Of a DNA stretch of 64,000 nt, positions 1 to 64,000 are shown piece after piece. Positions within the stretch are counted from its first letter, which is position 1; every line of letters begins with the position of its first letter. A model generated the notes under the pieces. That model ran no database searches, was not told the DNA's origin, and worked only from the letters and a program-made list of their open reading frames with translations. A program made the translations under genes and the position numbers. Origin of the DNA: Natronomonas pharaonis DSM 2160 (lineage in GTDB: Archaea; Halobacteriota; Halobacteria; Halobacteriales; Haloarculaceae); NCBI RefSeq assembly GCF_000026045.1, contig NC_007426.1, forward strand, positions 682,001 through 746,000. The letters run 5' to 3'.

Positions 1-306
1 TTCCCAATAACCGTCGACTACGTCAAGCTTCCCGACATCGACGCCGACGACACGGTCATCGTCGCCGACCCGATTCTCGCCACCGGTAGCACGATGGTCG
101 CCGTCCTCGAGGAGGTACTCGAGCAGGGCACCCCCGAGCGGCTCGTCGTTCTCTCCGCGGTGAGCGCCCCGCCCGGGCTGGCGCGGGTAAACGACTCCAT
201 CCCGAGTGCCGACGTGCTGACTGTCAGTGTGGACGAACGCCTCGACGAGGACGGCTACATCGTCCCGGGTGTCGGTGACGCCGGCGACCGAGCGTTCGGG
301 ACCTGA
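1..306 (+). CDS. upp: Uracil phosphoribosyltransferase, C-terminal part (cut by window start)
   Basis: This salvage enzyme makes UMP from uracil and PRPP in the cytoplasm. The reading frame is open from base 1, so only the last 101 residues are visible. They contain the PRPP-binding loop as [16 protein letters not shown] (residues 22-37 of the fragment), followed by a late-domain [15 protein letters not shown] motif typical of Upp C-termini that bind the uracil ring. The stop is at 304-306. The N-terminal half lies outside the window. The PRPP-loop spacing fits Upp better than other phosphoribosyltransferases. Confidence 0.9.
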
Positions 307-414
307 CAGTACAGCGGTTCGCTGTCCGCTGTTCCACCCCTCTATTTCCTCTGGACCCGTCTTCCGTCCCCGAATACTTCTCGTGTCGAAACGTCAGACG
401 GATGGCTGACATCG

Positions 415-1014
415 CTACAGGTCCACGCGACCGCTCGTGGCACTTCGGAGCCGGTCCCGTAGGTGCTCGGCCTCGGCGACCGGAGCGCTGATGTCGAACA
501 CCACGTCAGCGCCGTACGCAGCGTCGAACTCGACGTCCTCGCTTTCGAGGATGCCTCTGATTGTCCCGGAGTCGTCGTACTCGACCACCGCTTCGAACCG
601 CTCGCGAGGGACTTCCTCGACGACTTCGGCCGCGTCGAGTACGTCCTTGGTGGCTTTCGAATACGCCCGAACGAGCCCGCCGACGCCGAGCTTTGTCCCG
701 CCAAAATACCGGGTGACGACGACACAGACGTTCTCCAGCTCCCGGCCGCCAAGCACCGACAGCATCGGCTTGCCGGCGCTGCCGGATGGCTCGCCGTCGT
801 CGGAGCTGTACTCCCGGAACGGGTCGGCCCGGACGCGATAGGCGGGGACGTTGTGGGTCGCGTCGGCGTGTTCGGCCGCCACGTCGTCGATGAACGCCTC
901 CGCTTTCGCAACCGTCTCGACGGGGGCAGCGTGGCCGATGAACTCCGACCCCTGCACGGTAAAGGCCGACCGCGCTCGCCCGTCGATTGTCCGGTAGGCG
1001 TCCGTCGAAGACAC
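415..1014 (-). CDS. IMPACT/YigZ (UPF0029) family protein
   Basis: The 199-residue product matches the YigZ/IMPACT architecture: an N-terminal UPF0029 domain (about residues 15-125) with the motifs EFIGHAAPVE, DDGEPSGSAGKPML and VVVTRYFGGTKLGVGGLVRA, then a small alpha/beta C-terminal domain. Eukaryotic IMPACT modulates GCN2. The prokaryotic role is not settled, and a ribosome- or RNA-linked function is only suspected. The start is GTG. The gene is convergent with upp and divergent from the phosphate permease. The family call is strong; the function is unknown. Confidence 0.85.
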   Translation of the reverse strand: MSSTDAYRTIDGRARSAFTVQGSEFIGHAAPVETVAKAEAFIDDVAAEHADATHNVPAYRVRADPFREYSSDDGEPSGSAGKPMLSVLGGRELENVCVVVTRYFGGTKLGVGGLVRAYSKATKDVLDAAEVVEEVPRERFEAVVEYDDSGTIRGILESEDVEFDAAYGADVVFDISAPVAEAEHLRDRLRSATSGRVDL

Positions 1015-1125
1015 AACCGGCGGTAGCGCAGCCAGCGGTTTACCCGTTTCGTCGCCGTCCTCCCGTCGGCGACTGTCGGACTGATGTGTCCGGTATTAAG
1101 GGCCGGGCTGGCGTATCCGGTGCCG

Positions 1126-2292
1126 ATGGACCCTCTGACGGTCGTGACGTTCGTGGTCGCCGGCGTAGCGAGCCTCTTTATGGCGTGGGCCATCGGGGCT
1201 GGCTCCTCCGGGTCGACTCCTTTTGCACCCGCTGTCGGCGCAAACGCGATTTCGGTGATGCGCGCCGGCTTCTTCGTCGGTATTCTCGGACTGCTCGGGG
1301 CAACGCTACAGGGCGCAAACGTCACCGAGGCGGTCGGCCGCGAACTCGTCGTCGGTACGACACTGCCGCCTATCGCGGCCATTCTCGCGCTCTTTATCGC
1401 GGCGGCGCTGGTCGCTGTCGGCGTCTTCGCCGGCTACCCGATAGCGACGGCGTTTACCGTCACCGGCGCTGTCGTCGGGGCCGGCCTCGCCGTCGGCGGC
1501 GACCCGGCGTGGGCGAAATACTACGAGATTCTCGCCGTCTGGACGCTAACTCCGTTCGTCGGCGGCGGCGTCGCTTACGCGACCGCACGGCTGCTCCGCC
1601 AGGAGTGGCTGCCCGATGTGGCGGCTATCGCGGCGCTTGCAGCGCTCGTTGGCGCGATTTTAGCGAACGTCGAATTCGTACTTCTCGGCCCGGCGGACAC
1701 GGCACAGAGCGTCTCACAAACCATCGCGACGACCGGCCTCGGCGTTGTTGGCGTCACTCTTTTCATCGCCGCTGTCGCCGCCGCACTGATGGGCGCTGAT
1801 GTCCGCCGGGATGCGGCGGCCGGTCAGCGGCACTTTCTCATCGCGCTCGGTGCGCTGGTCGCGTTCTCGGCCGGTGGCAGCCAGGTCGGTCTCGCGCTGG
1901 GACCGCTGTTGCCGCTGTTGGACGCCTCGGAGGTCGCGATTCCGCTCGTCGCGCTGCTTTTCGGCGGCGGTCTCGGCCTCCTTGTTGGGTCGTGGACGGC
2001 CGCCCCGAGGATGATAAAGGCCATCTCGCAGGACTACTCCTCGCTCGGCCCGCGCCGCTCGATTGCGGCGCTCATCCCGTCGTTCATCATCGCACAGGTC
2101 GCTATCCTGCTCGGCGTGCCGATATCGTTCAACGAAATTATCGTCTCGGCCGTCGTCGGGGCCGGCGCTGCCGCCGAGTCGGGCGGCGTCAGCCGCGGGA
2201 AGATGCTGTACACAGTCCTTGCGTGGATTGGGTCGCTCGTGGGTGCCGGCGTGCTCAGTTTCGGACTCACGGCCGTCGCAACGTCGCTATGA
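1126..2292 (+). CDS. PiT-family inorganic phosphate transporter
   Basis: This is a predicted inner-membrane ion-coupled phosphate permease of 388 residues. It has about ten hydrophobic segments in two similar halves. The PiT signature GANA occurs in the first half (AVGANAISVMRAGF), and a second-half equivalent occurs near the C-terminus (ISFNEIIVSAVVGAGAA). I start at the ATG at 1126, because that opens directly into the first membrane helix; an in-frame ATG at 1084 would add 14 residues unlike the family. The second-half GANx motif is degenerate (FNE). It is a single gene. Transport of another anion cannot be excluded. Confidence 0.85.
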   Translation: MDPLTVVTFVVAGVASLFMAWAIGAGSSGSTPFAPAVGANAISVMRAGFFVGILGLLGATLQGANVTEAVGRELVVGTTLPPIAAILALFIAAALVAVGVFAGYPIATAFTVTGAVVGAGLAVGGDPAWAKYYEILAVWTLTPFVGGGVAYATARLLRQEWLPDVAAIAALAALVGAILANVEFVLLGPADTAQSVSQTIATTGLGVVGVTLFIAAVAAALMGADVRRDAAAGQRHFLIALGALVAFSAGGSQVGLALGPLLPLLDASEVAIPLVALLFGGGLGLLVGSWTAAPRMIKAISQDYSSLGPRRSIAALIPSFIIAQVAILLGVPISFNEIIVSAVVGAGAAAESGGVSRGKMLYTVLAWIGSLVGAGVLSFGLTAVATSL

Positions 2293-2357
2293 TGTCATCT
2301 GTGGCTCTTTCTGACAGACACAATCCGCTCACCCCGGGCGATAGCAGGCTATAACTG

Positions 2358-3731
2358 CTATTCGTCGCCTGCCGCCTCGTGCTCGCCGTCGCCCTCTCTG
2401 TTGTCGGTCTTGGTGATTCGAGCCTTCATGATGCGGGTGTTTTCGACGCGTTCGACCCGAATCTCGAGGCCCTCATACTCGATGCGCTCGCCCTCCTCGA
2501 CGAGGCGGCCGGCCCGGTTAAAGATGAACCCGGCTATCGTCTCGAACTCCTCGCCCTCGGGGATGGCGACATCGAGTTTCTCGTTTACTTCGTCGATGTT
2601 GACCTCTCCCTTGACGAGAATCTCGTTGTCGGAGACGAACTCGATCGGCTCTTCCTCGTCGGCCTGCAGGATTTCGCCGACGATCTCTTCGGTGATGTCC
2701 TCCATCGTCACCAGCCCCTCGGTCGTCCCGAACTCGTCGATGACGATGACCATGTGGAGCCGGTTTTCGCGCATCTCCGCGAGCAACTCGTCGATGTTCT
2801 TCGATTCGGGAACGTGCAGCGTCTCCTCGATTACGTCCTCAAGCTCGATGTCGCTTGCTTCCCCGTAGGTGTCATCGCGGACGAGGTCGGAAATGTGGAC
2901 GACACCCAGCACGTTGTCGAGGCTTCCCTCGTAGACGGGGACCCGTGCATGGCCGGACTGGACGCAGGTCTGAATCGCCTCCTCTATCGTCGCGTCCTTC
3001 GGCACGGCCTCCATATCGAGGCGTGGCGTCATCACCTCCTTGGCGATGGTGTTGGTAAAGCGGAAGATGCGCTGGAGCATCTCACGCTCGTCCTCTTCGA
3101 GGACGCCCGCCCGCTCGCCGGTTTCGATGATGTCGCGAATCTCCTCGCGGGTAACGTATGTGGACTCGATTTCGGCACGGCCGCCGGTGATGCGGTTTAC
3201 CTGCCGAGTCAGGTAGTCGAACGTGACGATGAGCGGCAAGAGCAGGTACTCAGAGAGCTTCAGCGGCCGTGAGATGCGGAGCGCCCACGACTCCGTGTTC
3301 TCGACGGCGTAGGACTTGGGGGCGCTTTCGCCGAACAGCAAGACGAGCGCCGTGATGCCGAACGTCGCTATCAGCACTGCCATCGACTGCGAAACATAAT
3401 ACGAGAGCAGCCCCGTCGCTATCGATGACATCGCGATGTTGACGATGTTGTTTCCGACGAGAATCGTCACGAGCAGCCGGTGCGGGTCGTCTTTCAGCTC
3501 CTTGAGCGTCTCCGCGTGGGGGATGTTGTCCGCGACGAGGGCGTCGACGCGGTGTGCCGGCAGCGAGAACATCGCAATCTCGGACGACGAGAAGAACCCC
3601 GAAAGCGCCAACAAAAGCAGGATGACAGCGCTGCCGAGGAGAGCGACGGTCGTGTCGCTGAACGGCAACTCCCCGGCGTCGGGCGCGGCTTGTAGGACGA
3701 CCAAGGCGGCGTTCGACGCGAGCGTGCCCAT
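2358..3731 (-). CDS. CNNM/CorC-type membrane protein: DUF21, two CBS domains, CorC-HlyC domain
   Basis: The 457-residue protein has an N-terminal DUF21 region with three to four membrane helices (about residues 25-190), a CBS pair (about 215-335; VMTPRLDMEAVP begins the first), and a C-terminal CorC/HlyC domain (about 350-430) ending in an acidic tail. Family members act in Mg2+/Co2+ efflux or its regulation, with the CBS pair binding adenine nucleotides. The older 'hemolysin' label is misleading. It is a single gene, divergent from the CPFC protein. The substrate is not visible from sequence. Confidence 0.88.
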   Translation of the reverse strand: MGTLASNAALVVLQAAPDAGELPFSDTTVALLGSAVILLLLALSGFFSSSEIAMFSLPAHRVDALVADNIPHAETLKELKDDPHRLLVTILVGNNIVNIAMSSIATGLLSYYVSQSMAVLIATFGITALVLLFGESAPKSYAVENTESWALRISRPLKLSEYLLLPLIVTFDYLTRQVNRITGGRAEIESTYVTREEIRDIIETGERAGVLEEDEREMLQRIFRFTNTIAKEVMTPRLDMEAVPKDATIEEAIQTCVQSGHARVPVYEGSLDNVLGVVHISDLVRDDTYGEASDIELEDVIEETLHVPESKNIDELLAEMRENRLHMVIVIDEFGTTEGLVTMEDITEEIVGEILQADEEEPIEFVSDNEILVKGEVNIDEVNEKLDVAIPEGEEFETIAGFIFNRAGRLVEEGERIEYEGLEIRVERVENTRIMKARITKTDNREGDGEHEAAGDE

Positions 3732-3822
3732 CTGGACGTGCTGGTTTCATCGGGCGCGGGATTAAGGTTTGCCATGCGGTCCGTCCGACACGCTTACGCG
3801 ACGAGCGACGCTACGTTCGGTC

Positions 3823-4092
3823 ATGTCTGAGCCCGATATCACGCTGTACCGGCTGCAGGCGTGCCCGTTCTGCGAGCGCGTCGTCGCTGTCCTCGACGAA
3901 TTGGGGCTTGCGTACCGCTCGCGATTCGTCGAGGCACGGCACTCACGGCGTGACGTGGTCAAACGGTTGACTGGAGCCCGCACTGTCCCGGCTCTCGTCG
4001 ACGACCGGACCGGCGTCACGATGAGCGAGAGCGCGAATATCGTCGAGTACCTCCGGGCCACCTACGGCGATGGAGGGGGTGGGGCCGAATGA
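3823..4092 (+). CDS. Glutaredoxin/GST N-terminal-like thiol protein (CPFC motif)
   Basis: The 89-residue thioredoxin-fold protein has CPFC at about residues 12-15 after the first strand (ITLYRLQACPFC). A TVPALVDD cis-proline motif and the ESANIVEYL motif of GST N-terminal domains follow. No C-terminal GST helical domain exists, so it is a stand-alone thiol-disulfide protein. The ATG at 3823 is preferred over an upstream in-frame ATG at 3769 because the fold begins there. Its stop overlaps the next start as ATGA, so it is translationally coupled to the redoxin-like gene and may be its partner. Confidence 0.82.
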   Translation: MSEPDITLYRLQACPFCERVVAVLDELGLAYRSRFVEARHSRRDVVKRLTGARTVPALVDDRTGVTMSESANIVEYLRATYGDGGGGAE

Positions 4093-4604
4093 ACCTCGAT
4101 TTTGACGTCGTCGAGCTTCCGGTGGCCGACCCACCGTCTCCCGGCGAGGACGCCCCGGATTTCACCCGCCCGCTCGTTACCGACGAATACTGGGAGGATA
4201 CGAGCCTCGCGGAACTGACTGATGACGGCCCGGTTGTGTTGGTGTGCCACACGATGGACGGTGACTTCCCGGCGACGTACATCTGGCAGGAGATTCGCGA
4301 CCGCAACTGGGACGACTACGACGCTGCCGTCGTCGGGCTCTCCATCTCGTCGCCCTACGAGCACGCCCGGTTTATCGACGAGTGGAACCTCCATGCCTTC
4401 CGGTTGTTCTCCGACCCAGCCAACGGTGTCGGCGAGGCCTACGGCATCAGCCACGACCTCGACGGGATGGCGGGCATCGAGGAGCCGAGACCGGCCGTCT
4501 TCGTCATCGATTCGGAGGGGACTGTTCAGTACACGTGGGCCGCCGCAGAGTGGCCCGAATTCCCGCCGTACGACGACATCGAGGCGGCAATCGAGTCACT
4601 ATGA
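4089..4604 (+). CDS. Redoxin/AhpC-TSA-like protein without a peroxidatic cysteine
   Basis: The 171-residue protein has a peroxiredoxin-like fold: GEDAPDF near the N-terminus, VVLVCHTMDGDFPATYIW at the position of the peroxidatic loop, and RPAVFVIDSEGTVQYTW before the C-terminus. In classical peroxiredoxins the loop reads PxxxTxxC. Here it is FPAT, and the only nearby Cys lies inside the preceding beta-strand. Peroxidase activity by the usual mechanism is therefore doubtful. The gene overlaps the CPFC protein upstream and sua5 downstream (both ATGA), so the three form one operon. It could be a chaperone-like or redox-sensing member. Confidence 0.78.
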   Translation: MNLDFDVVELPVADPPSPGEDAPDFTRPLVTDEYWEDTSLAELTDDGPVVLVCHTMDGDFPATYIWQEIRDRNWDDYDAAVVGLSISSPYEHARFIDEWNLHAFRLFSDPANGVGEAYGISHDLDGMAGIEEPRPAVFVIDSEGTVQYTWAAAEWPEFPPYDDIEAAIESL

Positions 4605-5185
4605 CTGCCCCCGACCTCACCGACGCGGTGGCGGCGCTCCGGCGGGGCGACCTCGTCGTCTATCCGACCGAGACCGTCTACGGGTTGGCTGCTGACGCCC
4701 TTGACCCGGAGGCGGTCAAGCGGGTCTTCGAGGCCAAAGGTCGTGACCGCGACAAGCCGGTTTCGATGGCGCTGCCGTCGGTCGCGGCAGCCGCCGAATA
4801 CGTCACCTTCTCCGACCGCGAGCGGGCCTTCTGTGAGGCGTTCCTGCCGGGGCCGGTGACCGTGCTGCTCGAACGCGGCGACCGCGTGCCGGACGTGCTG
4901 GTCGCCGGCCGCGACCGGGTCGGTCTCCGGGTGCCGGCACACGACATCGCCCGGGACCTCGCCCGCCGGGTTGGCCCCATCACTGCCACGAGCGCCAACG
5001 TCTCCGGCAACCCCAGCGCCCGCCGCCCGGAGGCGGTCGATGCAACCATCCGAGAACGCGCTGTCGTCGTCGACGGCGGGGAAACCCCCGGGACCGAAAG
5101 CACCGTCGTCGACATCGCGGCCGATGACATCGTCCGCCGCGGCGCACAGGCCGACGACATCGACGCGTGGCTCACAGAGCACTGA
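4601..5185 (+). CDS. Threonylcarbamoyl-AMP synthase (Sua5/YrdC family)
   Basis: The enzyme makes threonylcarbamoyl-adenylate from Thr, bicarbonate and ATP, the first step of t6A37 modification in ANN-decoding tRNAs. The 194-residue product has the YrdC core only: YPTETVYGLAADA, KGRDRDKPVSM, LPGPVTVLLE, GLRVPAHD and ITATSANVSGNP. It lacks the extra C-terminal Sua5 domain, so it is of the short YrdC type. The ATG at 4601 overlaps the upstream stop by ATGA. The catalytic assignment is solid at family level. Confidence 0.9.
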   Translation: MTAPDLTDAVAALRRGDLVVYPTETVYGLAADALDPEAVKRVFEAKGRDRDKPVSMALPSVAAAAEYVTFSDRERAFCEAFLPGPVTVLLERGDRVPDVLVAGRDRVGLRVPAHDIARDLARRVGPITATSANVSGNPSARRPEAVDATIRERAVVVDGGETPGTESTVVDIAADDIVRRGAQADDIDAWLTEH

Positions 5186-5248
5186 CGGCGTTCTCTTGTC
5201 GTTGTACTGCGCGGAACGTTTACCCTCATTCCCTACGAGCATTGACCT

Positions 5249-5608
5249 ATGACGGAGACGCTCTACGAACGGCTCGGCGGCAAGGAGTCGATAGCGGCGG
5301 TTGTCGACCGGTTCTACGACCGAATGTTGGACGACGAGCGCGTTAGCCACCATTTTGAGGAGGTCGACATGCAGCAGCAGCGGGCCCAACAGACGCTGTT
5401 TCTCTGCTCGCTTACCGGTGGCCCGGTCGAATATACTGGTGAAGACATGGAGCCGGCACACGACCACCTCGGCATCACGGAAGCGGAGTTCGACGTGACT
5501 GTCGACCACCTCGAAGCCGCACTCGAAGCCTTCGACGTGCCGGAGCGAGAGCGAACCGAGGTTCTCGAAGCCGTCGCCGGGTTCCGGGCGGACATCGTCT
5601 CCGCCTGA
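5249..5608 (+). CDS. Truncated haemoglobin
   Basis: The 119-residue haem protein has the 2-over-2 truncated globin pattern: ETLYERLGGKESIAAVVDRF at the N-terminus (helix B/E region) and the proximal-His motif AHDHLGITEAEFD at about residues 70-82. Length and the LYERLGG opening fit group I. Relatives bind O2 or NO and protect against nitrosative stress. It is a single gene about 60 nt after sua5 with its own spacer, so it may be separately transcribed. The ligand is not predictable here. Confidence 0.9.
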   Translation: MTETLYERLGGKESIAAVVDRFYDRMLDDERVSHHFEEVDMQQQRAQQTLFLCSLTGGPVEYTGEDMEPAHDHLGITEAEFDVTVDHLEAALEAFDVPERERTEVLEAVAGFRADIVSA

Positions 5609-5641
5609 CGCTCTCCTGATGGCCTCCGCAGCGGGCGCCGC

Positions 5642-6301
5642 CTACCGTGAACGCGACAGCCGAGAGCGGAGCGACCGCGTTCGTGTCCCACACTCGTCGG
5701 CGTACTCGCAGGTCTGACACCGATTGTCATTTTTGAGCCGCGGCGGCGGTCCGTCGATGGATTCGGCGGTGTTGAGTGCCTTCCGGTAGGTCGCCTTCCG
5801 ACGGGTCGTCATCCGGACTTTCCGGATGTCACCGAACGCCGGATACTCGACGTACGCCGTCTCGACCGGCTGTTGTCGCTCCCACGAAAGCGCCTTCGCC
5901 GCTGCAGTCGCCCGGACGCTGTGGGGTTTCCAGACGCCGTTCTCCGGCGGCTTGCCGGTAGAGACGATGGCCGGAGCCGGCGGCGATTCGAGCACCTTGT
6001 GGGCGATGCCGTGGGCGTCCTTTCCGGACAGGAACACGCGTGTCGACGGCGGGTCCACGAGGTCGGGCCAGCGGTCGAGCCGCTGCCGTTGCCGCCGTAA
6101 CGCCTCCCGATACGCCGACGGCTCGGGGACCACCGGCTCCGCATCGAGCGACGACTCCGCGTTGAGCAGCGACGAGTACCGGAACGCGAGGTTCCGGGTT
6201 GCCGCGACATCGTCCGGAGGTGTCGCGTCGTCGTGCTTTCGCCGGTAGTAGAGCTTTCGGGGACAGAACGCTGCCGTCGCGAGGTCGGTGAAGGCTTCCA
6301 C
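5642..6301 (-). CDS. Solitary Cas4-like (PD-(D/E)XK superfamily) protein with 4Fe-4S cysteines
   Basis: The 219-residue protein starts with AFCPRKLYYRR (first Cys at residue 13) and ends with CQTCEYADEC, the one-plus-three cysteine arrangement that holds a 4Fe-4S cluster in Cas4/AddB nucleases. A central DAHGIAHKVLE and IVSTGKPPENGVWKP lie where RecB-type nuclease motifs occur, but a clear (D/E)xK is not seen, so activity is uncertain. The start is GTG. No CRISPR array or other cas gene is nearby, so I read it as a non-CRISPR Cas4 homologue, possibly in DNA repair. Confidence 0.75.
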   Translation of the reverse strand: MEAFTDLATAAFCPRKLYYRRKHDDATPPDDVAATRNLAFRYSSLLNAESSLDAEPVVPEPSAYREALRRQRQRLDRWPDLVDPPSTRVFLSGKDAHGIAHKVLESPPAPAIVSTGKPPENGVWKPHSVRATAAAKALSWERQQPVETAYVEYPAFGDIRKVRMTTRRKATYRKALNTAESIDGPPPRLKNDNRCQTCEYADECGTRTRSLRSRLSRSR

Positions 6302-6387
6302 GGGGGGTCTGCCCCCGTTACGATATATAAGATGTCGCCTCCCCTGCCGACCGGATTCGACGACGGCCGGGCCGCCGCTGCCGGCCG

Positions 6388-6957
6388 CTAATTGTCGCCG
6401 TTCGAGTCGATGATGACGACCTCGCCGTCCTCGACATCGACGTTGATGAGCGTCTTGGCGCTGTATGGCGAGGACTCGAGTTCGTTTTCGCCGCCGACCT
6501 TCTTGATGACGGCAACGACATCAACGATGTCGGCACCGATGTCTTCGAGCGCGCTGCAGATGGCCGACAGCGTCCCGCCCGTCGAGAGTACGTCGTCGAG
6601 GACGAGTACGCTGTCGCCCTCATCGACGTCGTTGATGTACATCTGGTTTTCCGAGTAGCCGGTTTGCTGGAACAGCGGCGTCTCGCCGTCGAGTCCGTAC
6701 TCGCGCTTTCGGATAACGACGAGCGGAATGTCGGTCATCAGCGACACCGCCGTCGAGATGTGAATGCCCATCGCCGCCGGCGTGACAATCTTGTCGACGT
6801 TCTCCAGCTGTGCCTTCCGAATGATTTTGATGACGATTTCCCGAAGCAGGTTCGGCTCCAGCATCGGGACACCGTCGCTTATCGGGTGGACGAAGTAGTG
6901 ATAGCCGTCCTTTTCGATTATCGGGGCTTCGAGAAGCGACTGCTGAAGCTGGTCCAT
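6388..6957 (-). CDS. hpt: Hypoxanthine/guanine phosphoribosyltransferase (archaeal HGPRTase)
   Basis: This purine salvage enzyme uses PRPP to make IMP or GMP (in some archaea AMP). The 189-residue protein has the PRPP-binding loop [14 protein letters not shown] at about residues 118-131, an upstream [11 protein letters not shown] phosphate-contact loop and a [15 protein letters not shown]-terminus, all characteristic of the archaeal Hpt/Apt-like subgroup. The ATG at 6957 is the natural start. It is transcribed in the same direction as the DHH gene upstream. Base specificity cannot be read from sequence alone. Confidence 0.9.
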
Positions 6958-6996
6958 GGAGCCGATACTGGGAGATACGGGTAAAGCTTGACGGTC

Positions 6997-8076
6997 CTAC
7001 GCGTCCGCTTCGGCGGGCTCGTCGGCCAGCGACCGGAACGCGTCGAGAATAACCTGCTTTGTGACCGCGCCACGGGTCGTCCAGTGGTGGGCGTAATCGA
7101 GCATATCGTCGTAGATGTCGGGTTTGCAGCCGGCGGCCTTCGGATGACCGCCACCGTTTACCTGTTGGGCAACCTCATGGCAGCGTTGGAAGGCCTCGGT
7201 GCCCCGAATCGAAGCCGACCCGGCGGGCTTGACGATGACGGAGGCGTCGGCTCCTGCCTCCCGCATCGCCTCTGCGACCTCGTTTTGCGAACAGCGGCCG
7301 TAGGTGACACCGACCGTCCACTCGCCGACCGTCTCGAAGGTGGCTCGCTCTACGGCCTTCTCGATGAGCGCCTCCTTTTCGACGCGCCGCTCTTCGAGCA
7401 GTTCGACCGCCTCCTCGGGGAGGTCAGGCCCGTGCTCGATGACGGTCTCGACGTACGTCTCGGGCTCTACCCAGTGGGCGTAGTCGGCGAGGTCGTCGCT
7501 TCGAGGGTCCTCCTGTAGCCAGAGGTCGTGGTCTCTGGTGACCGCCGCCAGCTCGGCGTACTGCTCCGGGAAGTCGTACGCGACGGCTTCGAGCGTCACG
7601 TCGGTCGTACAGACTGTATCGGAGTCGCCGACGACCAGCTCCGCGTGCTCTCTGACACGCTCTGTGAGGTCGTCGTCCCACTGGTGGTGGTCGAACCAGC
7701 GGACAGCCGCAGCGTCCTCGGCGACCGACTGCAGTCGCTCGATGTCGCTCGGCGAGTCGGGACAGAGGTCACAGATGAACACGTCGGCCCCCGGCTCGCC
7801 GTACTCGTCGATGTACGCCAGTGCGTCGGCAAGCTCGTGGGGTCCGGCCGGGAGCAGTCTGGCGTCGTCGAATGCGACACGGAGCAGCGCGACACAGCCG
7901 AGTCCGTCGGCGTCGGGGTCAGCAACGACGACCCGGTCCGCACCAGCCAGCGTCTCGCGTGCCTCCTGTTCGGTCTCCGTCTCGTCGACGGAGTCGGGCA
8001 CGAAGAAGCCCTCGCCGGGCAGTATCGACCGCCGGTGAAGCGGTATCGTCTCGTCGTCGATGAGCCAATCGTCCAT
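6997..8076 (-). CDS. DHH-family phosphoesterase (RecJ/nanoRNase-like)
   Basis: The 359-residue protein has the DHH domain motifs VVADPDADGLGCVALL (about residues 49-64), VFICDLCPDS, and FDHHQWDD, followed by a DHHA1 domain with GGGHPKAAG near residue 312. These bind two metal ions and hydrolyse phosphodiesters. Archaeal relatives act as single-strand exonucleases in repair and replication (GAN/RecJ-like) or degrade short oligonucleotides and cyclic dinucleotides; the sequence does not separate these. It ends about 40 nt before hpt on the same strand, so co-transcription is possible. Confidence 0.87.
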   Translation of the reverse strand: MDDWLIDDETIPLHRRSILPGEGFFVPDSVDETETEQEARETLAGADRVVVADPDADGLGCVALLRVAFDDARLLPAGPHELADALAYIDEYGEPGADVFICDLCPDSPSDIERLQSVAEDAAAVRWFDHHQWDDDLTERVREHAELVVGDSDTVCTTDVTLEAVAYDFPEQYAELAAVTRDHDLWLQEDPRSDDLADYAHWVEPETYVETVIEHGPDLPEEAVELLEERRVEKEALIEKAVERATFETVGEWTVGVTYGRCSQNEVAEAMREAGADASVIVKPAGSASIRGTEAFQRCHEVAQQVNGGGHPKAAGCKPDIYDDMLDYAHHWTTRGAVTKQVILDAFRSLADEPAEADA

Positions 8077-8145
8077 ACCGGTATCGCGTGGGCGGCTCCA
8101 ATAAGTCCCGCGTCTGCGTGGTCCGCTCGGTCCCGATAGCCGGAC

Positions 8146-8616
8146 TCAGCCGCCAGCCGCTTCCGCCGTGTCCGCGGCTCCCTCTAGCTGTCGGACCGTC
8201 AGCACGGGGACGGGACAGGTTCTGACAACGCGCTCGGCGACGCTGCCAAGCAAAAAGGAGTGTTCCCCGCTTCGCCCCCGCGTCCCCATCGCGATACCGT
8301 CCGCATCGACATCTCTCACGTAGCCGACAATCTGTTTTTCCGGATGGCCGACCCTGACGGCTGTTTCCAGCTCTACCGGGTCCTCGCGGCGTTCGTTGGC
8401 GGCCACGATGTCGTTGAGGGCCTGCTGTCCTTGCTCGTCGAGGCCGTCGCGGATGTCGCCTTCGAGGTCGGTCGGCAGTTCCTCGAGATGCCCCTCATCG
8501 ACGACGTAGAGCGCGTGTACCGTGGCGTCGAACTTCGACGCGAGGTCGAGCGTACAGTCGACAGCTCTGGAGACGCTAGCGGAACCGTCCGTCGCAACCA
8601 CGACCGTCTCGAACAT
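8146..8616 (-). CDS. Universal stress protein (UspA family)
   Basis: The 156-residue Usp domain begins MFETVVVATDGSASVSRA and carries the ATP-binding signature GTRGRSGEHSFLLGSVAERV (G-2x-G-9x-GS) near the C-terminus. I place the start at the ATG at 8616 because the fold begins there; the frame stays open upstream only by chance. It is a nucleotide-binding stress protein of unspecified role, divergent from the aldehyde oxidoreductase gene across about 120 bp. Confidence 0.9.
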   Translation of the reverse strand: MFETVVVATDGSASVSRAVDCTLDLASKFDATVHALYVVDEGHLEELPTDLEGDIRDGLDEQGQQALNDIVAANERREDPVELETAVRVGHPEKQIVGYVRDVDADGIAMGTRGRSGEHSFLLGSVAERVVRTCPVPVLTVRQLEGAADTAEAAGG

Positions 8617-8701
8617 ACGCCCCCTCTGGCCGCTGTGGGTATAAAGCCCTGCGACGACCGCTTCCGCCCACTTGAATCCTCTCCGGGCTAGTGGCAATCC
8701 G

Positions 8702-8709
8702 TTTATTAT
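8702..8709 (+). promoter_or_regulatory. TATA-like box before the aldehyde:ferredoxin oxidoreductase gene
   Basis: TTTATTAT lies about 31 nt upstream of the ATG at 8737, the spacing expected for an archaeal promoter that gives a leaderless or nearly leaderless mRNA. This rests on position and composition only. Confidence 0.45.
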
Positions 8710-8736
8710 GCGGGCCGTCGTTGCTGTGGCTGGATA

Positions 8737-10428
8737 ATGATTCACACAGAGGGACCGCTGCTGTCTATCGATGTCAGTGACCGAACGGCCAGCGAAGCGG
8801 CCATCGACGACGTTCTCGAATCGTATATCGGCGGCCGTGGCGTCGGCACAAAGCTCGCACACGACCGGATACCGTTCGACGCCGACCCGCTCGGTCCCGA
8901 GAACCGCTTGGTGTTTGCGACCGGGCCGCTGCAGACCTCGATTATGAGCTACACCGGGCGGATGTCCTGTACCGGGCTGTCACCGCTTACTGACGGCCTG
9001 TTGTCGTCGAACGCCGGCGGCTTCATGTCCCGTCCGTTCGCCGACACCGGCTACGCGGCCGTCGAGATTGCGGGCGCGAGCGACGAACTCGTCGGCATTC
9101 ACGTCACTGACGAAGGTGTCACCTTCGAGTCCGCTGCCGACCTCGAAGGCGCGACCGTCGAAGAGACTGTCGACCACATCGAGGCGGCTACTGACCTCGA
9201 TGTCGAACACACCGCAATCGTCGGTCCGGCCGGCGAAAACGAGGTCCGGTTCGCATCGATTATGACCTCCGGCTCGCGGGCGTTCGGCCGCGGTGGTCTC
9301 GGTGCTGTCCTCGGCTCGAAGAACGTCAAGTACCTCACCTTCGACGGCGACTCCCGTCGACCGGTCGAGGGGATCGATGAGGAACTCGTCATGGACATCC
9401 ACAGCGAGGCCTCCGAGTCCGGCAGCCCGATGAAAGACGCCGGCACCACCTCGGTGTCAGACTACGCGAACTCGGTTGGAGCGCTGCCGACCAAATACTT
9501 CTCCGAACTCAGCTACGACAAGGTCGACCAAATCGGCTCCAGCGCCGTCATCGAGCACAAATACAAGAAGGGCACCTGTTCGTCGTGTGCCTTCGCCTGT
9601 AAGCTCCCGACCCGCGACGAGGAGACGGGCCTAGAAACCGAAGGCCCCGAGTTCGAGACGATGATGGCGTTCGGTTCGAACGCACTGGTTGACGACTTCG
9701 TCGCCATCATGAAATCCAACGAGCTGTGCGACCAGCTCGGCCTCGATACGATTTCCTGTGGCGATGTCATCGCGGCCTACCTCGAAAGCGAAGACGAGTT
9801 CGGCAACGTCGACCTCATCCACGACCTCATCGAACAGATTGCTCATCGCGATGGCATCGGCGACACGCTTGCTGAGGGTATCGACCGCGTCCACGACGAA
9901 CTCGGGGTCGAAAACTGGAGCATGAAGGGTATGGAGTTTGCCGCCCACGACGGTCGGACGCTGAACGGGCAGGGGCTGGGCTACGCTACCTCGAATCGCG
10001 GCGCGGACCACATGTACGGAGAGTTCTACCACCACGAGTATCCGCTGGTTCCGCCGGCAGAGGCGGTCGACGCCGACGGCGTTGCCGGGAAATCCGAGAA
10101 GCTCGTTGAACTGGAGAACAAAAACGCCATCCACGATTCCGGCGTGCTCTGTAAGTTCGCCTCCTCGAACCTCGGCCCCGAACGGTACGCCCGGCTCTTC
10201 GATACGGACTGGGAGACGCTACAGTCGGTTGGCGGCCGCATCGTCGACCTCGAACGACATTTCAACAACCAGCGTGGCTTTGACCGTGCCGACGACGACG
10301 ACCTTCCGTACGAACTCGAAGGGCTCGGCGAAGAGCTGTCGGCGTACTACGACCACCGCGGCTGGAACGACGACGGAACCGTCCCGAACGAACACGTCGA
10401 GACGTCGTTCACCCCGGCCGACGACTAA
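8737..10428 (+). CDS. Aldehyde:ferredoxin oxidoreductase (tungsten/molybdenum bis-pterin)
   Basis: The cytoplasmic enzyme oxidises aldehydes to carboxylates with ferredoxin as acceptor. The 563-residue protein has the AOR N-terminal domain (LESYIGGRGVGTKL, TGPLQTSIMSYTGRMSCTG, RAFGRGGLGAVLGSKNVKY) with pterin contacts, and the 4Fe-4S ligands Cys281, Cys284 and Cys288 (GTCSSCAFACK) plus Cys472 (GVLCKF). It is somewhat shorter than the roughly 600-residue Pyrococcus enzyme. No ferredoxin or MoaD-like gene is adjacent; two moeA genes for cofactor insertion lie about 4.5 kb downstream. Substrate and metal (W or Mo) are not resolved. Confidence 0.9.
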   Translation: MIHTEGPLLSIDVSDRTASEAAIDDVLESYIGGRGVGTKLAHDRIPFDADPLGPENRLVFATGPLQTSIMSYTGRMSCTGLSPLTDGLLSSNAGGFMSRPFADTGYAAVEIAGASDELVGIHVTDEGVTFESAADLEGATVEETVDHIEAATDLDVEHTAIVGPAGENEVRFASIMTSGSRAFGRGGLGAVLGSKNVKYLTFDGDSRRPVEGIDEELVMDIHSEASESGSPMKDAGTTSVSDYANSVGALPTKYFSELSYDKVDQIGSSAVIEHKYKKGTCSSCAFACKLPTRDEETGLETEGPEFETMMAFGSNALVDDFVAIMKSNELCDQLGLDTISCGDVIAAYLESEDEFGNVDLIHDLIEQIAHRDGIGDTLAEGIDRVHDELGVENWSMKGMEFAAHDGRTLNGQGLGYATSNRGADHMYGEFYHHEYPLVPPAEAVDADGVAGKSEKLVELENKNAIHDSGVLCKFASSNLGPERYARLFDTDWETLQSVGGRIVDLERHFNNQRGFDRADDDDLPYELEGLGEELSAYYDHRGWNDDGTVPNEHVETSFTPADD

Positions 10429-10470
10429 CGGCGCTCGTCGTCCTATTGTATTGAAGCTCCGAAAGGAAAG

Positions 10471-10545
10471 TAGCGGGAGGACGATTTGAACGTCCGGTCT
10501 CCGGGTTATGAGCCCGGCGGAATCTCCTGGCTATCCCATCCCGCT
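10471..10545 (-). tRNA. Initiator tRNA-Met (CAT)
   Basis: The minus strand folds as a tRNA of 75 nt. Its 5' end AGCGGGATGGGATAGCCAGG matches archaeal initiator tRNA, and A1 pairs with U72. The anticodon arm is CCGGG-CTCATAA-CCCGG with anticodon CAU and the three G-C pairs typical of initiators. The T-arm is GGACG-TTCAAAT-CGTCC. The discriminator is A at 10471, and CCA is not encoded. I see no intron. Confidence 0.95.
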
Positions 10546-10605
10546 ACCTCTTCGTAGTCGACTGCGTCAATTAAGGGTTGTGATTGACGTGCCGTCTGTG
10601 GAATC

Positions 10606-11061
10606 CTACCGTGAATTGTGGACTCGCCACGTCAGCAGGCTCTCGGTGACGTAGTTGACGACCATTCCGCAGGCGATGCCGGCACCGCTGGCGACGAGCA
10701 GCCACAGGTCGACGCCGAACAGGCCAACCTCGACATGGAGCCACCTGTACACCACTGAAAAAACGACGAGCTGCACGGCGATGCCGCCGACCCGGACGAC
10801 GTTCGAGGTTCCGAGCCGGCGGAGGAACGCCACCGGGCCGGGAGCGCCGGCCTCGGAGAACGTCCACCGCTCGTTCAGCAGGAACATGACGACGATGGCG
10901 ACCTCGATGCCAACGAACTTCGCCAGTTCGGGAGTGACGCCGGCCGTCGCCAGCGTCAGCAACACAATGTTGTCACAGACCGCACCGACCGCACCCACGC
11001 CCGCGAACTGGCCGAAGCGGACTGGCGAGAGCAGCGTCTCCCGAATCTGCCTTCGGGTCAT
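10606..11061 (-). CDS. GtrA-family membrane protein
   Basis: The 151-residue protein has four hydrophobic segments and the GtrA pattern: RFGQFAGVGAVGAVCDNIVL in helix 1, FLLNERWTFSEAG between helices 2 and 3, and GMVVNYVTESLLTWRV at the C-terminus. Family members are thought to flip or present lipid-linked sugars for surface glycosylation. The ATG at 11061 overlaps the upstream glycosyltransferase stop (ATGA), so the two are coupled and probably work on the same lipid-linked glycan. Confidence 0.85.
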   Translation of the reverse strand: MTRRQIRETLLSPVRFGQFAGVGAVGAVCDNIVLLTLATAGVTPELAKFVGIEVAIVVMFLLNERWTFSEAGAPGPVAFLRRLGTSNVVRVGGIAVQLVVFSVVYRWLHVEVGLFGVDLWLLVASGAGIACGMVVNYVTESLLTWRVHNSR

Positions 11062-11825
11062 CGTTCCTCGCGGTCGATGAGTGCCGGCGGGTCCTCGCCC
11101 ACGCCCAGCAGGCGGTGGACCCCGCTGTTCTGAAGTCGCTTCGCCCGATGGCGGGCGACAAACAGCGCCCGCAGCATCGACAGCGTCGTTCTGACTGGCG
11201 CAACCGTCGACCCCGGCTTGTCCTCCCAGCGAATCGGTACCTCCCGAATCCGCAGCTCCATCGCCGCCGCGACCGCGAGCAGCTCGATATCCCACGCAAA
11301 CCCCGGCTCGTGGATGTGGTCTCGAACCGCGCTCCAGGCCTCCGCGCTGAGCGCCTTTGCCCCACACTGGTAGTCGTAGAGGCCGACAGCAAGCAGTCGT
11401 CGGGCGAGCCATGCGAACCCGTCCCCGAGGAGCCGCCGAGCGAGCGTCTGATGGCCCGCGACGGCCGACTCCGGGTGCCGACGGGAGCCGACGGCCACGT
11501 CGGCGTCTTCGAGGGCAGCAACCACGGTCGCCAATTCGGCCGCGCCGGTGCTCCCGTCGGCGTCCGCGAAGGCCAGTCGGTCCGTGCCGAGTGCCTCGAA
11601 CCCGTCCGTGATGGCCGCACCCTTCCCGCGGCGTGTGTCGACGGTGTTGACGACGACCGGTGATACTCCGATGTCGGATACTGCCGCCGTTGTCGCCTCG
11701 TCGGGGTCGTCTAGCTCGACTCGGATTACCACGGGGTCGAGCGTATCGGCGATATCCTGCAGATACGTCCCGAGGCGCTCCACGTCCGGGCGGAACGCGG
11801 GGACGACGACCCCGAGGCTACTCAT
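11058..11825 (-). CDS. Family 2 glycosyltransferase (dolichyl-phosphate sugar synthase-like)
   Basis: The 255-residue GT-A fold protein opens SLGVVVPAFRPDVERL, has GKGAAITDGFEAL in the nucleotide-binding region and LAFADADGSTGAAEL as the DxD metal motif, followed by VAVGSRRHPES. This resembles dolichyl-phosphate mannose or glucose synthases and AglJ/AglD-like enzymes of haloarchaeal N-glycosylation. There are no membrane segments, so the overlapping GtrA gene may supply the membrane partner. The start at 11825 is chosen because the fold begins there; an in-frame upstream ATG at 11912 would add 29 atypical residues. Confidence 0.85.
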   Translation of the reverse strand: MSSLGVVVPAFRPDVERLGTYLQDIADTLDPVVIRVELDDPDEATTAAVSDIGVSPVVVNTVDTRRGKGAAITDGFEALGTDRLAFADADGSTGAAELATVVAALEDADVAVGSRRHPESAVAGHQTLARRLLGDGFAWLARRLLAVGLYDYQCGAKALSAEAWSAVRDHIHEPGFAWDIELLAVAAAMELRIREVPIRWEDKPGSTVAPVRTTLSMLRALFVARHRAKRLQNSGVHRLLGVGEDPPALIDREER

Positions 11826-11947
11826 ATCGCTTCCTCGCGTCCGGGTGAGGAAAAACGGTTCGGCTCCGGTCGGCAGCGGTTTCGGCCACCCGCCGCGGCC
11901 GTGGAACTCCACAAACCATATCTTTCCCGCTGCCGGCCCTTCGAACG

Positions 11948-14242
11948 ATGGAGTACGGGCTCGTCGTCGCTTGGCTGGCGGTGTATCTCGCCGTCGGCGT
12001 TGCCGCGTTGCCGCTTGCGGCGACGCTGTTTCCCCGCTTTCACGACGCCGGAGCGGCGTTTGCGATTCCGCTCGGGCTTGCGGTGCTTCTGTTTGTCGGG
12101 TATTTTGTTGGCCACCTCGCGTTCGGCTGGCCGGCCGTCCTCGTTGCCCTCGCTGTCCTCGTTGCGGCTAGCGTGACGCTCGGTGACACCGAGGCTATCG
12201 ACGACCGTGGTTTCCTCGAGGCGGCAGCCGTCTTTACTGCTGCATTCTTGTTTCTCGTGGCGGTCCGGTCCGTCTCGCCTGCTATCGCTCCGCTGCCGCT
12301 TTCCAGCGGCGAGAAGTTCCTCGATTACGGCCTGCTGCGGACGCTGCTCCGCAGCGGCGCGTTACCGCCCGAGGACATGTGGTTCGCCGGCGAGCCTGTC
12401 CAATATTACTTTGGCGGGCAGCTGCTCGCGGCGCTTTTGACGACAATAACTGGCACTGCCCCACGGTTTGCCTACAACCTCGCGCTGGCCGGCGCGTACG
12501 CCTCGCTCGTGACGGCCGCCTATGGGCTCGCCGGTGCTGTTGCCGCAGCGAGCGACCTCCCACGGCGGGCAGCAGCGTTGACTGCTGCCTTCTTTGTCGG
12601 TTTGGCCGGCAATCTCTATACGGCCGTTCACGCCGCAGCGTGGCTCGTTCCGGAATCGCTTGCCGGCGCACTCCCCGGCGTTGCTGCTGACGCGGAGGCC
12701 TTCGGGTGGACGCCGGAGGAGTTTTTCTACTGGGACGGCACCCGCGTCATCGAGGGGACGATAAACGAGTTCCCGCTTTTCGCGTGGCTCAACGGCGACC
12801 TCCACGCGCACATGTTGAGCACGCCGTTTACGTTGCTTGCGGCGGCGCTGTGTTACAGCTACTGGCGGACGCCGGAGACGGAACTGCCCCGGCGACGACT
12901 GCTGCTGTTGGCTGTCGCGCCGGTCGCCGGACTGTTGGCGATAACGAACACGTGGGATTTCCCGGTCGCTGCAGGGCTGGTGTTTTTGACCGTTGCATTT
13001 GCGCCGAGTGACCCAGCAACGCTGCTGCCAACCACCGTTGCCGAACGCATAGCGCCCCGAACCGGAATCGCTGAAGAGCTCCGCCGAGATGGGGTCGGGC
13101 TGGGGGTCGCGCTCGCGGTACTGGTCGTCGGGGCGCTCTCGGTGCCCTTTTTCTGGCTCGGCACGGCGAGCACCCGTAGCGTCGGTCTGCTGCCGCCGCA
13201 GAGCGACATGTGGCCGCTCCTTGTCGTCCACGGCGGGTTCCTGCTGCTTTTTGTCCCGTTTCTCGTCGGCAGACTCTCGTCGGCGTTCGACCTCCGTCGG
13301 CCGCCAGCGGCGGCCATTGCGGCGGGCGCCCTCGCCGCCGGCATCGGGCTGTGGCTCGCGTTCGGCTTCGCCGCCGCGGCGCTTTTCGGCCCCCTTCTCG
13401 TGGCCGCGTGGGTGCTGCTTCGGTACCGTGCCGGGGTCGGCTTCGAGACGCTGCTGTTGCTCGGCGGGCTCGGGCTTGTCGCCCTCGTCGAGCTCGCGTA
13501 CGTCGTCGAACCGCGCTATCAGGGCACCGAATTAGAGCGAATGAACACCGTGTTCAAGGCGTACTTCCAGGCGTGGGTCATCTGGGCACCGGCCGCCGGC
13601 GTCGTGGCGGCGAGCCTCCTTGATAACGCGTCGGGGTGGCGACCCGACGCGGCGGCCCAAGCGCGGCTGACACAGTGGGGGCACCGAGCGCGACAGATGC
13701 GGCGGGTCGGCGGCCCCGCCATCGTCGTGCTGGCGGTGGTTGCAATGGGTCTGTACCCGGCTTTGGCCGTTCCCGCACACTTCGACTCGGAGCCGACAGG
13801 TGCGACGGGGCCGACCCTAGACGGGCAGGCCTACACGCACGAGCTGTACCCCGACGAGGCGGCCGCAATCGAGTGGCTAGACGACCGCGACGGACAGCCG
13901 ACGCTCGTGACGGCCGCGCCCGGCGGGTACACGTGGGACCCCGAAGCAGGCGAGGGTGCGTCGGCCCCGGCGAGCCTGACAGGCATTCCAACGGTGCTTG
14001 GCTGGCACCATCAGGAACAGTACCGCGGCACCGAGCCCTATGAAGCGCGGCTCGATGCCGTGACGGCACTCTACGAGGGCGCTCCCGACGAGCAGACCGT
14101 CCTGTTCGAGCGCTATGGCGTCGACTACGTCTACGTGGGGCCGACAGAGCGGACGCGGTATGACCTCACCATCGAGGACCACCCCGACCTCGACGTCGCC
14201 TTCGAGCAGGGGTCGGTCGTCGTCTACGCGGTCGACGGCTGA
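11948..14242 (+). CDS. DUF2298 (Chlor_Arch_YYY) multi-spanning membrane protein
   Basis: The 764-residue protein has many hydrophobic helices (about a dozen or more) and the conserved DUF2298 core EDMWFAGEPVQYYFGGQLLA, NEFPLFAWLNGDLHAHM and ELERMNTVFKAYFQAW, followed by a soluble C-terminal part (about residues 610-764) with YPDEAAAIEWL. The family is found in archaea and Chloroflexi and is suspected to be a GT-C type, lipid-sugar-dependent transferase; no activity is established that I know of. It is divergent from the GT2-GtrA pair, which supports a surface glycan role. Confidence 0.85.
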   Translation: MEYGLVVAWLAVYLAVGVAALPLAATLFPRFHDAGAAFAIPLGLAVLLFVGYFVGHLAFGWPAVLVALAVLVAASVTLGDTEAIDDRGFLEAAAVFTAAFLFLVAVRSVSPAIAPLPLSSGEKFLDYGLLRTLLRSGALPPEDMWFAGEPVQYYFGGQLLAALLTTITGTAPRFAYNLALAGAYASLVTAAYGLAGAVAAASDLPRRAAALTAAFFVGLAGNLYTAVHAAAWLVPESLAGALPGVAADAEAFGWTPEEFFYWDGTRVIEGTINEFPLFAWLNGDLHAHMLSTPFTLLAAALCYSYWRTPETELPRRRLLLLAVAPVAGLLAITNTWDFPVAAGLVFLTVAFAPSDPATLLPTTVAERIAPRTGIAEELRRDGVGLGVALAVLVVGALSVPFFWLGTASTRSVGLLPPQSDMWPLLVVHGGFLLLFVPFLVGRLSSAFDLRRPPAAAIAAGALAAGIGLWLAFGFAAAALFGPLLVAAWVLLRYRAGVGFETLLLLGGLGLVALVELAYVVEPRYQGTELERMNTVFKAYFQAWVIWAPAAGVVAASLLDNASGWRPDAAAQARLTQWGHRARQMRRVGGPAIVVLAVVAMGLYPALAVPAHFDSEPTGATGPTLDGQAYTHELYPDEAAAIEWLDDRDGQPTLVTAAPGGYTWDPEAGEGASAPASLTGIPTVLGWHHQEQYRGTEPYEARLDAVTALYEGAPDEQTVLFERYGVDYVYVGPTERTRYDLTIEDHPDLDVAFEQGSVVVYAVDG

Positions 14243-14259
14243 GTTGGGACTGTCGCTGC

Positions 14260-14358
14260 GGCACGTCTCCGGCACGCTTCCGGCACGCTTCCGGCACGCT
14301 TCCGGCACGCTTCCGGCACGCTTCCGGCTTGTTTCCGGCTTGGCTCCGGCTTGGCTCC
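14260..14358 (+). repeat. 11-bp tandem repeat array, nine units
   Basis: Nine consecutive 11-bp units start right after the DUF2298 gene. Unit 1 is GGCACGTCTCC, units 2-6 are GGCACGCTTCC, unit 7 is GGCTTGTTTCC and units 8-9 are GGCTTGGCTCC. The central units are identical and the edges drift, as expected for replication slippage. The period is close to one helical turn. Confidence 0.95.
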
Positions 14359-14430
14359 GGCCAACCGTCGTTTTGACGCTGCACGGCGTTTCGTGGCGAA
14401 CAGGCGGCGGAAGTATTGGAGTGTCCGCGA

Positions 14431-14523
14431 CGACCGGTCCGGTCGCGGCGCGCGCCGACGGCCGTCCGCCGCACATCCGCGGTAGGCCGTCGGTCATCGG
14501 GCGGCGCACACGGCCGCTGGCCG
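14431..14523 (+). other. Cluster of three inverted repeats (possible structured RNA or regulatory DNA)
   Basis: Three dyads follow one another. CGACCGG-T-CCGGTCG occurs near 14431-14445. CCGACGGCC (14455-14463) pairs with GGCCGTCGG (14485-14493) around an inner CCGC/GCGG pair. CGGCC-gct-GGCCG spans 14511-14523. They precede a TATA-like box and have no coding explanation. Confidence 0.6.
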
Positions 14524-14530
14524 CGTTCGG

Positions 14531-14540
14531 ATATATAAAT
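14531..14540 (+). promoter_or_regulatory. TATA-like box in the 14.2-14.9 kb gap
   Basis: ATATATAAAT is the most AT-rich decamer in a GC-rich stretch and would place a start of transcription near 14560. It could drive moeA with a long leader, the Cys-rich frame at 14583, or an untranslated RNA. Confidence 0.45.
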
Positions 14541-14582
14541 CCTCGGCGGCAGCGGGGAAGTATAGTGGTCCGCCAGTAGTGT

Positions 14583-14954
14583 GTGTTCGGTCAACTTTCG
14601 GTCAACTGGCTGTTCGCCGTCCGGTGTCTGGTACTATCCGCCACGTTCCTCCCCAGCCGACGGCCTCGCCGCTCCCGGAACGCCTCGCTGTGCTCGCCGT
14701 CCGGTCGCCGCTCGGCCGTCCCTCACGCACGTTCCTCGCGCGCGCCGTGGGTGGACACCAAGCGTTACTGCGACTGCACTGGCAGCAAGCATCACTGCGA
14801 CTGCACTGACATCGAGCATTGCTGCGACTGTGCTGCCCCCGAACGCTGGGCCTGCCACTGGTGGGAATACTCGCGTTTTGTCTCTCGGCCGCGATTTCCC
14901 CGCCGCGAACTGACCCTTTTTGCCTCCGGCGGCCCGAACGGGGGGTATGGCTGA
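14583..14954 (+). CDS. Possible Cys-rich repeat ORF (doubtful)
   Basis: A GTG-started frame of 123 codons follows the TATA-like box by about 45 nt and overlaps the moeA start by 8 nt. Residues 61-96 are a 9-residue repeat: RYCDCTGSK, HHCDCTDIE, HCCDCAAPE, then a degenerate RWACHWWEY. It has seven Cys in the core, and paired Cys and His could bind metal. Against it, the rest is Arg- and Ser-rich and basic, unlike the acidic neighbours, and I recognise no family. It may be a chance frame through repeats. Confidence 0.2.
   Translation: MFGQLSVNWLFAVRCLVLSATFLPSRRPRRSRNASLCSPSGRRSAVPHARSSRAPWVDTKRYCDCTGSKHHCDCTDIEHCCDCAAPERWACHWWEYSRFVSRPRFPRRELTLFASGGPNGGYG
14586..14607 (+). repeat. Perfect 11-bp tandem duplication
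   Basis: TTCGGTCAACT occurs twice in direct succession (14586-14596 and 14597-14607). It is unrelated in sequence to the nine-unit array upstream but has the same period. Confidence 0.9.
14763..14870 (+). repeat. 27-bp imperfect tandem repeat, three units plus one degenerate
   Basis: Units at 14763-14789, 14790-14816 and 14817-14843 share the core TGCGACTGCACT or close variants. A degenerate fourth runs to 14870. The period is a multiple of three and encodes CDC motifs in the doubtful frame starting at 14583. Confidence 0.75.
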
Positions 14955-16155
14955 CGTTCGAGAGTCGGGGTTCAAAGAGCGGACTCGCGTGGCGGCCGCC
15001 CGCGAGCAACTGCTCGATATTCCCCCTATCGACAGAACCGAGCGGATTTCGCTTTCGGCCGCCGACGGGCGCGCGCTCGCCGCCCCCGTCGCGGCTCGCC
15101 GCAACATCCCACACTACGCCCGCGCGGCGATGGACGGGTGGGCCGTTCGCGCCGAGGACACCTTCGGCGCGTCGGACCGCTCGCCGGCCGTCCTCCGCCC
15201 CGGCGACTCGGTCGGGCCGAACACCGCCGTCCGTGTCCATACGGGGAGCGAACTCCCTGAGGGAGCTGACGCGGTCGTGATGGTCGAAGCGACAGAGCAG
15301 GTCGGCGACGAACTCGAAGTGTTCGATGCGGTCGGAGCAGGCGAAAACGTCGGCCCAATCGGCGAAGATGTCGAGGACGGCCAGCGCCTCTACGAGCCGG
15401 GCCACCAGCTCCGGCCCTCCGATTTGGGGCTGCTGAAGGGTGCCGGCATCGACACTGTCGAGGTTGCCGCCCGCCCCGAAGTCGCCGTCATCCCGACCGG
15501 CGAGGAACTCGTCCAATCCGACCCCGACCCGGGCGAAATCGTCGAGACGAACCGGTTTACGGTTTCCCGGCTCGCCGAGCGTTGGGGGGCGGACGTAACG
15601 CGGCGCTCCATCGTTACCGATGACCGCGAGGCGTTGCGGGCGGCCGTCGAACGCGACCTCACCCGCGATGTCGTTGTCACCACGGGCGGCTCCTCGGTCG
15701 GCGAGCGCGACCTCATCCCCGAGGTCGTCTCGGACCTCGGCGAAGTGTTCGTCCACGGCGTCGCCCTCAAGCCCGGCCATCCGGTCGCCCTGGGGCGTGT
15801 CAACGGCGTGACGATTGTCATGCTGCCGGGCTATCCGGTCGCTGCCATCGTAAACGCGGTGCAGTTCCTCCGGCCGCTCATCAAACATCTCGGCCGGTTC
15901 CCGAGCGAGCCGCTGCCTTCGCAGGCGGCGACTCTGACCAGAAAGATACGGAGCGAACCGGGGGTCAGAACCTTCGCCCGAGTGACGTTGTCGCCGACCG
16001 ACGACGGGCTCGAAGCGACGCCCACTCGCGCCAGCGGCTCAGGTGTCCTTTCCAGCGTCGCCCTCGCCGACGGGTGGGTCGTCGTCCCGGAACAGCGTGA
16101 GGGGATTCCCGCCGACGAAACAGTCGCGGTACAGGACTGGGAGCACAATGTCTAG
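14947..16155 (+). CDS. moeA: Molybdopterin molybdenumtransferase MoeA (first copy)
   Basis: The enzyme inserts Mo or W into adenylated molybdopterin. The 402-residue protein has the three MoeA domains: the N-terminal MoeA_N part (DGRALAAPVAARRNIPHYARAAMDGWAV), a MoCF-biosynthesis core with VVTTGGSSVGERD and LPGYPVAAIVNAV, and a C-terminal domain IV. The ATG at 14947 is preferred because the family N-terminus begins there. It overlaps the second moeA by 8 nt, so the pair is one operon. Tandem MoeA proteins in archaea have been suggested to divide labour between metals, which is inference here. Confidence 0.9.
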   Translation: MADVRESGFKERTRVAAAREQLLDIPPIDRTERISLSAADGRALAAPVAARRNIPHYARAAMDGWAVRAEDTFGASDRSPAVLRPGDSVGPNTAVRVHTGSELPEGADAVVMVEATEQVGDELEVFDAVGAGENVGPIGEDVEDGQRLYEPGHQLRPSDLGLLKGAGIDTVEVAARPEVAVIPTGEELVQSDPDPGEIVETNRFTVSRLAERWGADVTRRSIVTDDREALRAAVERDLTRDVVVTTGGSSVGERDLIPEVVSDLGEVFVHGVALKPGHPVALGRVNGVTIVMLPGYPVAAIVNAVQFLRPLIKHLGRFPSEPLPSQAATLTRKIRSEPGVRTFARVTLSPTDDGLEATPTRASGSGVLSSVALADGWVVVPEQREGIPADETVAVQDWEHNV

Positions 16156-18025
16156 AAAACAGTTCCGCGACCTCGCTGACCCGGAGACGGCCCGAGAGAC
16201 GATAGCGTCTCTCGACCTCGCACCCGAGCCGACCGAGGTCCCGCTTCGGGAGGCCCGCGGCCGAGTGCTCGCCTCGCGGATCGACGCCGAACTCGACGTG
16301 CCGGGATTCGACCGCGCCAGCGTCGACGGATATGCCGTCCGCGCGGCCGATACTTTCGGCGCGGACGAGGCCGACCCCGCAGAGCTGGAACTGGCCGGAG
16401 CGGTCCACGCCGGCGTCGAGCCGTCAGTCGAGGTTGCCATCGGCGAGTGTGTCGAAGTCTCGACGGGCGCAGTGGTCCCGCCCGGAGCCGACGCGGTCGT
16501 GATGGTCGAACGGACCGACGAGGATGCCGGCGTTGTCTCGGTTCGGACGGCCCTCGCGCCCGGTGACGGCGTGATGTTCGCGGGGGCGGACGTTGCGGCC
16601 GGCGAGCGGGCACTCGGCCCCGGGACCGTCCTGACGCCCCGCGAAATCGGCCTCCTGTCGGCGCTTGGCGTTGATTCGGTCCCCGTCCGCGGCCAGCCGA
16701 CCGTCGGCATCATCTCGACCGGCGACGAACTCGTCCGGCCGGGCGGCGACCTCGATTCGTCGGCCGGCGAGATATACGACGTAAACAGCTACACGATAGC
16801 GACCGCCGTCGAGGCTGCCGGCGGCGAGGCACGACTCTATCCCCATGCCGGCGACGACTACGAGGCGATGGAGTCGGTGCTACGTGAGGCGGCCGACGAC
16901 TGCGACCTCGTCCTCTCTTCGGGGTCGACATCCGCGTCGGCGGTCGATGTCATCTACCGGGTTATCGAGGACACCGGCGAACTGCTCCTCCACGGCGTGG
17001 CGGTCAAGCCCGGCAAGCCGATGCTCGTCGGCCGAATCGCCGATAGCGCGTACATCGGCCTCCCGGGCTATCCGGTCTCGGCGCTGACGATTTTCCGGAC
17101 ATTCGTCGCTCCCGCTGTCCGCGAGGCGGCTGGGCTTCCTGAACCGGAGACGGCGACTGTCAGCGGCGAGATGGCAGTCCGCGAACGGTACAGCGAGGGC
17201 CGACAGCGGTACATGCCGGCCGGCCTCGTTGCGGACGGCGACGGAACCACGCTGGTGTATCCGGTTGATAAGGGCAGCGGCGCGACGACGAGTCTCGTCG
17301 AGGCCGACGGTGTCGTCTCGGTGCCGCCCGATGTCGAATATCTCGACGCTGGCGAGCGGGTCACGGTCCATCTGTTCTCGCCGGACGTGCGCCCGCCGGC
17401 GCTGTTCGGTGCCGGCGAGGACGACCCGGCGCTCTCGCGGCTGCTCGACCGGGTCGACCGCCCTCGTCACCTCGGCGTCGGAAGCCGACAGGGCCGCCGC
17501 CGGCTCCGGGACGGCGTCACAGACATCGCGGTCGTTACCGGCGATGCCGACATCGACGGTGCCGTCACGCTCGGCGGGTGGCGTCGCCAGTGGGGGCTTG
17601 TCGTCCCGGCCGGCAATCCCGACGATGTCAGCGACCTCTCCGACCTCGTCGACCGGGAGCTACGCTTTGTCAATCGGACGACCGACTCGGGACTGCGTGG
17701 AACGCTCGAGACGGCGCTTGAATCGCTCGCCGCCGACCGCGACCGCGACGTGGCGGGGCTGTTCAGCGATATTGACGGCTTCGGGCTGGCCGTTCGCGCC
17801 CACGAATCGCCGGCACGGAAGGTGCGGTCGGGCGATGCCGACGCCGGCCTCGGGCTTCGGGCGACTGCGGAAAAACTCGGACTTGGCTTTGTGCCCTGCG
17901 GGACTGAACAGGTTCAGGTTCTTGCTGATGCGTCTCGGACCGGAAAAGACGGCGTCGAGGCGTTCCGGCAGGCACTCGATGACCTCCCAGCGGTCGCTGG
18001 GTCGCTTCCGGGCTACGACTCCTGA
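16148..18025 (+). CDS. MoeA fused to a periplasmic-binding-like (PBP/LysR-substrate type) domain
   Basis: The 625-residue fusion has residues 1-405 as a complete MoeA (RASVDGYAVRAADTFG, VLSSGSTSASAVDVIYRV, LPGYPVSALTIFRTFVAP) and residues about 415-620 as a PBP-like domain (GVGSRQGRRRLRDGVTDIAV, then GFVPCGTEQVQVLAD). In the core, the TGGSS of the first copy is SSGST. The appended domain resembles substrate-binding folds for molybdate- or molybdopterin-like ligands and may sense or deliver the metal oxyanion. There is no signal peptide, so it is cytoplasmic. The start ATG lies inside the end of the first moeA. Confidence 0.87.
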   Translation: MSRKQFRDLADPETARETIASLDLAPEPTEVPLREARGRVLASRIDAELDVPGFDRASVDGYAVRAADTFGADEADPAELELAGAVHAGVEPSVEVAIGECVEVSTGAVVPPGADAVVMVERTDEDAGVVSVRTALAPGDGVMFAGADVAAGERALGPGTVLTPREIGLLSALGVDSVPVRGQPTVGIISTGDELVRPGGDLDSSAGEIYDVNSYTIATAVEAAGGEARLYPHAGDDYEAMESVLREAADDCDLVLSSGSTSASAVDVIYRVIEDTGELLLHGVAVKPGKPMLVGRIADSAYIGLPGYPVSALTIFRTFVAPAVREAAGLPEPETATVSGEMAVRERYSEGRQRYMPAGLVADGDGTTLVYPVDKGSGATTSLVEADGVVSVPPDVEYLDAGERVTVHLFSPDVRPPALFGAGEDDPALSRLLDRVDRPRHLGVGSRQGRRRLRDGVTDIAVVTGDADIDGAVTLGGWRRQWGLVVPAGNPDDVSDLSDLVDRELRFVNRTTDSGLRGTLETALESLAADRDRDVAGLFSDIDGFGLAVRAHESPARKVRSGDADAGLGLRATAEKLGLGFVPCGTEQVQVLADASRTGKDGVEAFRQALDDLPAVAGSLPGYDS

Positions 18026-18540
18026 CTGTCGGTGTACTCGACGTCGATAATCGCCATCCCGTGTGAGGCGTAGACGTCGACAACATCGGCGCGGTGCTCC
18101 CGGACGTGTTCCTTCCAGGTTTCCAGCGCCTCGTCTATCCACTCGTCGATTGTCGCTTCCTTCGGGTCGGCCGCATCGAGTTCTTCGAGTGCGAGCTCCC
18201 GCGTCGGCCGCTGTTCGACGACCTGCCGTCCCTCCTCGACGAACCGGAACGGGCGAATCCGGACGGCCCCTTCGAGGTCGACCTTCGTGGTATCGTCCTC
18301 GATGTGAACGAGTTCCGGCTCGGCTTCGGCTTCGAACGGTGGGGTCAGCTCGAAGCTGACCTTCTGGTCGATGCCGACCTCTTCCTGACCGTTGTAGGCG
18401 AGTGCCTGTACAACATCGTCGGGGTCGACGACGAGTGTCTCGATGTCGTCTATCGAGGTGTTATCCTCTTTGCCCGGTTCACCGTCGGTCGCGTCTCCCT
18501 CATTCGGTGTCATTGGCAGAACGTAGTCACTCTGTCGCAT
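18013..18540 (-). CDS. Conserved-looking haloarchaeal protein of unknown function
   Basis: The 175-residue, strongly acidic protein is not recognised. Visible features are a disordered acidic N-terminus (DGEPGKEDNTSIDDIETL), a middle with regular beta-strand alternation (VSFELTPPFEAEAEPELVHI) and a C-terminal helical stretch ending MAIIDVEYTDSQES. The start could be the ATG at 18540 or at 18513. Its 3' end overlaps the moeA fusion by 13 nt on the opposite strand. There is no membrane segment. Acidic composition like its neighbours argues that it is a real gene. Confidence 0.7.
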   Translation of the reverse strand: MRQSDYVLPMTPNEGDATDGEPGKEDNTSIDDIETLVVDPDDVVQALAYNGQEEVGIDQKVSFELTPPFEAEAEPELVHIEDDTTKVDLEGAVRIRPFRFVEEGRQVVEQRPTRELALEELDAADPKEATIDEWIDEALETWKEHVREHRADVVDVYASHGMAIIDVEYTDSQES

Positions 18541-18758
18541 TAAATCGCCGGAACCGGAGCGCCGCGGTTCTAACGTCAATACACTTGGTAAATGACCAAT
18601 CCGCCGGTACCGATGCGGCAATACGTGCCGTTACATCACGTGAAATATATTGATATAAATAGATGTGAAATAAATAGTCTTAGGGGGTTACGGAACCACT
18701 ATTCACATAATCAGTCCTCAACATATTGCGTCTTCTTCGTCACTTCGTTCCTCAAAAG

Positions 18759-18783
18759 AGTGCTCCGTCAGGGATTCGAACCC
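18759..18783 (-). repeat. Partial tRNA-Glu 3'-end duplicate (putative att site)
   Basis: The 25 bases that begin AGTGCTCCGTCAGGGATTCG are identical to 18868-18892, which is the 3' end and T-arm of the intact tRNA-Glu gene. The rest of the tRNA is absent here. Duplication of a tRNA 3' end is the standard footprint of tyrosine-recombinase integration in archaea. No integrase is present in the window. Confidence 0.75.
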
Positions 18784-18827
18784 GATGCCAGACCTCGCTT
18801 CACTCGGTCTGCCGTGGTTCGAATCCC
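18771..18827. repeat. Nested perfect inverted repeat next to the putative att copy
   Basis: GGGATTCGAACC (18771-18782) pairs with GGTTCGAATCCC (18816-18827). Inside it, CAGACC (18789-18794) pairs with GGTCTG (18806-18811). The outer arm includes the T-loop sequence of the tRNA duplicate, so the structure is built from tRNA-derived sequence in both orientations. Confidence 0.85.
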
Positions 18828-18869
18828 TTCTGTGTGCGCTTCTCGCGCTCACGATGTTCGCTTGAGAAG

Positions 18870-18944
18870 TGCTCCGTCAGGGATTCGAACCCTGGTCCTT
18901 GCCGTGAGAGGGCAAGATGATTGGCCGGACTACACCAACGGAGC
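18870..18944 (-). tRNA. tRNA-Glu (CTC)
   Basis: The minus strand folds as a complete tRNA of 75 nt. The acceptor is GCTCCGT paired with ACGGAGC, with A as discriminator. The anticodon arm is TTGCC-CTCTCAC-GGCAA with anticodon CUC, and the T-arm is CAGGG-TTCGAAT-CCCTG. CCA is not encoded. Its 3' end is duplicated about 110 bp downstream in the tRNA's own direction, which marks it as a likely integration target. Confidence 0.95.
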
Positions 18945-19021
18945 GTTCGCGTACACTGTGCAGTATCGCAGAAGGACGTATAACGGTTGCGCTTTCACGC
19001 CCCTGTGGGCCGGTTTCGCAT

Positions 19022-19273
19022 TCAGGCGTCGCGGTATCTGAAGGTGATAACGGTCCGAACGTCGTCTTCTCCCTCCGGGGCTTCGTTGGCGACCGACAGC
19101 CCGACAACGGCGGATTCGCCGACCGCGTCCGTTACCAGTTCCCGGAGCGCCGCGGCGCTCGCGTCGGCTTCCAGCAGCGACACCCGAACCTGCCCACGAT
19201 TCACCCCGGCGCTGTTGACAGTGTATCCGTCGGCTTCCAGCGTCTCCCGTACCGTGGCGACGATGTCATCCAT
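19022..19273 (-). CDS. Small unknown protein, haloarchaeal type
   Basis: The 83-residue acidic protein starts MDDIVATVRETLEADGYTVN (ATG at 19273) and ends VRTVITFRYRDA. Alternating helix and strand segments suggest a compact alpha-beta fold. I recognise no family and no catalytic motif. An in-frame ATG at 19300 would add nine residues; the later ATG fits better. It is divergent from the thioredoxin-like gene across about 80 bp. Confidence 0.65.
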   Translation of the reverse strand: MDDIVATVRETLEADGYTVNSAGVNRGQVRVSLLEADASAAALRELVTDAVGESAVVGLSVANEAPEGEDDVRTVITFRYRDA

Positions 19274-19351
19274 AGCGTAGCGTTCAGCCCCGACTGGCAA
19301 AAAGCTTCAGGGCACCGATAATCGTTTGGGCGCTCGGCTCCCGGCTCCGCT

Positions 19352-19678
19352 ATGGATGCTGCTGTCGTCAGACATCTCGACGACGAGCGCGACTTTGAGG
19401 CGTTCGTCACGTCTCACGAGGTCGTGCTCGTCGAGTTCTACACCACGGGCTGCCCGAAATGCGCCGCAATGGAGCCGGTTTTAGGCACCGTCGCGAGGGC
19501 AACTGGCGTTCCTGTGGGGCTTTGTGACCTCGGCTCCGTGCCAGTGGTCGAGCGGTTCGATATCGCTTCGACGCCGACGCTCATACTATTCACAAACGGC
19601 GACCCCGCAGACCGGCTGGCGGAGGGGTTCGTCGGTGCCGACAGGCTTGTCGAATTCGTCGATGCCGTTCAGGAGTAG
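19352..19678 (+). CDS. Thioredoxin-like protein (CPKC)
   Basis: The 108-residue thioredoxin fold has VVLVEFYTTGCPKCAAMEPV (CxxC at about residues 34-37), the cis-proline STPTLILFTNG and a C-terminal helix. It lacks the canonical WCGPC, having CPKC instead, so it is a thioredoxin-like thiol-disulfide oxidoreductase whose partner is unknown. It is cytoplasmic, with no signal peptide. It is a single gene. Confidence 0.87.
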   Translation: MDAAVVRHLDDERDFEAFVTSHEVVLVEFYTTGCPKCAAMEPVLGTVARATGVPVGLCDLGSVPVVERFDIASTPTLILFTNGDPADRLAEGFVGADRLVEFVDAVQE

Positions 19679-19715
19679 CTACACGTCGCGGTTGCGGCGC
19701 TTCTTGTGCCACAGG

Positions 19716-21020
19716 CTACGTCCCGTCACTGTTCCCGTCCCCGTCCGTGTCATCTTCGCCGTCATCGAACGGTGAGCCGGCAGCCTCCGGCTCGTGGCCG
19801 GCCAGTGAGACGATGTTTTCACGGCCGACACGGAGCTTCGAAACCGTCCCTTCCTCCTCCATCTCCGAAAGCAGCATCGAGACCTTCGATTTCGACCAGT
19901 CCGTCTCGTCGACGATGGCGACCTGTTTCATCCGCCCGCCGTTCCGCTCCAGTAGGTCGACGACGCGCTTTTCGTCCGGCTGGAGCATCTCGTCTGTGAC
20001 GGCCGGTTCACCGCTGGCCACCGTGTCCGCGCTTCCCCCAGCGTCCCTATCGGGTGCTCCGTCGTCGACTGCGGTTCCGCCCGCAGCCGCCCCATCGTCG
20101 ACCGTCTCGGTGGTCGAGACACCGCCCGCGTCGCTTTCGGCGGTCCCGTCACCTCCGCTCTCTGTCCGCCGTGGGAACGTTCCGGTCTGGTAGGCGATTG
20201 CTGTCCCGCCGGCAAGCACCACGACGAGCAGCGCCGCAAGCGGCACCAGCCAGCTTCCGTTGTTGGCCGGCGCTGGCGTCTCGTCGCCGTTCTGCTCTGC
20301 CGGTGGACGGTCGGCCTGTTGTTCGGTGTGAACGAGCCGCGGGCGGCGGTCGGTGAACTCCTGTTCGCCGACCCACGTCACCGTCTCGCTTTCGGCGAGG
20401 GTGCCTCCAGCCATGCTGTCCGGTTCGGGGTCGACAGACTCAAATGCCAGTCCCGGTCCGGCCTCGAACTGAAGCTCGTTGTCCGGGTCGACATAGAGCC
20501 CCCCGACAAAGACATCGCCGACGGTGACGCTGTCGTCCTCAATGGCCGCGAACCCATTCCAACGGAACGTCATCTCGACGATGCCGAACTCGGTGCCGGC
20601 CGGCGGCCGCTCTTCGATGTACGCATCGCGGTCGAACCTGCTCGCCGCCATTCTGCGGTCTGTCGCTTCCTCACCGGAGGCGGCGAGCGAGTCTGCTCGT
20701 GCCTGGAACTCGGTGTAGGCGTCGGTCTCGGTTTCGGTAAACCGTGCGGCGAACCCGCCGAAATTCTCGATATCGTCGTCGGTTTCGAGCCGCTGTTCGT
20801 ATCTGAATGTCCAGTCGGCGCTGCCGTTCCCGTAGGTCGTGATGAGGAATCTGGTCCGGTCTGCCTCGAACCCGTCCTCGTCGATATCGGCGAAGTCGGC
20901 GGATTCCGTCTCCGCCGCTGCCGAGCCGGGGCTGTCAGCCGCTGCTGTCGCCGCGCCGGCCGCAACGGCCGCGAAGGCGGCCACCGCAAGGACCAACACG
21001 ACGTATCGGGAACGGCCCAT
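19716..21020 (-). CDS. Membrane-anchored protein with extracytoplasmic domain and cytoplasmic winged helix
   Basis: The 434-residue protein has an N-terminal signal segment (VVLVLAVAAFAAVAAGAATA), an acidic external domain of about 210 residues with strand-rich segments such as IVEMTFRWNGF, one membrane helix (WLVPLAALLVVVLAGGTAIA, about residues 249-268), an acidic linker, and a winged helix (DEKRVVDLLERNGGRMKQVA through SKSKVSMLLSEMEEEGTVSK). This layout suggests a one-component membrane regulator that reads an outside signal and binds DNA from the membrane. The ligand and targets are unknown. Similar architectures are common in haloarchaea. Confidence 0.8.
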   Translation of the reverse strand: MGRSRYVVLVLAVAAFAAVAAGAATAAADSPGSAAAETESADFADIDEDGFEADRTRFLITTYGNGSADWTFRYEQRLETDDDIENFGGFAARFTETETDAYTEFQARADSLAASGEEATDRRMAASRFDRDAYIEERPPAGTEFGIVEMTFRWNGFAAIEDDSVTVGDVFVGGLYVDPDNELQFEAGPGLAFESVDPEPDSMAGGTLAESETVTWVGEQEFTDRRPRLVHTEQQADRPPAEQNGDETPAPANNGSWLVPLAALLVVVLAGGTAIAYQTGTFPRRTESGGDGTAESDAGGVSTTETVDDGAAAGGTAVDDGAPDRDAGGSADTVASGEPAVTDEMLQPDEKRVVDLLERNGGRMKQVAIVDETDWSKSKVSMLLSEMEEEGTVSKLRVGRENIVSLAGHEPEAAGSPFDDGEDDTDGDGNSDGT

Positions 21021-21062
21021 CGATACCGAATTACATCCCGCCTCGGTATAAACCCCTTCGGC

Positions 21063-24000
21063 TTACCGATTCGGCTCCGGAATTGCCGCCGCAAGACACT
21101 CTATCGGATGCACGGCCGTTCGCCCGTCGCCGCTGAGCTGTGTCCGACACGAGGCTCCGGGGGCGACCGGGCGACCGTCGGCGTCGTCGAGTCGGTCGAA
21201 GAGCAGCGACCCGATGGCCTGACTCATCGAGTAGTGTTCGGCCTCGTAGCCGAACGAGCCGGCCATCCCACAGCAGGTCGAATCGAGCGGGGTAACGTCG
21301 TAGCCGGCACGGCGGAGCACGCCGACCGCGTGGTGGTCGCGCTTTGTCGCCTTCTGGTGGCAGTGGCCGTGATAGACCAGTTGCTCGCCCCCCGCGTCGG
21401 TCGGAACGCCCCCATCGAGCCCGGCTACATCGAGATACTCACAGACGCCGTAGGTGTTTTCCGCGACGTGTTCGACGGTTGCTTCCGGAAGCAGCGACGC
21501 GTAGTCCGACTGGACCATCACGGCGTCTGAGGGTTCGCAGACGACCACCGACCACCCGTCCTCGACGTAGGGTTCGACCGCCTCGACGGTATCCTGGGCT
21601 CGTTCGGCGGCTGTCTCTACGAACCCCTTCGAGTAGGCTGCCCGGCCAGTCCCCCCGGCTTCGACGATGTCGACGTGGACACCGGCAGCCTCCAGTACGC
21701 GCACGGCGGCCTTCGCGACATCGGTGTCGACGTAGTTCGTGAACGTGTCCGGTAGCAGCACGACCCGGTGGTCGGTCTCCGATACCGCGACTGTCGGGTC
21801 CCGGCGCTCGAACCAGTCGACGAACGATTCCCGCTCGAACGTCGGCGGCGACCGCTCGCGGGCAATGCCGAGTGCTTTTTCGGCGATACGGCCGCTTCCC
21901 GGAAGCGAACTGAGGCGGTTGACGAGCGGCGCGAGACGGCTCCCGAGCGCGGCGACCGTGTCGATGTTCGCAAACAGACGGTCCCGAAGGCTCGCGCCGT
22001 GCTCGCGGTGATGCTGATACGTCACCTCGGCTTTCAGCTTCGCGAGGTCAACCTCGCTCGGGCAGTCGTTCGAACAGCCCTTACAGCCGATACAGAGGTC
22101 GAGTACCTCACGCATGAACTCGGGGTCGGTCGCCGCGGCGTCAAGCCGGCCGCTGGCGGCCGCCCGCAACGCGTTTGCCCGCCCACGGGTGCTCTGTATC
22201 TCCTCGTCTGCGGCCCGATAGGTCGGACACATCACGCCGCCGGTCGTCTCTTGTGGCCCACGGCAGCCGCCGCAGCCGTGACAGAGCTCCGCCATTCCCT
22301 GAAAGCCGTTGTCGTTGTCCCACCGCAGCGCCGGCTCGAAGCCGGGGTCGAACTCGTAATCGGGGTCGAACCGGAGCGCCTCGGTCGGGTCGACATCGCC
22401 ACAGACCTGTTCCGGGTTGAGGATGCCGTCCGGGTCGAAGGCGGCCTTGAGTTCCTCAAAGAGGCCGAACACCTCGTCGCCGTAGAGCTTGCGGTTCCAG
22501 CGGGTCCGGGCCCGCCCGTCGCCGTGTTCGCCGGAGACACTGCCGTCGTACTCGGCGACGAGGTCCGTCGCCCCCTCGGCGATGGCGTCCATCTGCTCGA
22601 TGCCGGCCGTCGTCTTCGTGTCGACGAGCGGCCGGATATGCAGACAGCCCGGGCCGGCGTGAGCATAGAAGCTGGCGAAGGTGTCGTTTGCCTCAAGCAA
22701 CTCGCGGAACTCGGCGACGTATTCGGGGAGATTTTCGGGTGGAACAGCGGTGTCCTCGATGAAGCTGATGTGTTTTTCGTCGGTCGTCCGGCCGAGCAGA
22801 ATCGGGAGTCCGGACTTCCGTAGTTTCCAGAACCGCTCTCTGTCGGCCTTCTCGTGGGCTTCGTCGGCGTGGATGGCCCGGACCGGTGCGTCGGTGGTGG
22901 GTCCTCCTGTGCTGTCAGCGGTCGTCTCCGCGGACGGTCGTCTGTCGGCGAGCAGCTCGGCGACCCGCCGCTTGCCGTCTGCGTCGCTTTCGGCGTAGAA
23001 CTCGACAAGCAGGACGCTGCCGGCATCGGACGGCAGCGTCTCCTCGACGAGAGCGCCGAACTCCGAGGTATCGCGTGCGAGGTCCAAGAGTACGTCATCG
23101 AGCACCTCGACGGCCGCCGGGCCAAAGGAGAGAATCGGCTCTACGTCCTCCAGTGCGTCTATGAGGCCGGGATACGAGAGCAAGGCGACAGCCTTCGTCT
23201 CCGGCGTCGGCTCCAGCCCGACCGTCGCCTCGGTGACGACACCGAGCGTCCCCTCGCTGCCGGCAAGCACGCGGGCGAGATTGACCGTCTCGCGGTCGCC
23301 GGCCACGGCCGCCTCGTACTGCTCGATGAGGCAGTCGAGATTGTACCCGGAGACGTTCCGTTTCAGTTCGGGGTAGGCCGTCTCAACCGGCTCGGCTTCC
23401 TCGCTGGCGATTCGGTAGAGCGTCCGGTAAATACGGCCGACGAACGACGATTCCTCGGCGCGGCGTTGCCACTCCGCAGGCGTGACCGGACCGAACCGAT
23501 GGACCGACCCATCGGCGAGAACGACCTCCAGCGATTCGATGTAGGCGTCGGTCTTCCCGTAGACCAGCGAGTGGCTCCCCGTCGAGTTGTTGCCGATAGC
23601 GCCGCCCAGAGCGCTTTTGTCGCCCCATGCCGGGTCGGGTGGAAACGTCAGCCCATCGAGCCGTTTATCAAGGTCGCCGAGTCGGACCCCCGGCTGTGCG
23701 GTGGCGGTCCGGGCTTCCTCGTCAACGGTCAAAAGCGAATTCATGTGCCGAGTGAAATCCACCACGACCGCTTTGTTCACCGTCTGTCCCGCGAGCGACG
23801 TGCCGCCGCCCCGGGGCAATACGGGTATCGACCGCTCGGCACAGTAGGAGACGACGGCGGAGACATCGTCGGTGTCTGTCGGAAAGACGACGCCGATTGG
23901 GGTGACCTCGTAGGCGGATGCATCGGTTGCATACAGCGTCCGCGTGTACTCGTCGAAGCGCACCTCGCCGTCGATGAGCCGCTTGAGGTCGGCGACAAGC

Positions 24001-24098
24001 CCCGGCCGGTCCGTATCGCCGCCGGTGTAGTCGTAACTGGCCCGTTCGTCGACCGCGGGGTCGGTCCCAGTCGTCCGGTCGCCGCCCTCCGTAGCCAT
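21063..24098 (-). CDS. FAD-linked oxidoreductase fused to Fe-S/CCG domain (GlcD-GlcF or D-lactate dehydrogenase type)
   Basis: The 1011-residue protein combines what are two or three proteins in E. coli glycolate oxidase. Residues about 60-200 are a PCMH-type FAD domain (IPVLPRGGGTSLAGQTVNK), about 230-560 the FAD-oxidase C domain (HEHGDGRAR-like SGEHGDGRART), about 600-685 two ferredoxin-like clusters (CHGCGGC, CIGCKGCSNDCP), and about 740-1000 a CCG-type domain (HGHCHQKATKR, STCCGMAGSFGYE). It likely oxidises a 2-hydroxyacid such as D-lactate or glycolate and passes electrons to the respiratory chain. The start at 24098 opens just before the FAD domain. Substrate is unresolved. Confidence 0.85.
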   Translation of the reverse strand: MATEGGDRTTGTDPAVDERASYDYTGGDTDRPGLVADLKRLIDGEVRFDEYTRTLYATDASAYEVTPIGVVFPTDTDDVSAVVSYCAERSIPVLPRGGGTSLAGQTVNKAVVVDFTRHMNSLLTVDEEARTATAQPGVRLGDLDKRLDGLTFPPDPAWGDKSALGGAIGNNSTGSHSLVYGKTDAYIESLEVVLADGSVHRFGPVTPAEWQRRAEESSFVGRIYRTLYRIASEEAEPVETAYPELKRNVSGYNLDCLIEQYEAAVAGDRETVNLARVLAGSEGTLGVVTEATVGLEPTPETKAVALLSYPGLIDALEDVEPILSFGPAAVEVLDDVLLDLARDTSEFGALVEETLPSDAGSVLLVEFYAESDADGKRRVAELLADRRPSAETTADSTGGPTTDAPVRAIHADEAHEKADRERFWKLRKSGLPILLGRTTDEKHISFIEDTAVPPENLPEYVAEFRELLEANDTFASFYAHAGPGCLHIRPLVDTKTTAGIEQMDAIAEGATDLVAEYDGSVSGEHGDGRARTRWNRKLYGDEVFGLFEELKAAFDPDGILNPEQVCGDVDPTEALRFDPDYEFDPGFEPALRWDNDNGFQGMAELCHGCGGCRGPQETTGGVMCPTYRAADEEIQSTRGRANALRAAASGRLDAAATDPEFMREVLDLCIGCKGCSNDCPSEVDLAKLKAEVTYQHHREHGASLRDRLFANIDTVAALGSRLAPLVNRLSSLPGSGRIAEKALGIARERSPPTFERESFVDWFERRDPTVAVSETDHRVVLLPDTFTNYVDTDVAKAAVRVLEAAGVHVDIVEAGGTGRAAYSKGFVETAAERAQDTVEAVEPYVEDGWSVVVCEPSDAVMVQSDYASLLPEATVEHVAENTYGVCEYLDVAGLDGGVPTDAGGEQLVYHGHCHQKATKRDHHAVGVLRRAGYDVTPLDSTCCGMAGSFGYEAEHYSMSQAIGSLLFDRLDDADGRPVAPGASCRTQLSGDGRTAVHPIECLAAAIPEPNR

Positions 24099-24221
24099 AC
24101 GGCCGTATTGGGCAGCATCGGTTAAAAACCGGCGTGTCTCACAGCGTCGGCGGGCGCCTGCCCCGTCAGCTGGGCCGTCCCATTCGAAACCCTTAGTGAC
24201 GCCGCCGCCGCAGCAACACCC

Positions 24222-24491
24222 ATGACTGTCGACGACGATGCGGTTCGCCACGTCGCATCGCTGGCCCGCGTTGACCTCGATGAAGACGAAGTCGAGTTGT
24301 TCGCCGAGCAGTTCGGCGACATTCTCGAATACTTCGAGGCGCTCGATGACGTTCCCGATGTCGAGCCCGAAACCGAACTGGCGAACGTCATGCGCCCCGA
24401 CGAGGTACACGAGGGGCTCACACAGGATGAGGCGCTTCAGAACGCCCCGGAAACCGAGGACGGCTACTTCAAGGGTCCGAAGGTCTCATGA
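24222..24491 (+). CDS. gatC: Asp-tRNA(Asn)/Glu-tRNA(Gln) amidotransferase subunit C
   Basis: The 89-residue GatC is the small clamp subunit that stabilises GatA. It has the family opening VRHVASLARVDLDEDEVELF, the FGDILEYFEALDDV helix, and the late MRPDEVHEGLTQDEALQNAP with PETEDGYFKGPKV at the end. It overlaps gatA by ATGA. GatB is not in the window. In haloarchaea GatCAB makes Asn-tRNA(Asn), while GatDE usually serves Gln. Confidence 0.93.
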   Translation: MTVDDDAVRHVASLARVDLDEDEVELFAEQFGDILEYFEALDDVPDVEPETELANVMRPDEVHEGLTQDEALQNAPETEDGYFKGPKVS

Positions 24492-25759
24492 GCCACAACG
24501 CTTTCATCACCGAGGAGACAATCGAGCCGACCGACGACGGGCCGCTCGACGGCGTGACCGTTGCGGTCAAGGACAACATCTCGACTGATGGCGTCCGGAC
24601 GACCTGTGGGTCGGAGATGCTCGCCGACTACGTCCCGCCATACGACGCGACGGTCGTCGAGCGACTCAGAGATGCGGGGGCAACCATCGTCGGCAAGACC
24701 AACATGGACGAGTTCGGGATGGGGACGACGACGGAGACATCGGCGTTCGGTCCGACCGAGAATCCGGCCGCCGAGGGGCGTGTTCCCGGTGGGTCCTCTG
24801 GCGGGTCCGCAGCCGCCGTCGCCGCTGGCGATGCCGACCTCGCGCTGGGCTCCGACACCGGCGGCTCGGTCCGCTGTCCGGCCGCCTTCTGCGGCGTCGT
24901 CGGTATCAAGCCGACCTACGGGCTCGTCTCCCGGTACGGGCTCGTCGCCTACGCGAACTCGCTCGAACAGATCGGCCCACTCGCGCCGACCGTTGAGGAG
25001 GCTGCCGAACTGCTCGATGTCATCGCCGGCGTCGACGAGCGCGACGGCACCACCCGGGAGCCGCCGGCGGGACAGCCGACCTACGCTGACGCCGCCGACG
25101 GCGATGTCGACGGCCTGACGGTCGGGATTCCGACCGAGCTCGTCGACGGTGCTGATGAAGGTGTCCGCGAGACGTTCGACGATGCCGTCGAGACGCTGGA
25201 GTCGGCGGGCGCGACGACCCAAGAGGTATCCTTGCCGTCCGTCGAGACCGCCGTACAGGCGTACTACGTCATCGCGATGTCGGAAGCGTCGTCGAACTTG
25301 GCGCGCTTCGATGGGGTTCGATACGGGGCCTCCGGCGACGAGGACGGTAACTGGAACGAGTCTTTCGCTGCCGCCCGCGAAGCTGGCTTCGGCGAGGAGG
25401 TCAAACGCCGCATCCTGCTCGGCACCTACGCGCTTTCGGCGGGCTACCACGACAAGTACTACAAACAGGCACAGGACGCTCGTGCGTGGGTGAAACAGGA
25501 CTTCGACGAGGCCTTCGAGTCGGTTGACGTGCTGGCGTCGCCGACGATGCCCGTCCCGCCCTTCGAGCGCGGTGAAAGCCTTGAGGACCCGCTCAAAATG
25601 TATCTCGCCGACGCCAACACCGTCCCGGTTAACCTCGCGAATCTGCCGGCGATTTCGGTGCCGGCGGGCGAGACCGCCGACGGTCCCGTCGGTCTCCAGC
25701 TCGTTGGACCGGCCTTCGGCGAGGCGACGCTCATCCGTGCCGGCTCGGCACTGAACTGA
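24488..25759 (+). CDS. gatA: Asp-tRNA(Asn)/Glu-tRNA(Gln) amidotransferase subunit A
   Basis: This is the glutaminase/amidase subunit. The 423-residue protein has the amidase signature with the Ser-cisSer-Lys triad: Lys in TVAVKDNIST, the cis-Ser in GGSSGGSAAAVAAG and the nucleophile Ser in GSDTGGSVRCPAAF. ANLPAISVPAG near the C-terminus is also typical. At 423 residues it is shorter than bacterial GatA (about 485), and the N-terminus is compact. It is coupled to gatC by a 4-nt overlap. Confidence 0.93.
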   Translation: MSHNAFITEETIEPTDDGPLDGVTVAVKDNISTDGVRTTCGSEMLADYVPPYDATVVERLRDAGATIVGKTNMDEFGMGTTTETSAFGPTENPAAEGRVPGGSSGGSAAAVAAGDADLALGSDTGGSVRCPAAFCGVVGIKPTYGLVSRYGLVAYANSLEQIGPLAPTVEEAAELLDVIAGVDERDGTTREPPAGQPTYADAADGDVDGLTVGIPTELVDGADEGVRETFDDAVETLESAGATTQEVSLPSVETAVQAYYVIAMSEASSNLARFDGVRYGASGDEDGNWNESFAAAREAGFGEEVKRRILLGTYALSAGYHDKYYKQAQDARAWVKQDFDEAFESVDVLASPTMPVPPFERGESLEDPLKMYLADANTVPVNLANLPAISVPAGETADGPVGLQLVGPAFGEATLIRAGSALN

Positions 25760-25770
25760 GCGCTGCTTTT

Positions 25771-26562
25771 TCAAACAGCTCCGACAACCGCGCCGGCGAG
25801 CAACACCATCGCTTCCGGGTCACCGAACCGGACGCCGATGTAGCCGAGCGTCGCTTGGGTCGCGTTGAAGAGGCCGTGCATCACGGCGACGACGACGAGA
25901 TTGCCAGTGTATTCGTAGGCAACAGCCAGTACCAATCCGACGACAAACAGCACGGACACACCCAGCAGGCCGCTCGCCGAAATCCCGAACCCGCCGATAT
26001 GAATGAGCGCGAACAGTGCCGTCGCGAGCGTGAGGCCGGAGGCGACGCCGAACGTCTCTCTGAGCCGCGTCTGGATGACACCACGGAACAGCAGCTCTTC
26101 GGTCGGGCCGACAATGAGCAGCGACAGCGTTCCCAGCAGGAGGAAGATGAACGGGTCCTGTTGGGCCATCTCGAATATCGCCTGCTGTTCTTGCTCGATG
26201 CCGAACCGCGAGGAGATGATGACCGAAGCAACCGAGGCGACAAACCAGAGCAGAATCATCCCGATAAACCCGGCACCGAGTACTATCCAGCCCTCAAGCC
26301 CCGGCACTCGGACTCCGATATCCGAAAGCGACAGCGACCGGTAGTTGAGATAGACGAGCGAGATACCGGTAAAGAAGACGAGTTGCAGGACGACGACCGA
26401 GAGAATGAAACTCTGTCTGAGCGTCAACTCGATACCGGCGCTGGCGAGTCCGAAGGCGACGCCGGCAGCGACGATGTTCCCGCCGCCGTAGGCCACGGCG
26501 GCGAGCCCGATAGCGACGCCGACAGCGACAATCGGTCCGGGAACCCGGGAGTGAAGCGACAT
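25771..26562 (-). CDS. CPBP-family intramembrane metalloprotease
   Basis: The 263-residue protein has about seven hydrophobic helices with the CPBP (CAAX/Abi) motifs: EELLFRGVIQTRL (the EExxxR motif), FALIHIGGFG (conserved His), and a late MHGLFNATQA (HxxxN). Family members cleave membrane proteins or process prenylated and bacteriocin substrates; the substrate here is unknown. It ends 11 nt from the gatA stop on the opposite strand. Confidence 0.87.
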   Translation of the reverse strand: MSLHSRVPGPIVAVGVAIGLAAVAYGGGNIVAAGVAFGLASAGIELTLRQSFILSVVVLQLVFFTGISLVYLNYRSLSLSDIGVRVPGLEGWIVLGAGFIGMILLWFVASVASVIISSRFGIEQEQQAIFEMAQQDPFIFLLLGTLSLLIVGPTEELLFRGVIQTRLRETFGVASGLTLATALFALIHIGGFGISASGLLGVSVLFVVGLVLAVAYEYTGNLVVVAVMHGLFNATQATLGYIGVRFGDPEAMVLLAGAVVGAV

Positions 26563-26608
26563 ACCGTCCGGTACGGGCTGGGTGTAAAATAGCCCTGTGG
26601 CTCCGGGG

Positions 26609-27130
26609 TTACTCGTCGCCCTCGTGGAGGCTCGAAAGTACCTCGGGGTCGGTCCGGAACTTCAGGACGTTCGTCACAACCGAGTTGCGGAGGTTGTGAA
26701 CGATGTCGCCATGCTCCTTGTAGAACTGGTGTATCCACTGGGACTGTGCCTCACGGTCGGAGAACATCATCACCGACTTCCACTGGTACTCGCCGTCCGA
26801 GAGGAAGTAAAACAGCGTGTTCGGCGAGTCACGAATGAACTCCATGGCATCGCGCCAGCCGTCGTCGAAGTTTTCGGGATTGAACTTGAACTCGAAAAGC
26901 GCGAAGTGGAAATACTCCTCGTTCGGGATAACGGCCTCGCGGAAGACACCCTCCTCTCGCATCCCGCGAATCGACTCAGAGACGGTGACATGTGAGACGT
27001 CGATGTCGTATTTTTCCTCGAGGATGCGCGCGAGGTCACGCGAGGAGAGCTGTGGGTCCCGCGACAGCTCCCGCAGCACCAGCACGTCCCGCTCCTTGAA
27101 ATCCCAGTCGGGCGCGTCGCTTGATGTCAT
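26609..27130 (-). CDS. Winged-helix (Lrp/AsnC-like) transcription regulator
   Basis: The 173-residue protein begins with a winged helix: VLVLRELSRDPQLSSRDLAR then HVTVSESIRGMREEGVFREA. A C-terminal domain of alternating strands and helices follows (EYFHFALFEFKFNPE, NTLFYFLSDGEYQWKSVMMF), reminiscent of RAM-like ligand-binding folds but not typical. The ATG at 27130 is chosen because the HTH begins shortly after it. The regulated genes are unknown; candidates are the divergent or adjacent fatty-acid and transport genes. Confidence 0.75.
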   Translation of the reverse strand: MTSSDAPDWDFKERDVLVLRELSRDPQLSSRDLARILEEKYDIDVSHVTVSESIRGMREEGVFREAVIPNEEYFHFALFEFKFNPENFDDGWRDAMEFIRDSPNTLFYFLSDGEYQWKSVMMFSDREAQSQWIHQFYKEHGDIVHNLRNSVVTNVLKFRTDPEVLSSLHEGDE

Positions 27131-27340
27131 GGGCGAGTAGTCACCGCCCTCTGTGGTGTTAGTTTCGGTCCCCCCTGCCCTGCTCCGGACGAGCCGCCGA
27201 AGGACTGGCCTATCTCGCAGTGCGTGGTCGATTCGAGCGTCATGTCCGCCCAATGAGGTTCCACTGAAAAATAGATTCCCCTGCTTTGCGAACAACGTTA
27301 ACGGACTCTCGTCGTGCCGCGGAACGGCCGGAACCGAACC

Positions 27341-28132
27341 CTACTGACCTTCAAACTCCGGTTCCCGGCCTTCCATAAACGCTGTTGCACCTTCCTCGTG
27401 GTCGTCAGTCGCGAAGACGGCCGCCTGCGCCGACGCCTCGTTGTCGAGAGCGTCTTTCAGCGAGCTACCGAAGCCCTGCTCGATGAGCTGTTTCGATGTC
27501 TGCAGCGCCACGGTCGGGCCACTCGCTATCGGCTCGATGAACGCCTCGACTTCAGCCTCGAAGTCGTCTTCGAAGACATGGTTGAACAGGCCGAGCTCTT
27601 CGGCGGCTTCGGCGTCGAGCATCTCGCCGGTGAAGACGAGTTCTTTAGCCTTACTGAGGCCGACCTGCCGCGGCAGGAAGTACGAGGTCCCGGTATCGAT
27701 GGCGAGGCCGACCTGACGGAACCCGAAGCTAATTTTCGCCCGCTCGGAGGCGAGCGTGATGTCGGCGGCGATAGCGAGGTTTGCCCCGGCCCCATAGGCG
27801 ACGCCATCGACTTTCGCAATCGTCGGTAGCGGGAACTCCGCAATGCGCTGGATGGCGCGGCTCGTGACCCGCTGAATCTGGTCGACGGCTTCATGAAGCT
27901 CTCGCTGGCCACTCATCAGCTCAACCATCGAGTTAACATCGCCGCCGGCACAGAACGTCCCCTCGTCGCCGGTGACGACGAGACACCGGACATCGTCGCT
28001 GGCTTCGATATCATCGACAGCGTCAACAATAGCCCGCGACATCCCATCGGAGAGGGCGTTGCGGTTGTCCGGCCGGTTCAGCGTCAGCGTGGCGATGCCA
28101 TCCTCGATGTCGACCAGTACTGGGTCGCTCAT
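27341..28132 (-). CDS. Enoyl-CoA hydratase/isomerase family protein
   Basis: The 263-residue crotonase-fold protein has the oxyanion-hole sequences LNRPDNRNALSDGMSRA and CAGGDVNSM in the N-terminal half, GAGANLAIAADITLAS at the core, and FGFRQVGLAIDTGTSYFLPR at the position of the second catalytic region. The catalytic Glu of classical hydratases is not obvious; the equivalent position reads Asp in AIDTG. It may be an isomerase or a PaaG-like enzyme. It is divergent from the ABC importer operon across a 330-bp gap. Confidence 0.87.
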   Translation of the reverse strand: MSDPVLVDIEDGIATLTLNRPDNRNALSDGMSRAIVDAVDDIEASDDVRCLVVTGDEGTFCAGGDVNSMVELMSGQRELHEAVDQIQRVTSRAIQRIAEFPLPTIAKVDGVAYGAGANLAIAADITLASERAKISFGFRQVGLAIDTGTSYFLPRQVGLSKAKELVFTGEMLDAEAAEELGLFNHVFEDDFEAEVEAFIEPIASGPTVALQTSKQLIEQGFGSSLKDALDNEASAQAAVFATDDHEEGATAFMEGREPEFEGQ

Positions 28133-28462
28133 ACCCCGATATGCGAAGCGACTGTCTAAAACTTTGCCACGATGGTAAGCAATGTTTGTACCATCTGAAT
28201 ATTCCCTAACAGCTGAAGTACATGTTCGGACCTAATTTTACCGAATAACTGTCGACCAATGTTTCCTCAGTTCGGATTATCTCTAACGCTATTACCGGAA
28301 TATATTGAACACCGGACGGAATGCTCGAGATGTCATGTTCGGAACTCCCGCCTCAGCCGGGCGCTACAGCACCCGAGCGGGAATCAACCGATTCCGGTCG
28401 GTTCATCCCCGGTTATTGCCGAACATTTTAAGTAGTATTGTGCAGATGTACCATACCAGACG
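28133..28462. other. Divergent intergenic region with repeated TGTTCGGA elements
   Basis: This 330-bp control region lies between the enoyl-CoA hydratase gene and the importer operon. CATGTTCGGA occurs at 28221-28230 and 28334-28343, the inverted core CCGAACAT at 28419-28426 next to the TATA-like box, and ATGTTCGGA again just inside the first gene (28494-28502). I see no ORF or RNA gene here. Confidence 0.6.
28425..28434 (+). promoter_or_regulatory. TATA-like box for the importer operon
   Basis: ATTTTAAGTA lies about 34 nt before the ATG at 28463 and overlaps the CCGAACAT element, so a protein bound there could block TBP. Confidence 0.4.
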
Positions 28463-29788
28463 ATGGTTAACAACTGTAAGGGAGATTCACGCAATGTTCG
28501 GAGCGCCGCTGGTCGGTCGGTCGGTCGTCGTCGGTTCCTCAAGGCCACTGGTGCCGGTGCGGTCACCCTCGGTCTCGCCGGCTGTGCGGACAACGGCGGC
28601 GAGTTCGACGATTCGACGTTCAAGGTCGGTCACCTCGCGCCGCTTGAACTGGACATGGGTGCCGGTTCCGAGCGGAGTGCTGACATCGCCGTCGATGAAC
28701 TCAACGCCAACGGTGGCGTCATGGACACCGACGTAGAACTCATCCATGCCGACACCAGCGCGATTCCGTCCGAGGCGACTCGGCAGGCCGAAACGCTGGT
28801 GCAAGACGAGAACGTCGACATGCTCATCGGGGCCCACGCCAGCGAGGTCGTTCTCGCTATCCTCGATTTCGTCGCAGAATCCGAAATTCCGTTCCTCGTC
28901 ACCGGGTCCGCAGCGCCGGAGGTCTCGACGAACTACATGGGCGACGACTACGACCGGTACGAGATGATATTCCGTCCGGGGCCGGCAAACTCTTCCTACC
29001 AAGTCGACGAACTCGCTGGCTACGCCGAATACCTCAACGACGAACACGGCTGGACGACGTTCGCACAGTTGGCCGAACAGGCCGCTTGGACGCAGTTCTT
29101 CACCGACAACCTGCCACCGGCGCTCGAAGACCGCGGCTTCGATGTGGAGTACAACGAGCGGATTTCCTCGGAGACAGACGACTTCTCGCCGATTCTCGAC
29201 GCCATTGAAGCCACAGGGGCCGACGCCGTCTTCAAGCAGTTCTCGCTGCTTCCCGGCACGGGGATGCTCTCTGAGTGGCGGAACAGCGAGTACCCGTTCG
29301 GCCAAGAGGGCGTCAGCGTCCCGTCGATGTCCCCGGAATACTGGGACGACACCGACGGCGGCTGTCAGTATGAAACGACGGCGGAAAGCGGCGGTGCGGG
29401 TGCCTCGCCGATTACCGACCTGACCCAACCGTTCACCGAGGAGTACGAGGCGGTCGCCGACGGCGAACGCCCGACGCTACCGATGTACATGGGCTACTGT
29501 ACGTACGACGGCCTCATGCTGTACGCCGAGGCCGTAGAGCGGGCCGGCACCTTCGACTACCGGAACAATCTCCAAGACATCCTTGATGAACTCCGTGCGA
29601 CCGACTTCACCGGCACGACCGGCCAAATCGTCTTCGGCGAGGAAGGCTCGGAGTTCCCCAACGATGTCATCGCCGGTCCCGACGGCGGCGCCGGGTTCCC
29701 TGTCACACAGTGGATAGACGGGAGCAAGGAAATCGTCTACCCGCGTGACATCGCCTCAGCGGACCACCAAGCAGCACCCTGGATCTGA
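28463..29788 (+). CDS. ABC importer substrate-binding lipoprotein (branched-chain amino acid/amide type)
   Basis: The 441-residue exported protein has a Tat motif RRRFLK (residues 22-27) and lipobox LAGC with Cys41, then a type I periplasmic-binding (LivJ/UrtA-like) domain: VGHLAPLELDMGAGSERSA, VDMLIGAHASEVVLAILDF and TGQIVFGEEGSEFPNDVI. It would sit anchored outside the cell membrane and deliver ligand to the permeases encoded downstream. Candidate ligands are branched-chain amino acids, amides or urea; sequence does not decide. It is the first gene of a five-gene operon. Confidence 0.88.
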   Translation: MVNNCKGDSRNVRSAAGRSVGRRRFLKATGAGAVTLGLAGCADNGGEFDDSTFKVGHLAPLELDMGAGSERSADIAVDELNANGGVMDTDVELIHADTSAIPSEATRQAETLVQDENVDMLIGAHASEVVLAILDFVAESEIPFLVTGSAAPEVSTNYMGDDYDRYEMIFRPGPANSSYQVDELAGYAEYLNDEHGWTTFAQLAEQAAWTQFFTDNLPPALEDRGFDVEYNERISSETDDFSPILDAIEATGADAVFKQFSLLPGTGMLSEWRNSEYPFGQEGVSVPSMSPEYWDDTDGGCQYETTAESGGAGASPITDLTQPFTEEYEAVADGERPTLPMYMGYCTYDGLMLYAEAVERAGTFDYRNNLQDILDELRATDFTGTTGQIVFGEEGSEFPNDVIAGPDGGAGFPVTQWIDGSKEIVYPRDIASADHQAAPWI

Positions 29789-29912
29789 CGCAGGTTTCGT
29801 CTTATCGATATTCCATGCAGCTACACCCAACCCATACTGTCTATGAGAACCGTTCACCGGCTCGGGTCGGCACGGGACTGCCGGCGGCCGGCCGTTCCCG
29901 GAGGGAGCACTG

Positions 29913-30806
29913 ATGGCGATAGAGACGTTCGCCGGGCTCTTCGTCACGGCCGCGATGATAAGCGCCGTCTACGCGCTCATTGCCATCGGCTTTACCATGA
30001 TATTCGGCGTCGGCGGTGTGTTGAATCTCGCCCACGGCGGCCTGATTATGATAGGTGCCTACGCCTATCTGGTCGTCACGTCGACGTCGACGGTCCCGTC
30101 AATCGTGATACCGCCAGTTGCCGGCCTCGTTGTCGCTATTGTGGTCGCGGCGCTGGCGTCGTTTGCTCTCTACAAGGGTCTCGTCGAGTTCATCGAAGAC
30201 GATGTCATCATCACGTTCCTCGCGACCGTTGTTGTCGCTGTCATTCTCGCGGAACTGATGGAGCTCATCTTCAGCGCCAACCCACGGTCGTTGACGCCGT
30301 TCGTGCCGGGGTCGACGGCCCTCCCCGCCATCGGCGTCCGCATCCAGCATATCGAAATTGCCGGCTTCGTGCTTTCGTGGGTCGCCATCGGAGCGCTGTG
30401 GTACTACGTCACGAAGACCGACGCCGGCCGTTCGATTCTCGCCACGTCGATGACCCAACGCGGCGCAAAGCTCACCGGCGTCGACATCGCCGCGGTGAGC
30501 GCCCGCACGTGGCTCATCGCCGGCGGTCTCGCCGGTCTCGCCGGCGTCTTCCTCGGCACGCTCCAGCAGACCTCGCCGCTCATGTGGCTCGACCCGCTTG
30601 CCTTGGCGTTCATCATCGTCGTCATCGGCGGCATCGGCAGCATCAAGGGGTCGCTCGTGGCGGCGTACTTCATCGGCTTCCTCGAGACGTACACGGTCGG
30701 ACTCCTCGGTCCGGAGTTCCGGGGTGTCTTTGCGCTCATCATCGTCGCTGCCGTGATTCTGATTCGTCCCGAGGGGCTCTACGGGAGGGAGTTCGTCGAT
30801 GAGTAG
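29913..30806 (+). CDS. livH: Branched-chain amino acid-type ABC permease (LivH)
   Basis: The 297-residue membrane permease has about eight helices and the LivH fold: AVYALIAIGFTMIFGVGGVL near the N-terminus and FIIVVIGGIGSIKGSLVAAY in the coupling region before the C-terminus. It pairs with the LivM-type gene downstream to form the channel. The gap of 124 nt from the binding-protein gene is longer than other spacings in the operon. Its stop lies within the next gene (overlap 8 nt). Confidence 0.88.
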   Translation: MAIETFAGLFVTAAMISAVYALIAIGFTMIFGVGGVLNLAHGGLIMIGAYAYLVVTSTSTVPSIVIPPVAGLVVAIVVAALASFALYKGLVEFIEDDVIITFLATVVVAVILAELMELIFSANPRSLTPFVPGSTALPAIGVRIQHIEIAGFVLSWVAIGALWYYVTKTDAGRSILATSMTQRGAKLTGVDIAAVSARTWLIAGGLAGLAGVFLGTLQQTSPLMWLDPLALAFIIVVIGGIGSIKGSLVAAYFIGFLETYTVGLLGPEFRGVFALIIVAAVILIRPEGLYGREFVDE

Positions 30807-31842
30807 CATCGTCGACCGCGTCAACGAAACGCTCGGGCCGCGGTATGCGGACCTCTCGGTCCCGCAATTTGCTCTCGTGGTTGTCTCGCTGGCGTTGCTC
30901 GTCGTTGTCGCGCCGGCGCTGACAGCGGTCGGGTTGATGAGCGGGACACTCCTGCGTACGCTGGCGCTGGCAAACATCTTCGCCATCTTCGCGATGGCGT
31001 GGGACATCCAGAGCGGCTACACCGGGTACATCAGCTTCGGACACGCGGTACTTTCAGGGGCAGCCGCCTACTCGGCGGCGCTGCTGATTACGCACGTTGT
31101 CCCCGATATCAACCCGTGGCTGCTGTTCCCGGTCGCGGTGCTGATGGCCCTCGTCGTGGGGCTTATCCTCGCGGCGACGACGATTCGGCTCAGCGGGCCG
31201 TACTTCTCGCTGATTACCCTTGTTGCCGGGCTACTGTTCTATCGCAGTACCCGGACGTTCAGCCAGTGGACCCAAGGCGAACAGGGGCTGCTCATCGGCC
31301 GGCTTCCCGTTCTCCCGCCGTTTGACGGGATATTCAGCGCCTTCGACGCCGAGTGGCGGTTCATCATCACGGTCGTGCCGATGCTGCTGATTGCGGCGGC
31401 GCTGCTCGTGATTAGCCGTTCGAACGTCGGCACGGTACTCGTCGCGATACGGGAAAACGAGGCCGCTGTCGAATCGGCGGGCATCGACACGAACAAGTTC
31501 AAAGTCTGGTCGTTCGTGCTCAGCTCGATTCCGATGGGCATCGGCGGCTTCCTGCTTGCCTTCTTCGATGGGTCGGTCAACCCGACCGACATCGTCCTGC
31601 TTGACCGCAGCGTCGAGTTCATCGCGATGGCCGTCATCGGCGGCATGGGGTCGATACTCGGCCCGCTCGCCGGGGCGTTCCTGTTTGTCGGCCTCAGAGA
31701 CGCCATCCTGCCGGCGTTCCTCGGCGGCACCGAGCGGTGGCTCGCACTGTGGGTCATCATCCTAGTAGTTATCGTTCTCGCCCGCGATGGGCTGTTCCGA
31801 AAGTTGTGGCACCGTCTCGACGACGAAGGTGATGCCGAATGA
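30799..31842 (+). CDS. livM: Branched-chain amino acid-type ABC permease (LivM)
   Basis: The 347-residue permease has about ten helices. SGYTGYISFGHAVLSGAAAY and FIAMAVIGGMGSILGPLAGA are the LivM hallmarks, with ESAGIDTNKFKVWSF in the coupling loop. It overlaps livH by 8 nt and livG by 4 nt (ATGA), which supports translational coupling and fixed stoichiometry. Confidence 0.88.
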   Translation: MSSIVDRVNETLGPRYADLSVPQFALVVVSLALLVVVAPALTAVGLMSGTLLRTLALANIFAIFAMAWDIQSGYTGYISFGHAVLSGAAAYSAALLITHVVPDINPWLLFPVAVLMALVVGLILAATTIRLSGPYFSLITLVAGLLFYRSTRTFSQWTQGEQGLLIGRLPVLPPFDGIFSAFDAEWRFIITVVPMLLIAAALLVISRSNVGTVLVAIRENEAAVESAGIDTNKFKVWSFVLSSIPMGIGGFLLAFFDGSVNPTDIVLLDRSVEFIAMAVIGGMGSILGPLAGAFLFVGLRDAILPAFLGGTERWLALWVIILVVIVLARDGLFRKLWHRLDDEGDAE

Positions 31843-32570
31843 CACTCCTGAGTATTCAGAACCTGACAAAGCGGTTCGGCGGATTGGTCGCGGTCAACGA
31901 CGTCTCGTTCGACATTGAGGCCGGCAGTATCGTTGGTCTCATCGGCCCCAACGGCTCCGGGAAGACGACCATCTTCAACTGCATCATGAGCATCTACGAC
32001 GTGACGGAGGGGTCGATACAGTTCCAGGGGACGGACATCACCGACTACAAGACACACGAGGTGGTCAACTCGGGGCTGGCGCGGGTCTCACAGGAGTCGA
32101 ACCCGATCGCCCGCATGAGCGTCGCCGCCAACATCAAGCTGTTTACGCTGCCCAACAGCGTGACAGCGCTCAGCGGCGGCGCCGATGACGAGGAAATCTA
32201 CGAGATTGCCGCCCGCGTCGGCCTCGAAGACGCGCTTGACAAACAGCCCGATTCGCTCCCACATGCCGACGTCCGCCGGCTCGAAATCGCGAAGGCGATA
32301 GCGACTGAGCCGGAGCTACTGCTGCTTGATGAGCCCTTCGCCGGACTCAATCAACAGGAGATCCGGGAGATGTCGGACCAGATTCGACAGCTCCGCGACG
32401 ACGGCGTCACCATCGTCATCATCGACCACAACATGCGCGGGCTGATGCAACTCGTCGAACGCATCATGGTCATCAACAACGGCGACTGGCTCGCCGATGA
32501 CACACCGGAAGCGATAGCCGAAAACGAAGCGGTCCAGCAGGCGTACCTCGCCGGCACGGAGACTGTATAA
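31839..32570 (+). CDS. livG: Branched-chain amino acid-type ABC ATPase (LivG), degenerate signature
   Basis: The 243-residue ATPase has Walker A (GLIGPNGSGKTTIF, residues about 33-46), Walker B (LLLLDEPFAGLN), and the H-loop in VIIDHNM. The ABC signature, usually LSYGQQR in LivG, reads LPHADVRR here, so Tyr-Gly-Gln is lost while RRLEIAKAIA after it is intact. Because LivF has a normal LSGGQ-type motif, the heterodimer may have one consensus and one degenerate site. Confidence 0.88.
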   Translation: MTLLSIQNLTKRFGGLVAVNDVSFDIEAGSIVGLIGPNGSGKTTIFNCIMSIYDVTEGSIQFQGTDITDYKTHEVVNSGLARVSQESNPIARMSVAANIKLFTLPNSVTALSGGADDEEIYEIAARVGLEDALDKQPDSLPHADVRRLEIAKAIATEPELLLLDEPFAGLNQQEIREMSDQIRQLRDDGVTIVIIDHNMRGLMQLVERIMVINNGDWLADDTPEAIAENEAVQQAYLAGTETV

Positions 32571-32572
32571 CC

Positions 32573-33277
32573 ATGCTCGAAGTCGACAACGTTTCGATAT
32601 CGTACGGGAAGACAAGCGCCGTCTCTGACGTGTCGCTGACTGTCGAGGAAGGCGAAATCGTCGGCATAATCGGCCCGAACGGGGCCGGCAAGACGACCCT
32701 GCTCGATGCCATTAGCGGATTCAAGGGCTACGAGGGGTCGATTCGGTTCGGCGGCGAGGAGATACGGGGCCTCACCGAACAGGAAATCGTTCAGCGGGGC
32801 CTCGTCTACTGTACCGAAGACCGGGACCTGTTCCCGTTCTTTTCGGTCCACGAGAACCTGCTGATGGGCGCGCAGTTCCGCGAGGACCGCGATGCGGTCC
32901 AAGAGGACCTCGAGTTCGTCTACGACCTGTTCCCACGGCTCGACGAGCGCCGCGACCAGCACGCCGAAACGATGAGCGGTGGCGAACAGCAGATGCTCGC
33001 CGTCGGCCGGTCGCTGATGAGCGACCCCGACCTCTTGATGCTCGATGAGCCGACGCTCGGTCTCGCCCCGGTCATCATCGAGGACATCAAGGAAGCCATC
33101 GAGCGCCTCAGCGACGCCGGGTTGACAATCCTGCTCGCCGAACAGAACTCGACGTTCGCCTTGGACCACGCCGAGCGGCTCTGTCTGCTCGAACGTGGCG
33201 AGATTACTCGACAGGGCGATGCCGAGACGCTGAAAAACGACGACTACGTTCGCGACGCGTACATCGGCGTCGTCTAG
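32573..33277 (+). CDS. livF: Branched-chain amino acid-type ABC ATPase (LivF)
   Basis: The 234-residue ATPase has Walker A (IGPNGAGKTTLL), signature MSGGEQQMLAVGRSLM, Walker B (LLMLDEPTLGLAPVI) and H-loop region ILLAEQN (Glu-Gln instead of His, typical for LivF). It starts 2 nt after the livG stop and ends the importer operon. A short TTTT stretch follows within 20 nt. Confidence 0.9.
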   Translation: MLEVDNVSISYGKTSAVSDVSLTVEEGEIVGIIGPNGAGKTTLLDAISGFKGYEGSIRFGGEEIRGLTEQEIVQRGLVYCTEDRDLFPFFSVHENLLMGAQFREDRDAVQEDLEFVYDLFPRLDERRDQHAETMSGGEQQMLAVGRSLMSDPDLLMLDEPTLGLAPVIIEDIKEAIERLSDAGLTILLAEQNSTFALDHAERLCLLERGEITRQGDAETLKNDDYVRDAYIGVV

Positions 33278-33301
33278 ACGACGGCCCTACTGTTTTGGCC
33301 G

Positions 33302-33883
33302 TCAGCTACCGGTGTCGTACTTGTAGGTCGCCTCGTCGGGGTCGATACCGAAGTCCTCCGCTTCCTCGGGAGGCTCGGCCGGCTCCGCGTCCTCGGCTGC
33401 GGTTTTGAATCGTTCTCTGAGCCGCTCCGGCATTCCGAACGCATCGATATCGAGCCGCATCGGCACGGCGTCCGGGTCGAGTGTGTCCTGCTTTGCTTCG
33501 AGCCGCTCGGCCAACACGTCAGGAAGCTCCGCTTCGGCGACCGGCTCGAACCCGAACTGCGCGAGATAGTCGTGGGCGCTCGTCAGCGAGTAGACCCGCT
33601 CGAACGCCTCAGTTTCGGCGCTGTCGACAAGCCGCTCGATGACGTGTGCGCCGACGCCCTGCCGCCGCCAGCCGTCGAGGACGCCGATACTTGTGAGCTC
33701 ACACACCTCCGTCCCGTCGTCTGAGTGGACCCGTATCCGGCCGAACCCCGCCCGTGCGTTCGACTCCTCGTCGACCGCGATGACGTAGTCGCGGGACCGG
33801 AAGGACGTCTCGTCGAGGCCCATCGCCTCGATGTGGTCCAACAGCCACGCCTCATCTCGGTTTCGCGCGTCCCGGACGTACAT
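33302..33883 (-). CDS. GNAT-family N-acetyltransferase
   Basis: The 193-residue protein begins MYVRDARNRDEAWLLDHI and has the GNAT core: RIRVHSDDGTEVCELTSIGV then GWRRQGVGAHVIERLVDSA (motif A, acetyl-CoA pyrophosphate loop). The C-terminal third (after about residue 125) is an acidic extension ending TYKYDTGS. The acceptor is unknown. It is convergent with the importer operon and divergent from the glycosyltransferase. Confidence 0.85.
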   Translation of the reverse strand: MYVRDARNRDEAWLLDHIEAMGLDETSFRSRDYVIAVDEESNARAGFGRIRVHSDDGTEVCELTSIGVLDGWRRQGVGAHVIERLVDSAETEAFERVYSLTSAHDYLAQFGFEPVAEAELPDVLAERLEAKQDTLDPDAVPMRLDIDAFGMPERLRERFKTAAEDAEPAEPPEEAEDFGIDPDEATYKYDTGS

Positions 33884-33975
33884 ACTCCGGCGTAGGGTGC
33901 GCCGATGGAAAACGGTTCCCCCTCCGCCGGACCGGTTCCGGGTCCTTTTTGCTGTCCCGTTACGTCAGCCGGCGT

Positions 33976-35031
33976 ATGCAAGTCGCGGTCGTCTTCCGGG
34001 ACCCGCCGCCGCAATCCGAGCGGACCGGCGCGGTCCGGCTACGGCGCCTTGCGGCCGCCATCCAGTCGGCCGGCCACGAGGTGACCGTCTACTGTCAGCC
34101 CTGGTGGGAGACCGACCAGCGACGCATCGAAATTAACGGCCTCGTCCACGAAGGCGTCGCCTTCGAGCATCCGGCACTCTTCTATACGCGGCTGCCCGGG
34201 GTGTTAGCCCGCCGTGGCCCGGATGTCGTACTCACCTCGGCGTCGCCCCCCGGCGGCGTCGTCGCCGCGTGGCTCGGCGGGCTCTTCGCACGCGCGCCCG
34301 TCGTCTGCGACTGGTACGGCGACGAGCCGAACGCGATGTCCTCTCGGTGGGCTGGCAAGGCGGCGTCGCTGCCGACGCGCGTCGTTGCCCCCTCGGAACT
34401 CCAGCGAACGCGCATCCGCGAACTCGGCGGTACCGAAGCGAACACGACGACAATTCCGCTCGGCATTTCGATGTCAAAAATACAGGCCGCCGACCCGGAC
34501 GAGTTCCGGGACATCGTCTACGCCGGCCACCTCGACGACGACGCGAACCTCGAAAGCCTTCTTTTGGCGCTTGCTGAACTCCGCGATGACGGCGACTGGA
34601 CCGCGACGGTCATCGGCGATGGCCCCAGACGCGACGACTACGAACGCCAGGCCCGCGACCTTCGCATCCTCGACCGCATTGATTTCCGCGGCAACTGCGA
34701 CCGTGCGGAACGAATCGCTGTCTACCGCGGCGCACATACCTTCGTCCAGACGGCCCGGAGAGCCAACTTCGCCGAGGAACTGCTGTGGGCGCTTGCCTGT
34801 GGCTGTGTCGGTGTCGTCGAGATGCAGTCCGACTCCAGCGCCCACGAACTCGTCGAGCGCCGCGAACGCGGCTTCCGGGTGACCGACATGGAGAACCTCG
34901 ACGAAGCGATCGAGGCCGCTTGGGACTGTAGCTACCGTGATATCGACAAGGCCTTCCAGCAGTTCGACCACGCCGCCGTTGCCGGCAAGTATCTCGAACT
35001 CTTCCGCGATTGTGGCGTCGAGTCGCGCTGA
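33976..35031 (+). CDS. GT4-like glycosyltransferase
   Basis: The 351-residue GT-B protein has an N-terminal Rossmann half (MQVAVVFRDPPPQSERTGAV, RLRRLAAAIQSAGHEVTVYC) and a C-terminal half with VYAGHLDDDANLESLLLAL, VIGDGPRRDDYERQARDL and FAEELLWALACGCVGVVE, the EX7E-type region of family 4. The start at 33976 is preferred because the fold begins there. It is predicted cytoplasmic. Donor and acceptor are unknown; it sits alone, so a role in surface glycan synthesis is only a guess. Confidence 0.85.
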   Translation: MQVAVVFRDPPPQSERTGAVRLRRLAAAIQSAGHEVTVYCQPWWETDQRRIEINGLVHEGVAFEHPALFYTRLPGVLARRGPDVVLTSASPPGGVVAAWLGGLFARAPVVCDWYGDEPNAMSSRWAGKAASLPTRVVAPSELQRTRIRELGGTEANTTTIPLGISMSKIQAADPDEFRDIVYAGHLDDDANLESLLLALAELRDDGDWTATVIGDGPRRDDYERQARDLRILDRIDFRGNCDRAERIAVYRGAHTFVQTARRANFAEELLWALACGCVGVVEMQSDSSAHELVERRERGFRVTDMENLDEAIEAAWDCSYRDIDKAFQQFDHAAVAGKYLELFRDCGVESR

Positions 35032-35036
35032 GGCTG

Positions 35037-37475
35037 TTACTCGGTGAACGCCTCGGGGTCGCTGGCCGCCGCCGCGGTCTTGACTGCGGCGACGTTCTCC
35101 GCAACGTCGTGTACGCGAACGATGTCCGCGCCGCGTTCGGCCGCCAGCGCGCTGGCGGCGACAGTCGCCGAGAGTCGCTCGTCGGCACTGTCGCGGTCGA
35201 CAAGCCCGAACATCGACTTCCGGGAGTGGCCGACAAGCACTGGACAGCCGAGGGCGGTGAACGCTTTGAGCCGTCCGAGCAGCTCGAAGCTCTCCGCCGG
35301 CGACTTCCCGAAGCCAAGCCCCGGGTCGATGATAATCTGCTCGCGGTCCAGTCCGGCCTTTTCAGCCAGCAGCACCCGTTCGGACAGCGCCGCGACCGTA
35401 TCGGCGACGACATCGTCGTACTCGATGTCGGCCGCAGGGTCGACCGGCGTGTGTATCGAATGCATCACGACGACCGGCACATCGTAGTCGGCCGCCACGA
35501 GCCGCATGTCCGGGTCCTCTAGCCCGGAAACGTCGTTGAGAATATCCGCACCGGCGTCTAACGCGGCGCGGGCGACCGCCGCCTTCCGCGTGTCGACCGA
35601 TACCAACGCGTCGCTGTCAGCGATGCTCTCGACGACCGGGATGACCCGTCTCTTTTCGGCGTCAACCGGGACCGGCTCCGCGCCCGGGCGGGTTGATTCG
35701 CCGCCGACATCGATGATGTCAGCGCCGGCGTCGACGAGCCGTTCTGCCTGTTCGACGGCGTCGGCGGTGGTGTCGTACCGCCCGCCGTCGTGGAACGAGT
35801 CAGGCGTGACGTTGAGAATCCCCATGACAGCGGTGCCGTCATCCCACGGATACCCGCTGTTGCCCTCCGATTCGCCGTCGGCCGTGGAACGGAGCGCCGC
35901 GCCGAGACGGGCGATGCCCGCACCGTGGTCCGAGAGCGCCCCCTCAAGCCGTTCGAACTGGTCGAGCGTTCCCGAGAGCACGACTTCGGTGAGGTCGTTG
36001 TCGCCGGCGTCGACCCCCGAGACGGCACAGCTACCGCCCAGTCGCCGGAACTCGGATACGACCGTCTCGGCGACGGCCGGCCGCAGCCGAGTGGTGACCG
36101 TCTGGGAGACGCTGTTGCCAGCCGTCCGGGCTGCCTCGGCAGCCGGCACGTCCGCTCGCCGGAGTGTCTCGACAGCAGCCCCCCGGTCGACCATCCGTGT
36201 CGGGACGTAGTGGCGCGTCCAGCGGCGGCGGGCGGCCGCGACGGCGAACAGTGACCCACAGACGATGACGGCGTCGTCCGAGCCGGCGGCCGCAAGCGCC
36301 CGCTCGACGGCGTCTTCGACAGCACCCACAGGTTCGACGGCTGCCGCGCCGCCGACCGCCTCGAAGACCGCTGCCAGCGAATCGGCTGTCTCGGCCCGCT
36401 GGATGTCCGGCCGGCAGGTGTATGCAACCGTGGCGTCGGGCAGTGCTTCGACCATTCCGCGGTGGTCCTTGTCGCACATCGCCCCGAAGACGAGATGGAG
36501 GTCGTCGTACGCAAACGTCGACAGCGTTGCCGCGACGCCGGCACAGCTCCCCGGATTGTGTGCGCCGTCGAGGACGACGAGCGGCTCGCGGTTCATCACC
36601 TCGAACCGCCCCGGCCAGTGGGCGTTCCGCAGCCCACGCTCGATGTCGGCCGTCGAGACGTTTCCGACCGTTCGAGCCAGCGCCGCCGCAACACCGGCGT
36701 TTCGCGCCTGATGTGCTCCCAGGAGCGGTAGCGCCGTCTCGACGTGCCAGTCGTCGCCGTCGAGGACAACGGCCTGTTCGATGTCGTCCCGGCCGCGGTC
36801 CCTGACAGCCACGTCCGCACTGGCGTCGGTACCGACCCGTTCGGTGCTTGCGGCGATATCCTCGATAACTGACAGCGCTTCACCCTCGGCAGCGGTGACA
36901 AGCGGCGCGTCGGCCCCGATGGCCGCCTTGTCGCGGGCGATCTCCGCGATGGTGTCGCCGAGCAGGTCCGAATGTTCAAACGTGACGTTGGTCACGGCGG
37001 CGGCATCGGGGGCAAAGGCGCTCGTGGCGTCGTGTTCGCCCCCGATGCCGACTTCAAGCACGGCGATGTCGACGCCGGCGCGCTCGAAGGTCCGAGCCGC
37101 AAGCCCGGTCATCGCCTCGAAGAACGTCGGCGGCGCACCGTCTGGCATCTCTGTGCGCACGTACGGTTTGATATCCTCGACGTAGTCACAGACCGCCTGC
37201 TTCGAGACGGGCCGGCCGTCGACTCGGACCCGCTCTCTGAGGTCGTCTAAGTGCGGCGACGTGTAGAGGCCGACATCGTAGCCGGCTTCCCGGAGCACGG
37301 ATTCGACCATTCGGGCGGTGCTTCCCTTTCCGTTTGAGCCGCCGACCTGCACGATGTCGATGTCGGTGTCGGCGACGCCCACGTGTTCGAGCAGCCGCCG
37401 TGTCGGCTCGACGCCGGTCCGCGAGGGGTACCGGCGGAGGTCGAAAAGGAAGTTTGCCGCCTCGTGGTACTCCAT
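35037..37475 (-). CDS. folCP: Bifunctional folylpolyglutamate/dihydrofolate synthase - dihydropteroate synthase
   Basis: The 812-residue fusion has residues about 1-420 as a Mur-ligase-like FolC (VGGSNGKGSTARMVESVL P-loop, TNVTFEHSDLLGDTIAEIA, LDGAHNPGS) and residues about 551-805 as FolP (MGILNVTPDSFHDGG, DVGGESTRPGA, IIDPGLGFGKS, VGHSRKSMFG). A linker of about 120 residues between them has its own regular structure (LTEVVLSGTLDQFERLEGAL) and may be an extra domain. Fusion joins two consecutive folate steps. Such FolC-FolP fusions are known in haloarchaea. Confidence 0.93.
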   Translation of the reverse strand: MEYHEAANFLFDLRRYPSRTGVEPTRRLLEHVGVADTDIDIVQVGGSNGKGSTARMVESVLREAGYDVGLYTSPHLDDLRERVRVDGRPVSKQAVCDYVEDIKPYVRTEMPDGAPPTFFEAMTGLAARTFERAGVDIAVLEVGIGGEHDATSAFAPDAAAVTNVTFEHSDLLGDTIAEIARDKAAIGADAPLVTAAEGEALSVIEDIAASTERVGTDASADVAVRDRGRDDIEQAVVLDGDDWHVETALPLLGAHQARNAGVAAALARTVGNVSTADIERGLRNAHWPGRFEVMNREPLVVLDGAHNPGSCAGVAATLSTFAYDDLHLVFGAMCDKDHRGMVEALPDATVAYTCRPDIQRAETADSLAAVFEAVGGAAAVEPVGAVEDAVERALAAAGSDDAVIVCGSLFAVAAARRRWTRHYVPTRMVDRGAAVETLRRADVPAAEAARTAGNSVSQTVTTRLRPAVAETVVSEFRRLGGSCAVSGVDAGDNDLTEVVLSGTLDQFERLEGALSDHGAGIARLGAALRSTADGESEGNSGYPWDDGTAVMGILNVTPDSFHDGGRYDTTADAVEQAERLVDAGADIIDVGGESTRPGAEPVPVDAEKRRVIPVVESIADSDALVSVDTRKAAVARAALDAGADILNDVSGLEDPDMRLVAADYDVPVVVMHSIHTPVDPAADIEYDDVVADTVAALSERVLLAEKAGLDREQIIIDPGLGFGKSPAESFELLGRLKAFTALGCPVLVGHSRKSMFGLVDRDSADERLSATVAASALAAERGADIVRVHDVAENVAAVKTAAAASDPEAFTE

Positions 37476-37579
37476 ACTCGGTGCAGTGTGGGGAGAGGCT
37501 TATCGCTTGTTTCTTCGCTCTGTTCTGTGCCGGTCCGGCCGCGCAAACGCTTTTATCCCCGGCGGCAGACGGCGGAACC

Positions 37580-37960
37580 ATGCGCCGCAGACAGGTCCTT
37601 GCTGCTGTCCCAGTCGCCCTCGCCGGCTGCGTTGCCGCCCCCGAACCGGGGCCGCCAACCGGCTCGCCCCCGAACGTCTTTCTCGATGTCGACCGCCACA
37701 CCGAGGGCTTCGAACTGCGCTTTGCCTATGGCAGCCCTGTCACCGACGACAACACCGACCGTCTCTACGTCACTGATGACGCCGCTCGGACGGAAACACC
37801 GTGGGTCGGCGGGGATGGCGCGCCGGCCTCCTTTCCGCTCGAACCGGGCGCTGAACTGTCCGTCGACGCCGACCCCAGCACCGAACACCGGCTCGTCTGG
37901 GTCGCCCTCGACGGTGACCGCAGCGTCTCGCTCGCCCAGTTCGGCGGGGAGGACGAATGA
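37580..37960 (+). CDS. Small exported lipoprotein of unknown function
   Basis: The 126-residue protein starts MRRRQVLAAVPVALAGC, a Tat-like or short Sec signal with lipobox LAGC and Cys17. The mature part is acidic, with FELRFAYGSPVTDDNTDRLY and VSVDADPSTEHRLVWVALDG-like strands, and suggests a small beta-rich domain. I recognise no family. The stop overlaps the next start as ATGA, so the two exported products are made together and may interact. Confidence 0.75.
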   Translation: MRRRQVLAAVPVALAGCVAAPEPGPPTGSPPNVFLDVDRHTEGFELRFAYGSPVTDDNTDRLYVTDDAARTETPWVGGDGAPASFPLEPGAELSVDADPSTEHRLVWVALDGDRSVSLAQFGGEDE

Positions 37961-38892
37961 ACCGCCGCCGGTTTCTCGCTGCCGCTGGCGGCGGCCTCGC
38001 TGCGGGCGCGGCGACGACGCTCGGTGTCAGACTCAACAATGTCCGCTACTACGACCCCAACGGGACCGTTGCTACAGACCTGCCGCCGGGCGAGCGGATT
38101 TTTGCGGCCGCACGGCTGCTCTCCGTGCTCGACCATCGCGCCGTCTCGCGGGTGACTGTTCTCGAAGACGGGACCGACAGCGACCCCTACCGGCGGTCGC
38201 GGTACCGCTACGAGTGGCGTCCCTCGCGCCACCGGTATTTGCTCGTCGCTTCGACGTTTGCGCCGGTCTCCGGCAACCCGCCCCCGACCCGTGGTGGCAT
38301 CTATGCACTGTTGCATCATACGGAGGCGACCGACGCGGCGGCTGACGAGACGCTCCCGGTCGCGACGGTGGCGTTTGCTTCCGCCCGACGAATCATTTAC
38401 GACCCGCTCTGTGACCCGCCCGAGACGGTCGACGCGCGGCCACAGATTGACGACGAACGCCGTCGGGTTATGCGCGGGCCGGGGCTCGGACAGTCCAGCG
38501 ATGACCGCCCGCCACGCCCCGAAGCGGTCCTCTCGGCGGCGGCGACGTGGACACAAACCGACGAGACGGAGACGACGGTCACCTACGAGACGGACAGCCA
38601 CGAGGATTACGTCGCCGTCCCGCCGCTTGTGACGACAGCGACGGCCGTTGGCGACGGGAGCACGATAGCGGCGACGCTGGACCGAGAGACTGGCCGGCTG
38701 CTCGAACTCGATGACCGCCGCGTCGTCGAACAGGAAACCGAGGACGGGCGTCTGCGGGAGTACACCTACCGCATCGAGACGACCTTCGACCAGTACGGCG
38801 CTGTCACGGCTCCGGAACCGGACGGGCCGGTGCCAGACGCCTCGCTTTCGGGGACGCTCGAAGAACTGCTGTCCGACGCGACGCTATATTAA
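37957..38892 (+). CDS. Tat-exported protein of unknown function
   Basis: The 311-residue protein begins MNRRRFLAAAGGGLAAGAAT, a Tat signal with no lipobox Cys. The mature part has a mix of strand and loop segments (SVLDHRAVSRVTVLEDGTDS, RYRYEWRPSRHRYLLVAS, TTVTYETDSHEDYVAVPPLV) and no catalytic motif I know. It is coupled to the upstream lipoprotein, so it may work on the outer face of the membrane with it. The function is not assigned. Confidence 0.75.
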   Translation: MNRRRFLAAAGGGLAAGAATTLGVRLNNVRYYDPNGTVATDLPPGERIFAAARLLSVLDHRAVSRVTVLEDGTDSDPYRRSRYRYEWRPSRHRYLLVASTFAPVSGNPPPTRGGIYALLHHTEATDAAADETLPVATVAFASARRIIYDPLCDPPETVDARPQIDDERRRVMRGPGLGQSSDDRPPRPEAVLSAAATWTQTDETETTVTYETDSHEDYVAVPPLVTTATAVGDGSTIAATLDRETGRLLELDDRRVVEQETEDGRLREYTYRIETTFDQYGAVTAPEPDGPVPDASLSGTLEELLSDATLY

Positions 38893-38896
38893 AAAA
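38891..38896 (-). terminator. T-tract terminator for htpX
   Basis: Six A on the plus strand read as TTTTTT on the minus strand, 12 nt after the htpX stop. Archaeal termination commonly occurs at such T-tracts. The tract touches the stop codon of the convergent exported-protein gene. Confidence 0.5.
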
Positions 38897-38907
38897 GCCC
38901 TACCGTC

Positions 38908-39798
38908 TCAGTAGTGTTGGCGCTCGACGCTCTGGACCGCCTCGATGCGCTTTTCGATTGGCGGGTGGGTCGCAAACAGCTTCTGTAGGGCGGATTTCTC
39001 GCCGCCGAAGATACACAGCGCCGAGACGTTGTCGTCCATCTCGGCCTCCTGGCGTTCGCCGACACTCGAAATCTTATGCAGTGCCCGTGCCATCGCGTCG
39101 CCGCCGACGTGTTGTGCGGCGTCGGAGTCGGCGACGTATTCGCGGTACCGTGAGATGGCGAGGACGAACACCATCGCAATCATCTGTGTGATGATACCGG
39201 CGACGTAGGCCAAGAGGAAATTCCCGATGCCGCCGTCGCGGGTAAACAGGATGGCAAACTGGACCGCAAGCCCGAGCATCGAGGCGATAGACTGGCCGAT
39301 GACCATCATGATGACGTCACGGTTGTCGATGTGTGCGAGTTCGTGTGCGAGGACGGCTTCGAGTTCATCGTGGTCGAGCAACTGGATGAGTTGCTCGGAG
39401 ACGACGACGACGCCGGCTCCACGGCGGCCGACGGCGAAAGCGTTCGGGACACCCATGTCGGCGACCATCAGCCGCGGCTTTTCGAGGTCCATCTCGTCGG
39501 AGATACGCTCGACCGACCGGTGTATCTCCGGATATTTGTCCTCGGGCATGTCCTCTGCCCCGGAGCTCCACAGCGCGGCCTTCTTGCCGACGATGTACTG
39601 GAAGCCCGCGAAGGCGATTGCCCCGAGGAAGATGAGTTCGAGTCCGATGCCGAACCCGTAGTAGGCGATGAGCGCGAGGAGGGCATAGAAGCCGAAGAGA
39701 ATGCTCCCCACGACGGCCATTCTGGCCTTGAGTCCTGCGTGTCGCATGTGTACCCGCAGTACGTCGCTCAAACTCAAATGGCTTCTGGCTTCGGCCAC
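38908..39798 (-). CDS. htpX: HtpX-type membrane metalloprotease (M48)
   Basis: The 296-residue membrane protease has two N-terminal helices (VVGSILFGFYALLALIAYYG and FLGAIAFAGFQYIVGK), the zinc site HELAHIDNRD with a downstream Glu in YREYVADSDAA, and two later helices (ISQM-like VIGQSIASMLGLAVQFAILF). HtpX degrades damaged membrane proteins. The start is GTG at 39798. It is divergent from the MCP-like gene across about 90 bp. Confidence 0.9.
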   Translation of the reverse strand: MAEARSHLSLSDVLRVHMRHAGLKARMAVVGSILFGFYALLALIAYYGFGIGLELIFLGAIAFAGFQYIVGKKAALWSSGAEDMPEDKYPEIHRSVERISDEMDLEKPRLMVADMGVPNAFAVGRRGAGVVVVSEQLIQLLDHDELEAVLAHELAHIDNRDVIMMVIGQSIASMLGLAVQFAILFTRDGGIGNFLLAYVAGIITQMIAMVFVLAISRYREYVADSDAAQHVGGDAMARALHKISSVGERQEAEMDDNVSALCIFGGEKSALQKLFATHPPIEKRIEAVQSVERQHY

Positions 39799-39886
39799 TG
39801 ACGGGCCGGCGGGCGGTTCGACGTACTCGGATTCAGCTATCGAAACACTCTGCGGTGTTTTTCAGGTGCAGGCTGTATGACTGATA

Positions 39887-41092
39887 ATGGATTCGCAGGG
39901 CGAAATTGACCGGCTGACTGAACAGGCCGAGGCGGTGCAGACACACATCGAGGAGACGGTCACGGCGAGCGAAACGCAGGCTGACGCGATTGCGGAGCTT
40001 TCGGACGACGTTTCGGACCTCAGCGCGACGATGGAAGAGATTGCGGCGTCGGCCGACCAGGTCGCCGAAGCGGTCGCTGACGCACGCGAGTTGGCTGAAT
40101 CCGGCGTCGAGGACAGCAGACGGGCCCAATCGACCGCCGAAGAAACGCTGGCGGAAGCCGACGACCTCGTCGAGGCGATTCGCTCTGTCAGCGACCGGAT
40201 GGACGACATCGCCGACATCGTCGACATCATCGCCGACATCGCAGACCAGACGAATATTCTGGCGCTGAACGCCAACATCGAGGCTGCCCGGACCGATGAA
40301 GGCGGCGAGGGCTTTGCCGTCGTTGCCGATGAGGTAAAGAGCCTCGCTGACCAGACAGCGACGAACGCAGACGAGATTCAATCGATGATTGACTCGCTGC
40401 GGTCCCGTACCGACGATGGGCTCTCGGCTGCCGAGCAAACACACGACGCGGTCGCCGAAACCGTCGATGTCGTCGAGGAGATTCTGTCCGCATTGGAGGA
40501 CATCGACGACAAAATAGAGGCTGGCGCCGACGGCACGGAGGAAATCGCCGCCGCCAACGACTCACAGGCCAAGACGGTCGACGAAATCGCTGACCGCATC
40601 GACCGCATTGACGAACGAGCAACCGAGATGCAGTCACAGATGTCCGAAGCGGCGGCGCTTGCGACCGACCAGCGCGAAATCAGCGGCCACATGAAAGGCT
40701 TCATCAACAACCTCCCCGGGTTCGCCTACCGGGTCGAAAACGACGAGGGGTGGCCGATGCTGTTTGCCTCCGACGGTATCGAGGAGCTAACCGGCCACGA
40801 CCCGGCGGCGCTGCTTGAGGGGTCCATCTCGCTCGGCAGTGATGTTATCCACCCTGAGGATTCGGATGCTGTCTGGCAGGCAGTACAGGAGTCACTCGAT
40901 GCGGGCGAGCCTTTCGATATCACCTACCGAGTCCAGACCGTCGAGGGCGACGTACGGGTTGTCCGAGAGCAGGGTCGGGGGGTCTACGGAGACGACGGCG
41001 ATGTCGTCGCGCTCGAAGGGTATCTGTCCGCTGTTGACGCCCAGACGCAGCGACTCTTCGAGGACGACGCCGAGGGAACTCAAAACGCCTAA
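39887..41092 (+). CDS. Soluble methyl-accepting-type transducer with C-terminal PAS domain
   Basis: The 401-residue protein has no membrane segment. Residues about 1-260 are a long coiled coil with the MCP hairpin tip IADQTNILALNANIEAARTD then GFAVVADEVKSLADQT, which contacts CheA/CheW. Residues about 275-385 are a PAS-like domain (NLPGFAYRVENDEGWPMLFA, ITYRVQTVEGDVRVVREQGR). The usual order puts sensors at the N-terminus; here it is reversed. Probably a cytoplasmic sensor feeding the chemotaxis or phototaxis cascade. Confidence 0.87.
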   Translation: MDSQGEIDRLTEQAEAVQTHIEETVTASETQADAIAELSDDVSDLSATMEEIAASADQVAEAVADARELAESGVEDSRRAQSTAEETLAEADDLVEAIRSVSDRMDDIADIVDIIADIADQTNILALNANIEAARTDEGGEGFAVVADEVKSLADQTATNADEIQSMIDSLRSRTDDGLSAAEQTHDAVAETVDVVEEILSALEDIDDKIEAGADGTEEIAAANDSQAKTVDEIADRIDRIDERATEMQSQMSEAAALATDQREISGHMKGFINNLPGFAYRVENDEGWPMLFASDGIEELTGHDPAALLEGSISLGSDVIHPEDSDAVWQAVQESLDAGEPFDITYRVQTVEGDVRVVREQGRGVYGDDGDVVALEGYLSAVDAQTQRLFEDDAEGTQNA

Positions 41093-41285
41093 GTTACTCG
41101 GCGACGCGTCGTCACACATGCGACGCCACGTGCTCGATGGCCGGTCGGAAGCCGACAGCCGCGAGCACACCCAGCGTTTCTTCTCGAAAGGCAAACGTCC
41201 GTAGCACGGTCTGCGGCGGGTGTGGCGTCCCCGTCGCAGGTCGGTTTCGGACGCACCGCCTTCGACCACAGCAACCCCACCAGCC

Positions 41286-42170
41286 ATGACACACGACACG
41301 TTTACCGGCGTCTTCCCCGCGATGACGACGCCGTTCGACGACGAGGAACGCATCGACCACGAAACACTCCGCGACCACGCCCAGCGGCTCGAAGCCGCCG
41401 GTGTCGACGGGCTCGTCCCCGTCGGTACGACCGGCGAGTCGGCGACGATGTCCCACGACGAACACATCGAGGTCGTCGAGACGGTCGTCGATGCCGTCGA
41501 CGATGTGCCGGTTATCGCCGGCTCCGGTTCGAACAACACCCGCGAGGCGCTGGAACTCTCCGAGCGGGCCGCCGACGCCGGCGCCGACGGACTGCTTCTC
41601 ATCTCGCCGTACTACAACATCCCCGAGCCGGAGGGGATGGAAACCCACTACCGGACGGTGGCCGACGCGGTCGACCTGCCACAGATTATCTACAACGTCC
41701 CCGGACGCACCGGCCGGAACATCGCCGTCGAGACGGCCGTGTCGCTGGCCGAACACGAGAATATCGTCGGCTACAAGGCCGCAAGCGGTGACCTCAACCG
41801 CGTCGGCGAAGTTATCGAACGCACCCGCGAAGAGAACTTCGAGGTGCTCTCCGGCGACGACGCGCTGACGCTGCCTATCATCGCCCAAGGCGGGACCGGC
41901 TGTATCTCCGTGTCCGCAAACGTCGAGCCGGAACGGACCGTCGCGCTCGTCGGTGCGGCACTGGAGGGTGACTTCACCCGCGCCCGCGAACTCCAGTACG
42001 AACTCGGCGACCTCTTCCGGACGCTGTTTATCGAGACGAATCCGATTCCGATAAACGAGGCCATGGACATGCGGGATATCCACTCCTCGACGATGCGGTC
42101 GCCGCTCAACCCGCTGCAGCCGGAGCACCGCGAACAGCTACGTGAGGTACTTGCGGACCTCGAACGATGA
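41286..42170 (+). CDS. dapA: 4-hydroxy-tetrahydrodipicolinate synthase
   Basis: The 294-residue aldolase condenses pyruvate with aspartate semialdehyde, the first committed lysine/DAP step. TTPFDDEERIDHETL and LVPVGTTGESATM open it, LISPYYNIPEPEGME holds the catalytic Tyr, YNVPGRTGRN follows, and VGYKAASGD holds the Schiff-base Lys. The ATG at 41286 is preferred over an upstream frame start because the family N-terminus begins there. It is first of dapA-dapB-dapD, with ATGA overlap. Confidence 0.93.
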   Translation: MTHDTFTGVFPAMTTPFDDEERIDHETLRDHAQRLEAAGVDGLVPVGTTGESATMSHDEHIEVVETVVDAVDDVPVIAGSGSNNTREALELSERAADAGADGLLLISPYYNIPEPEGMETHYRTVADAVDLPQIIYNVPGRTGRNIAVETAVSLAEHENIVGYKAASGDLNRVGEVIERTREENFEVLSGDDALTLPIIAQGGTGCISVSANVEPERTVALVGAALEGDFTRARELQYELGDLFRTLFIETNPIPINEAMDMRDIHSSTMRSPLNPLQPEHREQLREVLADLER

Positions 42171-42907
42171 ACGTCGTCGTCGTCGGCGCGACGGGCCGCA
42201 CGGGCAGCGAAATCGTCGCCGAGGCCAGCGAGCGCGGCCACGATGTCAGCGGCGTCGCCCGCTCGCAGACGTCCGTCGGGGACGTACGTGTCTACCCAAC
42301 CGAGGAGTTTCCCGAGCTACTCGACAATGCGGACGCTGTTATCGACTTCACCGTCCCCGAAGCGACGCGCGAACACGTCCAAGCAGCCGCGGCGGCCGGC
42401 GTTCCTTACGTCATCGGCACGACCGGCTTCGACGACGACGGTATGGCGGCGCTCCGGACGGCAAGCGAATCGACGGCTGTACTGAAGGCCTCGAACTTCG
42501 CCCGCGGCGTGCAGGCGTTGCTGCGGGTCGTCGAGGCGGGCGTCGAAGCGCTGCCGGAGTACGACATCGAACTCACCGAAACCCATCACAACGGCAAGCG
42601 GGACGCCCCAAGCGGCACCGCGAACACGATTCTCGATGTCGTCGACGAGACCCGCGATGAGGCGCTGGACCGCACTCACGGCCGTGAAGGAGAACACCGC
42701 CGCGGGGACGACGAGGTCGGCGTCCACGTCCGGCGTGCGGGCACCGTCCGCGGCGAACACGAACTCCTTTTGGCCGGCAACGATGAGGTACTGTCGCTGA
42801 CACACCGCGCCGAATCCCGGCGCGTCTTCGCCGCCGGCGCCGTCGACGCGGCCGAATGGCTCGCTGACCGTTCCGCCGGCTGGTACGACTTCGAGGACAC
42901 AGTATGA
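42167..42907 (+). CDS. dapB: 4-hydroxy-tetrahydrodipicolinate reductase
   Basis: The 246-residue NAD(P)H-dependent reductase has GATGRTGSEIVAEA (dinucleotide fold), the DapB hallmark YVIGTTGFDDDG, ETHHNGKRDAPSGTANTI (substrate and catalytic His/Lys) and HRAESRRVFAAGAV. It is of the usual length for DapB (about 245-270). It overlaps both neighbours by 4 nt. Confidence 0.93.
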   Translation: MNVVVVGATGRTGSEIVAEASERGHDVSGVARSQTSVGDVRVYPTEEFPELLDNADAVIDFTVPEATREHVQAAAAAGVPYVIGTTGFDDDGMAALRTASESTAVLKASNFARGVQALLRVVEAGVEALPEYDIELTETHHNGKRDAPSGTANTILDVVDETRDEALDRTHGREGEHRRGDDEVGVHVRRAGTVRGEHELLLAGNDEVLSLTHRAESRRVFAAGAVDAAEWLADRSAGWYDFEDTV

Positions 42908-43740
42908 GTACGCTCCAATCCGACATCGAAGACCTGCAGCACCGCTATGAGAACGGCCTGACTGCCGACGACGCCGGCAACGAGGAGTATGCCCTCCTCG
43001 ATGAGTTCCTCGCCGCGCTTGAGGCCGGCGAGGTTCGCGCCGCCGAGAAGCGCGACGGCGAGTGGGACGCAAACGGCTGGGTCAAGCAGGGTATCCTCCT
43101 GAACTTCGGCCTGCGGGACATCCAAGCCCACACCCACGGCGGCGTCGACTACCACGACGTACTGCCGCTGCGGGAGACCGACGACCTTCCCGGGCGGGGC
43201 ACCCGAAACACTCCCGATGGAACCGTCATCCGGCGCGGGGCTTACATCGGTGGTGACGCTATCCTGATGAGCCCTGCCTTTGTCAACATCGGCGCGTACG
43301 TCGGCGACGGAACGCTCGTCGACTCCTGTGATACGGTCGGCTCGGCGGCCCAAATCGGCGAGAACGTCAAGCTCGGCGCGAACACGCTTATCGGTGGCGT
43401 CCTCGAACCGGTCGAGGCGGCTCCTGTCGTCATCGAAGACGACGTTTCGCTCGGGGCTGGCTGTCGGGTTACCTCCGGCTTTGTCGTCGGCGAAGGCAGC
43501 GTCGTTGGCGAAAACACGCTGTTGACGCCGCGTATTCCGGTCTACGACCTCGTCGAAGAGGAAGTTATGTACGGCGAACTGCCGCCGGAGCGGCGGGCCT
43601 TTACTCGCTTTGTCGAATCGAGCGTCGGCGACCACGACCTCTTCGACGGCGGCGCGTACAAACCCGCCGTCGTTGCTACACACGTCGAAGAGGACACCTT
43701 GGAAGCGACAGCGCGAGAGGACGCGCTGCGCGACAACTAA
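42904..43740 (+). CDS. dapD: Tetrahydrodipicolinate N-succinyltransferase
   Basis: The 278-residue protein has a left-handed beta helix of hexapeptide repeats (SPAFVNIGAYVGDGTLVDSC, AQIGENVKLGANTLIGGVLE, VVIEDDVSLGAGCRVTSG). It commits the pathway to the succinylase branch. No lysA, dapE or dapF follows; a T-tract and tRNA-Gln end the cluster. Confidence 0.92.
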   Translation: MSTLQSDIEDLQHRYENGLTADDAGNEEYALLDEFLAALEAGEVRAAEKRDGEWDANGWVKQGILLNFGLRDIQAHTHGGVDYHDVLPLRETDDLPGRGTRNTPDGTVIRRGAYIGGDAILMSPAFVNIGAYVGDGTLVDSCDTVGSAAQIGENVKLGANTLIGGVLEPVEAAPVVIEDDVSLGAGCRVTSGFVVGEGSVVGENTLLTPRIPVYDLVEEEVMYGELPPERRAFTRFVESSVGDHDLFDGGAYKPAVVATHVEEDTLEATAREDALRDN

Positions 43741-43756
43741 GCCGGTCAGTCGGCGC

Positions 43757-43762
43757 TTTTTT
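43757..43762 (+). terminator. T-tract after the dapABD operon
   Basis: TTTTTT occurs 17 nt after the dapD stop, with GC-rich sequence before it. This is consistent with archaeal T-tract termination and separates the operon from tRNA-Gln on the other strand. Confidence 0.45.
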
Positions 43763-43783
43763 GAGCGAACTGCCGTAGAGAAG

Positions 43784-43856
43784 TAGTCCCGGCTGGATTC
43801 GAACCAGCGTCATGGGCTCCAAAGGCCCATATGATTGGCCACTACACCACGGGACT
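43784..43856 (-). tRNA. tRNA-Gln (TTG)
   Basis: The minus strand folds as a tRNA of 73 nt. The acceptor is AGTCCCG/CGGGACT with A as discriminator, the anticodon arm is TGGGC-CTTTGGA-GCCCA (anticodon UUG), and the T-arm is GCTGG-TTCGAAT-CCAGC. CCA is not encoded, and there is no intron. Gln-tRNA(Gln) in archaea is normally made by GluRS plus GatDE. Confidence 0.95.
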
Positions 43857-43906
43857 GCGCCCGAAGCTAACCGCCACGGACACAATAGGTTTACTTTTTG
43901 TCGCCG

Positions 43907-44344
43907 TCAGTCGGCCGGCTCCGTTTCGAGCTCGATGTCGAGCAGTTCGCAGGCGTCGGCCTCGGCGTCGAAACAGTCCGGACACCGGTCGTTGCGGTCG
44001 ATGATCGTATCGAGCCGTTCGGCGACCGTCTCGTCGATGACGGCTTCAAGCTGTCGGGCCTCGGTGCGGAAATCCTCGACTTCGAGGACCTCCCATAGAA
44101 ACCGCTCGATGATACAGTACGTCTCAAGCGCTTCCCGCGCCTGTACGATTCCTTCATCGGTCAGCGAGACACCCTTGTACTTTTCGTGGTCTGCCAGCCC
44201 TTGGTCTTCGAGTTTGCCTATCATCTCGTTTGCGCTTGCCGGACTGACTTCCAGCATATCAGCTATCGCCCCCGTCGAGGCCGGACCGTCTTCGCGCTCC
44301 TGTACCAGATAGATTGCCTTGAGATACTGTGCCTGCGTGTTCAT
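43907..44344 (-). CDS. DtxR/MntR-family metal-dependent repressor
   Basis: The 145-residue protein has an N-terminal winged helix (NTQAQYLKAIYLVQERE, TGAIADMLEVSPASANEMIG) and a dimerisation and metal-binding domain (YCIIERFLWEVLEVEDFRTE). The end has a Cys-rich turn CPDCFDAEADAC that could add a metal or redox site. No C-terminal SH3-like domain is present. It overlaps the ferritin-like gene (ATGA), so the pair would respond to iron or manganese together. Confidence 0.85.
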   Translation of the reverse strand: MNTQAQYLKAIYLVQEREDGPASTGAIADMLEVSPASANEMIGKLEDQGLADHEKYKGVSLTDEGIVQAREALETYCIIERFLWEVLEVEDFRTEARQLEAVIDETVAERLDTIIDRNDRCPDCFDAEADACELLDIELETEPAD

Positions 44345-44826
44345 TCCCGTTCCTCCATCAGTTCAGTCACCTGCTCTGCGCCTTCCTTTTCGTCTGCACG
44401 GATCTCTCGTAGCACCGACAGCAGCCGCTCGCGGTCGATGCTGAACTCGACGTCGGAACCCTCGATGGCTGTAATGAGGTCGTCGTAGAACTTGTAGGCG
44501 GTTTCCTCGTTGCAAAGCTGGTCGTAGAGGACGCCGTCGAAATCAGTGTCGGATTCGTATCTGGCAGCGACGAGCGTCTCGATTTCGTCGTATGCCACCG
44601 GCTCCGCGTCAAGCTCGTCGACGAGCGACTCAAGCCGCTTGCGATGGGTCTCCGACTCTTCGGCGGCTTCGTCCAGCAGGTCGGCCGTCTCCGGGTCAAG
44701 CTCCTCGGCGTCGAGCGTCTCCCGGTGTTTGTGGGCGCGTGCTTCGACAACCTCCTCCAGTACCATCCCGATCTGGAGGAGCCGTGCCAGCTGGTGGTCA
44801 GTGGCCACCGGATAGGTCAGACTCAC
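44341..44826 (-). CDS. Ferritin-like four-helix protein
   Basis: The 161-residue helical protein has acidic and His pairs spaced as in ferritin/rubrerythrin diiron sites: EEVVEARAHKH, EESETHRKRLE, EETAYKFYDD and ADEKEGAEQ. I start at the GTG at 44826 (VSLTYPVATDHQ, read as Met), because the preceding ten residues look like leader; a GTG at 44856 is the alternative. It may store, sequester or oxidise iron. Coupling with the DtxR-type repressor and proximity to the suf genes support iron metabolism. Diiron ligation is not proven. Confidence 0.72.
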   Translation of the reverse strand: MSLTYPVATDHQLARLLQIGMVLEEVVEARAHKHRETLDAEELDPETADLLDEAAEESETHRKRLESLVDELDAEPVAYDEIETLVAARYESDTDFDGVLYDQLCNEETAYKFYDDLITAIEGSDVEFSIDRERLLSVLREIRADEKEGAEQVTELMEERE

Positions 44827-44942
44827 CGCGACCACCTCGTGGACGGGAACATACACGCCGTTCAGGGGCCGACGGCCATAAGCGTACCCGTCGGGCGACG
44901 TGCGACAACAAAAACGAAGCTTCGGAAACGAACGTCCGGATG

Positions 44943-46160
44943 TCAGGCGCGTGCCTGCAGCCGTCCGCGGACGCGCCCTTTGAGCTCTTCGCGGAGCTCT
45001 TCGACCTCGATTTCTTCGAGGACGGGGACGTAGAACCCTTCGACGAGCATGTTCTTTGCGAGCCGTTCCGGCAGCGCACGCGAGGTCATGTAGAACATCT
45101 CCTCCGCGGAGACCTGTCCGACCGTGGCGCTGTGGGAGGCCTCGGTGTCGTGGTTGTTGATGATGAGCTTCGGCGAGGCGTCGGCTTCGCTCTCGTCGGA
45201 GAGCATCAGCGTGTTCTCACGCTGGTAGGAGTTGGTGTCCCACGCGTCGGCCCCAACGTCTTGGACGCCCTCGTAAACGGAGCGTGCCTCGTCGTCGATG
45301 ACGCCACGCGTCACGAGGTCCGCCGTCGTATGCTCGGCGGTGTGCCACACACGGGCGTCGATGTCGAGGTGCTGGTCGTCGTGCCCGTAGAAGGCACCGA
45401 CGATTTTCGACTCCGAGGAGTCGCCGTCGAGGTAGCTCTCGACGGAGGATTTCGTCAGCTTGGAGCCGATGTTGCACTCTATCCAGTTGACGTTGCCGTA
45501 GGTGTCGATTGCCGCCTCCTTCAGCGAATACGTATAGGTCGTCTGGTCGAGGTCCTGCAGGTTGCCGAACTGGACGTAGCTGTTCTCGCCCGCGACAACC
45601 TCGGTAAGACCGCTGTAGTAGCGATTGCCGTCGACCTCGTCGCCGGATTCTTGCCGCTCCAGAATCGTCACCGACGACGATTCCTCGGCGACGACAAGCG
45701 TGTAGTTGAACAGCGACCGGGAGTTCATCTTCGTCCGGATGGTCACGTCCTCCGCGTCCGTGCCTTCGGGGACATAGACGACCGTCCCGGTGGTAAACAG
45801 CGCTGTCGAAAGCGCCGTCAGGTAGTTCGTTTCGGGGTCGACAACGCTGCCGAAGTGCTCCTCGAGGAGGTCGCCGTGTTCGTCGACAGCCTCGGCGAAG
45901 GGAAGGACGTCGACGGTGTCGGGGCCGACTTGGTCTTTCTCCTCGGCGGCATCGAGCGGGTCGACAAGCACCTCGTAATCGAGGTCTTCGAGGTTCGTCC
46001 ACTTCCGCCCCGGCGTCTGAATAACGTCGGGGAACGGAAGCTCTTCGAGCGCTTCGAGCGCCTCAAGCCGCGTCTCGAGCAGCCACTCAGGCTCGTCGAG
46101 CTCGTCGCTTATCTGTCGGACCGTCGCTTCGTCGATGGATGCGTGTACCTGCGTGGACAT
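44943..46160 (-). CDS. sufD: Fe-S cluster assembly scaffold component SufD
   Basis: The 405-residue SUF scaffold partner binds SufB and SufC. It has the SufBD beta-helix core (LVVAEESSSVTILERQESGD, TYTYSLKEAAIDTYGNVNWI, VSAEEMFYMTSRALPERLA-like end). It starts just 1 nt after the sufB stop region on the minus strand, completing sufC-sufB-sufD order. Compared with sufB it lacks some conserved Cys of the scaffold. Confidence 0.9.
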   Translation of the reverse strand: MSTQVHASIDEATVRQISDELDEPEWLLETRLEALEALEELPFPDVIQTPGRKWTNLEDLDYEVLVDPLDAAEEKDQVGPDTVDVLPFAEAVDEHGDLLEEHFGSVVDPETNYLTALSTALFTTGTVVYVPEGTDAEDVTIRTKMNSRSLFNYTLVVAEESSSVTILERQESGDEVDGNRYYSGLTEVVAGENSYVQFGNLQDLDQTTYTYSLKEAAIDTYGNVNWIECNIGSKLTKSSVESYLDGDSSESKIVGAFYGHDDQHLDIDARVWHTAEHTTADLVTRGVIDDEARSVYEGVQDVGADAWDTNSYQRENTLMLSDESEADASPKLIINNHDTEASHSATVGQVSAEEMFYMTSRALPERLAKNMLVEGFYVPVLEEIEVEELREELKGRVRGRLQARA

Positions 46161-46161
46161 G

Positions 46162-47592
46162 TTATCCGAGCGAGCCCTCCATTTCGAGTTCGATGAGTCG
46201 GTTGAGTTCGACGGCGTACTCGATGGGGAGTTCTTCGGTGATGGGTTCGATGAACCCGGAGACGATCATCTGTTTTGCGTCGTCGTCGTCGAGGCCGCGC
46301 GACTGGAGGTAGAAGACGTCCTCGTCGCCGATTTTGCCGACTGTCGCCTCGTGGGCGACGTCGACTTTCGACTCCTCGATCTCCATGTACGGCATCGTGT
46401 CGGAGGTCGATTCGTTGTCGAACATCAGGGCGTCACACTCGACGGCCGTCGAGGAGCCTTCGGCCCCATCAGCGATGTGGACCAGCCCGCGGTAGTTCGT
46501 TCGACCGCCGTCTTTGCTGATGGACTTTGACTCGATGGTGGACTTCGTGTTGGGTGCGTTGTGGTAGACCTTCGCCCCCGTGTCGATGTCTTGGCCCTCG
46601 CCGGCGAAGGCAATGGTGATGTGGTTGTCCGTCGCACCCGGTCCCTTGAGGATGGTACAGGGGTACAACATTGTGGCTTTCGAGCCCATCGACCCCGACA
46701 CCCACTCCATCGTGCCGTCCTTCTCGACGATGGCGCGTTTGGTGTTGAGGTTGTAGGTGTTTTTCGACCAGTTTTGGACGGTTGAATACTGGACGTGGGC
46801 ACCTTCTTTGACGAAGACTTCGACGCCGCCCGAATGAAGGTTGAACGCCGAGTATTTGGGCGCTGAACAGCCCTCGATGTAGTGGACTTCCGAGTTCTCC
46901 TCGGCGATGATCAGCGTGTGCTCGAACTGGCCCATGTTCTCGGAGTTCATGCGGAAGTAGGCCTGAATGGGCATTTCGACGGTGACGCCCTCGGGGACGT
47001 AGACGAAGGAGCCGCCGGACCAGATAGCGCCGTGGAGTGCGGCGAACTTGTTGTCGCTCGGCGGGACGCATTTGGTCATGAAGTACTCACGGACCAGTTC
47101 AGGATGTTCCTGAACCGCCTTGTCCATGTCCATGAAGATGACGCCCTTTTCCTCCCACTGCTCCTGCATGTTCTGGTAGACAATCTCGGATTCGTACTGT
47201 GCGCCGACGCCGGAGAGGGCGTTTTTCTCGGCTTCAGGAATCCCGAGTTTGTCGAAGGTGTCCTGAATTTCTTCGGGCAGGTCCTCCCACTCTTCGGCCC
47301 CGCCGCGGGCCTCGATATCGGGCCGGATGTACGGAACAATCTCGTCGATGTCGACATCCGAAAGGTCCGGCTGTCCGGGCCAGTCGGTGGGCATGGGCAT
47401 CTGCTGGAACTGTTCGAGCGCTCGAAGTCGCCGTTCGAGCATCCACTCGGGTTCGTCTTTGTCCTCGGAGATGACGCGGATGGTCTCCTCGGTGAGGCCC
47501 TTCTCGGTCTTGAAGGCGGAACTCTCCTCCTTCTTGAACTCGAAGCGGGCTTCGGTATCTGTTTCTTTGATGTGGTCTTCTTCGGAACTCAT
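46162..47592 (-). CDS. sufB: Fe-S cluster assembly scaffold SufB
   Basis: The 476-residue central scaffold on which the cluster forms has FVYVPEGVTVEMPIQAYFRM, YIEGCSAPKYSAFNLHSGGV and MGSKATMLYPCTILKGPGAT, all strong SufB hallmarks, with the conserved Cys in ILKGPG-flanking sequence and in YIEGCSAP. The N-terminus is extended and acidic, as in haloarchaea. It lies in order sufC, sufB, sufD. Confidence 0.95.
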   Translation of the reverse strand: MSSEEDHIKETDTEARFEFKKEESSAFKTEKGLTEETIRVISEDKDEPEWMLERRLRALEQFQQMPMPTDWPGQPDLSDVDIDEIVPYIRPDIEARGGAEEWEDLPEEIQDTFDKLGIPEAEKNALSGVGAQYESEIVYQNMQEQWEEKGVIFMDMDKAVQEHPELVREYFMTKCVPPSDNKFAALHGAIWSGGSFVYVPEGVTVEMPIQAYFRMNSENMGQFEHTLIIAEENSEVHYIEGCSAPKYSAFNLHSGGVEVFVKEGAHVQYSTVQNWSKNTYNLNTKRAIVEKDGTMEWVSGSMGSKATMLYPCTILKGPGATDNHITIAFAGEGQDIDTGAKVYHNAPNTKSTIESKSISKDGGRTNYRGLVHIADGAEGSSTAVECDALMFDNESTSDTMPYMEIEESKVDVAHEATVGKIGDEDVFYLQSRGLDDDDAKQMIVSGFIEPITEELPIEYAVELNRLIELEMEGSLG

Positions 47593-47643
47593 TGGTTGTA
47601 ATTACGTCTGGATGGTTATAGGGTTGTGCGTAATCGCTACTGA

Positions 47644-48552
47644 TTACGCCGTCTCGTAGACTTCCTCGCGGACCCAATCGTAGCCCTTGTCCTCGAGCTC
47701 TTCGGCGAGGCTCGCATCACCGCTCTTTGCGATTTCGCCGTCGAGCATCACGTGGACGTGGTCGGGCTCGACGTAGTCGAGGATGCGCTGGTAGTGGGTA
47801 ATCTGGAGGATACCGGTACCCTGCTCGTCGCGGAGCGCGTTGATACCGTCGGAGACGTCCTGGAGCCGGTCGATGTCCAGCCCGGAGTCGATCTCGTCGA
47901 GAACCGCGATGGACGGCTCAAGGATGGCTGCCTGCAGCACTTCGTTTTGCTTCTTCTCGCCGCCGGAGAAGCCGGCGTTGAGGTAGCGCTGAGCGAAGGA
48001 CTCGTCCATGTCGAGCAGTTCCATCTTCTCTTGGAGGATTTCTTGGAACTCGGCGACGCCGACCTCGCCCTCGTCGGCGGGGCCTTCCATCGGTGAGTTC
48101 TCGTAGCCGGCTTCGTCGTCCTCGTCTTCGCTGTCCTCTTCTTCCTCGAACAGCTCTTCACGTTCTTCGAGCTTGGCGTTGAGCGCCGTCCGGAGGAAGT
48201 TCACCATCGTGACGCCTTCGATTTCCGCAGGATACTGGAACGCAAGGAAGATGCCCAGCGCGGCACGCTCGTTGGGCTCCAAATCAAGGAGGTCCCAGGT
48301 CAGCTGGTCGTCGTCGATGTCGATGTCATCGAACTCGTCTTCCTCGACGTGGAGGAGTACCTCACCCTCTGTGACTTCGTAGGCGGGGTGTCCGGCGATG
48401 ACCTTTGCGGTCGTAGATTTCCCGGAGCCGTTCGGTCCCATCAGGGCGTGTATTTCGCCGGAGGCGACCTCGAGGTCGACGCCGCGGAGAATGCGTTCGC
48501 CGCCGTCCTCGGCGACCTTCGCGTGCAGATTGTTGATTTCAAGCGTAGCCAT
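47644..48552 (-). CDS. sufC: SUF system ATPase SufC with acidic insertion
   Basis: The 302-residue ABC-type ATPase has Walker A (HALMGPNGSGKSTTAK), signature FSGGEKKQNEVLQAA and Walker B (IAVLDEIDSGLDIDRL). It is longer than bacterial SufC (about 250), because an acidic insert of about 40 residues (for example LFEEEEDSEDEDDEAG) lies between the Walker A and signature regions. It is first of the suf operon, with a 51-nt gap to sufB. Confidence 0.93.
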   Translation of the reverse strand: MATLEINNLHAKVAEDGGERILRGVDLEVASGEIHALMGPNGSGKSTTAKVIAGHPAYEVTEGEVLLHVEEDEFDDIDIDDDQLTWDLLDLEPNERAALGIFLAFQYPAEIEGVTMVNFLRTALNAKLEEREELFEEEEDSEDEDDEAGYENSPMEGPADEGEVGVAEFQEILQEKMELLDMDESFAQRYLNAGFSGGEKKQNEVLQAAILEPSIAVLDEIDSGLDIDRLQDVSDGINALRDEQGTGILQITHYQRILDYVEPDHVHVMLDGEIAKSGDASLAEELEDKGYDWVREEVYETA

Positions 48553-48658
48553 GGTCGTGTCTCGTTCAACTATCGGCGCGTGACGCCCATAATGGTTTCG
48601 GGTTCACGGCATTGGCTTTCTGAACCAGAAAATTATTTTTCGGTACTGAGTACATCTG

Positions 48659-48723
48659 ATGGTTTCGAACTCTGCCGAGAGCAATTATTTAATTGCTTCG
48701 GACTCATCAGAAACCGAAACCAT
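48659..48723. promoter_or_regulatory. Nested dyad between sufC and the sensor kinase gene
   Basis: An 18-bp perfect palindrome AGCAATTATTTAATTGCT (48680-48697) is flanked by CCGA/TCGG and by ATGGTTTCG (48659-48667) with CGAAACCAT (48715-48723). It sits in an AT-rich stretch between divergent genes and could be an operator for either, or a hairpin in the kinase mRNA leader. Confidence 0.55.
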
Positions 48724-48758
48724 TACTACTGTTTCACCGGTCGAATATACAACCGGGG

Positions 48759-50501
48759 GTGAGTCCGCAGGTGCAATTCTGGCTTTACGTCGTTCCGTTG
48801 ATGGCCGCTGCAGTTATTTCTGCTGGACTCACTGTTGTCGTTTTCCAGAACCGCCACAAGCGGACCGCCCCACAGATACTCGGCGTTCTCATCGGGGCGT
48901 CCTTTTGGGCGGCAGCCGACGCGTTGCGGCTGCTGTCGTCGGACCCTTCGCTGCAGTTGTTCTGGCACAATGTCCGTTTTCTGGGTTCAACGGTCGTCGT
49001 TCTGTCGGCGTTCCTCCACGCCCTTGAGTACACCAACCGAGAGCGATGGCTCCGCCCGCGCTGGGTGTCCGTCGCTGCCTTTATTTTTGTTGTCACAAAC
49101 CTGCTCGTTTGGACCACCGAACCGCTCGGCCACGAACTGATACGGGCCGGGGCAGAGACCGTCGCCGTCGGCTCACAGACCGTCCTCGAATTCGAACACG
49201 GCCCGTGGTTTTTCATCAACGCCGCCTACTCGTATCTCCTCCTCGTCGCTGCGGTGGCGATGTATGCCTTCGAAGCGCTCCAACGCTCCGGCACGTATCG
49301 CCGACAGGCGGCAGCGCTCATCGTCGCTATGGCCGTGCCGTGGCTGCTGAACCTCGTCTATGTCCTCGGCTACGTGGTGGTTGACCTGACCGGCTTCGGA
49401 TTCACCGTTACGGCGGTCGTCTTTGTCGCCCAACTCTACTGGTTCCAGTTACTCGATGTCGTTCCCGTCGCTCGGGGCACCGTCGTCAACCACATCGAGA
49501 GCGGGTATCTCGTCGTCGACCCTGAAGGCCGAATACTCGACGCCAATGAGGCGAGCGCGGAGCTTTTTGATGTCCCCCGTGACGCGATAATCGGCCAGAC
49601 CATCGACGAGGTCTTCGAGACGCTCCCAGAAATCGTCGAACGGTTCGGCGACGAGCGTGATGTCCGCGACATAATTACGATATTCCGCGATGGAGACCGG
49701 TACGACTACGATGTCGATATCTCGCCGGTCTACGACAGCCGCGACCGCTACGTCGGCCGCGTCGTCCTCGTTCGCAACGTGACCGAACAGCGCCGCCGAC
49801 AGCGGAAACTCGAAGAGCGAACCGAGGCGCTCGAACGGCAAAACGAGAAGCTTGACCGCTTCGCCAGCATCGTCTCCCACGACCTCCGAAACCCGATTGC
49901 CGTCGCAAACGGCCACCTCCAGATAGCCCGCGAGGACGGCGACGAAGAGAGCTTCGAACGCATCGACGAGTCGCTCGAACGGATGGACGACATCATCGAA
50001 GACGTCCTCGCGCTCGCCCGGCAGGACGACGAAATAACCGACCCTGATGAGGTTTCCCTCTCCGACCTGTGCACGCAGGCGTGGACCACCGTTGACACAA
50101 ATGGAGCGACGCTCGATGTCCAAACCGACGCGACAATCAACGCAGACCGGGGCCAGCTCCGGCGAGCGCTGGAGAACCTGTTCCGGAACAGCGTCGAACA
50201 CGTTGGCGACGACGTAACCGTCACCGTCGGCGACCTATCCGACGGTTTCTACGTCGCTGACGACGGTCCCGGAATCCCTGAAGACGAACGCGAGAAAGTC
50301 CTCGAATCCGGATTCACAACCAGCGAAACCGGTACTGGCTTCGGGCTCAGTATCGTCTCCGGCACCGCCGACGCTCACGGCTGGTCGCTCGATATCGCCA
50401 GCGACGACGACGGCGGCGCACGGTTTGAGTTCACCGATGTCTCGGTTGTCGAGAGGGCTGATTCGACACCCGGCGCGCCGGCAAGCATGTGGGAAGAGTA
50501 A
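48759..50501 (+). CDS. Membrane sensor histidine kinase with PAS domain
   Basis: The 580-residue kinase has an N-terminal block of about seven membrane helices (FWLYVVPLMAAAVISAGLTV onward) of the HisKA-7TM type, a PAS domain at about residues 230-340 (IESGYLVVDPEGRILDANEA), an H-box ASIVSHDLRNPIA with phosphoacceptor His374, and a HATPase domain (NLFRNSVEH, DDGPGIPED, TGTGFGLSIV). The start is taken as GTG at 48759 because the first helix follows at once; an ATG at 48693 is possible. No response regulator is adjacent. Confidence 0.87.
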   Translation: MSPQVQFWLYVVPLMAAAVISAGLTVVVFQNRHKRTAPQILGVLIGASFWAAADALRLLSSDPSLQLFWHNVRFLGSTVVVLSAFLHALEYTNRERWLRPRWVSVAAFIFVVTNLLVWTTEPLGHELIRAGAETVAVGSQTVLEFEHGPWFFINAAYSYLLLVAAVAMYAFEALQRSGTYRRQAAALIVAMAVPWLLNLVYVLGYVVVDLTGFGFTVTAVVFVAQLYWFQLLDVVPVARGTVVNHIESGYLVVDPEGRILDANEASAELFDVPRDAIIGQTIDEVFETLPEIVERFGDERDVRDIITIFRDGDRYDYDVDISPVYDSRDRYVGRVVLVRNVTEQRRRQRKLEERTEALERQNEKLDRFASIVSHDLRNPIAVANGHLQIAREDGDEESFERIDESLERMDDIIEDVLALARQDDEITDPDEVSLSDLCTQAWTTVDTNGATLDVQTDATINADRGQLRRALENLFRNSVEHVGDDVTVTVGDLSDGFYVADDGPGIPEDEREKVLESGFTTSETGTGFGLSIVSGTADAHGWSLDIASDDDGGARFEFTDVSVVERADSTPGAPASMWEE

Positions 50502-50513
50502 CGGCCAACCGTC

Positions 50514-53500
50514 TCACATGAAGCTTCCGAGCCCGGTCTGTTCCTGTCCGCTCTCGACCTCGTCCCACGAGATGTCCAGCGCTTCCAGAACCCGAGCGAT
50601 AGGGCCTTTCAACGTCTTATCGAGCATCTTCTCGTAGTCGACCTCGAAGGCATCGGGAATCTGGTCTTCATACTCGAAGCAGATGACTGCCTCGCCGCTT
50701 TCGGCCTCTCGCTTGAATTCGCCATAAAGCTGGTCCGTCGAGGGGTCCAGCCCTTCCTCGGACTCCATCTTCCGGAAGAATGACGGATGGACCTTCGCTA
50801 AATAGAGCCGCTTCGGCTTCGACCCGCTCGTGAAGTTCGTCCCGAGCAGCCGGTTTGCGTACTTTGCGCCCCGGACCTGTGCGGTGTCGGTCTCGTAGTT
50901 GTCGAGTTTCTTGCCGATACCCCCCGGGATGGCTAACTCCTCGTGGCTTATGTCGCCTTCCCGGACCCGCTCGATGACATCGTGGACGTAGCTCTTGATG
51001 TCTTCAGGGTCTTCGCCGGTCACAATCATCTCGAGGACTTCCCGCTGGACCTCCTTGGTAATCGGCGCGATGTCCGACCGCTGGTACTCGAAGCCGGTGA
51101 TGTCGAGGTCGTCGACCTCTTTGCCCTCCTTCCAGATGATGTGGCCGGCGTATCGCTTTTTCTTGCCGGCCTGGAAGAACCGCCGATAGAGCTTTTCGAA
51201 CTCTATTTGGAACCGGTGTTCTTCGGCGTTGAGTCGCTCTGCGAATCGGTCGTAGGCGTCGTTGATGTGCGACTCGATTTCGAACGACTGCTCGATGGCT
51301 TCGTCCTCAGAAACCTCGTTGCCGAGTTCCAGCATTACCGAGTCCGTGTCGCCGTAGATGACATCCTTATCGAGCTCTGCGGCTGCCTGCTCGGTGAACT
51401 CGATGACGTCCCGGCCGGTCGCGGTCACGGCAGCGCCCATCTCCTTGTCGTAGAGCCGGAAGCGGTCCCATCCCAAAACGCCGTAGAGGGATTGGCCGAC
51501 AAATTGGAATTTCCCCGCTCGGCCTGCAAGGAGTGTATGGTTGTCTTCGACGGTTACGCAGTACACGCCGTCATCAGCAGTTGTTCGCTCTGCGCTCCGG
51601 TCCATGCGGAGCGTGTTCGTGCCGTCTTCCGTGACGTAGATGCGATAGACGCCGCTTTCTTCGCTGTAGCTTGCGGGTACGCCGAGATGCGCACAGAGCC
51701 GCAACACGTCGTCCCGGAGCCGCTCGCTTGCGGTGTTATACTGCCACGAATTCGGCTGGCGGTCCCCGTCACCGCTGATGAGTGTCTGCATGAACCGCTC
51801 TTTCTGTCGGCGAGATGCTTCAAAAACGAGCTGCGGAATACGCTTGTCCTCACTTCCCCCTCCGCCAAGGGTACAGAACAGGTCACCGAGGAGCTTCGAG
51901 GTGACCTGATAGCTCCCGTTGTCGTTGTCGTAGTCGAACCCCATCCGGTCGAGGAGCGTGCCAATGGTCGCGTGTGTGTCTCCTCCATCGGCTACGACCG
52001 GCTCCTGTGCTATCTGAACCGTCGAACTCCCGTGGCGCTGTCCGTCGAACTCCTTTCGTTCCGATGTGTGGGCGTTGCCTTCGGTCACATACCACGCCAG
52101 CAACTCGAGGAAGTCATCCCCATCGTACACGCGAGGAATCCATTTCAGCCCGGACTCGCGGCGGATGTAGCTTTGCTCGCAGACGGATTCGATGTACTCA
52201 CGGTGCTGTTTGAACTCATCAGCGGTGAACACGTATCCGACGGTATCGATGTCGGCTTTCGGCACTCGCCGGGGCTTCCACCCTAACTCGGCGGTAAACG
52301 TCCGACCGTGGACCTCAGGCCGTACCCACACCTCGTACTCCTCGTCGATGAGTTCTGTCAGGTCTATTTGCGTAACGTCTTCACCGTCCGGACCAGCCCA
52401 GTCATGCGGCAGCTCGTAGGTTGTCGCCAGGTCGAGGGCACCGGCCTCGACGAACCGATATTCGTCGTCGGTGATGCCGTTCGTCCCGTTTTTTCGGACG
52501 AGCATTCGATGGTTCGGTGTCACGCGGAAGTCGATTTCCCCCGTCTGGATGTCTACGAGTTCTCCGCGGTAGTCCGGGTAGGCGTGCGTGTCGACCACGG
52601 GCTTGACCTCCATTTCCATCGTCTCTGGGTCTAGTGAGTAGACCTCATCGCCGATGTCGAGGGCACGGATATTCCGGACGCCGTCGGGTGTCAGGACCTC
52701 CGTGTCCGGCGTAAAGCAGTTCATAATGACCTTGACAGCTGACTGCTGTCGGTCATACGTCTCGTAGGCGTCGGTGCTTGGCTCGTGTTCGTTTCGGAGG
52801 CTCTTTTTTTCCTCCCGTTCTTCGAGCAACTCGTCGACCATCTCCCGGATTACCCCGTCCGGTTCCTTCCGGAAGTGCGTGCCATTGGGAGCGGCGTAGG
52901 TTTCGGCCCCGTAGTTGTCGGGGTCGACCTTCGTCTCGGGAGACGCGTTAATCGTCACCATGCACATGGGGTAGAGCGACTGGCCGACCCACTGGAGATG
53001 GCCGTTACGGCCCGCGAGTACGACGTGATTGTCCTCGGCGGTGATACAGTGGACGTCCCCGTCGTGGTCTTCAACCGTTGCGTTGGACTTTTTCATCGAC
53101 CCACGTGTGCCGACTGAGACGTACCACGTACCGTCTTGGTTCTCCGAGACAGTCGGCTTCTCGCCGCAGCGCACCGCAAGCCGAACAACGTCGTCCTTCA
53201 GCCGGTCGCTCTGTGTCCAGAACTCTCCGAGCCCGCTGTCGGTACGGCTGCCGTCGCCGTCGACGAGCGTCTCAAGGAGCGTTCGGAGGTGGGCGGCGTC
53301 GAGTTCGAACACCCACTCCGGGAGCCGCGTTTCGGTCGCGCCGTCACCGCAGTTTTTGACGAACCAATCGTACAGGACCCGATTTGAGACAGTAACCCGG
53401 GTTCCATCGGCGTCGTAGGGCAGTTCCATCCGTTCGAGGAGGCTCCGTATCGCGGAACGACCCTCCTCGTCCTGTCGACGGAGAACGATTCTTTTTGCCT

Positions 53501-55736
53501 CGTGGGCGAACCGTCCCGCAGTGACGAACCAGCCGACTAGCTCAAGCCAGTCGTCCATCCCGAACCCTGTCGGAATTTGGTTGTCCTCGCGCTCGTATTT
53601 GAGCAACACCTCGTCGGCGTGCTCGTCGATTACGTCCCGCCGCTCGCGGTACGTGTCAATGGGGATGCGATACGTGCCGGTCTTTTCTTCCGTTGCGGCC
53701 AGTTGGGAGGTGCCGTCCGCCCGGTCGAGAGCGGCTTCAACGCCCGCCGGCATCGCTGTGCGAAACGCGCTGCGGCCATCGTGGGCGCAAACGACGGCGT
53801 GTCCGTCGTCGACTGCTCCGGCGAGGTCGAACTCCTCCCGCGTTGCGCCTGCCATCGGCTCGTGGTTCGGAAACGCGAGCCGCTCGTACTCCGGTAGCTC
53901 TCGATACTCGGAGAGTGCATAGTCGTCGGGACCGGGGCTGTCCAAGTCCACCGTCTCTGAAAGCAGGAACCGATGGTTCTCGGTCACCTTGAAATCGTGC
54001 GTCCTCCCGGCGACGTGATGGAGTTCACCGTACTTGTTCCGGTAGGACTGCGTGTCGACGACCGGCTTTATCTCACATTCGAATGTCTCGGGGTTCAAGG
54101 TGTACACCGGGTCACCGACCGCTACCTCCTGAATGTTCTTGATCCCGTCCGGTGTCGCCACGTCCGTATCCCCGCTGAAGCATTTCAGGTCCAGCACCGA
54201 GACCATCTCTTTGACACCGGAAATCGGGTCAAAGACGGCCCCTCCCTCGTATTCTTCACCCTCTTGGTGCCCCTTCGACGGCAGCGCGAACTCGCCGTGA
54301 ATCTTGTGGAGGACATACATGTCGACGGCGTCGCCGGGCGTCGTTGCGTCTTCGAGCTTACAGCCGACGAAGGAGGCGACCTCCTCCCAGAACTCGACGA
54401 TATTCTGTTTGCGGTTTAGCTCGACACAGAGCTCGACGTCACGGAGGTTATACTCCAGCAGTCGCTCGGGGTCGTCCTCCCAGAGGTCGCCGATGTCGCC
54501 CGGATAGCGCTCCTTGCCGACGCCGAGTTCCTCTTCGCCGACGGCATCGAGCCGGTAGGAGTCGAGTTCGGAGAACTGCGTCCGCTGATAGGCATACAGC
54601 AGGTCGAAGACGACCCGTCCCTTGATGTTGGGGCCGCCCCAGCCGGAGTCCCAGACCTCGCGGACCCGCGAAAGCCGGTCGGAGTAGAGTCGGTCGTGGC
54701 GGCTTGCGATGCGGTCGATGCGGTCGATGAGGTAGGGGGCGTCGAAGTCATCGAAGTTCCAGCCGCTGAGAACGTCCGGGTCGGTATCCTCGATGTAATC
54801 GAGGTAGTCGACGAGCATCGTCGCCTCCTCGTCGAAGCGGCGGACATCGACATCGAGTGGACCGTCGCCGATGGGGTCGTATCCGCCGAGGGCTTCGGGC
54901 CCGCCGACGCCGTCGTCGGACTCCGAGAGCCAGATGACGTATTCGTCGCGGTAGGAGTCGTAGCTCGTCAGACAGACGATTTCCTCCTCGCCGTCTTCGG
55001 GGAACCCGTGTCGGTCGTCGACCTCGATGTCGAGGATGTGGAGGCGGCTTTCGGCGTCGACGGCCGTCGCTGTCAGCTCGCTGTGGTGGACTTTCAGGCT
55101 TCCGTCGTCGAGCTCGCGGTTCGGGGCACGGACACCGCTCGTGATGTCCTTGTCGATGAGCAGCCGGTTGGGAAAGAGGATATCTGCCTCGTAGTGCTCG
55201 AAGCGGTCCCGTAGCTGCCCGACATCGCGCGGCGTCTGGCCGAAGACCTTTACCAACTTCTCGCCGCGGATTGACTCGTAGACGACCAGTTCATTCGGGC
55301 CGTCACCATCGTCGGCTTCCGTTTCAACGCCAGTCAGCCGGTCGTGGTCCAGCCGCGAATCGACGATGTCGGCCTCAGTGAGGGGTGCTTCGGCGCTGTC
55401 AGCGATATCAAGCTCCGAAAGCGGCGTATAAAAGTACGGTTTAAATCCGTAGACACGGATGTGGAGTGGCTCGTCATCGCCGTCATTCGGCCGGCGGCCG
55501 AAAACGTGTAACACCGGATGCTCGTCGTCGCCGCCTCCCTCGACGGTGTAGTCGACCTGCGTGACCGCACACTCGATTTGTCCGTCCGCGTCGGGGAACT
55601 CGTAGTCGGCGACATCGACGACCGACGCGTCCCCGTCGTCGCTGCCGGCGACCGCCGCTGCCTCGGCGGCCGGCCGGCCGGCGTCGGCATCGTCTGACGC
55701 GCCCGTATCGAAGTCCCCGAGCGTACCCTGTTCCAT
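50514..55736 (-). CDS. polB: DNA polymerase B with two inteins
   Basis: The 1740-residue precursor has an extein of 930 residues, typical for archaeal PolB. The exonuclease domain has DIE at residues 236-238, GWNFDDFDAPYL at about 325-336 and YNLRDVEL at about 429. Polymerase motif A (DLK|SLYP) and motif B-like KVIMN|SLYG are each split by an intein, and motif C YGDTDS lies at 1461-1466. The extein ends in the C-terminal thumb region with LGSFM. The start follows a TATA-like box by about 28 nt, so the mRNA may be leaderless. Confidence 0.97.
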   Translation of the reverse strand: MEQGTLGDFDTGASDDADAGRPAAEAAAVAGSDDGDASVVDVADYEFPDADGQIECAVTQVDYTVEGGGDDEHPVLHVFGRRPNDGDDEPLHIRVYGFKPYFYTPLSELDIADSAEAPLTEADIVDSRLDHDRLTGVETEADDGDGPNELVVYESIRGEKLVKVFGQTPRDVGQLRDRFEHYEADILFPNRLLIDKDITSGVRAPNRELDDGSLKVHHSELTATAVDAESRLHILDIEVDDRHGFPEDGEEEIVCLTSYDSYRDEYVIWLSESDDGVGGPEALGGYDPIGDGPLDVDVRRFDEEATMLVDYLDYIEDTDPDVLSGWNFDDFDAPYLIDRIDRIASRHDRLYSDRLSRVREVWDSGWGGPNIKGRVVFDLLYAYQRTQFSELDSYRLDAVGEEELGVGKERYPGDIGDLWEDDPERLLEYNLRDVELCVELNRKQNIVEFWEEVASFVGCKLEDATTPGDAVDMYVLHKIHGEFALPSKGHQEGEEYEGGAVFDPISGVKEMVSVLDLKCFSGDTDVATPDGIKNIQEVAVGDPVYTLNPETFECEIKPVVDTQSYRNKYGELHHVAGRTHDFKVTENHRFLLSETVDLDSPGPDDYALSEYRELPEYERLAFPNHEPMAGATREEFDLAGAVDDGHAVVCAHDGRSAFRTAMPAGVEAALDRADGTSQLAATEEKTGTYRIPIDTYRERRDVIDEHADEVLLKYEREDNQIPTGFGMDDWLELVGWFVTAGRFAHEAKRIVLRRQDEEGRSAIRSLLERMELPYDADGTRVTVSNRVLYDWFVKNCGDGATETRLPEWVFELDAAHLRTLLETLVDGDGSRTDSGLGEFWTQSDRLKDDVVRLAVRCGEKPTVSENQDGTWYVSVGTRGSMKKSNATVEDHDGDVHCITAEDNHVVLAGRNGHLQWVGQSLYPMCMVTINASPETKVDPDNYGAETYAAPNGTHFRKEPDGVIREMVDELLEEREEKKSLRNEHEPSTDAYETYDRQQSAVKVIMNCFTPDTEVLTPDGVRNIRALDIGDEVYSLDPETMEMEVKPVVDTHAYPDYRGELVDIQTGEIDFRVTPNHRMLVRKNGTNGITDDEYRFVEAGALDLATTYELPHDWAGPDGEDVTQIDLTELIDEEYEVWVRPEVHGRTFTAELGWKPRRVPKADIDTVGYVFTADEFKQHREYIESVCEQSYIRRESGLKWIPRVYDGDDFLELLAWYVTEGNAHTSERKEFDGQRHGSSTVQIAQEPVVADGGDTHATIGTLLDRMGFDYDNDNGSYQVTSKLLGDLFCTLGGGGSEDKRIPQLVFEASRRQKERFMQTLISGDGDRQPNSWQYNTASERLRDDVLRLCAHLGVPASYSEESGVYRIYVTEDGTNTLRMDRSAERTTADDGVYCVTVEDNHTLLAGRAGKFQFVGQSLYGVLGWDRFRLYDKEMGAAVTATGRDVIEFTEQAAAELDKDVIYGDTDSVMLELGNEVSEDEAIEQSFEIESHINDAYDRFAERLNAEEHRFQIEFEKLYRRFFQAGKKKRYAGHIIWKEGKEVDDLDITGFEYQRSDIAPITKEVQREVLEMIVTGEDPEDIKSYVHDVIERVREGDISHEELAIPGGIGKKLDNYETDTAQVRGAKYANRLLGTNFTSGSKPKRLYLAKVHPSFFRKMESEEGLDPSTDQLYGEFKREAESGEAVICFEYEDQIPDAFEVDYEKMLDKTLKGPIARVLEALDISWDEVESGQEQTGLGSFM
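51492..52718 (-). other. PolB intein 2 (pol-b site)
   Basis: Residues 1007-1415 (409 aa) begin with Cys (CFTPDTEVLTPDGVRNI) and end FVGQ before Ser-Leu-Tyr. The splicing motifs are TPNHRMLV (block B), VYCVTVEDNHTLLAG (block F) and FQFVGQ (block G, with Gln as the last residue). The DOD endonuclease motifs LAWYVTEGN and LISGDGDR both keep their acidic residues. It interrupts KVIMN|SLYG. Confidence 0.93.
52980..54182 (-). other. PolB intein 1 (pol-a site), degenerate homing motif
   Basis: Residues 519-919 (401 aa) begin with Cys (CFSGDTDVATPDGIKNI) and end WVGQ before Ser-Leu-Tyr. Block B is TENHRFLL, block F is VHCITAEDNHVVLAG and block G is HLQWVGQ. The first LAGLIDADG-type motif reads VGWFVTAG, where the acidic residue expected before Gly is Ala740. 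The second motif LVDGDGSR is intact. It interrupts DLK|SLYP. Confidence 0.93.
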
Positions 55737-55760
55737 ACTGTCTATTCCGTGTCCCTCCTC

Positions 55761-55770
55761 GGTAAAAACC
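55761..55770 (-). promoter_or_regulatory. TATA-like box for polB
   Basis: GGTAAAAACC on the plus strand reads GGTTTTTACC on the minus strand about 29 nt before the polB ATG, consistent with a leaderless transcript. Confidence 0.4.
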
Positions 55771-55836
55771 TCCGTGTTCGGTGCGGCCCCTGTGCCGACT
55801 CAGTTTCTGTGTCGACTCTTGACACGGTCGGAAGGG

Positions 55837-55845
55837 ATTTATTAT
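55837..55845 (+). promoter_or_regulatory. TATA-like box before the small acidic protein gene
   Basis: ATTTATTAT lies about 34 nt before the ATG at 55875. It is divergent from the polB promoter and would serve the three small genes up to 56917. Confidence 0.4.
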
Positions 55846-55874
55846 GTGGAATTGTACCATGTTATGGTTGCACC

Positions 55875-56057
55875 ATGCCCGAGCACAACGCGCCGACAGA
55901 GCAGGATAGCACGGGAGCAGTCGAACCGGCGGTCGCCGACGCCGTCGAGGCGACGGAGGCCTACGAGACCGATGAGGGCGTGGTGTTTTACGATGTCGAG
56001 AACCCGCTCGCCTGGGTGCAGGCAGACCACGCTGTCGACCTCGAAGCAGCGCTCTGA
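55875..56057 (+). CDS. Small acidic protein, unknown (haloarchaeal)
   Basis: The 60-residue protein is MPEHNAPTEQDSTG at the start, acidic throughout, and ends NPLAWVQADHAVDLEAAL with a single aromatic patch VVFYDVENP. I recognise no family beyond a haloarchaeal look. The ATG at 55875 follows the TATA-like box by the usual distance; an in-frame upstream frame starting at 55749 would run through the promoter. It is first of three small genes between polB and rad50. Confidence 0.6.
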   Translation: MPEHNAPTEQDSTGAVEPAVADAVEATEAYETDEGVVFYDVENPLAWVQADHAVDLEAAL

Positions 56058-56132
56058 GGCCGCTGTCCGGCCCCCGCCTCAGCCGACAACGCGTCCGCGG
56101 CACTTTTGAGAGTCCGGCGCTAGCCATCGACT

Positions 56133-56507
56133 GTGACTTCCTCCACCGACGACGAGGAGTCGTGGCTAGATGACCCGGGGGAGTTCGACCCCGATAGCCT
56201 CGGCCCGGACCCGCCAGACACCTCCTCGTCGTCGCTTCAGGACTCGATCCAGGCGACCGAAGACGTTCCTGACGGCCTGTTCCGTGCGTTCTGGGCGTCC
56301 GTACTGTTGCTCAACGTCGCTGTTGCTGCCCTCTCGATCGGTGCGATGTTCGTCTACTTCCGCGGCGACTACGAAACCGGCGGCGCTGCGCTCGCAATCG
56401 GTGCCGTTGCGGCGTTCGGGACGTTCCGCTACTACTGGGGTGTCAAGACTGGCCGATACACAGATGCAGCGGAGTCGACCCCACAACAGGAGAGTGACAA
56501 CCAATGA
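56133..56507 (+). CDS. Small membrane protein of unknown function
   Basis: The 124-residue protein has an acidic, Pro/Ser-rich N-terminus (about 40 residues) and two hydrophobic helices (FWASVLLLNVAVAALSIGAM and TGGAALAIGAVAAFGTF) with a short acidic tail. The start is GTG at 56133. Its stop overlaps the next start as ATGA. It might anchor the winged-helix protein encoded next. Confidence 0.7.
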   Translation: MTSSTDDEESWLDDPGEFDPDSLGPDPPDTSSSSLQDSIQATEDVPDGLFRAFWASVLLLNVAVAALSIGAMFVYFRGDYETGGAALAIGAVAAFGTFRYYWGVKTGRYTDAAESTPQQESDNQ

Positions 56508-56917
56508 CACCTGTCGAACACGACGGAAACCGCTATCTGCTGCGCAAACAATCGACCGAGTCGAGTCTCGTCTACGACCCCGAAACCGGCGACGAGCGCT
56601 ATCTTCCCAACGACGAACTCACCGAGGTCGGCGATTCGCCGCTTTCAGTTGCCGCCGAATCGGTGCCGGAAGCGGCCAGGCGGGTGCTCGTTGCCGTCCA
56701 TTCCGACGAAACGCTCGGCCTGCTCGTCGAACTCGACGAACGCGGACCGCTCCCGGCGCGCGAACTGCTCGGCCGCTATGGGCTCTGCGAGTCGGACCTC
56801 CACGGCCGCACCGCCGAGCTTCGGGCCGCCGGCCTCGTTGCGACGGCCGACATCGACGGCGAACGCGGCTACGCGATAACCGACGCCGGACGCGACGGCC
56901 TCGACGTGTTACGGTAA
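56504..56917 (+). CDS. Winged-helix DNA-binding protein
   Basis: The 137-residue protein has an N-terminal strand-rich part (GNRYLLRKQSTESSLVYDP) and a C-terminal winged helix (TLGLLVELDERGPLPARELL, then DLHGRTAELRAAGLVATADI). It overlaps the small membrane protein gene by 4 nt and ends 9 nt inside rad50 on the opposite strand. It could regulate the rad50-mre11 operon or the small genes; nothing in the sequence decides. Confidence 0.75.
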   Translation: MTPVEHDGNRYLLRKQSTESSLVYDPETGDERYLPNDELTEVGDSPLSVAAESVPEAARRVLVAVHSDETLGLLVELDERGPLPARELLGRYGLCESDLHGRTAELRAAGLVATADIDGERGYAITDAGRDGLDVLR

Positions 56918-59602
56918 TGCTTCGGTCGTCGCCGACCGCTCGACGGACGACCGGTTTGTCGTCGGGTTCTTCCGCACCGCCACGAGGTCATCAGCCGCGC
57001 CGGCGAGTTCGTCGTCGTGGCTGACGACGATTATCTGCTCGACACCGTGGTCGGTCATCGACTCGACCAACTCGACGAGCTTCGAGACGTGGCCGGCATC
57101 GAGGAACACCGTCGGCTCATCGAGAATAAGCGGCGGCGTCGGTGACTCCCCGTCGATACCCTCCGACAGCAGCCGATAGATGGCACACCGCAGCGAGAGG
57201 TTGAATATCGCCCGCTCGCCGCCGGATAGCTGGTCGGGGTCCAGCGGCGTCCCGTCCTTCTGATACACCGTCAGCTCGTAGTCGCCGTCGAGTTCGATGC
57301 GTGCATACGAGTCGTTCTGGTAGACGAGCTCGAAGATTTCGTTGAGCATCGCTTCGAGTCGCTCGACGTTCTGCTGTCGAAGCTCCGAGCGGAGGTCGGC
57401 GTAGGTGTCCTGCAGCGTACGTGCCTCGTCGCGGAGCGTTCGGAGCCGTTCGACCGTAGCTTCGAGTTCGTCGCGGCGCTCTCTGAGCGCTTCCAGCTCC
57501 TCCAGTTCATTTTTGACGGCCCCGATGTCGCTTTGGAGTTTGTCGCGTTCTTCGCGCTTCGTTTCGAGATACGATGCCACCTCGTCGATGTACTCCTCGG
57601 CCCGCTGTTTCTGTGCCTTCGCTTCCGTGACGGCTGCGTCGTCGAACTCAGCTTCGAGTTCGGCCTTTCGGGTTCGTTTCTCGTCTAACCGCTCACGGCG
57701 CTGGTCGTTCAGCTCCGTAAGATGCTCACGCCGCTCGCGGAGCGACTCGATGTCGGATTCGTTCTCGGCGATGTCGGCGAGCAACGACGCGACGGTTTCG
57801 AGGCGCTCGCGCCGCTCATCGAGGTCGGCCTTCCGGCCGTTCAGCTCACCGATCGCTTCACGAGCGGCCTGTGCGCGCTCTTCGGCCGCTTGCGCCCGTT
57901 CTTCGGCCGCCTCCGCTTCGGTCTCGTGGTCGGCGGCCTGTTCACGGAGGGACTCGGCCCGAGTTTCCTTTTCGGCAATCGTCTCACGCTGCTGGTCGAG
58001 CAACGACTCGACATCCTGTCGCCGCTCCAGCGACGATTGCAGCTCCGCCGCCGTCTCGGCCGCTTTGACGGCCCGCTCGTGGTCTGCTTCGAGTCGTTCG
58101 ACCTCCGCTTCGAGCTGTTCGACCTCGGTCTCCAGCGTACCGACCTGCTCGCGGGCGTCTTCGAGCCCTTCAACGTCGCTTTCGTCTTCGATGGGCTGTC
58201 CACACTCCGGGCAGTTCCCGGCTTCGAGCAGCGCCGCGGCTTCTTCGACCCGCTCTCTGGCGTTCTGGAGGTCCGCTCGGCGCTCTGCCAGCCGCTCGTT
58301 GGTCGCTGCGAGCGTTTCACGGAGTTCGTCGCGCCGCTCCGATAGCCGCTCCCGTCGTGTCTCGATGTCCCCGCCGTCATCGCTTTCGGCTACTTCGCCT
58401 TCGAGCTCCTCACGGAGCGTCTCTATCTCTTCGTCTAGCTCGTCGAGGTCCGACTCGCGGGTTTCGAGCGTCTCCCGCGCTGACTCGATGTCAGATTCGA
58501 GCGTCGCTGCCTCGTTTCGGGCCTCAGTGGCACGTTCACGGTGGGCTTCAGCGTCGTCGGTCGCCGACTCGGCGTCGTTGAGGTGTTCTTGAGCAGCCAG
58601 CCGTTTCTCCTCGATGGTTTCTCTAACGCCCTCGATGGCTTCGCTGAGTTCTTCGAGCCGCTCTTCGACGCGCTCGGCGTCGGCACGCTCTAGCTCCGTC
58701 TCCGCCAGCGCGTCGTCGCGGCGCTCTCTGAGCGTCTCTGTCGTCTCCCGAAGCGACCGCAGCCGTTCGCCCAGTGCATCGCGTTCGCTTTCAGCCGCCG
58801 CGATGTCTTCGGTTAGCTCCTCGATGTCGGCCTCAAGCGTCTCGATTTCCTCGCGGCGTTGCTCGTAGGCCTCAAGCACTTCCACGGCCTCCTGTTTCGT
58901 TTCGACGGCGGTCTCTCGTTCTTCTTCTTTCGTCTCGATGTCGCTCTTCAGCTCGGAAAGCTCCGTCCGGAGCGCGTTAAGACGGTCGTGGAGGCTCTTC
59001 TGTTCTTTTTCAGCGATTGTCGCTCGCTTGTCTTCGAGCAGCGTCTCCTGTTGGCTCAACACGCGCTCGACGCCGACGCGGGCGTCGCTTGCCCGCTCGC
59101 GGTACTCCTCTAGCGTGCCGAGCTGTAGGAGGCTGTCTATCATGTCCTGTCGCTCGCTCGGTGTCGCGTTGATGAGCTTGTTCACCTCGCCCTGTCTGAC
59201 GTAGGCACAGTTGACGAAGGCGTCCGCATCCATCCGCAGCAGCTCTTCGATGTGCGCTTCAACGTCCGTGACCTGCTCGACGGTACCGTTCGGCGTCTCT
59301 AGCAGACACGTCGTCGTCTGTGCGCTGCCTCCGCGGCGCTTGATATTCCGTTCGATGCGGTACTCGCCGCCGCCGTGGGTGAACCACAGTTCGATGGACA
59401 TTTCGTCGGCGTCGTTGGCGATGGCGTCATCCAGCGTGCCGTCTATCGCCGCGGACCCGTACAGCGCGAAGAAACACGCTTCCAGCAGCGAGGACTTCCC
59501 GCTGCCGTTGACACCGTGGATGACGGTGACTCCCTCCCGGAGCGAAAGCTCCGTCTCGGCGTAGCATTTGAAGTTCCGAAGCCGGATACGCTCGAATCTC
59601 AT
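56909..59602 (-). CDS. rad50: DNA double-strand break repair ATPase Rad50
   Basis: The 897-residue SMC-like ATPase has Walker A HGVNGSGKSSLLEACFFALY, a long coiled coil with the zinc-hook CPEC near residue 460, the signature LSGGERAIFNLSLRCAI and Walker B PPLILDEPTVFLD. The length is right for archaeal Rad50. It is coupled to mre11 by ATGA overlap (59599-59602). With Mre11 it tethers and trims DNA ends. Confidence 0.97.
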   Translation of the reverse strand: MRFERIRLRNFKCYAETELSLREGVTVIHGVNGSGKSSLLEACFFALYGSAAIDGTLDDAIANDADEMSIELWFTHGGGEYRIERNIKRRGGSAQTTTCLLETPNGTVEQVTDVEAHIEELLRMDADAFVNCAYVRQGEVNKLINATPSERQDMIDSLLQLGTLEEYRERASDARVGVERVLSQQETLLEDKRATIAEKEQKSLHDRLNALRTELSELKSDIETKEEERETAVETKQEAVEVLEAYEQRREEIETLEADIEELTEDIAAAESERDALGERLRSLRETTETLRERRDDALAETELERADAERVEERLEELSEAIEGVRETIEEKRLAAQEHLNDAESATDDAEAHRERATEARNEAATLESDIESARETLETRESDLDELDEEIETLREELEGEVAESDDGGDIETRRERLSERRDELRETLAATNERLAERRADLQNARERVEEAAALLEAGNCPECGQPIEDESDVEGLEDAREQVGTLETEVEQLEAEVERLEADHERAVKAAETAAELQSSLERRQDVESLLDQQRETIAEKETRAESLREQAADHETEAEAAEERAQAAEERAQAAREAIGELNGRKADLDERRERLETVASLLADIAENESDIESLRERREHLTELNDQRRERLDEKRTRKAELEAEFDDAAVTEAKAQKQRAEEYIDEVASYLETKREERDKLQSDIGAVKNELEELEALRERRDELEATVERLRTLRDEARTLQDTYADLRSELRQQNVERLEAMLNEIFELVYQNDSYARIELDGDYELTVYQKDGTPLDPDQLSGGERAIFNLSLRCAIYRLLSEGIDGESPTPPLILDEPTVFLDAGHVSKLVELVESMTDHGVEQIIVVSHDDELAGAADDLVAVRKNPTTNRSSVERSATTEALP

Positions 59603-60954
59603 AGATACTCCTCCATCGAGGACTGGCCGTTCTCGGCCGGCTGCCCGTCGGTCTCCTGTGTCTGCGAGGACTCGTTCGACTCTGCCTCTGTCCTTGCATC
59701 CCCAGTCTCGCCGGCGTCGCCAGTATCCGATGGTCCCGTCTTCCCGTCGGCACGTTCCGATTCGCTGCCGGTGGTGGCCCCGCTATCTCCCGCTTCACCG
59801 TTGTCGCCGGTGTCGGCGTCCGCGGCCGTTCCCGCGATGTCCTCCAGCCCCCCGTCTTCGAGCGCCGACTCGACGCGGCGCTCTATCTCGTCGGAGAGGT
59901 TCGAGTCGGCTATCTCGCCGTCACGAACCGTCTCGTCGAGCTGTCTCCCCATCTCGCTTAGTCCGAGTTCACGGACCCGCTCGCGTGCGGCCTTGTCCGG
60001 GTCGGCAAACGCGATATCGGGTGCGTCAGCGTCGACATCGATCGTTCGGTTGTCGGTGACGCGGGCGACAAGCGCTCCCTCGTCGGTCGCGAAACTCTCG
60101 ATTCGGGCCGGCGAGACGTCCTCGCCGTCACCGTCAAGTGTGACCCGAACGACGGCGTCGTCGAGGTCGTATTCGAGCAGCCGGTCGCGGACGTAATTGA
60201 ACCCCTCGGTCGCCCCGAGTTCGAGGTCGACAAAGACGAACGGACGGGTTTTGATCCCTCGTCGGCTGATTCTGACAGCACCGTCGAAGGTGACGAGGTT
60301 GTAGCCGCGGTCGTCGCGTTCGCTGGCACTTGTCCGCTCGGTCGACCCACAGTAGGTGACCCACGTGTCCGCAACTTCCTGTTTCGTGGCGGCGTGCTCG
60401 TCGCCGAGCAACACCGCATCGAAGTCGATGTTCGACGCCTCCAGCACCGCCTCGATATCCCACTCGACGTTTCCGTAGTCGGGGACGAGCGGCTCGAAGA
60501 GGCCGTGGGAGACAAGCGCCGCATGCTCGCAGTCGTGTGTGGCGAACTCGTATTCGAGGTCGTCCCGCTGGTTCCGCGGGACGAAATCCAGTCCGTAAAA
60601 CGCCGTCTCGCCCACGGGGACTGGCTCGTCGCCGAGGCGGGTCGCAAGCCCCATCGTCTCGAAGAGGTCGAGCCACTGTGCATCCCGTTTTGTCTCGTGG
60701 TTGCCGACGATAGCGAGAAACGGAATCCCGGCCGAATCGAGCGTCTCGAGGATGTCAACCGTGCCGAGCAGGTCAACGAGCCCCGGCCGGCGGTCGTGGA
60801 AGAGGTCGCCGGCGTGGACGACGGCGTCGACATCCATCTCGACAGCATCGTCGGCTACCTGCCGGAACGCCGAGAGGAAATCCTCCCGCCGCTCCGGCGT
60901 GTGGTACTGCCGATACCCGATATGGGTGTCGCCGGTGTGAAGCACCCGTGTCAT
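59599..60954 (-). CDS. mre11: DNA repair nuclease Mre11
   Basis: The 451-residue protein has the phosphoesterase motifs HTGDTHIGYRQYHT, VVHAGDLFHDRRP, IVGNHETKRD and HGLFEPLVPDYG, with DEHAATKQ further on. The C-terminal 120 residues are acidic and low-complexity, ending SSMEEYL. It starts directly after the small gene upstream and overlaps rad50 by 4 nt. Confidence 0.95.
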   Translation of the reverse strand: MTRVLHTGDTHIGYRQYHTPERREDFLSAFRQVADDAVEMDVDAVVHAGDLFHDRRPGLVDLLGTVDILETLDSAGIPFLAIVGNHETKRDAQWLDLFETMGLATRLGDEPVPVGETAFYGLDFVPRNQRDDLEYEFATHDCEHAALVSHGLFEPLVPDYGNVEWDIEAVLEASNIDFDAVLLGDEHAATKQEVADTWVTYCGSTERTSASERDDRGYNLVTFDGAVRISRRGIKTRPFVFVDLELGATEGFNYVRDRLLEYDLDDAVVRVTLDGDGEDVSPARIESFATDEGALVARVTDNRTIDVDADAPDIAFADPDKAARERVRELGLSEMGRQLDETVRDGEIADSNLSDEIERRVESALEDGGLEDIAGTAADADTGDNGEAGDSGATTGSESERADGKTGPSDTGDAGETGDARTEAESNESSQTQETDGQPAENGQSSMEEYL

Positions 60955-61326
60955 TTACTCGTCCGTTGGTTCGTCGCCGCTTCTTAAATCGCTTCCGCGG
61001 GCGCGGTGGACGTGGTTCTCGCCCGGTGTGTCCCCTGGTGGTATGGTCGGATCGTTGCCCACAGCAGCCTGCCGGAACCGACGGAAGGACGCAAGCGCTG
61101 CCTGCCCGCGGCGCTTGAGTGATTTGTCCTCGACCTGCTCGACCGCCGCCGCCAGCGCCTCAAGGTCGGTTCCGTCGGCGAAAGCCGCTGCGGCCTCGAT
61201 ATCGTCAGTTGCCGCAATCGCCCGCCGGACGACTGTCTCCGGAGCAGCCCCGGCCAGCCGCGACAGTAATGTCCGGACCTGCCGCTCGGTTCGGCACGTT
61301 CGCTCTGCGGTGTCGTTCCGGGACAC
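60955..61326 (-). CDS. Small gene coupled to mre11-rad50, unknown function
   Basis: The 123-residue protein has a helical core (RQVRTLLSRLAGAAPETVVR, TDLEALAAAVEQVEDKSLKR) and a disordered charged tail. I recognise no family. The GTG start at 61326 lies about 28 nt after a TATA-like box, and the stop abuts the mre11 ATG with no gap, so it is the promoter-proximal gene of the mre11-rad50 operon and may work with that complex. Confidence 0.7.
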   Translation of the reverse strand: MSRNDTAERTCRTERQVRTLLSRLAGAAPETVVRRAIAATDDIEAAAAFADGTDLEALAAAVEQVEDKSLKRRGQAALASFRRFRQAAVGNDPTIPPGDTPGENHVHRARGSDLRSGDEPTDE

Positions 61327-61349
61327 GCCGGCTTTCGTCCCGCTCCAGT

Positions 61350-61358
61350 ATATAAAAT
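61350..61358 (-). promoter_or_regulatory. TATA-like box for the mre11-rad50 operon
   Basis: ATATAAAAT on the plus strand reads ATTTTATAT on the minus strand, about 28 nt before the GTG at 61326. This suggests a leaderless operon mRNA. Confidence 0.5.
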
Positions 61359-61367
61359 CTCGGCCGC

Positions 61368-61703
61368 TTAGTCATCAGCCGGGAGTACGCTCCCCGACCG
61401 AGTGCCGTCCCGCTTTGTCCCGCGAGTGCCGTCCTGCTTTGCTTCATCCTCAACAGCGAGTGTGTACACGCGCTTGCGGGCGTCGGTGAACGAAAACCGG
61501 GAGTCGACGGCGTCGACTTCCTCCAGACGGTTGAGTCCGTAGCGGACCGTCCGCGGCGGCAGCATCGTCTCCTCGGCCAGCTGGCTCTGTGTGAGCCGGT
61601 CGTTGTACTCGAGAACCTTCGCGACCAGCTTGGCGCTCGGCGGCAGCTCCGCGACGGCCTCCCAGCCGTCAGATTCCACCGCTTTCGTGTCGGTTGCGCT
61701 CAT
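61368..61703 (-). CDS. Winged-helix transcription regulator
   Basis: The 111-residue protein has a winged helix in the middle: PPSAKLVAKVLEYNDRLTQS, LAEETMLPPRTVRYGLNRLE and FSFTDARKRVYTLAV. The C-terminus is charged and low-complexity with a repeated GTRGTKRDGTRSG-like stretch. The ATG at 61703 is preferred. It sits between the mre11 operon and pan, divergent from pan, and might control either. Confidence 0.78.
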   Translation of the reverse strand: MSATDTKAVESDGWEAVAELPPSAKLVAKVLEYNDRLTQSQLAEETMLPPRTVRYGLNRLEEVDAVDSRFSFTDARKRVYTLAVEDEAKQDGTRGTKRDGTRSGSVLPADD

Positions 61704-61826
61704 CGTACTCTCCTCTTTTCGATGACGGGTAATAATACTTTCCAAACTATAATTCCTGCTGGTTATTGAATCCGCTGGACTGATAGCTTCGGCGGTGGCT
61801 GCCGAAGTTGGAGCCACCCGAAGCCT

Positions 61827-61834
61827 CTTATAAG
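61827..61834 (+). promoter_or_regulatory. TATA-like box for pan
   Basis: CTTATAAG is a self-complementary TATA-like octamer about 27 nt before the ATG at 61857, giving a nearly leaderless mRNA. Confidence 0.5.
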
Positions 61835-61856
61835 CACGGGCGCTAGAAATCCAGTA

Positions 61857-63071
61857 ATGACTGACACTGTTGACGACGTCGACCTCCCCTACGAGGACGG
61901 CGCGTCACAGCAGGAGAAACTGGAGGCGCTGGAGGAGCGTCTCGAAATCCTCGAACAACAAAACGAGGAGATGCGGGACAAACTCCTCGACGCTAACGCG
62001 GAGAACAACAAATACCAGCAGAAACTCGAGCGGCTCACCCACGAGAACAAGAAGCTCAAGCAGTCGCCGCTGTTTGTCGCCACCGTCCAAGAGCTCACCG
62101 GCGAGGGCGTCATCATCAAACAGCACGGCAACAATCAGGAAGCGCTCACCGAGGTTACCGACGACATGCGCGAAGACCTCGCGCCGGACGACCGTGTCGC
62201 GGTGAACAACTCCCTTTCCATCGTCAAGCGACTCGACAGCGAGACCGACGTTCGCGCCCGCGTGATGCAGGTTGACGAGTCGCCCGACGTCTCCTACGAG
62301 GACATCGGCGGTATCGACGACCAGATGGAGGAGGTTCGCGAGACCGTCGAGATGCCCATCGAAAGCCCCGAGATGTTCGACGAGGTCGGTATCGACCCGC
62401 CGTCGGGTGTCCTGCTGCACGGGCCGCCCGGGACGGGGAAGACGATGCTGGCGAAGGCGGTCGCCAACCAGACCGACGCGACCTTCATCAAGATGGCCGG
62501 CTCCGAACTCGTCCACAAGTTCATCGGCGAGGGCGCAAAGTTGGTCCGTGACCTCTTCGAGCTGGCTCGGCAGGAAGTGCCCGCCGTCGTCTTCATCGAC
62601 GAAATCGACGCCATCGCGGCCAAGCGAACCGAGTCGAAGACCTCCGGCGACGCTGAAGTCCAGCGGACGATGATGCAGTTGCTTGCCGAGATGGATGGCT
62701 TCGAAGACCGCGGCCAGATATCCATCATCGCGGCGACGAACCGCTTCGACATGCTCGACCGCGCGATTCTCCGTCCCGGCCGCTTCGACCGGCTCATCGA
62801 GGTCCCGAAGCCCGACTTCGAGGGACGCGAGATTATCTTCGATATACACACCCGCGACATGAACGTCGCCGACGGGGTCGACTACACCGAACTCGCCGAG
62901 ATGGCTGACAACGCCTCCGGGGCCGACATCAAGGCGATCTGTACCGAGGCCGGTATGTACGCCATCCGCGACGACCGCACTGAGGTCCGCCACGAGGACT
63001 TCGAGCAGGCTTGGCGGAAGATACAGGAGACCGAAGAAGCCGACGCCGACGTCTCCAAGACGTTCGCCTGA
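61857..63071 (+). CDS. pan: Proteasome-activating nucleotidase (PAN)
   Basis: The 404-residue AAA ATPase unfolds substrates for the 20S proteasome. It has an N-terminal coiled coil (about residues 15-75), an OB-like domain, Walker A GPPGTGKTMLAKAVANQTDA, Walker B VVFIDEIDAIAAKR, and SRH region RAILRPGRFDRLIE. The C-terminus ends KTFA, a possible variant of the HbYX docking motif with Phe in place of Tyr. Haloarchaea usually carry two PANs; the other is not in the window. Confidence 0.95.
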   Translation: MTDTVDDVDLPYEDGASQQEKLEALEERLEILEQQNEEMRDKLLDANAENNKYQQKLERLTHENKKLKQSPLFVATVQELTGEGVIIKQHGNNQEALTEVTDDMREDLAPDDRVAVNNSLSIVKRLDSETDVRARVMQVDESPDVSYEDIGGIDDQMEEVRETVEMPIESPEMFDEVGIDPPSGVLLHGPPGTGKTMLAKAVANQTDATFIKMAGSELVHKFIGEGAKLVRDLFELARQEVPAVVFIDEIDAIAAKRTESKTSGDAEVQRTMMQLLAEMDGFEDRGQISIIAATNRFDMLDRAILRPGRFDRLIEVPKPDFEGREIIFDIHTRDMNVADGVDYTELAEMADNASGADIKAICTEAGMYAIRDDRTEVRHEDFEQAWRKIQETEEADADVSKTFA

Positions 63072-63122
63072 GACAGCCCCACGCTTTCTGTTGCTCCCAT
63101 TTCTTTGCGGTCACCGGTCGGT

Positions 63123-63130
63123 AGCTATAT
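63123..63130 (+). promoter_or_regulatory. TATA-like box before the last gene
   Basis: AGCTATAT lies about 30 nt before the ATG at 63156, supporting that start over the ATG at 63129, which overlaps the box. Confidence 0.35.
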
Positions 63131-63155
63131 GTCCGTCCTGTCGCTTCTCAGTTGT

Positions 63156-64000
63156 ATGGACGCCCACTCCGTGATTGACGACTGGGACGTGTCTCGGTTC
63201 GACGGTGGGTTCAGCGGTCTCGCCGACCTTCGGGACCGCGGCTTTAGCGGCGCGGTCGAGGCCGGGACGTCGTGGCTCTTTTTCCACGGCGGTGAGCCGC
63301 TCGCGGTCGTCTCCGACCTCTCGACCGACCCGCGCCCCGGCGATATCGACGCCTTCGAGGGCGCAAGCGGCCAACTCCACGAACCCGAAGCGCCGGAAGC
63401 GGCGGCGCTTTCGGCAATGCTGGCGCTCGATGGCGACGTGCGTGGCCGATACTTTACGGACGATACGTCGCTTGCGACCGTCCACGAGACGCTCTCCGAA
63501 GGCGGCTTCACCGGCTACGTTGAACTCTCCGAGAACGTCCTCAGCGGTGACTACTACTACATTTACGTTGATGGCGAGGTCGACCACCTCGGCTTCGTCG
63601 GCTCCAGCCAGACACTCTCCGGCGAGGAAGCGAAATCGAAGGCCGAAGGCGAAGTCGGCATCTACGACGTCGTCGGAGTCCAGCTGCCGGCTGTTGATAT
63701 TCCAGAGCCAGAGCCAGAACCGGAGCCAGAGCCAGAACCGGAGCCAGCCCCAGCCACAGCGGCGACAGCGACCGACGATTCATCGGAACCCTCCCCTGAA
63801 GACGAGTCAGCCTCGTCCCCAGCGGCGGAGCCGGACACCCCAGCGACGACGGTCGACGAGAGGCCGGACGAGCGGCCCGACGCTCAAGTGTCTCCCACCA
63901 CAGACGACGTGGAAGCACGGGCTGACGAAACAGCGACGGAGGACTCGGTGGCCGACGCCGCTGCTGAAGAGCCGGAGTCACCCCCTGCCGAAGAGTCAGC
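63156..64000 (+). CDS. Protein with N-terminal domain and Pro-Glu linker, 3' end cut by window
   Basis: The frame is open from the ATG at 63156 to the window end (281 residues visible). Residues about 1-185 form a compact domain (FDGGFSGLADLRDRGFSGAV, TSWLFFHGGEPLAVVSDLST, GYVELSENVLSGDYYYIYVD). A Pro-Glu run of alternating PE (about 188-203) and a long acidic Ser/Ala/Thr-rich stretch follow, so another domain probably lies beyond the window. I recognise no family. The Pro-Glu run is encoded by an 18-bp repeat. Confidence 0.8.
   Translation, partial: MDAHSVIDDWDVSRFDGGFSGLADLRDRGFSGAVEAGTSWLFFHGGEPLAVVSDLSTDPRPGDIDAFEGASGQLHEPEAPEAAALSAMLALDGDVRGRYFTDDTSLATVHETLSEGGFTGYVELSENVLSGDYYYIYVDGEVDHLGFVGSSQTLSGEEAKSKAEGEVGIYDVVGVQLPAVDIPEPEPEPEPEPEPEPAPATAATATDDSSEPSPEDESASSPAAEPDTPATTVDERPDERPDAQVSPTTDDVEARADETATEDSVADAAAEEPESPPAEES

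Follow-up and report, generated by a model that had tools for sequence, protein, structure and literature searches.

Two inteins in the PolB of Natronomonas pharaonis appear to stem from separate same-site lineages that share an ancient ancestor

How does a single gene come to carry two similar inteins, each placed directly before the same Ser-Leu-Tyr tripeptide? The arrival of inteins at new sites is puzzling, as homing depends on homology in the flanks and ectopic jumps are considered very rare (PMC1635734, PMC4071816). The question is raised by the gene of the family B DNA polymerase (polB) in the 2.75-Mb haloarchaeal genome of Natronomonas pharaonis DSM 2160, within the stretch of 64,000 nucleotides analysed here (the window). 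An earlier note on this DNA had proposed that one of the inteins gave rise to the other by ectopic homing or gene conversion inside the gene. We found that both inteins it described are present, and that the interval it gave, 51492-54182, runs exactly from the end of intein B to the start of intein A. The layout of the gene is as follows.

50514..55736, minus strand: polB (family B DNA polymerase), interrupted by two in-frame inteins; 1740 codons starting at the listed ATG, the extein after splicing having 930 aa
52980..54182, minus strand: intein A, pol-a site (DLK/C...VGQ/SLYP), 401 aa; boundaries set by Cys1, the Gln-Ser junction and intein-free homologues
51492..52718, minus strand: intein B, pol-b site (VIMN/C...VGQ/SLYG), 409 aa
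52719..52979, minus strand: extein spacer between inteins A and B, 261 bp (87 aa)
53967..53987, minus strand: splicing block B of intein A, VTENHRF
53511..53555, minus strand: LAGLIDADG motif P1 of intein A, DDWLELVGWFVTAGR; Ala in place of the usual catalytic Glu
53517..53519, minus strand: GCG (Ala) codon within P1 of intein A; Glu in the other 101 aligned sequences
53244..53285, minus strand: LAGLIDADG motif P2 of intein A, RTLLETLVDGDGSR; Asp intact (53253-53255)
52980..53036, minus strand: C-terminal splicing region of intein A, EDNHVVLAGRNGHLQWVGQ
52503..52523, minus strand: splicing block B of intein B, VTPNHRM
52074..52118, minus strand: LAGLIDADG motif P1 of intein B, DDFLELLAWYVTEGN; Glu intact (52080-52082)
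51759..51800, minus strand: LAGLIDADG motif P2 of intein B, ERFMQTLISGDGDR; Asp intact (51768-51770)
51492..51548, minus strand: C-terminal splicing region of intein B, EDNHTLLAGRAGKFQFVGQ

The common motifs from which paralogy had been deduced are indeed found in both inteins: each starts with C-F-x-x-D-T, carries KPVVDT and TxNHR, and ends in LAGRxGxxQxVGQ followed by SLY. These motifs represent more than generic intein blocks, since A and B match over their full length (BLASTP, 32% identity, 183 bits, E=4e-58), including the endonuclease region, while polB-c and other haloarchaeal inteins, among them the MCM and RpoA'' inteins of this genome, yield at most 37 bits in pairwise phmmer comparisons. 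At the DNA level A and B share short matching stretches only, the longest being 74 bp at 73%. The tripeptide was also correctly read at both sites (DLK/SLYP at pol-a, VIMN/SLYG at pol-b). However, two catalytic motifs of PolB (DxxSLYP and KxxxNSxYG) contain S-L-Y, which occurs at both positions in nearly all intein-free haloarchaeal PolBs that we read; thus, it is neither an independent coincidence nor a trace left by an intein. The presence of S-L-Y in both motifs makes the pol-a and pol-b sites resemble each other, their DNA being identical at 14 of 24 positions, which ranks 4th among the 943 in-phase 24-mers of this extein.

To place the two inteins, we extracted PolB inteins from haloarchaeal genomes (30 a-site, 67 b-site, 26 c-site and 11 d-site) and added viral b-site inteins and free-standing intein-like genes to the tree set; the sample is thus haloarchaeal and viral, whereas Soucy et al. 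report pol-a and pol-b inteins from bacteria (Salinibacter, Halanaerobium) as well. Intein A is 54-71% identical to the other a-site inteins, which are found in other genera and families, compared with 29-42% to b-site inteins. In turn, intein B shows a median identity of 68%, and up to about 82%, with b-site inteins, and 29-35% with a-site ones. In the IQ-TREE phylogeny all a-site inteins, including A, form one 30-member clade (support 100/99), and B falls within the main b clade (100/98) beside the inteins of two Natronomonas relatives, its nearest relative (L059_b) being 82% identical. The B intein of a Natronomonas relative shares 81.7% identity with ours and the extein of that relative 82.2%, values close enough to be consistent with shared descent. 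The A inteins of genus relatives are 68-71% identical to A, and their exteins 77-82%.

By insertion at DLK/SLYP, monophyly with the a-site inteins, splicing residues and length, A corresponds to the polB-a allele of Halobacteria (~401 aa; Soucy et al., 2014, PMC4071816; InBase pol-a site), from whose members it differs by the Ala that replaces the P1 catalytic Glu. Its assignment stands without a two-acid endonuclease, because inteins with degenerate endonucleases count as members. Similarly, insertion at K-V-I-M-N/S-L-Y-G, grouping with b-site inteins and the two-acid endonuclease place B in the polB-b allele (~409 aa), with no notable difference from it. Both are therefore ordinary members of known alleles, and in this respect the finding is mostly an ordinary one.

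Beyond the host genomes, viral scans with A alone or B alone gave no relatives, but a scan with a mixed alignment did. The b-site inteins of this family occur also in viral PolBs (IMG/VR contigs L216 and L218; uncultured phage LR756508, L215), in the same site as B and at 32-40% identity; a-site inteins were seen in haloarchaeal hosts only. The inteins of viral PolBs L217, L219 and L220 (starting at 6001), which belong to this family too, are located one codon downstream of the pol-b site (N/S-x-Y-G), with Cys as the residue after the insertion (NS/C-Y-G), and the intein-free viral relatives L349, L350 and L351 read NS-LYG at this place. A plasmid search with A gave no match, and non-haloarchaeal members of the phylum yielded distant intein families only, e.g., those of MCM and NAD synthetase. 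Mycobacteriophage matches turned out to be distant inteins of other proteins; they were discarded as family members and served solely as outgroups. As for the other inteins of this genome, that of MCM (L185, G000:C1:2469000-2480000) seems, by eye, to have a helix-turn-helix-like stretch at the position of the homing endonuclease, and that of RNA polymerase A'' (L186, G000:C1:50000-61000) bears LAGLIDADG-like motifs and is remotely similar to A and B.

Did one intein then give rise to the other by copying between the two sites of this gene, or of a recent ancestor of it? The common motifs, the 32% identity and the similar site DNA speak for such copying, but the phylogeny does not. The tree had been named beforehand as the check, with grouping of each intein with same-site inteins of other genera as the outcome that would contradict copying, and this is what we observed. 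A tree in which A and B are constrained to form a clade is worse by 446 log-likelihood units (AU p=1.4e-10); hence, they are not each other's nearest relatives. Moreover, in the 27 genomes with both inteins, A-B pairs from the same genome are no closer in protein (34.4%) than pairs from different genomes (34.2%; permutation p=0.057), and of 47 sliding windows a single one favours the A-B pair of N. pharaonis, by about 2-3 percentage points. A small within-genome excess at the nucleotide (p=0.004) and synonymous (p=0.002) levels has no counterpart in protein, and we set it aside as the effect of shared codon usage. The protein excess that would indicate gene conversion within the genome is absent. 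Taken together, the same-site clades, the AU rejection and the lack of a protein excess lead us to reject recent duplication or gene conversion in this genome, a reading to which we give practically no credence. This agrees with Soucy et al. (2014, PMC4071816), who reported that haloarchaeal intein alleles cluster by site and found support for no more than one ectopic event. The proposed paralogy thus survives as a deep relation between two sister families and fails as a duplication in this lineage. The opposite extreme, two unrelated families with convergent motifs, could draw on the fact that the Hint blocks are common to all inteins and on the lack of supported links between alleles in that study, yet we regard it as quite improbable in view of the full-length match, endonuclease region included. 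Best a-to-b scores (185-250 bits in pairwise phmmer, compared with about 610-770 for the best same-site pairs) exceed those of any other sampled haloarchaeal family by about 150 bits or more, phage terminase inteins reaching 61-116 bits, and the a+b superclade is split from its nearest outgroups at 99/98 and 100/99. Judged from these sequences, polB-a and polB-b are each other's closest relatives among all the intein families sampled, a modest addition given that Soucy et al. had no supported allele links.

Such a relation implies an ancestor at one site and a descendant at the other, and we consider one ancient change of site, between SLYG and SLYP, in a host and time other than this genome, to be likely. 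Its direction was more likely from b to a; this is favoured by one tree, though not significantly. In the rooted tree with all viral rows, b-site inteins lie on both sides of the root and the a-site ones are nested among them: all a-site inteins and the viral b-site intein L218 constitute one clade (99/97), beside which three divergent b-site inteins from deep-branching haloarchaea (L114, L115 and L145) are placed with lower support (89/90). The three divergent b inteins also score 231-249 bits to A, compared with about 200 for ordinary b inteins. Monophyly of all host b inteins is rejected in the unrooted set (p=0.001), although this set includes long rows, viral and free-standing, and the result is due in part to free-standing genes that nest with the main b group. 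The distribution of b-site inteins, which extends to viruses, points the same way. On the other side, with rooting by long outgroups a placement of a outside all b is compatible with the AU test (p=0.087), and the directional signal weakens once the longest rows are omitted (p=0.36). On balance we lean slightly toward an ancient ectopic jump from pol-b to pol-a as the founding event of the polB-a family, possibly from a lineage near the viral b inteins or those of deep-branching haloarchaea (families f5 and f11). The latter families include divergent b-site inteins of 391-392 aa (L143:4091-5263, minus strand; L144:2484-3659; L145:7529-8701), whose similarity to a-site inteins is about the same as that to ordinary b-site ones (39-42%); in L143, PolB has inteins at all four known sites.

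With regard to function, both inteins retain Cys1, TxNHR in block B, the C-terminal Gln and Ser+1; normal splicing is thus expected, and A and B should both be able to excise themselves by means of these residues. The endonucleases differ. Loss of the P1 Glu is predicted to abolish cutting from what is established about LAGLIDADG enzymes. This first acid is Glu in 101 of the 102 aligned sequences and Ala in A only, so that none of the other a-site inteins shows the change; the second acid (Asp) is intact in A, and both acids are kept in B. Consequently, A is predicted to be unable to cut its own site and B to be able to do so, i.e., A would be homing-dead and B homing-competent. The replacement in A concerns a single codon in a single assembly, and a sequencing error is possible.

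Genomes bearing an a-site intein mostly carry a b-site intein as well (26 of 29, compared with about 114 of 391 overall; hypergeometric p=2e-12, uncorrected for shared ancestry), the b count being a threshold tally of 109 plus five b-bearing genomes added by hand. Both this co-occurrence and the predicted loss of endonuclease activity fit the movement of A by co-conversion as B homes, and A may move only by hitching on B. Turgeman-Grott and colleagues discuss the possibility of co-conversion (PMC10643990). They studied the Haloferax MCM-a and MCM-d inteins, which likewise share one essential replication gene and might interfere or home jointly, and found that the two interfere with rather than help each other (PMC10643990). 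In contrast to the polB pair, in which A is predicted to be endonuclease-dead, both MCM inteins home independently.

The account that we hold with high confidence is that A and B are standard polB-a and polB-b inteins, each of which would have arrived by its own same-site lineage, whether inherited vertically or acquired by homing between relatives, neither having been made from the other in this genome. Both would splice; B, with its two acids, would be able to home, and A, having lost one, would be unable to cut, so that any spread of it would occur by co-conversion with B, 261 bp away. The two families would share one ancestor apart from the other sampled haloarchaeal inteins, and a single ancient SLYG/SLYP switch, preceding the spread of the a family across haloarchaeal families, seems the simplest explanation. 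A bolder combination, in which one ectopic jump of a pol-b intein into SLYP founded polB-a and some members, A included, persist as endonuclease-dead passengers of the pol-b intein, strikes us as conceivable but doubtful.

Sites of similar DNA in one gene, sister families and viral and deep-branching b relatives make the pol-a/pol-b pair a good test case for intein site change. The b-site relatives of the latter two kinds could fix the direction of the switch, and a founding jump from b to a would, if true, be an unusually well-placed case of such change within one gene. The predicted endonuclease-dead A beside the intact B offers a natural system for testing co-conversion.

We also observed genes that resemble whole pol-b-type inteins without a host protein in about 16 of 391 haloarchaeal genomes (L176:4957-6231, L177:5115-6419, L180:5029-6294, L183:4946-6166, L184 and L320-L335). 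In these genes Cys1 is replaced by Gly and the last Gln usually by Val, mostly with a short GVSxVx tail at the end, and both LAGLIDADG acids are present in the five that were aligned. In L176 and L183 the gene lies immediately after that of a VirB4-like conjugation ATPase, and L183 also has a TrbL-like gene close by. The tree nests these genes with the pol-b inteins, and they are possibly homing endonucleases of conjugative elements that have escaped and are dead for splicing. Among host-borne inteins, the closest to them (44%) is a b-type one in a second, divergent PolB of one genome (L153; G228 contig C3, 42283-43452 of the contig).
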